Positions 1 through 36,403 of a stretch of DNA of 36,403 nt are shown piece by piece. Each line of letters begins with the position of its first letter. Position 1 is the first letter of the stretch. The position numbers and the translations under genes are program-made. The DNA is from Candidatus Sulfotelmatobacter sp. (GTDB taxonomy: Bacteria > Acidobacteriota > Terriglobia > Terriglobales > Acidobacteriaceae), in the NCBI GenBank assembly GCA_030038255.1, contig JASHPH010000197.1, positions 1 through 36,403 on the forward strand. Reading direction: 5' to 3'. The notes below the pieces were generated by a model. It saw nothing but the letters and a program-made list of their open reading frames with translations. It did no database searches and was not told the DNA's origin.

Positions 1-114
1 CTTATGGAAATAGCGGGCGAAATCGGCGACCGTCGCGGTGTAAGATCGGACGGTTTCAGGCGAGAAGTTGCGCAACCGCAGCTCTTCCTGCATTCGTTTG
101 CGTAGTTCGGTCAT
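1..114 (-). CDS. Tyrosine recombinase/integrase, N-terminal part (cut by window edge)
   Basis: Only the first 38 codons are inside the window; the gene continues beyond base 1. The product begins [20 protein letters not shown] and goes on with a [18 protein letters not shown]-type segment. This is the pattern of the N-terminal SAM-like core-binding domain of phage-integrase/XerC-type recombinases, in particular the stand-alone integrases that accompany IS91-like elements. The catalytic R-H-R-Y residues would lie outside the window. The start is set by a strong Shine-Dalgarno AAGGAGG a few bases before the ATG (complement of 112-114). The IS91 link is inference from the N-terminus only. Confidence 0.72.
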
Positions 115-139
115 GAACACCTCCTTCTTCAGGTGTTCA
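114..139 (-). promoter_or_regulatory. Hairpin overlapping the integrase ribosome binding site
   Basis: A perfect 9-bp inverted repeat (TGAACACCT / AGGTGTTCA, 114-122 and 131-139) with an 8-base loop encloses the GAAGGAGGT Shine-Dalgarno of the integrase. On the mRNA the 3' arm contains the end of the Shine-Dalgarno and reaches the A of the start codon, so the folded form would mask the initiation site. The structure is read from the sequence; a role in limiting recombinase translation is inferred. Confidence 0.6.
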
Positions 140-621
140 CAACCTTATCGAATCACGATGCACTCTCCCCTGCCGCGTAGCGGCTTTGTCCAAATCGTCA
201 TTGCACTCCCTGGCCGCCTTGCGCTAGCCTTATCCTGCTCTCGCGGTTCTCCCACCTCGTCCTTCCCTCACCTGTAAACCAGGCTCTTGCTGCAATGTCT
301 GTGCAACCCAACGGGGTATCCGGCAATGGCACACTAGATATAGTGTTATATTGCTTGACCCCGCCCCGTTTTCGCCGTTACAGTAGTTTCAATCTGTGCC
401 CGCCCTGTCCAGCCTGGGGTGAGAAATACGGCGGAGTGAACGGTGCGTGCATCGTAACCGCACGCGGGGGTATCCGCTTGGTAAACATCCGTTCGGTAAG
501 CACGGGATCGGGATCGGAGATCCCACTTCTCGCAAAACCGGCGAGACGTAGGGTACGCACGACTTGTACATAGCTGGAAAAACGGCCCTGATCACTGGCC
601 TCTGGCCACTGGAGTAACGCG
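140..621. other. Non-coding stretch between integrase and smc
   Basis: No convincing gene was found in this ~480 bp. A leftward 83-codon reading frame (378-629) overlaps the smc start and has no ribosome binding site or recognisable domain, so it is not called. A short inverted repeat, ACACTA-GATA-TAGTGT (331-346), precedes the possible smc promoter. The stretch could include the end of the mobile element that carries the integrase, but no terminal repeat or target duplication can be defined from this window. Confidence 0.4.
355..384 (+). promoter_or_regulatory. Possible sigma70 promoter for smc
   Basis: TTGACC (355-360) and TACAGT (379-384) are separated by 18 bp and face smc, leaving a leader of about 230 nt. 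The -10 matches the consensus at only four of six positions, so this is a tentative call. A palindrome at 331-346 lies just upstream. Confidence 0.25.
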
Positions 622-3600
622 TTGCTCAAACTGAAGAAGCTTCAGATTCTCGGATTCAAGTCGTTCTGCGACCGCACCGAACTCAAGTTTCACGGGGACG
701 GAATTGCGGCCATCATCGGCCCCAACGGCTGCGGCAAGTCGAACATCGCCGACTCCATTTCCTGGGTGCTGGGCGAGCAGTCGGCCAAGACCCTGCGCGG
801 CTCGCGCATGGAGGACGTCATCTTTGCCGGCACGCGCGATCGCAAGCCCACGGGCATGGCCGAAGTGTCGCTCACGCTGATCGATCCCGAGATCTACGCG
901 GGCCCGGACGCGAACGCGGCCACCGAAATCGAGATTCAGGACGACATGCCTGAGTCCGCCACGTCGCATGTCATCGACGACTGGGACGAAGCTGCCCTCC
1001 GCTCTCGCGCCGCCGAAGAGACCGCCCGCGCTGTGGAAGACGCTCAGCCCGGCAAGATGGAAGAAGTCGAAATTCCGCGCTCGAGAATTAACACGATCGC
1101 AATCGCCTTCCCCGACGACGAGCCGATCTTCGCCCTTCCCGTGCACAACGTCACGGCACCCGCGCCCGCGGCTCCTATGGGCACGGCAGCGCCTCACGTC
1201 GTGCTCAAGATTCGCCGCCGCAAATTCAATCAGCAGCAGTTTCACCGCGGCGAAGTCGTCGTCACGCGCCGCCTGTTTCGCTCCGGCGACAGCGAATATC
1301 TGCTGAATGGCAAACTCTGCCGCCTGCGCGACATCCAGGAACTCTTCATGGGCACCGGCCTTGGGCCCGAGTCCTACGCTTTGATTGAGCAGGGGCGCAT
1401 CGGCCAGATTCTGTCAAGCCGTCCCACCGACCGCCGGGCAATCCTCGAGGAGGCGGCCGGCATCACGAAGTTCAAGACGAAGAAGCGGCTCGCTGAGGCA
1501 CGCCTGGAAGACGCCAAGCTGAACCTCGCCCGCATTAACGACATCTTCGACGAAGTCACACGGCAGATGAATTCGCTGAAGCGGCAGGCCTCTAAGGCCG
1601 AGCGCTACGCCCGCCTGCGCGACGAAATGCGCGCCAAGTTGCGGGTGGTGCTGGCGAGCAAGTTCGCCACCATTGAACGCGAGAGCGCAGAGATTGCTTT
1701 GCAGCTCAACGCCCTCGCCGAGGAAATGCAGCATCGCACCGAAGCTGTGCAGCAACTCGAGGCCGAGCACGCCGACCGTACTCAGCGCGGATATGCCATC
1801 GAAACCGAGCTGCGCGAAAACCGCGACCGTATTGGCCAAATCGCGATGGAAATCGACCGCGCCCACGCCCGCCGCCGCCATAACGAAGAGCGCTGCGCCG
1901 AATTGCTGGTACGGTCCGCGTCGGCCGAGGCAGAGTTGGCGCAGGCGCGTCATCGCCTTACGGCGCTCGAATCCGAGCAGGAATCCAACCGCCAGATTCT
2001 GGAATCCGCCGCCGCTGAGGTTGCCGCCGCTCAGAACGAACTGATTCTTTGCCAGCAGGAGGCGGCTGCGGCCGCCGCGCGCCTTGCGGAAGTCGAGCGT
2101 CAACTGGAAGAGTCGCGCGTCGCCATTTTCGACACGGTTTCGTCAGCGTCGCGTCTGCGCAATCAACTCGCGCAGGCCGAAGAGCGCCTTGCTGGCGCCG
2201 ATCGCGAAGGCCGCCGTCTTCAGGCCGAAATCGAAAATGCGAGCATTCAGATCGAGGCGTTCGGCGGACAGCGCGGCCAACTCGCTCTCGAGTTCGAAAC
2301 CGTGACCCAGCGTGTCACCGGTATTACCGAAGAGATCGCACAGCTTCGCCGCCTGATTGAGTCAAAGAAGTCCGAAGAAACCCGCGCCAAAACGAGCCTC
2401 GACGTTCTCCGCGCCGAGTACGCGACTGCGCTCGGCAAAAAGGGATCGCTCGAAGCCGTCATCGCCGAGCATGGCTATTCGACAGAATCCGTTCGGCGCC
2501 TGTTTCAGTCCGGCGCAATGCATAGCGGTTTCGCTCCCGTAGGCGTGCTCGCCGATTTTCTCGAAGTCGAGCCCAGGTTTGAGCGCGTGGTCGAAGATTT
2601 TCTGCGCGACGAGCTGAACTACATCGTCGTCAAGTCGTGGGATGCGGCCGATGAAGGTCTGCGCATGCTGCGCACCGACGTCGACGGCCGCGCGACATTC
2701 CTAGTTCATCCGGAAGATGCGCAAGCGAAGTTTTCATTCGTGCTCGACGAGGCCGCACACTCCGCTCCGCCCGCCGCGCAGATCGTGCCTCTCAAGCACA
2801 CCATCCGCGTGCTTAACGGTTTCGGCAAGTCGCTGGAAGTAATTCTGCCCAAGCTGCGCGACGGATACATCGTGCCTGAATCCGACGTTGCGCGAAACCT
2901 CGCGCTCGAAAATCCCGACGCATTCTTCCTGTCGCAGGGCGGCGAGTGCTTCCACAACGTCACCGTCACCGGAGGCAAGCAGCGCACCGAAGGCCCACTC
3001 TCCATGAAGCGCGACCTGCGCGAAATCGCGCGCCAGGTCGAAGATCTCGAACGCGCCTTGCATGACGAAGAAATACGCGTGCTCACTCTGGCGCGCGAAA
3101 TCAAGGAGCTCACTTCCCTGCTCGATCGCCTCGAAACCGAGAAGCGCGAAGCCGAACATCAGGCCATGACGTCGGGCCACAGGCTGCAGCAGATCGAGTC
3201 CGAGATGACGCGCGTCGGCGACCGGCTGAATGTTTCTCAGCTTGAACTGCAGCGTCTGGCCGCCGAGCGCGCCGAACAGGAGTCCGTTGTCCGCGCCCGC
3301 CAGGCGGAAATCGGCGTTCTGGAGCAGCAGCGCGTGCAACTCGAACAATACCTTGCCGCGACCCAGGAATCTCTGGCCGGGTTGCGCCTGCGCCGCGAAG
3401 AGTCGGCGCAAACGACCTCGCAACATGCCGCCCGCGTGGCCACGCTCGAAGAGCGCCACCGTTCCGCCGGAGCCGTTCTCGATCGCATCGGTTCACTAAT
3501 CGCCGAGATGGGCGAACGCATTCACGCGCTGACTTCACAGATCGAGGCCGGCGCCGCCGAGAAATTGCAGCGCGAGACCGAAAACCAGCAACTCGCAGAA

Positions 3601-4539
3601 CAGGCTGCCGATCTCGAGGCCGAGCGCAACGCCGCCCAGGCCCGCGAAGGCTTGCTGCAGTTTGAAACCGAGCAGCTCCGCGCTCGCTTAACCGAAATCG
3701 ACGATCTCCTGCGCAGCAGCCGCCTGCTGCTCGATCAGGCGCGCGACCGCCGCGGCGAGTTGTCGGCTGCCGCAGCGAAATTGCAATCCGACTCGCAATA
3801 TATGTCGGAAACCTGCCTCAACGAGCTCGGCCTTGAGCACTCCGCATTGATGTCCGACACGACGCTCGCCGTCGTCACCGGCGATGAGCTCGCCGCCGAA
3901 GATCAGCTCTACCGGGACATGCGGCAAAAGCTCGAAGCCATGGGCCCTGTGAACATGATGGCGCTCGAGGAATACAAAGAGACGGCGGAGCGGCATGAAT
4001 TTCTCGAGACGCAGCGCAAGGATCTGATCTCCTCGATCGAGAACACGATGGCGACCATCCGCGAGATCGACCAGATTTCGCGCCAAAAATTCGACGAGGC
4101 CTTCACCAAGATCAACGAAAATTTCCAGGCCACCTTCAAGAAACTTTTTGGCGGCGGTCACGCCCTCATGAAACTCACCGATGAGGAGAACAGCGCCGAG
4201 AGCGGCATTGACGTCATCGCCTCGCCTCCCGGCAAGCGCCTCCAGAACGTGCTCCTGCTCTCCGGCGGCGAAAAGGCCCTGACTGCGCTGGCCCTGCTGG
4301 TCGGCATCTTCCAATACGCGCCCAGCCCGTTCTGCATCCTCGACGAAGTGGACGCACCGCTCGACGAAGCCAACATCGGCCGCTTCACCGATCTGGTCAA
4401 AGAAATGAGCGTGCAGACGCAGTTCGTGCTCATCACCCACAGCAAGAAAACCATGGGCATCGCCCCGGTGCTCTACGGAGTGACCATGCAGGAGCCTGGC
4501 GTGTCGAAGCTGGTTTCCGTTCGATTCGGAGCGCAATAA
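622..4539 (+). CDS. smc: Chromosome segregation protein SMC
   Basis: SMC ATPase, the core of the bacterial condensin that organises and segregates chromosomes, normally with ScpA and ScpB (not in this window). The product has 1305 residues against about 1170-1200 for typical bacterial SMC. Visible parts in order: N-terminal head with Walker A GPNGCGKSN (33-41), an atypical acidic and proline/alanine-rich insert at about 88-208, the GTGLGPESYALIEQG segment (Q-loop side), long coiled coils rich in Glu/Arg/Ala, a hinge from about residue 634 to 770, return coiled coil, then the C-terminal head with signature LLSGGEKAL (about 1212-1220) and Walker B ILDEVDAPLDE (about 1239-1249). The start is a TTG at 622 preceded by GGAG at 611-614; this keeps the conserved LKLKKLQILGFKSF opening. 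The gene stands alone upstream of purC. The identity is certain; only the insert is unusual. Confidence 0.97.
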   Translation: MLKLKKLQILGFKSFCDRTELKFHGDGIAAIIGPNGCGKSNIADSISWVLGEQSAKTLRGSRMEDVIFAGTRDRKPTGMAEVSLTLIDPEIYAGPDANAATEIEIQDDMPESATSHVIDDWDEAALRSRAAEETARAVEDAQPGKMEEVEIPRSRINTIAIAFPDDEPIFALPVHNVTAPAPAAPMGTAAPHVVLKIRRRKFNQQQFHRGEVVVTRRLFRSGDSEYLLNGKLCRLRDIQELFMGTGLGPESYALIEQGRIGQILSSRPTDRRAILEEAAGITKFKTKKRLAEARLEDAKLNLARINDIFDEVTRQMNSLKRQASKAERYARLRDEMRAKLRVVLASKFATIERESAEIALQLNALAEEMQHRTEAVQQLEAEHADRTQRGYAIETELRENRDRIGQIAMEIDRAHARRRHNEERCAELLVRSASAEAELAQARHRLTALESEQESNRQILESAAAEVAAAQNELILCQQEAAAAAARLAEVERQLEESRVAIFDTVSSASRLRNQLAQAEERLAGADREGRRLQAEIENASIQIEAFGGQRGQLALEFETVTQRVTGITEEIAQLRRLIESKKSEETRAKTSLDVLRAEYATALGKKGSLEAVIAEHGYSTESVRRLFQSGAMHSGFAPVGVLADFLEVEPRFERVVEDFLRDELNYIVVKSWDAADEGLRMLRTDVDGRATFLVHPEDAQAKFSFVLDEAAHSAPPAAQIVPLKHTIRVLNGFGKSLEVILPKLRDGYIVPESDVARNLALENPDAFFLSQGGECFHNVTVTGGKQRTEGPLSMKRDLREIARQVEDLERALHDEEIRVLTLAREIKELTSLLDRLETEKREAEHQAMTSGHRLQQIESEMTRVGDRLNVSQLELQRLAAERAEQESVVRARQAEIGVLEQQRVQLEQYLAATQESLAGLRLRREESAQTTSQHAARVATLEERHRSAGAVLDRIGSLIAEMGERIHALTSQIEAGAAEKLQRETENQQLAEQAADLEAERNAAQAREGLLQFETEQLRARLTEIDDLLRSSRLLLDQARDRRGELSAAAAKLQSDSQYMSETCLNELGLEHSALMSDTTLAVVTGDELAAEDQLYRDMRQKLEAMGPVNMMALEEYKETAERHEFLETQRKDLISSIENTMATIREIDQISRQKFDEAFTKINENFQATFKKLFGGGHALMKLTDEENSAESGIDVIASPPGKRLQNVLLLSGGEKALTALALLVGIFQYAPSPFCILDEVDAPLDEANIGRFTDLVKEMSVQTQFVLITHSKKTMGIAPVLYGVTMQEPGVSKLVSVRFGAQ

Positions 4540-4708
4540 ATTCGCAGGCTGAGGGAGCTTTCCATTTATCCACGCTCATCCTCAGCTTTTCCACACCTGC
4601 GACCGACTGAAATCCTTGTCCAACGCGGGTTCTCGCGTAGTCGATTGCTGTCAATATTTTTCAATCGTGCGCAGCTTACGGCTGTTTCGTCAAGCGTGAT
4701 GACAATCG

Positions 4709-4736
4709 TTGACAAAAATTCCTGAGCAGCTAGAAT
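4709..4736 (+). promoter_or_regulatory. Sigma70-type promoter of purC
   Basis: A consensus TTGACA (4709-4714) and TAGAAT (4731-4736) are separated by 16 bp. The expected start of transcription near 4743 gives a leader of only about 25 nt before the purC ATG at 4768. No clear Shine-Dalgarno is seen in that short leader. Confidence 0.75.
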
Positions 4737-4767
4737 ACCCCTCGCCTCTTATCTGTAAAATTCCATC

Positions 4768-5679
4768 ATGAGCACTGATCTTCTCGATTCCGTTCTTTTG
4801 CAGACTGATTTCCCGAACCTTCACCTTCACGCCAGCGGCAAGGTGCGTGACGTCTATTCTGTCGGTGAGCAGCAGATCCTTTTCGTCGCCACCGACCGCA
4901 TTTCGGCCTTCGACTACATTCTGGCAACGGGCATCCCGCACAAGGGACACGTCCTGAACGAGATCTCGTTGTTCTGGTTTGATTTTCTTGCGGACATCGT
5001 CCCGAACCACCTCATCACCGCCGACGTCAGCCAGTATCCGGCCGAGGTGCGCCAATACGCGGATCAGTTGCGCGGGCGTTCTATGCTGGTCGAGCGCGCC
5101 AAGATGTTTCCCGTCGAGTGCGTGGTGAGGGGCTATATTTCCGGCTCGGCCTGGAAGGAATACAAAGCTACGGGCGCGGTGAGCGGCATTCAACTGCCTA
5201 AAGGGCTCAAAGAGTCGGACGCCTTGCCCGAGCCGATCTTCACCCCGTCCACAAAAGCCACTTCCGGACACGACGAGAATATTTCGTTCGAGCAGATGTG
5301 CAAGATCGTCGGCGTCGACACGGCCAGTCATCTGCGCGACCTCACACTGCGCATCTATCAGAAGGCCGCGGCCTACGCCGGCCGGCGCGGCATCATCATC
5401 GCCGACACCAAGTTTGAATTTGGACGCACGGCCAAAGGCATCACCCTGGCTGATGAAGTCCTCACTCCCGATTCATCCCGCTTCTGGCCCGCCGATAGGT
5501 ACGCTCCTGGCCGGCCGCAGGATTCGTACGATAAGCAGTATGTTCGCGACTACCTCGAGCAAATTCACTGGAACAAGCAACCGCCCGCGCCAGCCCTCCC
5601 CGCTGACGTAGCGCGGCGCACCAGCGAAAAGTACCTCGAGGCTTACTTCCAGCTTACGGGGCACAGGCTGGATGTTTGA
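4768..5679 (+). CDS. purC: Phosphoribosylaminoimidazole-succinocarboxamide synthase (SAICAR synthase)
   Basis: PurC ligates aspartate to CAIR with ATP in de novo purine synthesis (cytoplasm). The 303-residue product is of the longer, yeast Ade1-like length class rather than the ~240-residue E. coli type. Recognised motifs: GKVRDVY (24-30), ATDRISAFDY (41-50), RGYISGSAWKEY (121-132), EPIFTPSTKA (155-164), HDENISFEQM (168-177), and near the C-terminus IIADTKFEFG and DEVLTPDSSRFWP, all expected for the family. The ATG at 4768 lies about 25 nt after a strong promoter and lacks an obvious Shine-Dalgarno. The cvpA-like gene follows after 39 nt and is probably co-transcribed, but no other purine gene is adjacent. 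Confidence 0.96.
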   Translation: MSTDLLDSVLLQTDFPNLHLHASGKVRDVYSVGEQQILFVATDRISAFDYILATGIPHKGHVLNEISLFWFDFLADIVPNHLITADVSQYPAEVRQYADQLRGRSMLVERAKMFPVECVVRGYISGSAWKEYKATGAVSGIQLPKGLKESDALPEPIFTPSTKATSGHDENISFEQMCKIVGVDTASHLRDLTLRIYQKAAAYAGRRGIIIADTKFEFGRTAKGITLADEVLTPDSSRFWPADRYAPGRPQDSYDKQYVRDYLEQIHWNKQPPAPALPADVARRTSEKYLEAYFQLTGHRLDV

Positions 5680-5718
5680 CTGGGTGTCTGATAGTATCTC
5701 CACCCGCAGGAGCCGACT

Positions 5719-6270
5719 GTGACCCCGGCGGACTGGATGATTTGTGCGGTGGTGCTCCTAAACGTGATTGCCGCCGCCATCCAGGGCTTCTTCGCCGAGG
5801 CCCTGACCATCGGCGGTCTGGTTGTCGGCTACCTGGTGGCGGCATGGCAGTATCGTGGCCTGGCGCAGTGGCTGGAATCGTTTTTGAAGCACGGTTTGTT
5901 GGCTGACATTCTTGCCTTCTTTCTGATTTTTTTTGTGGTCGTGTTCTTGTTCGGCCTGGCCGCGAGAGTCGCGCGCTGGCTGATGAAAGAGGCGGGATTG
6001 AGCGGGTTTGACCGATTCCTGGGAGCAGTCTTGGGGCTGCTGAAGGGCGGCTTGATGGTGGCAGTGATCCTGATGGGCATGACGGCGTTCACGCCCACCT
6101 CGAAACTGCTCGCGAATTCTCAATTGGCGCCTTATTTTCTGGTAGTCGGCCGGGCGGCTATCTGGCTGGCGCCTTCGGAATTGCGTGGCCGGTTCTATCA
6201 GGGTCTGGATTTGCTCCACAGCGCTCCACAGAAAGTATCCGGCGCTCCCGCCCCGCAGAAGTCAAAGTAG
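5719..6270 (+). CDS. cvpA: CvpA-family integral membrane protein
   Basis: A 183-residue membrane protein of the CvpA (colicin V production) family. Hydrophobic stretches are visible at the N-terminus (DWMICAVVLLNVIAAAIQGF), at about residues 30-48, at about 60-80 (ADILAFFLIFFVVVFLFGLA) and at about 100-120 (LGAVLGLLKGGLMVAVILMG), giving about four membrane spans with a polar C-terminal tail. The family is involved in envelope homeostasis in other bacteria; its molecular function is not settled. The GTG start at 5719 has AGGAG at 5708-5712. It follows purC by 39 nt and precedes a Fis-type regulator, so one transcript from the purC promoter is likely. The family assignment rests on the overall pattern. 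Confidence 0.8.
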   Translation: MTPADWMICAVVLLNVIAAAIQGFFAEALTIGGLVVGYLVAAWQYRGLAQWLESFLKHGLLADILAFFLIFFVVVFLFGLAARVARWLMKEAGLSGFDRFLGAVLGLLKGGLMVAVILMGMTAFTPTSKLLANSQLAPYFLVVGRAAIWLAPSELRGRFYQGLDLLHSAPQKVSGAPAPQKSK

Positions 6271-6311
6271 ATGCGGTGCAGTGAAAATTCATAAGAAGAG
6301 AGAGACGCATC

Positions 6312-6590
6312 GTGAAAGATCAACTGGAAGCACTCGTATTGCAAATGTATAAGAGCAACATTCTTTATGCCGAGGGAGTGCGCGAGTTCAAGAAGCGATT
6401 CATTCTGACAGTGTTGCAGGAAAACAAAGGCAACCAGTGCCGCGCCGCGCGCGAGCTGGGTATGCACCGCAACACTCTCAGCCGCACCATCAGCGAGCTC
6501 AAGATTGACGTGCGTCAGCTTCGCGACGGCGTCAAGCGCCCCCCGCGCAGCGCCCGCCCCATGACTCTGGAAAAGAAGGTCGTCCGCTAA
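6312..6590 (+). CDS. Fis-family helix-turn-helix DNA-binding protein
   Basis: A 92-residue protein with an N-terminal helical part and a C-terminal Fis-type HTH at about residues 38-63 (NQCRAARELGMHRNTLSRTI). This is the Fis/NtrC C-terminal fold, in which the helices dimerise and bind DNA. Fis itself ends soon after the HTH; here a basic, proline-containing tail of about 25 residues follows. A small nucleoid-associated or regulatory role is inferred. The start is GTG with a purine-rich GAAGAGAGAGA upstream. It is the last gene of the smc-purC-cvpA direction and is closed by the terminator at 6723-6748. Confidence 0.82.
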   Translation: MKDQLEALVLQMYKSNILYAEGVREFKKRFILTVLQENKGNQCRAARELGMHRNTLSRTISELKIDVRQLRDGVKRPPRSARPMTLEKKVVR

Positions 6591-6628
6591 GAACGCGGCT
6601 TGGCTTAAATCACCACACAGGAACAATT

Positions 6629-6689
6629 GTCATCCTGAGCCAAGCGAGTGCTTCGCGCAGCGGAGCCCTCGCGCAGCCCAAGGATTCTA
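6629..6689 (+). repeat. Dispersed intergenic repeat, family A
   Basis: Begins with GTCATCCTGAGC and ends with an AAGGATTCT-type segment, with a CGAG/GCGCAG-rich middle. Further copies occur at 9825, 10645, 12787 (reverse), 18156 and around 25140-25206 (reverse). All copies are intergenic. Confidence 0.7.
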
Positions 6690-6722
6690 CCCCACGCAAA
6701 TGTGTCAAGCCCCACAAAAACT

Positions 6723-6748
6723 AAAGGCAGCCGTTTGGGGCTGCCTTT
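6723..6748. terminator. Bidirectional rho-independent terminator
   Basis: A perfect 10-bp stem, AAAGGCAGCC / GGCTGCCTTT (6723-6732 and 6739-6748), with a 6-base loop. It lies between the convergent Fis-type gene and the TPR gene. T-rich runs follow on both strands (TTTT rightward; TTTAGTTTTTG leftward), so it can serve both genes. Confidence 0.88.
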
Positions 6749-6771
6749 TGCACTTCGGCTAAATTGCTCCC

Positions 6772-8118
6772 TTATTGCGCCGCCGGCTTCTTATGCGTTC
6801 CTGCCGCCGGCTTCTTCGGCGCCGTCGTCAGCAGCTTGCCTTTCTCCATCACCATCATGAAAGGATTGGCTGTGTACGATGCCGGCTCGCCCTGGAAGTC
6901 AAAGCTTGCGCCTTCCTTCGGGATCATTTTGAGCGGAACTTTCTCTTCGAACTTCAGCGTGATGTCGGCTTTCGGCGGTTTAGCCTCAATGTCATCCTGA
7001 CTGCCAGCAATCGAAAACTCCATCGGAGTCGTGCTGATGATCGTACCGTTCATCTGCACCGCTTTGCCCTTCACCGCATTCCACACCGTGTCCTGATCCT
7101 CTTGCGACCCGTTCATAAACACAAACTGCCATTCGGCGAAGTTCATCTTCTCGGGGTGCACCTTGCCTTCGCTGTCCGCCGTATCCTGCACCATCTTATG
7201 AACCTGCTCGGCCGGCGTCGGCGCGGGCTTAATTGTGAAGCCCGCTGGAGGCAGCGGTGTCGTGGCTGTCTGCGCCAGCAGTTCGTTCCATCCATCCTCG
7301 CCACCATGGTAGCGGACGTACTTGCTGCGTCCGAACTTCTTCACCTGGTCTTTGGCCGTAGGATCCGCCACAAGATTCGCCGCCCTCGCGATGAAGAATA
7401 ACCCGTTTACCGTATCGTCAGGAGTCGACGGAGGCAGCGACGCAATGGCCAGCGGGTAAACATTTTCCACGTTGTTGGGATCGGCATTCACTGCGGCCCG
7501 CAGAAATTTCTGCGCAGCGGCATAATCCTTCAACTGCAACGCAGAGAAGCCAGCCACGCTGTTCATGATCGTGATAAACGAACTTTTCTGCTTGTCAAAA
7601 TCCTCTTGCGGAACTCCCTCCGGCTTGGTCCACTTCGGCAGCACTTCGAGGGCGTGTTCCGCATGTTGCTTCGCGTCCGCCCACTTCTGTCCCGCCTTTT
7701 CGCTGTAAGCCAGAACAACCAGCGCTTTCGGATTATCCGGATTCACGGCGAGCAGCCGCTGCGCCGCGTCGGCGACTTTCGGATTGCCCGTCTGCTGGTA
7801 GGCACCCATCAGAATCTCAAGCGCCTGCGCCTTCATGATGCTGTTGGGATATTGTGTCAGGAATGCTTCCAGACCGCTGATCTGCGCAGCCGGATCCTTC
7901 TGGCTGTAGGCGCTCACGTACGCGTTGTACTCGGCCGGATCTTTGATCACGGGCGCCTGGCTGCTCTGCGCAGCGGGCTGGCTCGGGGCTGCGGCTCCCT
8001 GGGCTGGCTGAGCTGGTGCGGGGGATGCTGCGGGTTGCGCCTGTGCTGGCTGCGCCGCACTTTGCGCCATTGCTCCTGTGGCAATGCCAAGCACAACCGT
8101 TAGCAGAATCTTTTTCAT
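6772..8118 (-). CDS. Secreted tetratricopeptide-repeat protein
   Basis: A 448-residue exported protein of unknown specific role. It starts MKKILLTVVLGIATGAMAQ, a clear Sec signal peptide, followed by an Ala/Pro/Gln-rich linker (about 20-60). TPR-like helical repeats follow from about 65 to 270 (for example ALEILMGAYQQTGNPKVADAA, broken here only for illustration; ADAKQHAEHALEVLP; AAQKFLRAAVNADP). A C-terminal domain of about 130 residues carries the phrase EWQFVFMNGS and ends in a Lys/Pro/Ala tail. TPR domains mediate protein contacts. The start at 8118 is chosen because it has AAGGAG upstream and begins the signal peptide; the open frame continues upstream through the structured leader, which is not protein-like. 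Confidence 0.85.
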   Translation of the reverse strand: MKKILLTVVLGIATGAMAQSAAQPAQAQPAASPAPAQPAQGAAAPSQPAAQSSQAPVIKDPAEYNAYVSAYSQKDPAAQISGLEAFLTQYPNSIMKAQALEILMGAYQQTGNPKVADAAQRLLAVNPDNPKALVVLAYSEKAGQKWADAKQHAEHALEVLPKWTKPEGVPQEDFDKQKSSFITIMNSVAGFSALQLKDYAAAQKFLRAAVNADPNNVENVYPLAIASLPPSTPDDTVNGLFFIARAANLVADPTAKDQVKKFGRSKYVRYHGGEDGWNELLAQTATTPLPPAGFTIKPAPTPAEQVHKMVQDTADSEGKVHPEKMNFAEWQFVFMNGSQEDQDTVWNAVKGKAVQMNGTIISTTPMEFSIAGSQDDIEAKPPKADITLKFEEKVPLKMIPKEGASFDFQGEPASYTANPFMMVMEKGKLLTTAPKKPAAGTHKKPAAQ

Positions 8119-8139
8119 CAGTATGGCTCCTTGGACCGT

Positions 8140-8302
8140 CGGGAAATAGCTTTTCTGGGAAACTTGTTCTTCACACCTGAGCAGCGACTGCATTCCGCCT
8201 GGACCGCTGAGTCCTGCTTTGGAATGCTGGCTTCCTGGCAGGGGACCCCCGGGAAGCGGCAACTGCCTGACCCGCAACGTTGCCTTACCTTTTTTCCCGG
8301 TT
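8140..8302 (-). ncRNA. Structured leader or small RNA candidate
   Basis: Just downstream of a strong leftward promoter, the predicted transcript start region contains CGGGAAA, which can pair with TTTCCCG about 150 nt later (plus-strand 8140-8146 with 8293-8299). Inside this closing stem are a GGCAAC/GTTGCC hairpin (8258-8263 / 8279-8284), a GC-rich CTTCC/GGAAG hairpin (8231-8256) and a long GCATTCC/GGAATGC hairpin (8190-8196 / 8221-8227) with a nested GGAC/GTCC. The size and end-to-end pairing resemble 6S RNA, but no family signature could be confirmed; it could equally be a cis-regulatory leader of the TPR gene. Confidence 0.4.
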
Positions 8303-8308
8303 GGCGGG

Positions 8309-8337
8309 ATTATAAGTACCTCTCCTGCCGAAGGCAA
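8309..8337 (-). promoter_or_regulatory. Sigma70-type promoter of the TPR gene / structured RNA
   Basis: On the minus strand, TTGCCT (complement of 8332-8337), a 17-bp spacer and a consensus TATAAT (complement of 8309-8314). The expected start is near 8302, about 185 nt before the TPR gene start. Confidence 0.75.
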
Positions 8338-8438
8338 GTTACTTCCCATTCGTCCCCTACTTTATTGTTAAGATGCCGCTGGCGGACCTGCTGGATGCCG
8401 GGCCGCCCTTCCACCACGCCCTGGAGCTTGCTTACATT

Positions 8439-9161
8439 ATGGACACCGCACATCCTCTGACCGGACAGGTAGCCGTTGTCACCGGAGCGGGACGCGGCAT
8501 CGGCGCCGCCATCGCCCGCCAACTTGCCCATCTCGGCGCCACTACTGCGCTCTGCGGTCGCACCCAAGCCACGCTTGAGGCCACTGCGCGCGCCATCCTC
8601 GATGCCGGCGGCAAGGTTGAAATCATTCCCTGCGATGTCACCGTTTTGCATCAGCTCGAATACGCCGCCACGCGTCTGGAAAGCACTTTTGGGCGTCTCG
8701 ACATCCTCGTCAACAACGCCGGCATTGGCCGCTTCAGCGAGCCGCTTCACCAGCTTCTGCCCGACGACTGGGACCGCATCCTCAACACGAATCTCCGCGG
8801 CGTTTTCTTCGCCATCCGCGCCTTTGCCCCGATCATGATCCGCGCCGGTTCTGGGCACATCATCAACATTTCGTCGCTGGCGGGGAAAAATGCTCTGCCC
8901 AACGGCGCCGCCTACGCGGCTTCCAAGTGGGGACTGAATGGCTTGTCGTATTCTGTCGCCGAGGAACTGCGCGGCCACAACATTCGCGTCTCGGTCATCT
9001 GCCCCGGCTCAACCGAGACCGAACTAGGTCCACATGCCGGCCGAGACCCGAACAAAATGCTGCAGCCCGACGACATTGCGCACGCCGTCGCCATGCTCGT
9101 CACCCAGGCGCCGCAATCGTTTGTGAGTGAGATTCTGATTCGGCCGACCCAAAAGCCGTAG
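8439..9161 (+). CDS. Short-chain dehydrogenase/reductase, FabG-like
   Basis: A 240-residue classical SDR, an NAD(P)-dependent oxidoreductase. Visible motifs: dinucleotide-binding TGAGRGIG (15-22), NNAG (92-95), the catalytic Ser at 145/146 (ISSLAG), and YAASK with Tyr159 and Lys163. The sequence is close to 3-oxoacyl-ACP reductase-type members, but the substrate cannot be read from it, and no fatty-acid genes are adjacent. The start at 8439 (MDTAHPLTG) is preferred because it begins just before the Rossmann strand and has GGAG at 8423-8426; an upstream in-frame ATG at 8373 would add 22 residues of poor quality. It is divergent from the TPR gene. Confidence 0.9.
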   Translation: MDTAHPLTGQVAVVTGAGRGIGAAIARQLAHLGATTALCGRTQATLEATARAILDAGGKVEIIPCDVTVLHQLEYAATRLESTFGRLDILVNNAGIGRFSEPLHQLLPDDWDRILNTNLRGVFFAIRAFAPIMIRAGSGHIINISSLAGKNALPNGAAYAASKWGLNGLSYSVAEELRGHNIRVSVICPGSTETELGPHAGRDPNKMLQPDDIAHAVAMLVTQAPQSFVSEILIRPTQKP

Positions 9162-9168
9162 GTCTCAT

Positions 9169-9256
9169 GTAGGGACAGCCGCCCTTGGCTGTCCGGCGGA
9201 GGGAAGCACCGCTTTGATGCCGCTGGATTGGAAGGGGTGCGGCTTCCAGCCGCGCC
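9169..9256 (+). repeat. Palindromic repeats, family B plus a GCGGCT palindrome
   Basis: GTAGGGACAGCC and GGCTGTCC form a hairpin at 9173-9194, followed by a GCGGCT/AGCCGC palindrome at 9239-9253. The first part is the same unit seen inside the aminotransferase (11751) and at the end of the cytochrome b gene (31628). It lies between convergent genes. Confidence 0.75.
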
Positions 9257-9297
9257 GGGGGTTGGCCAAATCCCTTCAGGCGCTGAGGGAACAGACC

Positions 9298-9753
9298 TTA
9301 CTTCTTGAACAAATTCTCGAACGCCGCCCGCGCGTCACTCGGCCGCTGGCTGGCCGGCGTGGAAGTTTCCTTCTCCCGCGTCACGCGCATTTCATAAAAG
9401 GTGCATTCGTTTCGCTCATCCTTCTTCGCGATGCGCTCCTTCACCGGCTGCATGCACTCAAACCGGCTGCCGGGATCGAAGTACACGCACTGCTTGCAGG
9501 AATGCAGTTCAAAGCCGCACTTGGGACACTTGCCATCCGGGGTCATTCCCGCAAGTACGGCCCCGCACTGCGCGCAACGCGAGACCGCCCGCGTGCCGGG
9601 CAGATTCACCGGCCTCGGTCCCAGCGCGTGGTCCCACTTCGGCGGACCGCTCTTGCGTTCCGGCGGCGCCTTGCGCGGCTGTTCTCTCTGCGAATCCTTA
9701 TTCCGCGATTCCCAGTCGCGGTCCTGATATCCATGTTGACGATATTTCGCCAC
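9298..9753 (-). CDS. Double zinc-ribbon protein of unknown function
   Basis: A 151-residue soluble protein. The N-terminal ~55 residues are charged and Pro-rich. Then come CAQC (60-63) and CPKC (76-79), a typical zinc ribbon, and a second Cys set at 86, 89, 100 and 117 (CKQC, FEC, NEC) that probably binds a second metal ion. The C-terminus is charged and ends in FENLFKK. The GTG start at 9753 is chosen for the strong GGAGGAG five bases upstream; the frame remains open for 15 more codons without a better site. No specific family beyond zinc ribbon was recognised, and function is unknown. Confidence 0.8.
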   Translation of the reverse strand: MAKYRQHGYQDRDWESRNKDSQREQPRKAPPERKSGPPKWDHALGPRPVNLPGTRAVSRCAQCGAVLAGMTPDGKCPKCGFELHSCKQCVYFDPGSRFECMQPVKERIAKKDERNECTFYEMRVTREKETSTPASQRPSDARAAFENLFKK

Positions 9754-9824
9754 AGACTCCTCCCCAAGCCCGCGGCAGTATTGTGCTCCCGATCCCATCC
9801 GTGCGGCAAGTGCTACCGCGGTTT

Positions 9825-9867
9825 GTCATCCTGAGCGAGGCGGTTCTTGCCGAGTCGAAGGATCTGG
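9825..9867 (+). repeat. Dispersed intergenic repeat, family A
   Basis: GTCATCCTGAGCGAGG at the left and GAGTCGAAGGATCT at the right, the standard arrangement of this family. It lies between the zinc-ribbon gene and the hydrolase gene. Confidence 0.75.
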
Positions 9868-9984
9868 GCGAGCCGCGCGAAGCGTCGCGAGGCTTTTATT
9901 AAGAAAAGCCGCGATGCAATAATCGCGCGTTCGGCTCGCTTCCTGATTGTTCCTTCTACTCACCACGCCGTTTAAAATGAGAAG

Positions 9985-10617
9985 ATGATCCACGAAATCC
10001 TTCCCGTCGGCCCGCTGCAATGCAACTGCTCTATCATTGGCGACGAGGCCACACGCGAAGCGATGGTCATCGATCCCGGCGACGACATCGAAGAAATCCT
10101 CAAACTCATCCGCAAGCACAATCTCCAGGTCAAACAAATCGTCATCACCCACGCCCACATCGACCACGTCGGCGGTGCGATGAAACTCCGCGCCGCCACC
10201 GGCGCACCCATCCTGCTCAACCAGAACGATTACGCCCTGCTCAAAATGCTCGACGTGCAAGCCGCGTGGATCGGCATGCCAGGCCCGGGTAAGGTTGAAA
10301 TCGACCGCAGCGTTACGACTGGAGAAACCATTTCAGCCGGATCGCACACAGCGCAGATTCTGCACACGCCCGGCCACACCGAAGGCAGTATTTGTCTCTA
10401 TTTCGAACCAGAAAAGAAACTGATCGCCGGCGACACGCTCTTCGCCGGCTCCATCGGCCGCACCGACCTCCCCGGCGGCTCGACGCAGAAGATCATGCGC
10501 TCGCTGCACGACATAGTCCTGGCGCTGCCGGATGAAACGGTGGTCATCCCCGGCCACGGCGAGCTGACCACGATCGGCGAGGAACGCGAGACCAACCCGT
10601 TCCTCATAAGGCGCTAG
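9985..10617 (+). CDS. Metallo-beta-lactamase-fold hydrolase, glyoxalase II-like
   Basis: A 210-residue cytoplasmic metallo-hydrolase. The metal ligands are visible: HAHIDH (His56, His58, Asp60, His61), His131 in PGHTEG, Asp150 in AGDTLF and His191 in PGHGE. The compact size and the order of motifs fit the YcbL/GloB-like branch that hydrolyses thioesters such as hydroxyacyl-glutathione, but the exact substrate is not fixed by sequence. The ATG at 9985 has GAGAAG just upstream, and the product begins MIHEILPVGPLQCN as usual for the group. It lies alone between two repeat copies. Confidence 0.92.
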   Translation: MIHEILPVGPLQCNCSIIGDEATREAMVIDPGDDIEEILKLIRKHNLQVKQIVITHAHIDHVGGAMKLRAATGAPILLNQNDYALLKMLDVQAAWIGMPGPGKVEIDRSVTTGETISAGSHTAQILHTPGHTEGSICLYFEPEKKLIAGDTLFAGSIGRTDLPGGSTQKIMRSLHDIVLALPDETVVIPGHGELTTIGEERETNPFLIRR

Positions 10618-10644
10618 CGGCCCTCGTCTGCCTCCCACACCCCT

Positions 10645-10681
10645 GTCATCCTGAGCAACGGCCTGCCGTCGCGAGGGACCT
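10645..10681 (+). repeat. Dispersed intergenic repeat, family A (shortened copy)
   Basis: GTCATCCTGAGC (10645-10656) followed by a GTCGCGAGGGACCTT segment in place of the usual end. It follows the hydrolase gene. Confidence 0.65.
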
Positions 10682-10750
10682 TACGACACTCTGCACCAGA
10701 GACGCAGTCGGCCAGGCGTCTCCGCATTTTTCGAAGTAGAATCAAAGCGG

Positions 10751-11203
10751 ATGACGGCTTTTATCCGGAAGAACCCGTTTGCCACCACTGATCTGATTAC
10801 CGCCATTGATCCGAAGACGGAGATGATCAGACTCCTCTCCGAGCACGCGAGCAGCGTAGGATCACCCCTGAGTGACTCCGACCGGCAGCTTCTCGCCTCA
10901 GAAAATCCTGTTGTAGATGGGGCAACAGAAAGCCGACTGAGAGCATTGGTTTCAGGTGTAATCGCCAATCAAAAAGCAACTGGCCGGGATTCCGACCCAA
11001 AATCGTTCGTCAGCGCGGTCGAATGGGCGACCGACGGTGAATGGCCTTATGTTGCAGCACTCGCCGAAGCGGAGATTACGGGTGCACAAGTGGTTGAACG
11101 ATTCGAGCGGCGCGACTTCTCCGCATGGTGGCTGCTCCCCGGATGTCTGGTAATCATCGTGCTCATCGCCCTCATAGTTCTGCTAGCTCGTAAGCTGTTT
11201 TGA
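10751..11203 (+). CDS. Small tail-anchored membrane protein, unknown
   Basis: A 150-residue protein with a polar N-terminal domain of about 120 residues and one C-terminal hydrophobic segment (WWLLPGCLVIIVLIALIVLL) ending in ARKLF, the layout of a tail-anchored protein with its domain in the cytoplasm. The polar part contains no motif I recognise. The ATG at 10751 has a weak AAAGCGG upstream. The opposite-strand frame over this region is shorter and less protein-like. It converges on the aminotransferase gene with almost no gap (8 nt). Function unknown. Confidence 0.6.
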   Translation: MTAFIRKNPFATTDLITAIDPKTEMIRLLSEHASSVGSPLSDSDRQLLASENPVVDGATESRLRALVSGVIANQKATGRDSDPKSFVSAVEWATDGEWPYVAALAEAEITGAQVVERFERRDFSAWWLLPGCLVIIVLIALIVLLARKLF

Positions 11204-11211
11204 TCCCTCCT

Positions 11212-12612
11212 TCATTCAGCTATGTACGCCAGAAGTCTACTAATCCCCTCCCCAAACTCCACCTCCTCCCCAATCAAGCTCACCACCAAATACCCATCGC
11301 TCGGGAAATCGTAAAAATGCCCCGGATGCAGTAGCACTCGCTTCTCGCGCACCAACTCGATCGCCAACTCCTCATCCGACCGCGTCATCGGAACGCGCAG
11401 CACCGCATACCATCCACCTTCCACTTCCAGCCGCTGACAAGCCTTCTTCCCCGCCAGTTGCCGATCGAGCTCGACGAGATTTTTTTCAACCCGCTCAAGT
11501 AATTGCTCTTGAATACTTTTTCTTTGCGCCAGCAGCGTCGGCACCGCCCACTGGACCGGCGCATTCATTGACAGATACGTATCAGCAATCACCTCCAGCC
11601 GCGCCATCGCCGCCGCAACTTGATCCTCCGGCCCGTTGGTCACGATCCACGCCACCTTCATCTGCGGCAGCGCCGCAATCTTCGACAGCCCACTCAGCGT
11701 AAACGTCAGCACCTCACGGTTGGCAGCAAAACTCGCGTGTTGCGCGGAATATGTAGGGACAGCCGCCCCCGGCTGTCCGGTCGAGCGAAGCTCGACGGTG
11801 CCGGATGCTTCACGAGAAGGCTTTGGGAGGGGCACGGCTTCAGCCGTGCCGTTAAGCGCCAGAGATCCCGGCTTTAGCCCCTGAGGGACTCGTTGTTGAG
11901 CAGGAGATGCCGTCGAGCTTCGCTCGACCGGGCGGACCAATGGGTCCGCCCCTACATGGACATTGCCGGCACCCGCGGCCGAATCCAACCCATAATCCAG
12001 AAACACCTCATCCACAATCAGCGCCAGCCCGCGCTCGCGGCAAAACGCATTCAGCAACTCCACTTCCCCCGCCTTCACATAAGACCCCGTCGGGTTATTC
12101 GGATGCACCACCACCACGCCCCGCGTTCGCCCCGTCACGGCCCGTTCCAGCGAGTGAAAATCCATCTGCCACCCGTGGTCGTAAATCAGCGGATACGGCA
12201 CCAGCTTCACATCCTGCAAATCCGCGAGAAACTCGAACAGCGGATAACTCGGCTTCGGCACCAGCAACTCATCGCCCGCGTTGCACAGCAGGCGAAACAC
12301 GTACGAGTACCCCTCGCTCGTGCTCGTCGTCAGCACAATCCGCTCCGGGTCAACGTCAGCTCCATGATCCGACCGGTAGTACGCCGCCACTTCCTTGCGC
12401 GCCTGCAACAATCCCTTGGCCTGCGCATCGTAATCAAGCGACCGCGGAGAGCTTAACGCCGCCAGGATCGCCTGTGAGTCGTACTCCAGACCCACGCGGG
12501 TCGGATTCGACGCCGTCAGGTCGAGAATCTTCCCGCCCGCCGCGCGCACCTCCTCCACGGCCTGCGTGAAACGGTTCTTCGCCAGCTTCCAGTTCGTGCG
12601 GTCAGAGAACAT
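11212..12612 (-). CDS. PLP-dependent class I/II aminotransferase with repeat-derived insert
   Basis: A 466-residue fold-type I aminotransferase. Visible features: SNPTRVGLEY near the N-terminus, TTSTSEGYSYVFRLL (about 95-109), the HPNNPTGS loop (170-177), the DEVFLDY strand with the cofactor-contacting Asp201, and SGLSK with the PLP-binding Lys311. The substrate is unknown. Homologues of this type have about 390 residues; the excess is a block at about 212-292, between DEVFLDYGLD and SFAANREVLTFTLSG, encoded by palindromic repeats (see 11751-11957). The start at 12612 (MFSDRTNW) is chosen because the 36 upstream codons come from another repeat and from sequence without protein character; the Shine-Dalgarno is weak (GGGGA). 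The rest of the reading frame is intact. Confidence 0.88.
   Translation of the reverse strand: MFSDRTNWKLAKNRFTQAVEEVRAAGGKILDLTASNPTRVGLEYDSQAILAALSSPRSLDYDAQAKGLLQARKEVAAYYRSDHGADVDPERIVLTTSTSEGYSYVFRLLCNAGDELLVPKPSYPLFEFLADLQDVKLVPYPLIYDHGWQMDFHSLERAVTGRTRGVVVVHPNNPTGSYVKAGEVELLNAFCRERGLALIVDEVFLDYGLDSAAGAGNVHVGADPLVRPVERSSTASPAQQRVPQGLKPGSLALNGTAEAVPLPKPSREASGTVELRSTGQPGAAVPTYSAQHASFAANREVLTFTLSGLSKIAALPQMKVAWIVTNGPEDQVAAAMARLEVIADTYLSMNAPVQWAVPTLLAQRKSIQEQLLERVEKNLVELDRQLAGKKACQRLEVEGGWYAVLRVPMTRSDEELAIELVREKRVLLHPGHFYDFPSDGYLVVSLIGEEVEFGEGISRLLAYIAE
11751..11957. repeat. 207-bp composite palindromic element inside the aminotransferase gene
   Basis: Bounded by ATGTAGGG (11751-11758) and its complement CCCTACAT (11950-11957). 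Inward from each end lies a hairpin (GGACAGCC/GGCTGTCC at 11757-11778; GGGCGGACC/GGTCCGCCC at 11930-11951) and then GTCGAG/CTCGAC palindromes (11780-11796; 11912-11928) in mirror order. The middle contains GGCACGGCTTCAGCCGTGCC (11831-11850). The length is exactly 69 codons without an in-frame stop. Related units occur between genes elsewhere in the window. Confidence 0.85.
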
Positions 12613-12749
12613 CAGAAGAGTCCCCACAGCATCGCTGCGTTGATGGAATTCTACGTGACAGACGAGTAAGTAATGCAGTGTGATCAGGAAGCGAGCCAAA
12701 CGCGCGTTCTTGCGTCGCAAGAATCGCGACGCTTCGCGCGGCTCGCTCA

Positions 12750-12787
12750 GATCCTTCGCTGCGCACAGGACGCTTGGTCAGGATGAC
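12750..12787 (-). repeat. Dispersed intergenic repeat, family A (reverse orientation)
   Basis: Reads GATCCTTCG ... GGTCAGGATGAC on the plus strand, the reverse of the family consensus. The open frame upstream of the aminotransferase start runs close to it. The surrounding 12613-12883 holds no gene. Confidence 0.65.
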
Positions 12788-12839
12788 AAGCAAGCACTCA
12801 ACTCCCGATGAGTGAAGAAACCCACCGCGCAAAAGAATA

Positions 12840-12860
12840 AGCCGTCCCACCGGGACGGCT
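12840..12860 (-). terminator. Rho-independent terminator of the GH20-domain gene
   Basis: A perfect 9-bp stem AGCCGTCCC / GGGACGGCT with a 3-base loop, followed on the minus strand by TATTCTTTTG. It lies 23 bp after the stop of the leftward gene at 12884. Confidence 0.82.
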
Positions 12861-12883
12861 GCATCTGCTCCTCAGCCCGCTGC

Positions 12884-13507
12884 CTATTCTTGCGGGCCTC
12901 GCATATTCTTCAGACTTTCCGGCAGCGTTTCGCGGGTCAAATCCTGTTGCGCATTCTTGTCCTGGGAGGGCCAGTCGCGAATCTCGACCGCAGGGCACAC
13001 CAGGCCCTTGCCGGTCTGCCGCAACAATTGCCGCAACGTCTGCACGCCATAAAATATTCCTTGCCCCGTTTTCGCTGCGACGATGAGATGTTCTCTGTCG
13101 GAGAACAGCAGGTACCCGTCTTCACCCACAGACGCATCAGCCTTCAGCCCGTTCCTCGCCAGGAAGCGGCGCACCCGTTTGTCGTCCAGACGAGCCAGCA
13201 CAATCGCGCCGCTGGCCGCTTTATTCGTGGGCTTCTCGCCGATAATGTCGAGCTCCAACCCGGATTGATCCGCAATCTGCTCGACCAGCGTTTCTGCTGC
13301 GATGCGATCCTCGGTCTGATGCCCGAACTGCACCAGAATCTTGGTCCCGGGCTTCACGCGAAACCCGCCTTCGCGCAACTGGACTTCCTTCGGTGCCGGC
13401 TCCAGGCGCAACGGAGGTGTGCTATTGGAATCGAGCGCCCACACTCCTGCCGCGCAGAGCAGAAACAAAACACCCGCCGACACCACTCGCATTGGCCGCT
13501 GTTTCAT
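12884..13507 (-). CDS. Secreted orphan GH20-type N-terminal domain protein
   Basis: A 207-residue exported protein. It starts MKQRPMRVVSAGVLFLLCAA, a signal peptide with cleavage probably after WAL. The mature part matches the non-catalytic domain that precedes the barrel in family 20 beta-hexosaminidases and related GH84-type enzymes: an LRLEPAPKEVQLREGGFRV opening, an AAETLVEQIADQSG helix, and GIFYGVQTLRQLL near the end. It stops soon after VEIRDWPSQD, where the catalytic barrel normally begins, so no DE catalytic pair is present. A terminator follows after 23 bp. It lies 104 bp downstream of the dehydrogenase gene and is probably co-transcribed. It may bind glycans, or be the remnant of a hexosaminidase. 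Confidence 0.75.
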   Translation of the reverse strand: MKQRPMRVVSAGVLFLLCAAGVWALDSNSTPPLRLEPAPKEVQLREGGFRVKPGTKILVQFGHQTEDRIAAETLVEQIADQSGLELDIIGEKPTNKAASGAIVLARLDDKRVRRFLARNGLKADASVGEDGYLLFSDREHLIVAAKTGQGIFYGVQTLRQLLRQTGKGLVCPAVEIRDWPSQDKNAQQDLTRETLPESLKNMRGPQE

Positions 13508-13611
13508 TCGAAATCCCCGGACCAAAAAGGAAGACCAGAAACCCAAGCCCATATTGTAACCGCAAATGGCGCCACTCAAGCCACGAATTATCTCCCGCCG
13601 CCTCAAGGAGA

Positions 13612-14721
13612 TCACTTCGCGAAAGCCTCTTTGTTCACCACGTAGGGCATCTTCGTGACGTCCCCACCGTAGTTGCCTTCGAGCACGTCAATCAGTCCCT
13701 GGACGCACCGACCCGCCATCCCTTTGTCCGGATCGGTCGAGAGCCGGGTAATGCGGGCCGCGCTGGCAAAATGCGGCATAAGACGGCATCGGTCGGCGAT
13801 GGCCGGATCGAGCAGTGGAGAATCCATCGGCAGCGGCTCCTGCTCATAGACGTCGAGCGCCGCACCGGCAATCCAGTTCTCCCGCAGTGCCAGTGCCAGC
13901 GCGGCCTCATCCACGACCGGCCCCCGTGAGCTGTTCACCAGATATGCGGTAGCCTTCATGAGGCTTAAAGTTTGCTCGTTGAATAGATGATACGTGGGCG
14001 TGGCGCTCTCGCCCGGCCGCAACAGCGGCACATGCACGCTGACGAAGTCTGCTTCCCGCAGTGCCTGTTCAAACGGCACGTACTTGATCCACGCCTTTTC
14101 TTTCACCAGCCCGCGGGCATGGCGGAGATCGTTGATCTCCTGAATCGTCTTGACGAACGCGTGATTCTCATACGCCGGGTCGTAGCAGAGAACGTTCATG
14201 TCGAACCCGGAAGCTTTCTTGATGAATGCCAGCCCGATGCGCCCCGTTCCAATCACGGCCACGGTCTTGCCCGTGACCTCGTCGCCCAGGAACGGCAGAT
14301 ACGGGTGCCAGTAGCCCCACTGGTTCTCGCGTGTCAGGCGCTCTGCCGACCACATTTTTCGCGCCAGCATCGCCATCATCAAGAATGCGAACTCGGCGGT
14401 CGCTTCCGTGAGCACGTCAGCCGTGTGCGTGAATGGAACTTTGTAGCGGTTGGCGTCGGCACGATTAATGTTGTCGAAGCCCACCGCAATCTGTGCCACG
14501 ACTTTCAGCTTGCCCTTCCCAGCTTCAAACACCTCGGCGTCAATCGGGTCGCGCAGAGTCGTGATCAATCCGTCAATCCCGCCCTTCACCTTCTCGATGA
14601 TCAGGCTCTTCGGCGGGGCTTCGGGATGCGGATACACCTCGACCTCATAACCGCGCTTGCGCAGCAGGTCAATGGTTTCTCCAATGTCGCAGGTGGCAAA
14701 GACGCGAAATTTCTTGTCCAT
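13612..14721 (-). CDS. D-2-hydroxyacid dehydrogenase (glycerate/glyoxylate reductase-like)
   Basis: A 369-residue NAD(P)-dependent dehydrogenase. The substrate domain begins MDKKFRVFATCDIGET. Then follow the QIAVGFDNIN segment (78-87), the Rossmann motif GTGRIG (158-163), and catalytic Arg266 (NSSRG), Glu near 295 (DVYEQEP) and His317 (PHFAS). It is longer than the usual ~320 residues because of a segment at about 184-215 (the ENHAFVKTIQEINDL region) and a C-terminal extension. Reduction of glyoxylate or hydroxypyruvate is the likely chemistry; the sequence does not fix it. The start at 14721 matches the family N-terminus; no strong Shine-Dalgarno is visible, and 109 extra upstream codons lack protein character. 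Confidence 0.9.
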   Translation of the reverse strand: MDKKFRVFATCDIGETIDLLRKRGYEVEVYPHPEAPPKSLIIEKVKGGIDGLITTLRDPIDAEVFEAGKGKLKVVAQIAVGFDNINRADANRYKVPFTHTADVLTEATAEFAFLMMAMLARKMWSAERLTRENQWGYWHPYLPFLGDEVTGKTVAVIGTGRIGLAFIKKASGFDMNVLCYDPAYENHAFVKTIQEINDLRHARGLVKEKAWIKYVPFEQALREADFVSVHVPLLRPGESATPTYHLFNEQTLSLMKATAYLVNSSRGPVVDEAALALALRENWIAGAALDVYEQEPLPMDSPLLDPAIADRCRLMPHFASAARITRLSTDPDKGMAGRCVQGLIDVLEGNYGGDVTKMPYVVNKEAFAK

Positions 14722-14883
14722 AAGGTCGTTGGACTGCAGTCGTAAGGATGGATCAAAATGCGACGCGGCATTGCCCCACCGCACGCGGCCTCTCGAAAAT
14801 ACCACATGCGTTGACCATTTGAAGGCGGACCGGGGTCGACTGCGGTTGCAAAAATCTAACCCTGACGGATTAGCCCCTTTGAC

Positions 14884-14910
14884 GCGCGATTTTGACATCG
14901 TCAAACGCGC
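14884..14910. promoter_or_regulatory. Interrupted palindrome in the dehydrogenase/peptidase divergent region
   Basis: TTTGAC-ATC-GTCAAA (14891-14905) is perfect and is flanked by GCGCG and CGCGC, so that almost 27 bp are symmetrical. A TAAAAT hexamer (14920-14925) follows on the way to the peptidase gene. It resembles an operator for a dimeric regulator; the regulator is unknown. Confidence 0.45.
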
Positions 14911-14980
14911 ATTTGCGGGTAAAATTTCGCGATTCCGGGCTCGTGGGTTCTCAGCCCGGCTAAAGACAATGGGAGGATTT

Positions 14981-15781
14981 ATGTTCTTCAAGCGGCTCGG
15001 AATTTTGGCAGCGCTCGCCGTTATGCCTGCCTTTGCCCAAGTACCCAACTCGCCCGTCGCCCTGACAACAGATGAAGTGTTATCGCCGATTCAGCACGCA
15101 CCCATGCGACTTCACGAAGTCCCCACTACGAACGGCTCGGTGACCAGCGAAAACTGGAGCGGCTACGCCGTCACCGGTTCTGACTTCACCAATGCCGAGG
15201 GATCTTGGGTCGTGCCCGCGGTGAACTGTACAAAAACTCCGAACAGCTACTCCGCCTTCTGGGTAGGCATCGACGGCTACTCTTCCACCACGGTCGAACA
15301 AACCGGAACCATTTCCTTCTGCTCCGGCACAACTGCCGCGTACTACGCGTGGTACGAGTTCTATCCAAACCCTTCCTTTGACATCACCGCCGTCCCCGTG
15401 GCCCCGGGCGACAAAATGTCGGCGAGTGTCACTTTCAACGGCACGGAGTTCACGACCACAATTACTAACGAGACCACCGGAAAGCACTTCAGCAAGAGCG
15501 CGAAGGTCAAGGGGGCCAAACGCTCTTCGGCCGAGTGGATTGCCGAGGCACCCTGCTGCACGACCTCCGGCGGGATCCTGCCCCTCTCCGATTTCGGTAC
15601 CGGCTCCTTTGGCGATGACTATACCGATATCGCGAACACCAACTACGCCACGGACAGCTCTGTGACCGGTCCCATCAGCGACTTCGGCGCCGGAGTGGAA
15701 GAAATCACCATGGTCAGCAGCAAGGGCGTGACGGAGGCCGTTCCAACGAGCCTCTCCACAGATGGCTCAGCTTCCAGGTGA
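14981..15781 (+). CDS. Secreted peptidase G1 (eqolisin-type glutamic peptidase)
   Basis: A 266-residue exported protein. It has a signal peptide (MFFKRLGILAALAVMPAFAQ) and a short propeptide-like stretch, then the G1 beta-sandwich: NWSGYAVTGSDFTNAEGSWVVP (given in two parts, 58-67 and 68-79), SAFWVGIDGY (91-100), VEQTG with the catalytic Gln107, and AEWIAEAP (184-191) that holds the catalytic Glu. This Gln/Glu pair defines the family, which acts at acid pH and is best known from fungi. Cys residues at 83 and 114, and 192/193, could form disulfides. The start at 14981 has GGGAGG at 14971-14976. It is a single-gene unit with a hairpin terminator at 15827. An extracellular scavenging role in acidic soil is inferred. 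Confidence 0.9.
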   Translation: MFFKRLGILAALAVMPAFAQVPNSPVALTTDEVLSPIQHAPMRLHEVPTTNGSVTSENWSGYAVTGSDFTNAEGSWVVPAVNCTKTPNSYSAFWVGIDGYSSTTVEQTGTISFCSGTTAAYYAWYEFYPNPSFDITAVPVAPGDKMSASVTFNGTEFTTTITNETTGKHFSKSAKVKGAKRSSAEWIAEAPCCTTSGGILPLSDFGTGSFGDDYTDIANTNYATDSSVTGPISDFGAGVEEITMVSSKGVTEAVPTSLSTDGSASR

Positions 15782-15826
15782 CCTGGAAGGCGAAGTAGAG
15801 TCAGGAAAGTCGAAGTAGAGTAGGGC

Positions 15827-15851
15827 AAGGGCGGCTTTTCGAGCCGCCCTT
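15827..15851 (+). terminator. Hairpin terminator after the G1 peptidase
   Basis: A perfect 10-bp stem AAGGGCGGCT / AGCCGCCCTT with a 5-base loop TTTCG. The T-tract after it is poor (CGTGTTCC). Two direct copies of CGAAGTAGAGT (15791 and 15811) lie just before it. Confidence 0.65.
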
Positions 15852-15948
15852 CGTGTTCCGTGCAAGGCAATAGCCTCACAGCCCTGTTTCAACGGTGGTG
15901 CTACAATTCCCCCGTAAGCGACTCCTGACTCTACATTAGGAGGTTCCC

Positions 15949-16392
15949 GTGTCACGATCTGCACTGGTTCTTCCCGCACTCATTCTCCTAGCCATCGCGC
16001 TACCCGCGCAGCAAACCTCAACTCCCAAGACTTCCAGTTACTCCGCCATTCCGGTCGACGCCGCCAAGGCGCAGAATCCGGTGAAGAGCTCGCCCGAATC
16101 CCTTGCACGCGCCAAGAAATGGTGGAACCTCGATTGCGCCATGTGTCACGGCGCCGAGGGGAACGGTAAAGGCGAGACTGCCCGCGACATGAAACTCACC
16201 ATCGCGGATTTCACTGATCCCGCCACTCTCAAAGACCATACCGACGGCGAGCTTTACTACGTCATCAAGAACGGTCACCAGGACATGCCGCCCGAGGGCG
16301 AGCGGGTCACCACCCAAGAAGGATGGGATCTGGTCAACTACGTCCGCTCCCTCGCGAAGAAGAAGCCCGAGGCCGATCAGAAACCTCAGTAG
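15949..16392 (+). CDS. Exported monohaem cytochrome c
   Basis: A 147-residue exported class I-like cytochrome c. It has a signal peptide (MSRSALVLPALILLAIALPA), a haem-binding CAMCH (Cys63, Cys66, His67) followed by GAEGNGKG, and a probable distal Met113 in QDMPPEG. The C-terminal helix contains GWDLVNYVRSLAKK. Its C-terminus is Lys/Pro-rich. It acts in the periplasm as an electron carrier; the partner is not evident from the neighbours. The GTG start at 15949 is supported by AGGAGG at 15938-15943. Confidence 0.92.
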   Translation: MSRSALVLPALILLAIALPAQQTSTPKTSSYSAIPVDAAKAQNPVKSSPESLARAKKWWNLDCAMCHGAEGNGKGETARDMKLTIADFTDPATLKDHTDGELYYVIKNGHQDMPPEGERVTTQEGWDLVNYVRSLAKKKPEADQKPQ

Positions 16393-16503
16393 AGCGCAGT
16401 TGTCGAGGATAAGAGCGGGTTTCTAGGTAAGCGAAGATTGAGTTTCGCAAGCGCGACGTTCCATCCCAGTCGAAGCATCCCCACCCTAGGTGAGTTTGGC
16501 CCT

Positions 16504-16848
16504 TTACCCTGCCCGGCGATACTTCGCGCCATCATCCGCGGCTGAATTCTCCTCGCCGGACCCTAGCAGTCCGACCACGCCGCGCAGATTCTCCCACGCC
16601 GCCTGATTGAGCGTCGGCTCAGCGCTCACCAAGTCGCGGATCATGTCCCACGCGGCCATGTTGAGCGCACCTTCTGGCGCCAGACCCATGGCCAGCGACA
16701 CGGCGCATTGCGGGCAAAAACAAATTCTCTGCGCCGCTGATTTCTGCCGCGGCTTGACTCCGACCGTCTGGGCAAACATATACACGGCCACCGACTTGTG
16801 CCCGACCTCAATCTCGCGCCTGCAGCGCAGGCAAAACATGGATTGCAC
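16504..16848 (-). CDS. Small Cys-rich protein, unknown
   Basis: A 114-residue soluble protein with CLRC (Cys6, Cys9) and CFCPQC (Cys43, 45, 48), spaced as in a treble-clef or zinc-ribbon-like metal site. The C-terminal half is acidic and helical, with two similar phrases (MAAWDMIRDLV and QAAWENLRGVV) that suggest an internal duplication. The start is uncertain: GTG at 16848 has AGGA about 12 bases upstream; ATG at 16839 has none. No family recognised; function unknown. Confidence 0.68.
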   Translation of the reverse strand: MQSMFCLRCRREIEVGHKSVAVYMFAQTVGVKPRQKSAAQRICFCPQCAVSLAMGLAPEGALNMAAWDMIRDLVSAEPTLNQAAWENLRGVVGLLGSGEENSAADDGAKYRRAG

Positions 16849-17017
16849 GCGTTTTTCGTCCTCGCCTTCGAAGTGGGAACAGCTATTCGTTCACTTTGAG
16901 CTATCAGTGTGCCCAGCCGCAAGTAAGAAGGAAGATTCCCCAATTTGTGAGAATCGTTCTGAGGAGTGGCGGGCCATCAGCGTGGCGATTTACCCGCAAA
17001 GCAGCAAGATGGGGAAG

Positions 17018-17038
17018 CCCGGCACGGGCAGTGCCGGG
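17018..17038. repeat. GC-rich palindrome
   Basis: CCCGGCAC / GTGCCGGG, 8-bp arms with a 5-base loop. It lies in the 250-bp stretch between two leftward genes (16849-17099), where no gene was found. It resembles the GGCACGGC palindromes seen elsewhere. Confidence 0.6.
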
Positions 17039-17099
17039 ATAGCTTAGGAACGGAGAATAACTCCCGCGAGGGGCGGCACCGAGCTTTTTGCGGCATCAC

Positions 17100-18107
17100 T
17101 CACTTTCGCACTGCCAACGCCATCCCGTCAGGGCCCTTGCCGGTCTCGATGGTCGCAATCACCGCGAAGCTCTTGAGATCGATCACGGACACGTGGCCGT
17201 CTCTGCTTTCGGCAACGTAGGCGCGTGAACCATCGGGCGCAATCAGGATTCCCGCTGCACCGGTTCCCGGCGCGAGCCGCTTGATCTCCTTGCGCGCAGC
17301 GACATCCACGATCACCAGTTCTCCGGTGCCCAGGTCGGAGATGAGCGCCAGCCTCCCATCCGGCGTGAACTTCAGCCGGTTTGAGCGTTTGGTGTGAATG
17401 TCGAGGGTTTGCCTGACTTTCTTGCTCGCGATGTCGACGATCGAAATCGTCCCATCGTGCGAATTCGCCGCCCACAACTCTTTTCCATCCGGCGACACAT
17501 CGAAGCCCTCGGGCCCCTTGCCGACCGTAACGTAGCTCTCCATCCACCCGGAAGTATCGCCGCTCTTGTCGCGCTCGAGAATGCCAATATCATCCGAATT
17601 CACATTCGAGGTGAAAATCCGATCCTTGCCGACCACGAGCATGTGCGTGCGGTTCTGCCCGATGCCCAGCACCCAATCGATCTTCTGGCTCACGGGGTCA
17701 TAGCGCGCGATCACCTTGCTTCCTTCCGCGGTGAAATAGACCTTGCCATCCACCAGTTCAAGCCCGTGCGGCGCGAGCAACGCACCCAGTTCCACCGAAG
17801 CCAGCCGCTTCTGACCGACCAGGTCGACGACAGACAAAGTGTGCCCGAGATTCTGCCCGAACGCCCCATAGTTCGAGATGTAGGCAAACTTTCCGTCGTC
17901 CGAAACCACAACCTCGTGCGGATCGTCGCCCGCATCCACCCGTGCGACGACTTTAAAACTGACAGGATCGACAATCGCGAGCTTCTTGTCGTCTTTCTCG
18001 AGCACCAGCAGCGCAGGTGACGGCGTTTGCGCGGCCGCTGCAACAATAGTCAGAGAAAAAGCCAGCCCCCCGACCAACGCGAAGACTCCAGCACATATTT
18101 TTGTCAT
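17100..18107 (-). CDS. Exported YVTN-type beta-propeller protein
   Basis: A 335-residue exported protein. It starts MTKICAGVFALVGGLAFSLT, a signal peptide ending at AAAQ. The rest is a seven-bladed propeller of about 40-residue repeats with the pattern of YVTN proteins: VVVSDDGKFAYISNYG, GFDVSPDGKELWAANS, LKFTPDGRLALISD, ILIAPDGSRAYVAES, each followed by a SVVDL or SIVDI strand. Such proteins are periplasmic or surface-bound; no catalytic motif is visible. The start at 18107 is taken because the signal peptide begins there; the 45 codons upstream run into a dispersed repeat. Confidence 0.88.
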   Translation of the reverse strand: MTKICAGVFALVGGLAFSLTIVAAAAQTPSPALLVLEKDDKKLAIVDPVSFKVVARVDAGDDPHEVVVSDDGKFAYISNYGAFGQNLGHTLSVVDLVGQKRLASVELGALLAPHGLELVDGKVYFTAEGSKVIARYDPVSQKIDWVLGIGQNRTHMLVVGKDRIFTSNVNSDDIGILERDKSGDTSGWMESYVTVGKGPEGFDVSPDGKELWAANSHDGTISIVDIASKKVRQTLDIHTKRSNRLKFTPDGRLALISDLGTGELVIVDVAARKEIKRLAPGTGAAGILIAPDGSRAYVAESRDGHVSVIDLKSFAVIATIETGKGPDGMALAVRK

Positions 18108-18155
18108 CGACTTGCCCTTGGAGTGAAATTGGATGAATCGTAGTTTTGAAGATTT

Positions 18156-18214
18156 GTCATGCTGAGCGAGACTGCGCTTCGCGATGGCGAAGTTCAATCG
18201 CAGTCGAAGTATCC
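18156..18214 (+). repeat. Dispersed intergenic repeat, family A
   Basis: GTCATGCTGAGCGAG at the left and CAGTCGAAGTATCCC at the right, a one-base variant of the family consensus at the fifth base. It lies upstream of the leftward propeller gene. Confidence 0.7.
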
Positions 18215-18248
18215 CTACCCTTGCGCGAGCGCGGTCGCGCAAGGGTAG
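18215..18248. repeat. Perfect 14-bp hairpin joined to the family A repeat
   Basis: CTACCCTTGCGCGA / TCGCGCAAGGGTAG (18215-18228 and 18235-18248) with a 6-base loop GCGCGG. It directly follows the family A copy. No T-tract follows on either strand, so it is not called a terminator. Confidence 0.75.
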
Positions 18249-18400
18249 AAGAGCGTCATTCTTCCCGCCATAATATACCCGCCAGGGGCGGTTGACCCCG
18301 TGCCTGCCTACAAGGCAAAATCTCTGCGCCTGTGCGGGACCACTTCTCGCGCAGCGTTGGGGAGAGAAATGGGCCTTGTTGCTTCCTTCTGAGGGTTCGC

Positions 18401-20611
18401 ATGAGATTCCGCCGGTTGTTTCTTGCTCTTGTCGCTATCGTCGTTGTTACACTGGCCTCATCCGTCGCCGGCCAAGACGCCTCGCATCCCGCGAGCGCGC
18501 AGAAGCGACCTATCACCGAGAAAGACCTGTTCGACTTCATCTGGGTCACGAATCCCCAGGTCTCGCCCGATGGCGCTCGCGTCGCTTTCACTCGTGTGAA
18601 TGTCGACGAGAAGAAGACTGGCTACGAGACTTCGATCTGGGTCGCCGCCACCGACGGCAAGCAGCCCCCCATCCGCCTCACCAACGGCAAGCATGACGCG
18701 TCCCCGCGCTGGTCGCCCGACGGCAGCCATATCGTCTTTGTGCGCGGCGGCGACAAAGATGAATCCGGCAAACCTAAGCCCAGTCAGCTTGCCTTGCTCT
18801 CGCTGTCAGGCGGCGAAGCGCGGATCATCACCGACCTGCCCAAGGGTGCGGCAGGCCCAGTCTGGTCGCCGGACGGCAAGCGCATCGCTTTCTCCACCGA
18901 CACCACGCAGGAAGACATCGACAAGGCCAAGAAGAAGGGCAGCAAATCCGGTGATGCGAAAGGAACTGACGAGCACGAATCTGACGTTCACATCATCAGC
19001 CGCGCCGTCTACCGCTCGAACGACCAGGGCTACCTGGATTTCAAGCGCCATGACCACATCTGGCTGGTCGACGTTCCCTCCGCCTCCGACGACATGCCCA
19101 AGCCTGTGCAACTCACCACCGGCAACTACGACGAAGGGCAACTGGTCTGGAGCCACGACAGCTCACGCATCTACTTTTTGACGCGTCGCATTGACGAACC
19201 CTACTACGAACTGCCCAGCACCGATATCTATTCCGTGCCTGCGGCGGGCGGAACACCGGAAAAGCTCACCACCATTCCCATGGGCATCTACGGCCTGGTG
19301 CTCAGCCCGGACGGCAAGCAGTTCGCCTTCCACGGCTCGGTGACGGAGCCGGTGCGCTCCTATTCCCAACCTGATCTCTGGGTCATGGACGTCGCGCCCA
19401 ATGCGAAGCCGCAAAACCTGACCGCCAATTACGACTTCGACATGGGCAGTTCCGTCTTCGGCGACAATGCGCCCCCACGCGGCGGACGCAGCCGCTCGCT
19501 CTATTGGTCGCCCGATAGCCGCTGGCTCTACGATGTGGTCGAAATCCACGGCCGCACGCCCATCGTCCGCGTCGATTCCCGCACCGGCGAGGTTACCGAG
19601 CTCACCGGCGGCGACCAGGCCGTGCTCGACTACAACGTCAACGCCAGCGCCAACTCCATCGTCGCCATGATCTCCACGCCAGTCATGATCGGCGATCTTT
19701 TCTCGGTCTCCAGCGACGGCGCCGAAACCCGCCTCACTGACTTCAACCAGAAACTCTGGTCGCAGTTGAACATCACGATGCCCGAGGAAATCAATTACAA
19801 GAGCTTCGACGGCAAGAACATCCAGGGATGGATTCAGAAGCCGCCCGACTTCGATCCGAAAAAGCAGTACCCGCTCATCCTCGACATTCACGGTGGCCCG
19901 CACGCCGCCTACGGCTGGGTCTTCGACCACGAATTTCAATCGATGGCCGCCAAAGGCTACGTTGTTTTCTATCCCAATCCGCGCGGGTCTACCAGTTATG
20001 GACAAGACTTCGCCAACATCATTCAGTACCATTATCCCGGCGACGACTACAAAGACCTGATGGCCGGCGTGGATGAAATTCTCAAGCGCGGCTATGTCGA
20101 TCCGAAGAAACTCGGCGTAACCGGCGGTTCGGGCGGCGGCGTTCTGACCAACTGGACCATCACTCACACCGACCGCTTCGCCGCCGCCGTTTCGCAGCGC
20201 GACATTTCCAACTGGGCTTCATGGTGGTACACCGCCGACTTCACTCTGTTCCAGCCGAACTGGTTCAAAGCCCCGCCGTTCGAAGATCCCGAAGACTACA
20301 AGAATCGCTCCGCCATCACCTTCGTGAAAAACATCCACACACCGGTGCTCTTTGTCCTCGGCGAAGCCGACTATCGCACGCCACAAGACTCCGGCGGTGA
20401 GCAGCTCTTCCGCGCGCTCAAATACATGCACCGCCCCACCGCCATGGTCGTCTTCCCGCGCGAAACACACGAACTCTCGCGCTCCGGCGAGCCCTGGCAT
20501 CGCATCGAGCGGCTCGATCACATTGTCGGCTGGTTCGATAAATGGCTGATGGGTGTCCGCCACCCCGAATACGACGTCAGCCCCTCTGAGTCAGCAAGCA
20601 AGTCTTCCCCG
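18401..20611 (+). CDS. Exported S9-family peptidase (prolyl oligopeptidase/acylaminoacyl peptidase-like)
   Basis: An exported serine peptidase of about 736 residues; the frame closes at 20612-20614. It has a signal peptide (MRFRRLFLALVAIVVVTLAS), then an N-terminal beta-propeller with WSPDG- and SPDGK-type repeats (PRWSPDGSHIVFV, PVWSPDGKRIAFS, LVLSPDGKQFAF). The C-terminal alpha/beta-hydrolase domain carries the oxyanion-side HGGPHAAYG, the nucleophile Ser577 in GGSGGG, Asp657 in GEADYRTP and His690 in ETHELSRSG. It cleaves short peptides, probably in the periplasm. The start at 18401 has GAGG at 18391-18394 and begins the signal peptide. It converges on the kimA-like gene. Confidence 0.95.
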
Positions 20612-20618
20612 TAGCGGC

Positions 20619-20657
20619 TGCCCCATTTCCGCCGCGCTCGTTGCGGCAGAAGTGGGG
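20619..20657. repeat. CCCCAT...TGGGG palindromic element, copy 1
   Basis: CCCCATTTCCGCCGC (20621-20635) pairs with GCGGCAGAAGTGGGG (20643-20657), with few mismatches and a short loop. It lies between the convergent S9 peptidase and kimA-like genes, followed by ATTTTCTC, so it may also terminate transcription. A near-identical copy is on the other side of the kimA-like gene. Confidence 0.75.
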
Positions 20658-20665
20658 ATTTTCTC

Positions 20666-22534
20666 TCATGCCTTCAAGTGATACGGAATCGACGCCACCG
20701 TAATCCTCTGATTTCCGTTAAAAAGGAGCAGCGCTCGAATCGCCTCCGGCCGGTTGTTGTGCAACAAGTAGTGATACCAGTGGCTCTCCACCAGCTCCGG
20801 TATCAGCATCGTGATCGTGCGCTCCGGCTGCGCCGTCTGCTGCTGAATCGCATAATCAACGATGGGCTTCACAATAAAACGGTACGGCGAAGTGAGCACG
20901 ACCAGTCTCGGCGGAGGCAGTCCAGCCGCTTGCGCCGGCTGCTCCACCACGTTGCTCCACTGCCGCTGCAGTTCATCCGTCTTCTCCCCGCAGGCCACGT
21001 GCAGCACATGAATTTCCTTCGACAGCGTCCACGCAAAGCGCAACGCCTGTTCCGCCACCAGACTCCAACGATCAATCGGCACCAGCACCACCGGCTCAGA
21101 AAGATTTCCGGTGTGAACCGGCGTGGCCACGCGAATTTCCTGCGCTACCCGCGCGTAATGGCTCTGCACCGAGCGCATCATCCAGATGAGCGCCGGAATC
21201 AGTAGCACCGTGATCCACGCTCCATCCACAAACTTTGCCACCAGAACGACGGCCGTCGTAATCCCGGTCGCCAACGCGCCGAGTCCGTTCAGCACCATGC
21301 TGTGCCGCGCTCCCGGTCCCCCATGCCGCTTCCAGTGCACCACCATGCCCGCCTGCGAGAGCGTGAACGCCAGGAACGCGCCCACCGCATAAAGAGGAAT
21401 CAACCGGTCGGTAATCCCACCAAAAATAATCAGCAGCAGTCCCGTCAGCGCCGCCAGCGCATAGATTCCCTGCGCATACACCAGCCGCCGGCCGCGAATC
21501 ACAAACGCGTGCGGCAGATATCCGTTCTGCGCGATCGCCCGCGCCAGCCGCGGAAAATCCGCAAAGGCCGTGTTCGCCGAGAGCGACAACACAATCAGGA
21601 TCGACACAATGCTGACCCAGTAGAACGCCCCGCGCCCCGTCACTGCCGCCAGCAACATCGAAAGCACGCTCTGATAGCCCGGCACTCCCGGATCCGTCGC
21701 AGCAATCCCGTACGCCGGCACGAGGAACGCAATGCCGAGCAGCATCACCATCAGAATTCCGATGATGATCGTCAGCGTCAGCTTCGCAGTCTTGTCCGTC
21801 TGCTCGCGAAACGCCATGACGCCGTTGCTCACTGCCTCAACGCCCGTCATCGCCGTGCAGCCGCTCGAAAACGTCCGCAACAAAAGCCACGCGCCCACCG
21901 TCCCCGTAACCGCGGTCAACTTCGGCGGCATCACCACCGGCACAGGATGCCCGCCCGCCGCGAATGTCTTCACCAGCCCGATCGCGATCAGGCCGAGCAG
22001 GCAAAAGATGAAAATGTAAGTCGGCAACAGAAACACTCCACCCGTCTCCTGCACGCCGCGCAGGTTCACCACAGTGATCACGAACAAAATCGCGAGACAT
22101 AGCCAGAGCGTCCTGCTCTCCAGCGACGGCACCGCCGAAACCAGCGCGCCCACGCCCGCCGAGATGCCAACGGCTGCCGTGAGCACGTAGTCAATCATCA
22201 GCGCCGCCGCAGCCAGCAACCCAGCGCTCTCGCCCAGGTTCTCGCTCGCCACGGTGTACGAGCCGCCGCCCAGCGGATACGCCGAGATCGTCTGCCGATA
22301 CGAGAAGTACACAATGCCCAGCAGAATCACGATCCCGATTGTGATCGGCCACACGTACGCCGCACCCGCCATGCCCAGCGGAATCAGCAGCGTCAGCGCA
22401 GCTTCGGGACCGTACGCCGCCGAGCTCAGTGCATCGAGGCCAAAGATCGGAATGCCCTTTAACGGGCCAATGCGCTCCGCCTTCTCTTCTTCGGTGGCCA
22501 GCGGCCGCCCGAACAGCGTGTCCACAATATTCAC
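20666..22534 (-). CDS. kimA: KimA-like APC-superfamily potassium importer
   Basis: A 622-residue inner-membrane transporter. The N-terminal ~450 residues hold about 12 membrane spans, with LDALSSAAYGPE (33-44), YRQTISAYPLGGGSY, NLGE, and LRTFSSGCTAMTGVEAVSNG in order. After residue ~455 comes a cytoplasmic USP-like domain (VVLVPIDRWSLVAEQAL, HVLHVACGE) ending ASIPYHLKA. This order and wording match B. subtilis KimA (YdaO), a high-affinity proton-coupled K+ importer, better than other APC permeases. KimA is controlled by c-di-AMP in Firmicutes; no such riboswitch is visible here in the short upstream region. The ATG at 22534 matches the family start. Potassium as substrate is inferred by homology. 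Confidence 0.85.
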   Translation of the reverse strand: MNIVDTLFGRPLATEEEKAERIGPLKGIPIFGLDALSSAAYGPEAALTLLIPLGMAGAAYVWPITIGIVILLGIVYFSYRQTISAYPLGGGSYTVASENLGESAGLLAAAALMIDYVLTAAVGISAGVGALVSAVPSLESRTLWLCLAILFVITVVNLRGVQETGGVFLLPTYIFIFCLLGLIAIGLVKTFAAGGHPVPVVMPPKLTAVTGTVGAWLLLRTFSSGCTAMTGVEAVSNGVMAFREQTDKTAKLTLTIIIGILMVMLLGIAFLVPAYGIAATDPGVPGYQSVLSMLLAAVTGRGAFYWVSIVSILIVLSLSANTAFADFPRLARAIAQNGYLPHAFVIRGRRLVYAQGIYALAALTGLLLIIFGGITDRLIPLYAVGAFLAFTLSQAGMVVHWKRHGGPGARHSMVLNGLGALATGITTAVVLVAKFVDGAWITVLLIPALIWMMRSVQSHYARVAQEIRVATPVHTGNLSEPVVLVPIDRWSLVAEQALRFAWTLSKEIHVLHVACGEKTDELQRQWSNVVEQPAQAAGLPPPRLVVLTSPYRFIVKPIVDYAIQQQTAQPERTITMLIPELVESHWYHYLLHNNRPEAIRALLLFNGNQRITVASIPYHLKA

Positions 22535-22591
22535 GTGGCTGTCCCCTGGGTAGAGTGCCAGCCATCATACCTGCTCAGTCACACTTGCGGT

Positions 22592-22630
22592 TGCCCCATT
22601 TCTGCCGCGCTGTTTGCGGAAGAAGTGGGG
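22592..22630. repeat. CCCCAT...TGGGG palindromic element, copy 2
   Basis: CCCCATTTCTGCCGC ... GCGGAAGAAGTGGGG, differing from copy 1 at only a few bases and in the loop. It lies in the divergent region of the kimA-like and rhodanese genes. Confidence 0.75.
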
Positions 22631-22681
22631 TTCGTCTCTCCCCCGTTGCCCCGCATCCATCGAACCGGAGACAATGGAACC

Positions 22682-23149
22682 ATGACTTGTCGCAGAACCG
22701 CCGCCCTCGCTCTTCTTCTCGCCGCCGCGATCACGATCGCTCCCTCAGTCTTTGCCTACCAAGCCAGCACGATCCCCACTTCGCACCTCATCAACCCAGA
22801 CGAACTCGCGAAGCTTCTCGCATCCCCCAAAGCCGAAAAACCGCTGCTGATTCACGTCGGCTTTCACGTGCTCTACCTGCAGGGACACATCCCTGGCTCG
22901 GAGTACATCGGCCCCGCCTCTGACGCGAACGCCCTCGAAAAGCTGCGCGCCCGCGTGCAGTCGCTCGCGCGCAACAAATTCATCGTGATCTATTGCGGCT
23001 GCTGTCCCTGGGATCACTGCCCCAACCTCAAGCCCGCCGACGATGCTCTGCGCGCCCTGGGTTTCACCAACGTCAAAGCCCTCTACATCCCCAACAACAT
23101 CGCCACCGACTGGCGCGAGAAAGGCTACCCTACGGCCAAGGGAGAATGA
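22682..23149 (+). CDS. Exported rhodanese-like protein with Cys-rich active loop
   Basis: A 155-residue exported protein. It has a signal peptide (MTCRRTAALALLLAAAITIA, cleavage probably after VFA), then a single rhodanese domain: INPDELAKLL, LLIHVGF, HIPGSEYIGP, and the active-site strand IVIYCGCCPWDHCP with Cys105, Cys107, Cys108 and Cys113. In rhodaneses the first Cys of this loop carries a persulfide; the dense Cys cluster suggests redox or sulfur-carrier chemistry instead of, or as well as, simple sulfur transfer. The ATG at 22682 lies shortly after GGAGACAATGGAACC. It is divergent from the kimA-like gene. Confidence 0.88.
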   Translation: MTCRRTAALALLLAAAITIAPSVFAYQASTIPTSHLINPDELAKLLASPKAEKPLLIHVGFHVLYLQGHIPGSEYIGPASDANALEKLRARVQSLARNKFIVIYCGCCPWDHCPNLKPADDALRALGFTNVKALYIPNNIATDWREKGYPTAKGE

Positions 23150-23181
23150 CGGACGCATCCCGTCTTCACCAGTTCCGAGGG

Positions 23182-23220
23182 TGCCCCATCCTAAACGTCG
23201 CGCTTTTTGCGACGTTTAGG
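23182..23220. repeat. CCCCAT-type palindromic element, copy 3
   Basis: TGCCCCAT followed by a perfect 12-bp stem CCTAAACGTCGC / GCGACGTTTAGG (23190-23201 and 23209-23220) with loop GCTTTTT. It shares its left end and the CGCGCT-TTT-GCG centre with copies 1 and 2 but has a different stem. It follows the rhodanese gene and may act as its terminator. Confidence 0.7.
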
Positions 23221-23279
23221 GCGGAAAGATTAGCCGCCACGTGTGATGCAGTCGCCGATGATCGGAGTATGATTCCTTC

Positions 23280-23558
23280 ATGGCGCTCGTGCAGGTGAAG
23301 CCGATTCCGTTAATCGTAGATGCGGACGGTCATCCGTTGATCGTGGAGGCAGGCGTTCAGCTGGAAACCCCGATCCTTGATCTCGCTGGGCCCCAGCATA
23401 TGGATGAGGGTGTATATGCCTGCAACGCGATGGTCCAGCCTTCCGAGCCCACGCTGATCTTTGACGCCCCCTGCCGCTTCGAACTCGCCTTTTCGGAGGC
23501 TGTGAAATCTCTGTTGGCCACGGGTCCAATCGAGCTCAAGTTACATTCGAAACTTTGA
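23280..23558 (+). CDS. Small hypothetical protein
   Basis: A 92-residue product, MALVQVKPIPLIVDADGHPL and onward, beta-rich in appearance, with a PCRFELAFSEAVKSLL segment near the end. No signal peptide, membrane span or known motif is visible. GGAG at 23265-23268 could serve the ATG at 23280. It may be translated together with the next frame, which starts 13 nt after its stop. Existence is plausible but unproven. Confidence 0.45.
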   Translation: MALVQVKPIPLIVDADGHPLIVEAGVQLETPILDLAGPQHMDEGVYACNAMVQPSEPTLIFDAPCRFELAFSEAVKSLLATGPIELKLHSKL

Positions 23559-23571
23559 CGCCCTCCTGGGT

Positions 23572-24147
23572 GTGACTACAGAAATGGGCGCGGTCGGCAC
23601 TTTGCTCGAGGCCAAGGCCGAGCTCGTGCGCGCCCGCGGCGTCATCGCCGAACAACTCGAAGTCATAGAGACGCCGCACCATGGTCTGGCGTTTGATGCC
23701 GGACTGCAATCTGCTCAGCTGTTGGGTTTCAATACGGCTGGTGCCATCTGCGCCTCGTACCGGGGCGCCGTCTCTCCAGCGCAAGTATTCATGGTCGAGC
23801 CGGAGCCCTGTTTCGGCTCTCCATTGTTACTTTCCGGCTCCGCATTTTCACCGTATTTGCAGTACGTCCTGGACGAATTCCAGGCTGCGTGGACAATTTG
23901 CACGGCGGTGCGAGGGGCGGTTCTGCGGGTGTGGGACCAGTGGCTTGCCCTTGCCGTCCACGCGATTCAGCAGACTGTTTCCGTCCTCTTCCATTTCATC
24001 GCCAACGTTGTGACGCTCTTCTGCAGCGTCTCCTGGCCGAAGCGTCGCTGGTTTCTCTTCCACGGCGCGCGGCCGCCGAAGAACCGGGTCCAGGCGGCTC
24101 TGGGCCTGTTTTTCGGGGCGTGTTCCGGGCCCATCTTCGCCTTCTAA
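23572..24147 (+). CDS. Hypothetical protein with hydrophobic C-terminal half (doubtful)
   Basis: A 191-codon frame beginning at GTG. The first ~60 residues (AKAELVRARGVIAEQLEVIE) look like a helical soluble segment; the second half is rich in Trp, Phe and Val with a possible membrane segment (TVSVLFHFIANVVTLFCSVS). No family recognised. Shorter frames also exist on the other strand, so the coding strand is not certain. It could be a decayed gene. Confidence 0.3.
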   Translation: MTTEMGAVGTLLEAKAELVRARGVIAEQLEVIETPHHGLAFDAGLQSAQLLGFNTAGAICASYRGAVSPAQVFMVEPEPCFGSPLLLSGSAFSPYLQYVLDEFQAAWTICTAVRGAVLRVWDQWLALAVHAIQQTVSVLFHFIANVVTLFCSVSWPKRRWFLFHGARPPKNRVQAALGLFFGACSGPIFAF

Positions 24148-24165
24148 GGGAAAACCTCAAACCCG

Positions 24166-24185
24166 CCTCCTAAATCAGAAGGAGG
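24166..24185 (+). promoter_or_regulatory. Hairpin masking the Shine-Dalgarno of the excisionase-like gene
   Basis: CCTCCT (24166-24171) and AGGAGG (24180-24185) are complementary, with an 8-base loop. The 3' arm is the Shine-Dalgarno of the gene starting at 24196. A role in limiting translation is inferred. Confidence 0.5.
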
Positions 24186-24195
24186 TTTACCAGCA

Positions 24196-24405
24196 ATGAA
24201 TATAGGTTGCGAAGGTGCGCCGGAGCGCGTTTTGCGCGTTCACATCGCCGCGCAAAAGTTGAGTTGTTCGAAACGAACGGTCATCCGCAGGATCCAGCGT
24301 GGCGAAATTCCCGCGACCCGCATCGGTCGGCGGGCGTGGGGAATTCGCGCCGGCGATCTGGACGGGAAAAAACGTGGCAGGGGAGGTGGTCGTGATGGAG
24401 ATTGA
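24196..24405 (+). CDS. Excisionase-like helix-turn-helix protein
   Basis: A 69-residue protein whose residues 13-55 (LRVHIAAQKLSCSKRTVIRR, then IQRGEIPATRIGRRAWGIRAGDL) match the winged HTH of excisionase/HTH_17 proteins: recognition helix SKRTVIRRIQRGEIPATR followed by the wing. The rest is a basic, glycine-rich tail. Such proteins are recombination directionality factors or small repressors. The ATG has AAGGAGG 11 bases upstream, partly masked by a hairpin. It lies directly upstream of groESL, with no integrase next to it. Confidence 0.72.
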   Translation: MNIGCEGAPERVLRVHIAAQKLSCSKRTVIRRIQRGEIPATRIGRRAWGIRAGDLDGKKRGRGGGRDGD

Positions 24406-24592
24406 AATCTCGACCGGCTCCAAATACTTTAGGATCAAAATCGAGCGCACTTTCTTGTTGTGTGTATTGGCGCTCTTAACAGCTCGCGGCTTTGACGGAG
24501 GACGGCGGCGCGTCGGCAGACGAGCCGCCCGCCCCCTTGACAGCCGCCCGCTCACATCCGTAAAATTAGCACTCGATAGGCGGCAGTGCTAA
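24395..24592 (+). CDS. Possible small protein overlapping the groESL control region (doubtful)
   Basis: A 65-codon frame starting MEIEISTGSKYFRIKIERTF, overlapping the excisionase-like gene by 11 nt (translational-coupling geometry) and preceded by GGGAGG. It contains one short hydrophobic stretch (FLLCVLALLTA), then an Arg-rich tail. Its last 55 bp are the groESL promoter and CIRCE, and its stop codon is the last three bases of CIRCE, so the tail sequence is constrained by other signals. It may be a chance frame. Confidence 0.28.
   Translation: MEIEISTGSKYFRIKIERTFLLCVLALLTARGFDGGRRRVGRRAARPLDSRPLTSVKLALDRRQC
24537..24566 (+). promoter_or_regulatory. Promoter of groES-groEL
   Basis: TTGACA (24537-24542) and TAAAAT (24561-24566), 18-bp spacer. 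The -10 shares its last T with the first base of the CIRCE operator, so HrcA bound there would block transcription start. Confidence 0.85.
24566..24592 (+). promoter_or_regulatory. CIRCE operator (HrcA binding site)
   Basis: TTAGCACTC - 9 bp - CAGTGCTAA. It differs from the consensus inverted repeat (TTAGCACTC-N9-GAGTGCTAA) at one base. CIRCE is the operator of the heat-shock repressor HrcA, so groESL here is expected to be HrcA-controlled. hrcA is not in the window. Confidence 0.93.
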
Positions 24593-24630
24593 CAACTCCG
24601 CCTAACCCATCTGAATCATAGGGTTACGAT

Positions 24631-24671
24631 GATCCATCGGCGCTGGGGAAGCAAGAATGGGCTGGTGGATC
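24631..24671 (+). promoter_or_regulatory. Hairpin in the groES leader
   Basis: GATCCATCGGC (24631-24641) pairs with GCTGGTGGATC (24661-24671), an 11-bp stem with a few G-U pairs, in the ~120-nt leader. It does not overlap the Shine-Dalgarno (24701-24706). It may protect the mRNA; function is inferred. Confidence 0.4.
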
Positions 24672-24713
24672 GAAAGCAGACCAAACCTCTTACTAACTGA
24701 AAGGAGTTCGAAC

Positions 24714-25040
24714 ATGGCGAAATTCACACCGCTCCATGACCGCATCCTGGTGCGGCGCATTGAAGAAGGAGAAACCACTCGCGGCGGCATCATCATCCCC
24801 GACTCGGCGAAAGAGAAGCCGCAGGAGGGTGAAGTGATCTCCGCGGGCAAAGGCAAGATCAACGAAGAAGGCAAGGTTCGCCCACTCGACGTGAAGGAAG
24901 GCGACCGCATCCTGTTCGGCAAGTACTCGGGCACCGAAATCAAGCTCGATGGTCAAGACTACATCATCATGCGCGAAGAGGAAGTGCTCGGCATCCTGTC
25001 CGGTGCAGCGAAGAAAGAAACGGCGGGCAGCAGGAAATAA
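24714..25040 (+). CDS. groES: Co-chaperonin GroES (Hsp10)
   Basis: The lid of the GroEL chamber, a heptamer in the cytoplasm. The product has 108 residues: [20 protein letters not shown] at the start, the mobile-loop region [40 protein letters not shown] and EEEVLGIL at the end of the fold. A C-terminal extension of about ten residues ([11 protein letters not shown]) exceeds the usual 94-97. AAGGAG lies at 24701-24706 before the ATG. It is the first gene after the CIRCE-controlled promoter. Confidence 0.97.
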
Positions 25041-26967
<1,927 letters not shown>

Positions 26968-27008
26968 GAAGCAGCTCCGAGCTTTGAGCTCTGAGCTACG
27001 AGAAATCG

Positions 27009-27032
27009 AAGCCCCGCCGCTAGGCGGGGCTT
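27009..27032 (+). terminator. Rho-independent terminator of groESL
   Basis: A perfect 10-bp stem AAGCCCCGCC / GGCGGGGCTT with loop GCTA, followed by TCTTG. It lies 42 bp after the groEL stop. Confidence 0.9.
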
Positions 27033-27108
27033 TCTTGTATCCGGTGGCCGCCAGCCAAACCCAATGTTCATGGATTTGAATATGTCAGGTATTGCGAATC
27101 CATGACGG

Positions 27109-28302
27109 ATGCTTTTTGCTGAGAGCATGCGATTCGGAACATTTGGCTCGGACTACGATCATTACGACGATGGCCCGGATGTGCCCGATGGCTACATCCC
27201 CGAGGGCGACGCCCTCGAGTTCGTTTTCGAGCACCAGCGGGATGCCGTCGAAGAGGCGGTAAGAGATGAGGCGGCGCACTGGCTGAACACCGGAAGACAA
27301 TGGCTGGACCTTCTGAACATTGTTTCCCGCCACGACAAAGAACAGCTTAGAGAAACAATAAGAAAGGGCGTGACGGGCGCCCACACTGCCGAATCGGATG
27401 CTAGCTCGGAATCGCAACTCTTTGCCGTAGCAAGCGACGCCGCGAGGCTTCTTGAATCCACGGGATCGCCGTACGCCATCCTCTGCACTTTGAACAACCT
27501 CACATGGGCCAACGATCTGATCAGTCTTACCAGGGCGTTTCGTGAACTCCTTTTCCTGCTATCAGAATCGGACAACTCTTGGCTCGTGCACTACCACCTC
27601 GAAAAACCGCTCGCGGAAGTCAATTCGGCGTTGGCAATGGGACGCCCCGCAGAGTTGAAATGGGGGACGGTCCAACACAAGGATCGTAAGTTCTTTCGCC
27701 GAACTAACCCTGAATCAACCCCACTGCACTCACACATCGCGGAATGGATATGCGAGTTCATGGTCGTGCACTCGTCGAGCCTAGGGCTCTCTGTTTGTGC
27801 GGAATGCGGCACTATCTTCGTGCGTGAACGCCGCGATAACGTCTACTGCTCCAAGGCCTGCCAAAATCGAATCGCCTACAAGCGCAAGAAGATATTTGAG
27901 TCGGGCGCTTTGGTCGAAGAGAAAATCGATCCGAACGCCCCGTCAGGCCTGACACGCGGCATGTGGATCAGTCATCCCAGGCTCGGGCTCGGCCGGATCG
28001 AGGCTGTTCGGTTTTCGGACCGGAGGCTGTGGGTTCAGTTCGAGGGCCACGGATTCGGCGAGCGCATTCCGGATGGGAAAACCGGTGAAGAAACATTAGC
28101 GAAAGTGCGAGAAGGGCGAAAAGAAAAACCTGTCAGCTGGGAAGAAGTTGTTGATCCCAGGTCGATCGAGCTAAGGGTCAGGTTTCTTCAGATCGCGCGT
28201 ACCTTTCGAGCGTGGGAATTATTTCCACATGGTAAGAAGGCGGAGAGCATCCCGACCTTTTATCGCGTGGTGGACCCATCAACGCTGGCAGACCTCCTAT
28301 GA
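27109..28302 (+). CDS. CGNR-like zinc-finger protein with C-terminal extension, unknown
   Basis: A 397-residue soluble protein. An acidic N-terminus (SDYDHYDDGPDVPDG) is followed by a helical region of about 180 residues, then a zinc-finger-like site: CAEC (230-233) and CSKAC (247-251) followed by QNR, as in CGNR zinc fingers of putative stress-related transcription factors. After it comes a small beta-domain around GMWISHPRLGLGRIEAVRF, resembling the DNA/RNA-polymerase-contacting fold of DUF3553/CarD-like modules, and a helical end. The start could also be ATG 27127 (MRFGTFGSD); neither has a good Shine-Dalgarno. A DNA-binding role is inferred. The toxin-antitoxin pair follows after 36 bp. 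Confidence 0.72.
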   Translation: MLFAESMRFGTFGSDYDHYDDGPDVPDGYIPEGDALEFVFEHQRDAVEEAVRDEAAHWLNTGRQWLDLLNIVSRHDKEQLRETIRKGVTGAHTAESDASSESQLFAVASDAARLLESTGSPYAILCTLNNLTWANDLISLTRAFRELLFLLSESDNSWLVHYHLEKPLAEVNSALAMGRPAELKWGTVQHKDRKFFRRTNPESTPLHSHIAEWICEFMVVHSSSLGLSVCAECGTIFVRERRDNVYCSKACQNRIAYKRKKIFESGALVEEKIDPNAPSGLTRGMWISHPRLGLGRIEAVRFSDRRLWVQFEGHGFGERIPDGKTGEETLAKVREGRKEKPVSWEEVVDPRSIELRVRFLQIARTFRAWELFPHGKKAESIPTFYRVVDPSTLADLL

Positions 28303-28338
28303 TCTTCGCCCAACTCAGCGCGTGTTACCGAGGTTACC

Positions 28339-28776
28339 GTGACAAAGCATACGGGAAACATGTATACAAGTAACAAGAAATCCGATGATCTGCCCGACTC
28401 GGCGGGCGGCCAGAAGCTGATCCCGCTTATCTTTCAGGGTGATTCGCGGCGGGTGCTGCAGGGCTTCCCTGACGAAGCGAAGGGCGATCTCGGATATGCT
28501 TTGTACCGGTTGCAGCTCGGTCAGACGCCACCGGACCGAAAGCCGGTTCAAACGGTCGGGCCGGGCGTTTACGAACTGCGCGAGAGCGATGCGAGAGGTT
28601 GGTACCGCGTGCTCTACGTGCGGCGCGAGAGAGTAATCCAGGTCCTGCATTGCTTCGAAAAGCGGTCGAACGCTATCGAGCAGAGGGATATTGAAACGGC
28701 TAGAGCACGCCTGAAGCGCGTGCTTGAGGCCGAACGCGAGGAAAAGAAGAATGCCAAAGCGCTCCGAAAAAGATGA
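28339..28776 (+). CDS. RelE/HigB-like toxin (Gp49-type)
   Basis: A 145-residue protein of the RelE/ParE superfamily, phage-Gp49/HigB-like branch. Its core is LIPLIFQGDSRRVLQGFPDE, LGYALYRLQLGQTPPDRKPV, GVYELRESDARGWYRVLYV and IQVLHCFEKRSNAIEQRDIE, the usual strand pattern with conserved Arg and Phe-x-Lys (FEKRS) positions. It would be an mRNA interferase. The first ~25 residues are not conserved in look, so ATG 28360 is a possible alternative to GTG 28339. Its gene overlaps the antitoxin by 26 bp, toxin first, as in higBA. Two GTTACCG copies (28324, 28334) lie at its start and could be the operator. Confidence 0.8.
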   Translation: MTKHTGNMYTSNKKSDDLPDSAGGQKLIPLIFQGDSRRVLQGFPDEAKGDLGYALYRLQLGQTPPDRKPVQTVGPGVYELRESDARGWYRVLYVRRERVIQVLHCFEKRSNAIEQRDIETARARLKRVLEAEREEKKNAKALRKR

Positions 28777-29065
28777 ATACAGGGTGGTAGGGAGCGTGTT
28801 GGAGGAACTCGGGCTGGACCGGCAGGCGGCGCTGGAATTGAAACTGAAGGCGGCGCTGCATCAGAAGATTCTGCAACTGGTGAAGCGGCGGCGGCTCCGC
28901 GCCCGGGATCTGGAACGAATCCTGGAGATTCAGCAACCGCGCGTGAGCGAATTGATGCGCGGCAAGCTCTCGACGCTCAGCGTAGCACGGTTGCTACTCT
29001 ATGCCGATCTGTTGGGCGCGGAAGCGGAAGTTAAGCTTCGGTCGAGAGCTCATGCTGCTGCGTGA
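28751..29065 (+). CDS. XRE-type antitoxin (HigA-like)
   Basis: A 104-residue protein. The C-terminal two-thirds hold an XRE/HTH_37 domain: LRARDLERILEIQQPRVSEL with recognition helix QPRVSELMRGK, and LSVARLLLYADLLG. The N-terminus (EYRVVGSVLEELGLDRQAAL) probably contacts the toxin. It neutralises the toxin and represses the operon by analogy to higBA. The ATG at 28751 lies inside the toxin gene and is preceded by GAGGAAAAGAAG, so translation is coupled. Confidence 0.85.
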   Translation: MPKRSEKDEYRVVGSVLEELGLDRQAALELKLKAALHQKILQLVKRRRLRARDLERILEIQQPRVSELMRGKLSTLSVARLLLYADLLGAEAEVKLRSRAHAAA

Positions 29066-29078
29066 TTGCCCGCCCACA

Positions 29079-29133
29079 GGGGCTAAAGCCCCGATTCATT
29101 TCGGTGTCTTCTTGGCACGGCTGAAGCCGTGCC
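29079..29133. repeat. Short palindromic repeats, family C
   Basis: GGGGCTAAAGCCCC (29079-29092) and GGCACGGCTGAAGCCGTGCC (29114-29133). The first recurs at 30681; the second recurs in reverse complement within the aminotransferase insert (11831-11850). They lie between the antitoxin and the convergent DinB-like gene. Confidence 0.8.
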
Positions 29134-29156
29134 CTTCCCGGTCCCCGACGCTTCCC

Positions 29157-29738
29157 TTATTGCTTCGGTTGTGATTCTGACTTCTCCGGCTTCGGTGCGG
29201 GCATGGCTCCCTGCTGCTCGCTGGTGGGCGGCACGATGCCCTTCATCCGCATGTAGGTGACCAGGTTGCCGTAGTGCTCCATGTTGTGGCCGACGTTGAG
29301 GCTCAGCAGAGCGTACTTCGGTGCGTCGTTGCCGAAAAACTTCACCGTCTGAGTGGCCGCGGCGTCGGTCATGGAGCCGTAAACTTTGTCGCAATAGGCG
29401 AAGCCGTCCTTGAGTGCGGCGATCAGATCGGCTTTGGAGGTTTTGGTCTTCTCGATTTGCAGGTCGGGATTTTTCTCGCCCGCAGCTATGGAGCAGAACA
29501 GATACTGGGCATCGGCCAGGTGTCCGATGATCTGGCCGTAGCTGCGGACGGTGTCGACGGGCTTGAAGCTGTAATTCTCCTCGGGCATTTTTTCGGCGGA
29601 ACGGAGCAGAATTCCCTTGGTTCTTTCATAGCCGCGCTTGTTCATCGCGCTGAACGGATTATCGGTGGACTGCTTCTCCTGAGAGAAGGCGGGCAGAGCC
29701 AGAACACACAGCAGAATTGTGGGCAGAAGTTTTCGCAT
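29157..29738 (-). CDS. Exported DinB-family protein
   Basis: A 193-residue protein with a signal peptide (MRKLLPTILLCVLALPAFSQ) and a DinB/YfiT-type four-helix bundle: NPFSAMNKRGYERTKGILL, YGQIIGHLADAQYLF with a probable metal-ligand His, and NVGHNMEHYGNLVTYMRMKG with two further His, completing the metal-binding triad. The C-terminus is a Pro/Lys/Gln tail. DinB-like proteins often are thiol- or metal-dependent transferases; substrate unknown, and export is a feature seen in soil Acidobacteriota-like sets (inference). The start at 29738 has AAAGGAG six bases upstream. Confidence 0.88.
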   Translation of the reverse strand: MRKLLPTILLCVLALPAFSQEKQSTDNPFSAMNKRGYERTKGILLRSAEKMPEENYSFKPVDTVRSYGQIIGHLADAQYLFCSIAAGEKNPDLQIEKTKTSKADLIAALKDGFAYCDKVYGSMTDAAATQTVKFFGNDAPKYALLSLNVGHNMEHYGNLVTYMRMKGIVPPTSEQQGAMPAPKPEKSESQPKQ

Positions 29739-29911
29739 GGGTTCTCCTTTTTGAGTGGTATGCAAGGGTAGCAGAAAACTCGAAAAGACTTGTTAACGGA
29801 ATGCCGAGTCTGTCGGTATCACGGACGAAAACGCAAGGCGTGGTGGATGATGAAAGGCCAGGGCCGGCCCAAGCTCGGCTGATCCGTTAACATCGTTCTC
29901 AGCTACCATCG

Positions 29912-30688
29912 TTGTCCGTTACCATCTCCGGCGTGGGGATCTTCAATCCTGAGGAACGCGAGCAGTTGCGCGATGAACTCGTTTCTGCTGCGCAGAACGA
30001 TCCTAACCTTTGTGGCGCGGCGCATACGGGATCGGCAGCGGCGGGGCAGCTGGACCGCTGGTCCGATATCGACCTGGCACTCTGCCTGAAGGCGACGGCC
30101 CCTTACGATCAGGTCGTCGCAGAGTGGACCGCGCGGCTGCACTAGCGTAAGGATGCGGTCGCGCACGTGGATGTGATGCGGGGCACGACGCTGTTCCGTG
30201 TGTTTCTGCTGAAGAACACGCTGCAGGTGGATATCGCTTTCTGGCGGGTCGAGGATTTCGGCGCGATCGGCCCGCATTTCCGATTGATATTTGGCGAGGC
30301 GAAGGCGGCACGGGCTGCGCCGCCGGCGAATCCTCAGGATCTGATCGGCATGGCGTGGCTCTATGCTCTGCACGTGCGATCGAGCCTGGCGCGCGGGCGC
30401 TCACTGCAGGCGGAGTACATGCTGAGCGGCATCCGCAACCACGTGTTCGAGCTTGTCTGCCTGCGCTGCGGCGTGATCGCAAAACAGGGACGTGGCCTGG
30501 ACGATCTTCCTGCGCCGGAGCGGGAGGCGGCGGCCAAGTGTATTCCCCGCTCGCTGGAGCCCCCAGAACTGAAGCGGGCATTACAAAACACCATGGAGGT
30601 GTTTGTGCGGGAAATGCGGCACGTTGATCGCGAGCTGGAGAGCAAGCTGTCCACAGTTTTGCACGACATTGGAGAGATCAGGGGCTAA
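29912..30688 (+). pseudogene. Nucleotidyltransferase-domain protein interrupted by an in-frame TAG
   Basis: The frame from 29912 (TTG start) to 30688 reads as one protein broken by a single TAG at 30143-30145. Before the stop lies the nucleotidyltransferase motif GSAAAGQLDRWSDIDLAL, with Gly40-Ser41 and Asp52, Asp54. After it, in the same frame, come AHVDVMRGTTLFRVFLL, NTLQVDIAFW (third acidic position) and a helical C-terminal domain. A working protein would have about 258 residues. There is no frameshift, so a nonsense mutation or a sequence error is the simplest reading. No Shine-Dalgarno is clear. The stop codon at 30686-30688 belongs to a family C repeat. Confidence 0.78.
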
Positions 30689-30694
30689 AGCCCC
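30681..30694. repeat. Short palindromic repeat, family C
   Basis: GGGGCTAAAGCCCC, identical to 29079-29092. Its TAA is the stop codon of the nucleotidyltransferase frame. Confidence 0.8.
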
Positions 30695-30838
30695 CAGCCA
30701 GCAGAGTGCCGGTTTTCCGACTCACGTCCGCGTTCAACGTCCGTCCAAAGAATGTCGCGGGAGAATCGCCATCCCGATGTAGAATCCGGAGAATTGGGGA
30801 TTGGGGCTCACGCTGGGGTTCGGAGCTGGGGTTCAGAA

Positions 30839-31687
30839 ATGAATGCAAGTTTGCCGATCGCCGACGGCGGCGCGGGGCCGGCTGCTGCGGTCAGGCCTTC
30901 TTCCGCCGCGTCCGCTGCCACGGAGCCGAAGCGCCACACCGCCCTGGTGCGTGTAACGCACTGGCTGACCACCGTGGCTTTCCTTGCTCTGCTGCTGACG
31001 GGCGGAGAAATTGTTCTCTCGCATCCGCGGTTTTATTGGGGCGAGGACGGCAACGTGAACATGCGGCCGTGGCTCAATCTGCACCTTCCTTCTTCGCGCG
31101 ACACCGTGCCCACGGGCTACAGATTCGTGCTGCCCGATGAGAATGGCTGGAGCCGCTATCTGCATTTCGAGGCGGCGTGGGTTGCGGTCGTGACGGGATT
31201 ACTGTACGTGCTTTGGGGGCTCTTCAACGGGCACTTCCGGCGCAACGTGCTCCCTGCTCCATCGGACCTTTCCGCGAGGCAGCTCGCCGACTCGGCGATG
31301 AAGCATTTGCGCTTCGAGCGGCCGGGCGCGGAAGAGGCGTGGTCGTACAATGTGCTGCAGCGCCTGTCGTATCTGGTCGTCATCTTCGTGCTCTTCCCGC
31401 TAATGATCTGGACGGGCCTCGCGATGTCGTTCGGGTTTGATGCGGCCTTTCCGCTGGCGGTTAGGCTCTTAGGAGGTCACCAGACGGCGCGGTCCCTGCA
31501 TTTTCTAGTGACGATATTGCTTGTGCTGTTTCTTGTGGTTCACGTTGTGATGGTTTTTGTTGCCGGATTTCGGAGCCGGATGCGGGCCATGATCACCGGG
31601 ACAATGATTACCGGCCGCGCCGACCGTGTAGGGACAGCCGCCTCGACTGTCCGTCGAGCGCAGCTCAACCAGGAGTCGACTTTATGA
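30839..31687 (+). CDS. Cytochrome b561-type membrane subunit
   Basis: A 282-residue inner-membrane di-haem cytochrome b. Four spans are visible: about 40-60 (HWLTTVAFLALLLTGGEIVL), 108-130, 177-200 and 219-243. Candidate haem ligands are His41 (RVTHWL), His109, His221 and His235. It is expected to pass electrons between the quinone pool and the periplasmic molybdoenzyme encoded next. The ATG at 30839 has GGAG about 13 bases upstream. Its gene overlaps the next by 4 nt (ATGA). The last ~20 residues (DRVGTAASTVRRAQLNQEST) are encoded by a family B repeat and are probably not part of the original protein. Confidence 0.88.
   Translation: MNASLPIADGGAGPAAAVRPSSAASAATEPKRHTALVRVTHWLTTVAFLALLLTGGEIVLSHPRFYWGEDGNVNMRPWLNLHLPSSRDTVPTGYRFVLPDENGWSRYLHFEAAWVAVVTGLLYVLWGLFNGHFRRNVLPAPSDLSARQLADSAMKHLRFERPGAEEAWSYNVLQRLSYLVVIFVLFPLMIWTGLAMSFGFDAAFPLAVRLLGGHQTARSLHFLVTILLVLFLVVHVVMVFVAGFRSRMRAMITGTMITGRADRVGTAASTVRRAQLNQESTL
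31628..31669 (+). repeat. Family B repeat inside the end of the cytochrome b gene
   Basis: GTAGGGACAGCCGCC, then ACTGTCC, then GTCGAGCGCAGCTCAAC: the same order of units as at 11751-11796, slightly decayed. It is read in frame and supplies most of the cytochrome's C-terminal tail. Confidence 0.8.
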
Positions 31688-32442
31688 GCGAGATTTCTCG
31701 GCGCACACTAATCACTTCAGGGCTCGCACTCGCGGCCGGCGCTTCCGGCCTCACCGTGGGCGCCAACCTGGCGAAGCGTTACGGGCTCATCCCGCCGGAT
31801 GCGGGGGGAGTTTACGGCCCGGGTGAGACGCTCACCTATGCTGCGCAGCGGCTGCTCGGGAGCCATGCTATGGCGCGGGAATTTTCGCGCAGCGAGATTT
31901 CGAAAAATCCCTTCGCCAACGAAGTCGACCCGCTGGGAGACGACTTCAAACGACTCCAGGCAGCGAACTTTGTCGACTGGAAACTGACTGTGGACGGCTT
32001 GGCGGCGCGACCAACGACTTTCTCGCTGGCCGAGATCACGAGTTTCCCCACGAGTTCGCAGATCACCATGATCGGCTGCGAGGAGGGCTGGACTTACATC
32101 GCCGAATGGGCGGGCGTGCCGCTCTCTTACATTCTCGACCGCGTCGGCGCTCGGCCGCAGGTCCGCTACGTCGTTTACCGCTCGATTCAACCCGACTGGT
32201 GGGAGAGCATCGACATGTCCGATGCCCTGCACGCGCAAACGCTCGTCGCTCACCGAATGAACGGCGCCGAGCTTCCCGTTCCCTTCGGAGGACCGCTGCG
32301 CCTGCGCGTTCCGCGGCAACTGGGCTATAAGAGCGTGAAGTACATCAACCACCTGACTCTCACCGACAACCTCAAACAATTCGGCAAAGGGACAGGCGGG
32401 GCAAACTCAGACGGCGGCTACGCTTGGTACGCCGGCATCTGA
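31684..32442 (+). CDS. Tat-exported molybdopterin-dependent oxidoreductase (sulfite oxidase fold, YedY/MsrP-like)
   Basis: A 252-residue protein. It has a twin-arginine signal (ISRRTLITSGLALAAGASGL), showing folded export with cofactor. The sulfite-oxidase-type Moco domain follows: LTVDGLAARPTTFSLAEI, TMIGCEEGWTY with the molybdenum ligand Cys132, WAGVPLSYIL, and the MNGAELPVPFGGPLRLRVP segment. MsrP (YedY) repairs methionine sulfoxide in the periplasm with the haem protein MsrQ; here the partner is instead a cytochrome b561-type subunit with a 4-nt gene overlap. The substrate is not fixed by the sequence. Confidence 0.92.
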   Translation: MSEISRRTLITSGLALAAGASGLTVGANLAKRYGLIPPDAGGVYGPGETLTYAAQRLLGSHAMAREFSRSEISKNPFANEVDPLGDDFKRLQAANFVDWKLTVDGLAARPTTFSLAEITSFPTSSQITMIGCEEGWTYIAEWAGVPLSYILDRVGARPQVRYVVYRSIQPDWWESIDMSDALHAQTLVAHRMNGAELPVPFGGPLRLRVPRQLGYKSVKYINHLTLTDNLKQFGKGTGGANSDGGYAWYAGI

Positions 32443-32487
32443 CGGCGCGGATCGTTGTGCGATTTCTCTCGTCTGCCTGCTGCCCGC

Positions 32488-33135
32488 CTACTGCTTAGGC
32501 GCAGGAGGAGCCGAATCGGTAGACGCAGCGACCGTGAATGGGAAGATGCTCACGTTCTGAGTTCCGAGCATAAGAGCGTATTCGCCGGCCGGGAGCGGTT
32601 GCTGAGGACGAACCAGCCAGACCATGTTTTCCGGCTGAGATACGTCGGTGGGAATGAGGTCGGTCTGCTGGGCGTCGACCATCTTGCTCGCGCCCACAAC
32701 CGGCAGGACGTGCATCTTCCCACCGTCGAGTTCGCGCGAGTTTTTCTTGGGATGCAGCCGTACGAGGACTGGTTCTCCAGGAAGCGAGAGGAAGTGGCAA
32801 ATGCAAATCACTGGCTGGCCGGGCGCGACCTGGACCGAAGCGTGCAATCCTTCATATTGCGCCACAACTGTGGCTGGCGCGGCTCCATAGGACAACGAAG
32901 ACGCAACGCGGTTCTTTATCCGGCTCTTTGCCGGCATGACGGCGTTGATGGGTACCCAGTCGCCGTTCTGAATCATGACTCCGGGCCGGTCTCCGGGATA
33001 GTCGGTGGAATTGTCGATGGTGACGGGGACGTGCGTGGCTGTGCTGGCGTCGGTTTGAGTCTGCGCAACCGTGAAAGAAGGCAAGCCGGATATAAGGGTA
33101 ATGGCCACGAGCATCGCCTGCGATATCGATTTCAT
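32488..33135 (-). CDS. Exported protein of unknown function
   Basis: A 215-residue exported protein. The signal peptide is MKSISQAMLVAITLISGLPS, cleaved probably near VAQ. The mature part is beta-rich (VTIDNSTDYPGDRPGVMIQN, ENMVWLVRPQQPLPAGEYAL) and contains one Cys-x-Cys (CICH). The C-terminus is Pro/Ala-rich. The phrase PLPAGEYALMLG resembles extracellular immunoglobulin-like modules, but no family can be named. It converges on the molybdoenzyme gene. A start further upstream would put sequence without protein character before the signal peptide. Confidence 0.78.
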   Translation of the reverse strand: MKSISQAMLVAITLISGLPSFTVAQTQTDASTATHVPVTIDNSTDYPGDRPGVMIQNGDWVPINAVMPAKSRIKNRVASSLSYGAAPATVVAQYEGLHASVQVAPGQPVICICHFLSLPGEPVLVRLHPKKNSRELDGGKMHVLPVVGASKMVDAQQTDLIPTDVSQPENMVWLVRPQQPLPAGEYALMLGTQNVSIFPFTVAASTDSAPPAPKQ

Positions 33136-33280
33136 ACAAACCCTCGGGCGCTCCAATCGTGCAACTTCGAATTGACGTTGCAACATATCACCGGGCTGAC
33201 GGATGCGCAATGATGAGGGGCACACAGACGCTGTTTGTCGCGGACAACTGATCTTCCTAGCCGCTAGCCTTTTCGCTGCT

Positions 33281-33302
33281 GGGCGGACGAGGGCGTCCGC
33301 CC
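33281..33302. repeat. GGGCGGAC...GTCCGCCC palindrome
   Basis: 8-bp arms with a 6-base loop. It shares its arms with the right-hand hairpin of the aminotransferase insert (11930-11951). It lies 21 bp after the end of the leftward cytochrome c gene and could also act in its termination, although no T-tract is seen. Confidence 0.7.
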
Positions 33303-33322
33303 GTCCATGTCCGTTACTCGTT

Positions 33323-33856
33323 CTATTTGGGAGGTAAGGATGACTGCACCGCTGCCGGCGCGAGGCTGTTCCTCACCCATTGCGGAAGCTTGTCGGCGTT
33401 GGCCAGGAGCAGGCTCACCTGCCACATTTGCGTCGTCGTGAGCGACTTGTCGAAGCCGGGCATGCCGGTCATGCGAATGCCGCCGGCTATTTTCCAATAG
33501 GTTTCGCCGGGGGGATCGTCGGTGACTCCAGTGCCTTCCATTAGCTTGGGCGGCTTGGGAAACATGCCCTTGGCGATGGCGGTTTGGGGCTGGCCGGGAA
33601 GGCCGTGGCAAACGGCACAGTGGTCTTTGTAGATCTGCGCGCCTGCGGTGTAGGCGGCCTCGTCGGCGGCGATGAGGACGGACTTGGGCATCTCCTTGTC
33701 GAGGCGGGCATGGAGCGCCGCTCGCGCCAGCGTTCTTTCAAACGGCATGGGTGGAGCCGAAGTCGCGACGGGTGCGTTGCCCGAGGAAAAATAGAAATAG
33801 ACAGCCACTGGAACCGCCAGGAATCCGAGGATCAGTCCGATCAGGAACTTTCGCAT
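33323..33856 (-). CDS. Membrane-anchored or exported monohaem cytochrome c
   Basis: A 177-residue protein with an N-terminal membrane segment (FLIGLILGFLAVPVAVYFYF) that may be an uncleaved anchor, then a class I cytochrome c domain: IYKDHCAVCHGLPGQPQTAI with CAVCH, and GGIRMTGMPGFDKSL with the probable axial Met. The helix TTTQMWQVSLLLANADKLP completes the fold. It is an electron carrier at the outer face of the inner membrane. AGGAG lies upstream of the ATG. It is close to, but convergent from, the molybdoenzyme operon, so a functional link is only suggested. Confidence 0.9.
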   Translation of the reverse strand: MRKFLIGLILGFLAVPVAVYFYFSSGNAPVATSAPPMPFERTLARAALHARLDKEMPKSVLIAADEAAYTAGAQIYKDHCAVCHGLPGQPQTAIAKGMFPKPPKLMEGTGVTDDPPGETYWKIAGGIRMTGMPGFDKSLTTTQMWQVSLLLANADKLPQWVRNSLAPAAVQSSLPPK

Positions 33857-34012
33857 GCACGTTCTCCTATGAGAATAGAGTCGAGCCTTTGATACTAACC
33901 CAGCGGGGACGTTTCCGTGATCCTGCGCACAGAAAGTGGTCACGAGTGGCCCTACTATGTCGTCAGAAAGGCAAGTCGCTCCTTGATGGCGCTAGCGCGT
34001 AGGAGGTGCGTC

Positions 34013-34753
34013 ATGCTGCTGATCTTAGGGTTGCTGCTTGTCGTCTTCGGTGTGGCTCTTGTTCTTCTGATGCCCGCGCTGTGGGTGCGGGAAACACATC
34101 ATCAATATTCTGGTCCGCGGGCGGTCATATGCCCGGAGACGCAGCGGGAAGCAGGAGTCACGATTGATGCCGTGCATGCGGCGGCGACCGCGCTCAGCGG
34201 CAAGCCGGAGTTTCGTCTCTCGGATTGCACGCGCTGGCCGGCGCGTGTTCACTGCGGGCAGGAATGTCTTCCGCAAGCTCTGCAAAACGAGCCTTACACA
34301 GAAGGCGAAGTGCATCTCGCCAGACCCCGCGGGCACATTTACCACCTACCCGTGCTGCTGGCCGCGTGTGCGGCCTGGTATGTGGGCATGCTCTGGCATT
34401 CGCGCTATTTGTTCCGCGAACAATGGATGAACGCGCTAGGCATGAGCCAAGCGGAGTGGCGGCAGCTGGTTTTCTGGTATTCGCCACACTTGCTGAGCAT
34501 CGCGGCCTGCCTGCTGTTCGCATATGGCGTTGCGTGGCTGCAGACGTGGCTTGTGCGCAAGGGAGTGTGGCAGGGCATTCTGTCGTCGACGCTGCTGTGG
34601 TGCGCGATTCTGTTTGCGACACTGCCCTCGACCTTTGGCCTTTCCCGCGAATTGCTGCTGATCGAGGCCGGTTACACCTTCGTGGCGACGGTGATTGTGG
34701 GGGCGATCATCGGCGGGCTGAGCGGCAAGCTGCACCTCGCAGAATCGAAGTAA
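34013..34753 (+). CDS. DUF1761-like membrane protein
   Basis: A 246-residue protein with about five membrane spans. Span 1 is MLLILGLLLVVFGVALVLLM. A Cys-containing extracytoplasmic part of about 90 residues follows (CPETQ, DCTRW, CGQECL). Then come spans near VLLAACAAWYVGMLWHSRYL, LSIAACLLFAYGVAWLQTW, GILSSTLLWCAILFATLPS and GYTFVATVIVGAIIGGLSG. The YVGMLWHSRYLFREQWMNAL phrase fits the DUF1761 signature (a conserved YxxGxLWYSPxxFGxxW-like start). The start at 34013 has AGGAGG at 34001-34006. Function unknown. Confidence 0.82.
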   Translation: MLLILGLLLVVFGVALVLLMPALWVRETHHQYSGPRAVICPETQREAGVTIDAVHAAATALSGKPEFRLSDCTRWPARVHCGQECLPQALQNEPYTEGEVHLARPRGHIYHLPVLLAACAAWYVGMLWHSRYLFREQWMNALGMSQAEWRQLVFWYSPHLLSIAACLLFAYGVAWLQTWLVRKGVWQGILSSTLLWCAILFATLPSTFGLSRELLLIEAGYTFVATVIVGAIIGGLSGKLHLAESK

Positions 34754-34883
34754 GCGCGGCCGCGCCCGACGAATCTTTTACAACTCTCTAGCGCTGCGGT
34801 GGCATCTGCGCTGTCGGACTGCTTTATTTTCCACACGCGCTGATCTCGGTTCCTGGAACATCCGCGCGAGCCTTAAGCCGGAC

Positions 34884-34906
34884 GCCGATGTTACACTCGC
34901 ATCGGC
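34884..34906 (+). promoter_or_regulatory. Inverted repeat abutting the thrC start codon
   Basis: GCCGATG (34884-34890) and CATCGGC (34900-34906) with a 9-base spacer that contains TACACT (34892-34897), a -10-like hexamer. The ATG follows directly. It can be an operator, or part of a very short leader; no Shine-Dalgarno is visible. Confidence 0.4.
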
Positions 34907-36160
34907 ATGCTGACTCACCTAGAATGCACGCGTTGCGGCGAACATTATCCTGCGGACCGATCGCAAACCGTCTGCCCCAAAGATGCGGGCATACTTTACG
35001 CGCGCTACGATCTGGCGGCAATCAAACGTACTTTTTCCTCCGCGCGCCTGGCCGGCCGCGCGCCTACCATGTGGCGCTACGACGCGGTGCTGCCAGAGGC
35101 CGATCCGGTATCGCTTGGCGAGGGTTTCACGCCGATGCTGCCCAGCCGCGAGTATCCCAATGTATTCATCAAAGACGAAGGGTTGAATCCAACAGGCTCG
35201 TTCAAGGCGCGGGGGCTTTCGGCGTGTGTCACGATGGCGCGGCACTTCGGACTGAAGAAGCTGGCCATCCCATCGGCGGGAAATGCGGCGGGTGCGCTGG
35301 CTGCGTATTCAGCTGCAGCGAAAGTTGAGGCTCACATATTCATGCCGAAGGATGTGCCTGCGGCCAACCGCATTGAATGCGACTACTACGGCGCGCAGGT
35401 CACGCTGGTAGATGGGCTGATCAGCGATTGCGCGGGGAAAGTGGCGGAACTCAAGGAGTCGGCAGCGTGGAATAAGGACGGATGGTTCGACGTGTCCACG
35501 ACGAAGGAACCGTATCGGGTTGAGGGCAAGAAGACGATGGGGTACGAAGTCGCCGAGCAACTGGGATGGCGATTGCCGCAGGGGATTATTTATCCGACGG
35601 GCGGTGGGGTTGGTCTGCTGGGGATGTGGAAGGCATTCGAGGAGATGGAAGCGCTGGGGTGGATCGCCTCGGAAAGGTCTGGGGCGGAGCGACCGAAGAT
35701 GATTAGCGTTCAGGCTGCCGGTTGCGCGCCGATTGTGAAGGCATGGGACGAAGGCAAGTCCGGCGTGGAAATGTGGGCGAACGCCGCCACGCTGGCTGCG
35801 GGGCTGCGCGTGCCCAAGCCGTATGGGGATTATCTGATTCTCGACATATTAAAGAAGAGCAAGGGCGCGGCGGTGAGTGCGACGGATGAAGAGATTGTCC
35901 AAGCCGCGCGGCATTGGGCGAAGGTGGAGGGAATTTTCGCGGCGCCGGAAGGTGCGGCGTGCCTGGTGGCGTACCGCAAGTTGCGGGCGAGCGGATTCTT
36001 CAAACCGGAAGATACGGTCGTGCTGTTCAATACGGGCAGCGGATTGAAGTATCTGGATGTGCTGGAAGCGGGCATGGCGAAGCCAGTGTCGGCGGCGCGT
36101 CCGGCGCAGGCGGCGAAGCCGCAGGGGCGACAAATTGGTGGGATTATCGGGCCGTACTGA
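34907..36160 (+). CDS. thrC: Threonine synthase
   Basis: A PLP enzyme that converts O-phosphohomoserine to threonine (cytoplasm). The product has 417 residues. An N-terminal zinc-ribbon-like segment (LECTRCGEHYPAD, then TVCPKDAG) is followed by SLGEGFTPMLPS, the cofactor-binding KDEGLNPTGSFKARG with the PLP Lys, PSAGNAAGALAAYSA, the phosphate-binding YPTGGGVGLLGMW and a late VVLFNTGSGLKY. This is the typical class II bacterial layout. The ATG at 34907 is directly after an inverted repeat and lacks a Shine-Dalgarno. The last ~25 residues (Ala/Pro/Lys-rich) extend past the usual end. No other threonine gene is adjacent. Confidence 0.95.
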   Translation: MLTHLECTRCGEHYPADRSQTVCPKDAGILYARYDLAAIKRTFSSARLAGRAPTMWRYDAVLPEADPVSLGEGFTPMLPSREYPNVFIKDEGLNPTGSFKARGLSACVTMARHFGLKKLAIPSAGNAAGALAAYSAAAKVEAHIFMPKDVPAANRIECDYYGAQVTLVDGLISDCAGKVAELKESAAWNKDGWFDVSTTKEPYRVEGKKTMGYEVAEQLGWRLPQGIIYPTGGGVGLLGMWKAFEEMEALGWIASERSGAERPKMISVQAAGCAPIVKAWDEGKSGVEMWANAATLAAGLRVPKPYGDYLILDILKKSKGAAVSATDEEIVQAARHWAKVEGIFAAPEGAACLVAYRKLRASGFFKPEDTVVLFNTGSGLKYLDVLEAGMAKPVSAARPAQAAKPQGRQIGGIIGPY

Positions 36161-36330
36161 CGAAGCCGCGCGGATGCAGCGGCATAGTCGGAGCACTTTC
36201 GGAACGATTTTGAGTGGAGTCGAGAACAGGCGCAGTCGCGGTAGTCTCCCGGTGGCATTCGTAAGCGCTGCTTTCGCAGAGCGCGCCTCAATCCGGTTTG
36301 ACATGGCTCTGTTTCCTGTTCCCGCTCATC

Positions 36331-36363
36331 GAACCGGACAGGCGCGTCTCGCGCATCCGGCTC
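36331..36363 (-). ncRNA. Group II intron domain V-like hairpin (fragment at the window edge)
   Basis: On the minus strand the segment begins GAGCCGGATGCG and ends TGTCCGGTTC. The outer stem GAGCCGGA/TCCGGTTC, a U-G pair, a two-base bulge (CU), an inner GCGC stem and a small GA-rich loop reproduce the plan of domain V of group II introns, including the AGC of the catalytic triad. It is 33 nt, one shorter than the standard 34. A maturase gene, if present, would lie beyond the right edge. The 36161-36330 sequence holds no gene. Confidence 0.5.
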
Positions 36364-36403
36364 TCGGAGAAAGTTTCACGGTTTCGCCCACGGAAAGCTG
36401 CTT

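Follow-up and report, generated by a model that had tools for sequence, protein, structure and literature searches.

Palindromic repeats that lie in frame within protein-coding genes have precedents. In work of 2000 and 2002, Ogata et al. reportedly found palindromic elements in frame in unrelated genes of Rickettsia, and such insertions have been raised for Rickettsia as a source of new protein segments. A further arrangement to be considered is the REPIN, in which two inverted REPs form one mobile unit.

Passages of PMC10969869 give the Rickettsia palindromic elements as ~150 bp in length and as encoding a conserved peptide. GTAG REPs, as characterized in parts of Di Nocera et al. 2013 (PMC3733652), combine an unpaired GTAG-type tag with a stem-loop, occur in dimers or clusters, and are associated with RAYT genes that are flanked by family members. 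The same parts of that paper describe intragenic in-frame REPs of 20-30 aa (43-82 aa for clusters), several of them in DNA repair genes, as well as in-frame palindromic elements from several phyla, and note that two Xanthomonas species have different REPs at nearly the same position in recB; Acidobacteria are mentioned in them solely for transposase genes flanked by terminal repeats. For the IS200/IS605-type TnpA-REP (RAYT) enzymes, passages of PMC8266576 indicate that the GTAG acts in the choice of cleavage site, and that a GTGG variant is still cut in one system. Among the titles and abstract openings listed from the open-licence literature, no description of intragenic REPs in Acidobacteria or Sulfotelmatobacter was found; a part of PMC12306157 tabulates REP counts for three acidobacteria, the word "intragenic" being absent from that paper. 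In-frame REPs are already known, from Rickettsia and Opitutus, and are extended here by hot spots in multiple genes and by a silent-site contrast.

The locus considered here lies in a 36,403-nt stretch of DNA, termed the window, which is contig C345 of a 5.1-Mb draft genome (the source genome, estimated to be 94.76% complete and 5.16% contaminated); the compared genomes of the genus are 45 drafts, mostly MAGs. The gene hosting the insert lies in a full ORF of 11212-12720, which matches Pfam PF00155 (E=2.3e-34), the start codon (an ATG, giving 466 aa) being our choice as guided by orthologues. The top Foldseek matches of the product are an E. coli aminotransferase (4cvq) and the alanine aminotransferase of P. 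furiosus (1xi9), and the motifs NPTG, DEVF and the lysine SGLSK are all intact. Amino acid identity with relatives that have filled loops is near 80%, while their four-fold silent sites are 58-71% identical to those of G000; this contrast and the intact motifs together imply that the gene is under purifying selection. The host gene and the repeat features of the window, located with models R1 (unit A) and R2 (element B), are as follows.

11212..12612, minus strand: gene for a PLP aminotransferase (fold type I), host of the insert, 466 aa from ATG (translation, PF00155, Foldseek)
11751..11957, no strand assigned: in-frame composite insert of 207 nt, i.e. 69 codons, made up of unit A, B and an inverted unit A (repeat models)
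11751..11796, plus strand: REP unit A (R1 76.9 bits, E=1e-16; family covariation)
11823..11887, plus strand: REP-like element B, a GGCACGGCTTCAGCCGTGCC hairpin and then GGCTTTAGCC (R2 80.5 bits)
11912..11957, minus strand: REP unit A, second copy, of another hairpin-1 subtype (R1 68.9 bits)
9167..9212, plus strand: unit A, intergenic, just after the stop codon of an SDR gene (R1 54.9 bits; SDR ORF 8373-9161)
29073..29141, minus strand: second copy of B in the window (R2 66.1 bits)
31626..31669, plus strand: unit A coding for part of the C-terminal tail of cytochrome b561 (R1 43.2 bits; ORF 30752-31687)
33263..33308, minus strand: weak, degenerate match to unit A (R1 28.3 bits, E=4e-5)

An earlier note on this DNA had described a block with mirrored ends, hairpins and GTCGAG palindromes at 11751-11957, lying without a stop in the coding frame between the DEVFLDY strand and the PLP-lysine segment. 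This description stands: the arms of the insert (11751-11798 and 11910-11957, 48 nt each, with 111 nt between them) are 77% complementary, and the minus-strand ORF is open throughout, the insert being stop-free between DEVFLDY and SGLSK. The loop of the source genome measures 303 nt, compared with 69 nt in insert-free orthologues, i.e. it is 234 nt (78 codons) longer; since the insert accounts for 69 codons, ~9 codons are linker. The AlphaFold model (36 sequences, mean pLDDT 74) has values below 50 at residues 211-290 and 1-10, the remainder being folded as an aminotransferase. Mapped in this way, as the earlier note had suggested, the insert is predicted to form a disordered loop of the translated protein. 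A clean target-site duplication was not established for the window insert, the flanks of which are only loosely repeated.

Both A units of the insert have the GTAG tag and two hairpins; hairpin 2 is common to them, but their hairpin-1 stems differ, so the outer pair does not consist of a single sequence in two orientations. In the first unit the tag is TGTAG, with hairpin 1 at 11757-11778 and hairpin 2 at 11780-11796, and the gene reads the unit as its reverse complement, giving the peptide VELRSTGQPGAAVPT; in the second, hairpin 2 is at 11912-11928 and hairpin 1 at 11930-11951, the peptide being VGADPLVRPVERSS. When as many as 3 mismatches are allowed, the sequence GTCGAGCGAAGCTCGAC has 5 matches within the window (at three places, of which two count once on each strand) compared with 0.36 expected, and 5 was reached by none of 100 shuffles. 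Two similar units, at 9169 and 31628, had been called intergenic; the former is, following the SDR stop at 9161, but the latter is coding, in the tail of a cytochrome b561 in which PF01292 ends at residue 283 of 311.

Unit A, as a family, is a 46-nt, GTAG-tagged element with two hairpins. In the alignment of 22 copies from which R1 was built, 97.4% of cells are paired and 7 of the 16 pairs have changed on both sides, neither value being reached in 500 shuffles; the tags of these copies are GTAG in 14, GTGG in 6, and GTCG and GCAG in one each. The source genome has at least 84 unit A matches with E<=1e-3 among the best 150 of 6448 candidates scored, and at least 100 B matches at the same threshold among the best 150 of 1758. 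Matches to R1 with E<=1e-6 occur in all 45 genus genomes, from 2 to at least 138 in each. Of four example units, those with a GTAG tag are stop-free in five of six frames and those with GTGG in all six, which helps to account for the ability of genes to carry the family.

With GTAG REPs, unit A shares an unpaired GTAG-type tetranucleotide tag preceding a stem-loop, conserved pairing and many dispersed copies. GTAG REPs are, however, given as 20-40 bp with one palindrome in parts of PMC3733652, whereas unit A has 46 nt and two hairpins; it is therefore called REP-type here, rather than a member of a listed GTAG family. The present case further differs from GTAG REPs, as presented in those parts of that paper, in that loops shared as hot spots by sets of orthologues hold several unrelated families, and in the contrast to silent sites measured here. 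Like the Rickettsia palindromic elements, the units lie in frame in unrelated genes and are tolerated in the protein; unlike them, as described, they occur with RAYT-type transposase genes. The Rickettsia elements are ~150 bp with one conserved peptide in the passages of PMC10969869, compared with 46-68 nt here; unit A, being read in at least four frames, lacks a single conserved peptide.

The earlier note had suggested that the composite, with two related units facing each other across a different palindrome, may be the true mobile unit. In part this is borne out, in that A occurs within 100 nt of B at 5 places of the source genome, always preceding it, in the same orientation and with a gap of 12-69 nt (5/5 pairs, setting aside the second, inverted A of the window); one further pair, 281 nt apart, is in opposite orientation. 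The triple of A, B and inverted A was, however, seen only in the window among the candidates scored, and a genome search for the 207-nt composite gave no second full-length copy among the best 40 of 155 candidates scored, which leaves the composite a mere candidate for the mobile unit. In the source genome, the A pairs with members no more than 300 nt apart comprise 3 inverted ones (the window insert and two elsewhere) and 3 direct ones. Inverted A pairs resembling REPINs are thus found in the window insert, in two more places of the source genome, and in the LpxB loops of G002, G016, G019 and G021; by contrast with REPINs, the window pair encloses family B, its units differ in hairpin 1, and direct A pairs are equally frequent.

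The aminotransferase locus was found in 41 of the 45 genus genomes and is readable at the insert site in 40 (that of G029 is cut there). The loop has no element in 28 of the 40 and is filled in 12, of which 11 are in frame; 26 of the 28 element-free loops have precisely 69 nt between DEVF and the strand that follows, the G027 loop having 15 nt extra with no palindrome by eye, and the G006 locus beginning at a contig end. The filled loops are diverse: forward A in G001 and G019; reversed A in G035, G023 and G346; forward A, reversed A and B in G000; a B-like hairpin in G020; family C in G007, G012 and G326, and also in G019; a different hairpin pair in G347; and, in G017, a CCCACCCT hairpin (family E) followed by an in-frame stop near the contig end. 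The stop after this E-type element (locus L052) may reflect either an insertion that disabled the gene or an error in the sequence. In a second loop of the enzyme, six genomes have a GTAGAGACGTTGC hairpin (family D), and in a third loop G326 has an E-type hairpin. On the evidence of these sequences the aminotransferase loop is an insertion hot spot. Short in-frame tandem duplications with no palindrome were also observed, i.e. GIGQGIRQGIR in the second aminotransferase loop of G345 (L105) and ESKTFESKTFESKTF in the MutS loop of G036 (L353), which implies that these loops tolerate changes of length in general.

In the gene tree, all filled loops except that of G347 fall in one 15-species clade (support 89/82), four members of which are empty; parsimony over 40 rows, with G027 left out, gives 5 changes of presence and 10 of type on a tree that is weakly resolved, with many weak branches. 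Genomes with a filled loop have a median of 88 copies of unit A (n=12) compared with 31 for those without (n=28; Mann-Whitney p=5e-4), in a comparison which ignores kinship and includes counts of up to at least 138. The alignment with sister strains that the earlier note had proposed thus has a mixed outcome, the site being empty in related genomes, as foreseen, but filled with different elements in others. That a spreading palindromic repeat has entered the loop in frame, in a manner comparable to the Rickettsia elements, is borne out by the many genome copies and the empty sites in relatives; its arrival by a single event is not, since sister species hold other elements in the same loop and at least 20 genes of the source genome carry A or B in frame. 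Two further ideas were considered for the origin of the filled loops. An insert private to the source strain was rejected, as sister species carry other elements at the site. Derivation of all filled loops from one composite by deletion was not adopted, since the unit orders in LpxB and, in the aminotransferase, families C, E and F and the G347 loop do not agree with it.

Unit A is in frame in 16 of 80 evaluated units of the source genome (80 of the 84 matches being evaluated), in 15 recognizable genes; 14 of these units were called by a codon-usage script and two (YfiH, MnmE) by eye. The host proteins, identified by Pfam or NCBIfam, are the aminotransferase (two units), MutS, a YfiH-type oxidase, MnmE, LipB, ribonucleotide reductase, UvrD/PcrA, LpxB, an HGSNAT-like membrane protein, DusB, a SerA-type dehydrogenase, an ABC transporter, ParB, SelD and GyrA, the units in the last five (SerA-type to GyrA) scoring only 33-43 bits with R1. 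Copies near predicted N termini (TGT, cytochrome b, cytochrome c) were left uncounted as the true start may lie downstream. In some hosts a single Pfam domain spans the insert with an excess of about the insert length, e.g. 186 residues on 169 positions in LpxB and 215 on 199 in LipB. Element B is in frame in 6 of 30 copies with loci, from at least 100 matches, the hosts being the aminotransferase, KpsF, homoserine dehydrogenase, an FAD/Fe-S protein, a Methyltransf_28 protein and a C26 peptidase. A tRNA-guanine transglycosylase ORF (L028, 264-1652) was also observed to have ~40 extra residues inside its Pfam span, within which GPLTSDRGPEEKQVPRFVRNDKNEGN resembles, by eye, a family C copy read in frame.

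Three of these hosts were followed across the genus. The queries for LpxB, MutS and MnmE included the source genome's own insert, so the 30 best-scoring loci of each favoured filled loops; the 32 remaining loci of the matched genomes (12 LpxB, 11 MutS, 9 MnmE) were hence added. The LpxB loop, between EALRR and EFFGVGG, is filled in 30 of 42 loci and empty in 12 (25 filled among the 30 best-scoring; 5 filled and 7 empty among the other 12). Within the first 30, A is reversed in sixteen (degenerate in G017) and forward in nine, G002 (reversed A then A) counting in both, and G280 has an E-type element. The five filled loops among the added loci comprise A then reversed A in G016, G019, G021 and G032 and a degenerate insert in G022. 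For another genus of the family, the same LpxB site has a clear insert in 11 of 18 loci, an extension of 3-6 residues in 2, and none in 5. In MutS, unit A is present at E<1e-5 in one loop in 14 of 41 loci (the 41 including G022 and G344, which are unreadable) and in 12 of the 30 best-scoring; the corresponding values for one loop of MnmE, which could be parsed in many but not all loci, are 15 of 39 and 14 of 30.

The DNA of the elements is better conserved than the silent sites of the genes around them. In LpxB, 12 reversed-A copies are, as a mean over pairs, 90.1% identical over the element compared with 47.2% at four-fold sites of the gene, the element value being higher in all 66 pairs; in MutS the values are 84.8% and 45.3% (36/36 pairs), and in MnmE 80.4% and 45.9% (28/28 pairs). 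These sets consist of gap-free fits to the model, i.e. 12 of the 20 LpxB copies of A in that orientation, 9 of 14 MutS loci and 8 of 15 MnmE loci with A, which biases element identity upwards; in our judgement, a gap so large and so consistent is unlikely to result from this bias alone. Within the aminotransferase, the contrast holds for reversed A (87-98% compared with 58-70% at silent sites) and for element D (90-100% compared with 58-93%), and is small for forward A (78-85% compared with 67-71%) because the hairpin-1 stem differs between the three genomes concerned (G000, G001, G019).

The same silent-site pattern would be produced by selection on a hairpin in DNA or RNA, and one alternative is that the elements entered once, in an ancestor, and have been kept because an mRNA or DNA hairpin slows ribosomes, protects the mRNA or binds a protein. 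The twelve LpxB copies accord with this in sharing an exact offset (18 nt) and phase despite nearly saturated silent sites, as do third codon positions in LpxB that vary by 0.10 in the element compared with 0.333 in the gene, and the continued pairing of both hairpins; the constant offset points to inheritance, or to specific targeting, of the position itself. Selection on a hairpin is, however, difficult to reconcile with hairpin-1 stems that differ by subfamily at one site (in the aminotransferase of G000, G001 and G019, and in MnmE), with the variation among species in orientation and number of units in LpxB, or with the many relatives that have no element, and we consider it unlikely. The variation at one site of stem subtypes, orientations and unrelated families favours renewal, and we lean towards ongoing replacement or homogenization, rather than hairpin selection, as the cause of the DNA conservation.

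Selection at the protein level, with the insert a functional peptide loop, might be suggested by the constant frame and peptide among the compared copies within each of LpxB, MutS and MnmE. The same unit A DNA is, however, read in at least four frames in different genes, with VELRSTGQPGAAVPT-like readings in the aminotransferase, LpxB and MnmE, SSFARPDSRGRLSLH-like readings in MutS and YfiH, VGTAAPGCPVERSS-like readings in LpxB, MnmE, LipB, RNR, GyrA and others, and a RASLD-like reading in SelD, so peptide selection cannot be the general cause of conservation. Third codon positions are conserved too, the AlphaFold model leaves the insert disordered, and 28 of 40 aminotransferase orthologues are without it, making a functional peptide highly improbable. 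It is barely plausible that the insert is absent from the protein, being removed or bypassed as a long hairpin in the manner of an intron or byp element; although the complete insert folds on itself as a near-closed palindrome (RNA energy -125 kcal/mol, computed for the native sequence alone), the numerous single units of other genes are short and lack this closure, and 11 of 12 filled aminotransferase loops are in frame and stop-free at differing lengths, which a removed insert need not be. An assembly artefact or pseudogene, to which the draft state and 5.16% estimated contamination of the genome and the stop in G017 might point, is scarcely credible in view of the comparable inserts in assemblies of many species, the purifying selection evident from ~80% amino acid compared with 58-71% four-fold identity, and the presence of NPTG, DEVF and the SGLSK lysine.

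The insert is, in our overall reading, probably a cluster of GTAG-tagged REP-type repeats in a loop of an AlaA-like aminotransferase, with later turnover. Insertion of REPs into tolerant loops is very likely and is the well supported part of this reading, whereas the maintenance step is one that we infer. It may be that RAYT (Y1/HuH) enzymes move the units as single-stranded hairpins and that selection purges insertions, except in-frame ones in tolerant loops. Such loops would then serve over long periods as docking sites, their units being lost, gained or swapped for other copies; renewal, by fresh insertion beside an old unit or by gene conversion, would keep the element DNA young as the surrounding silent sites saturate. 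Tentatively, and with a little more doubt than confidence, we propose that the loops of the aminotransferase, LpxB, MutS, MnmE and others are docking sites for REPs on the timescale of the genus, where elements would be exchanged, inverted, trimmed and copied anew, with transposase-linked renewal of the loop DNA and the frame kept. Counting against the docking-site reading, 12 of 42 LpxB loops are empty, as are most aminotransferase loops.

With regard to the enzymes, the source genome has four Y1_Tnp genes, and the GTAG and GTGG tags accord with the cleavage properties described in passages of PMC8266576. The Y1_Tnp gene of contig C247 (16469-16789) is flanked by inverted copies of B, at 16350-16419 (plus) and 16903-16973 (minus), an arrangement for which PMC3733652 uses the name REPtron. 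Around the Y1_Tnp gene of contig C246 are inverted two-hairpin units of A architecture with the tag GTGTGGG, matched by R1 on one side alone and weakly (18.6 bits). Parts of PMC3733652 assign acidobacterial transposases of this type to a group whose terminal repeats bear no relation to GTAG REPs. The A and B units may be moved by the genome's own RAYT-type enzymes. The Y1 transposase gene of contig C83 (locus L109) was observed to be flanked by inverted hairpins of another sequence, with an E-like hairpin element near.

1307-1337, 1914-1944, 2025-2049 (L109, C83): inverted CCCACTCAAGCC hairpins and a separate E-like hairpin

With many species of this group sequenced, a given loop can be compared in its filled, empty and exchanged states, such that the questions of whether such segments are neutral baggage, and of how REP DNA stays intact inside coding sequence, become testable here. 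Variable loops in annotated proteins of this acidobacterial group may be repeat-derived. If the loops are docking sites, their DNA would be continually renewed as drift brings the remainder of the gene to saturation at silent sites.

The window has some further repeats and a gene overlap. Inverted long repeats of another family (TCATCCTGAGCGAG type) pair 9856-9895 with 12719-12758 and 9924-9947 with 12683-12706, one copy sitting just upstream of the aminotransferase start. Direct repeats of 54 nt, 85% alike, at 20614-20667 and 22587-22640, lie at both ends of an amino acid permease gene (20666-22534). The stop of the cytochrome b561 gene (30752-31687) overlaps the start of a molybdopterin oxidoreductase gene (31684-32442) in the sequence ATGA.
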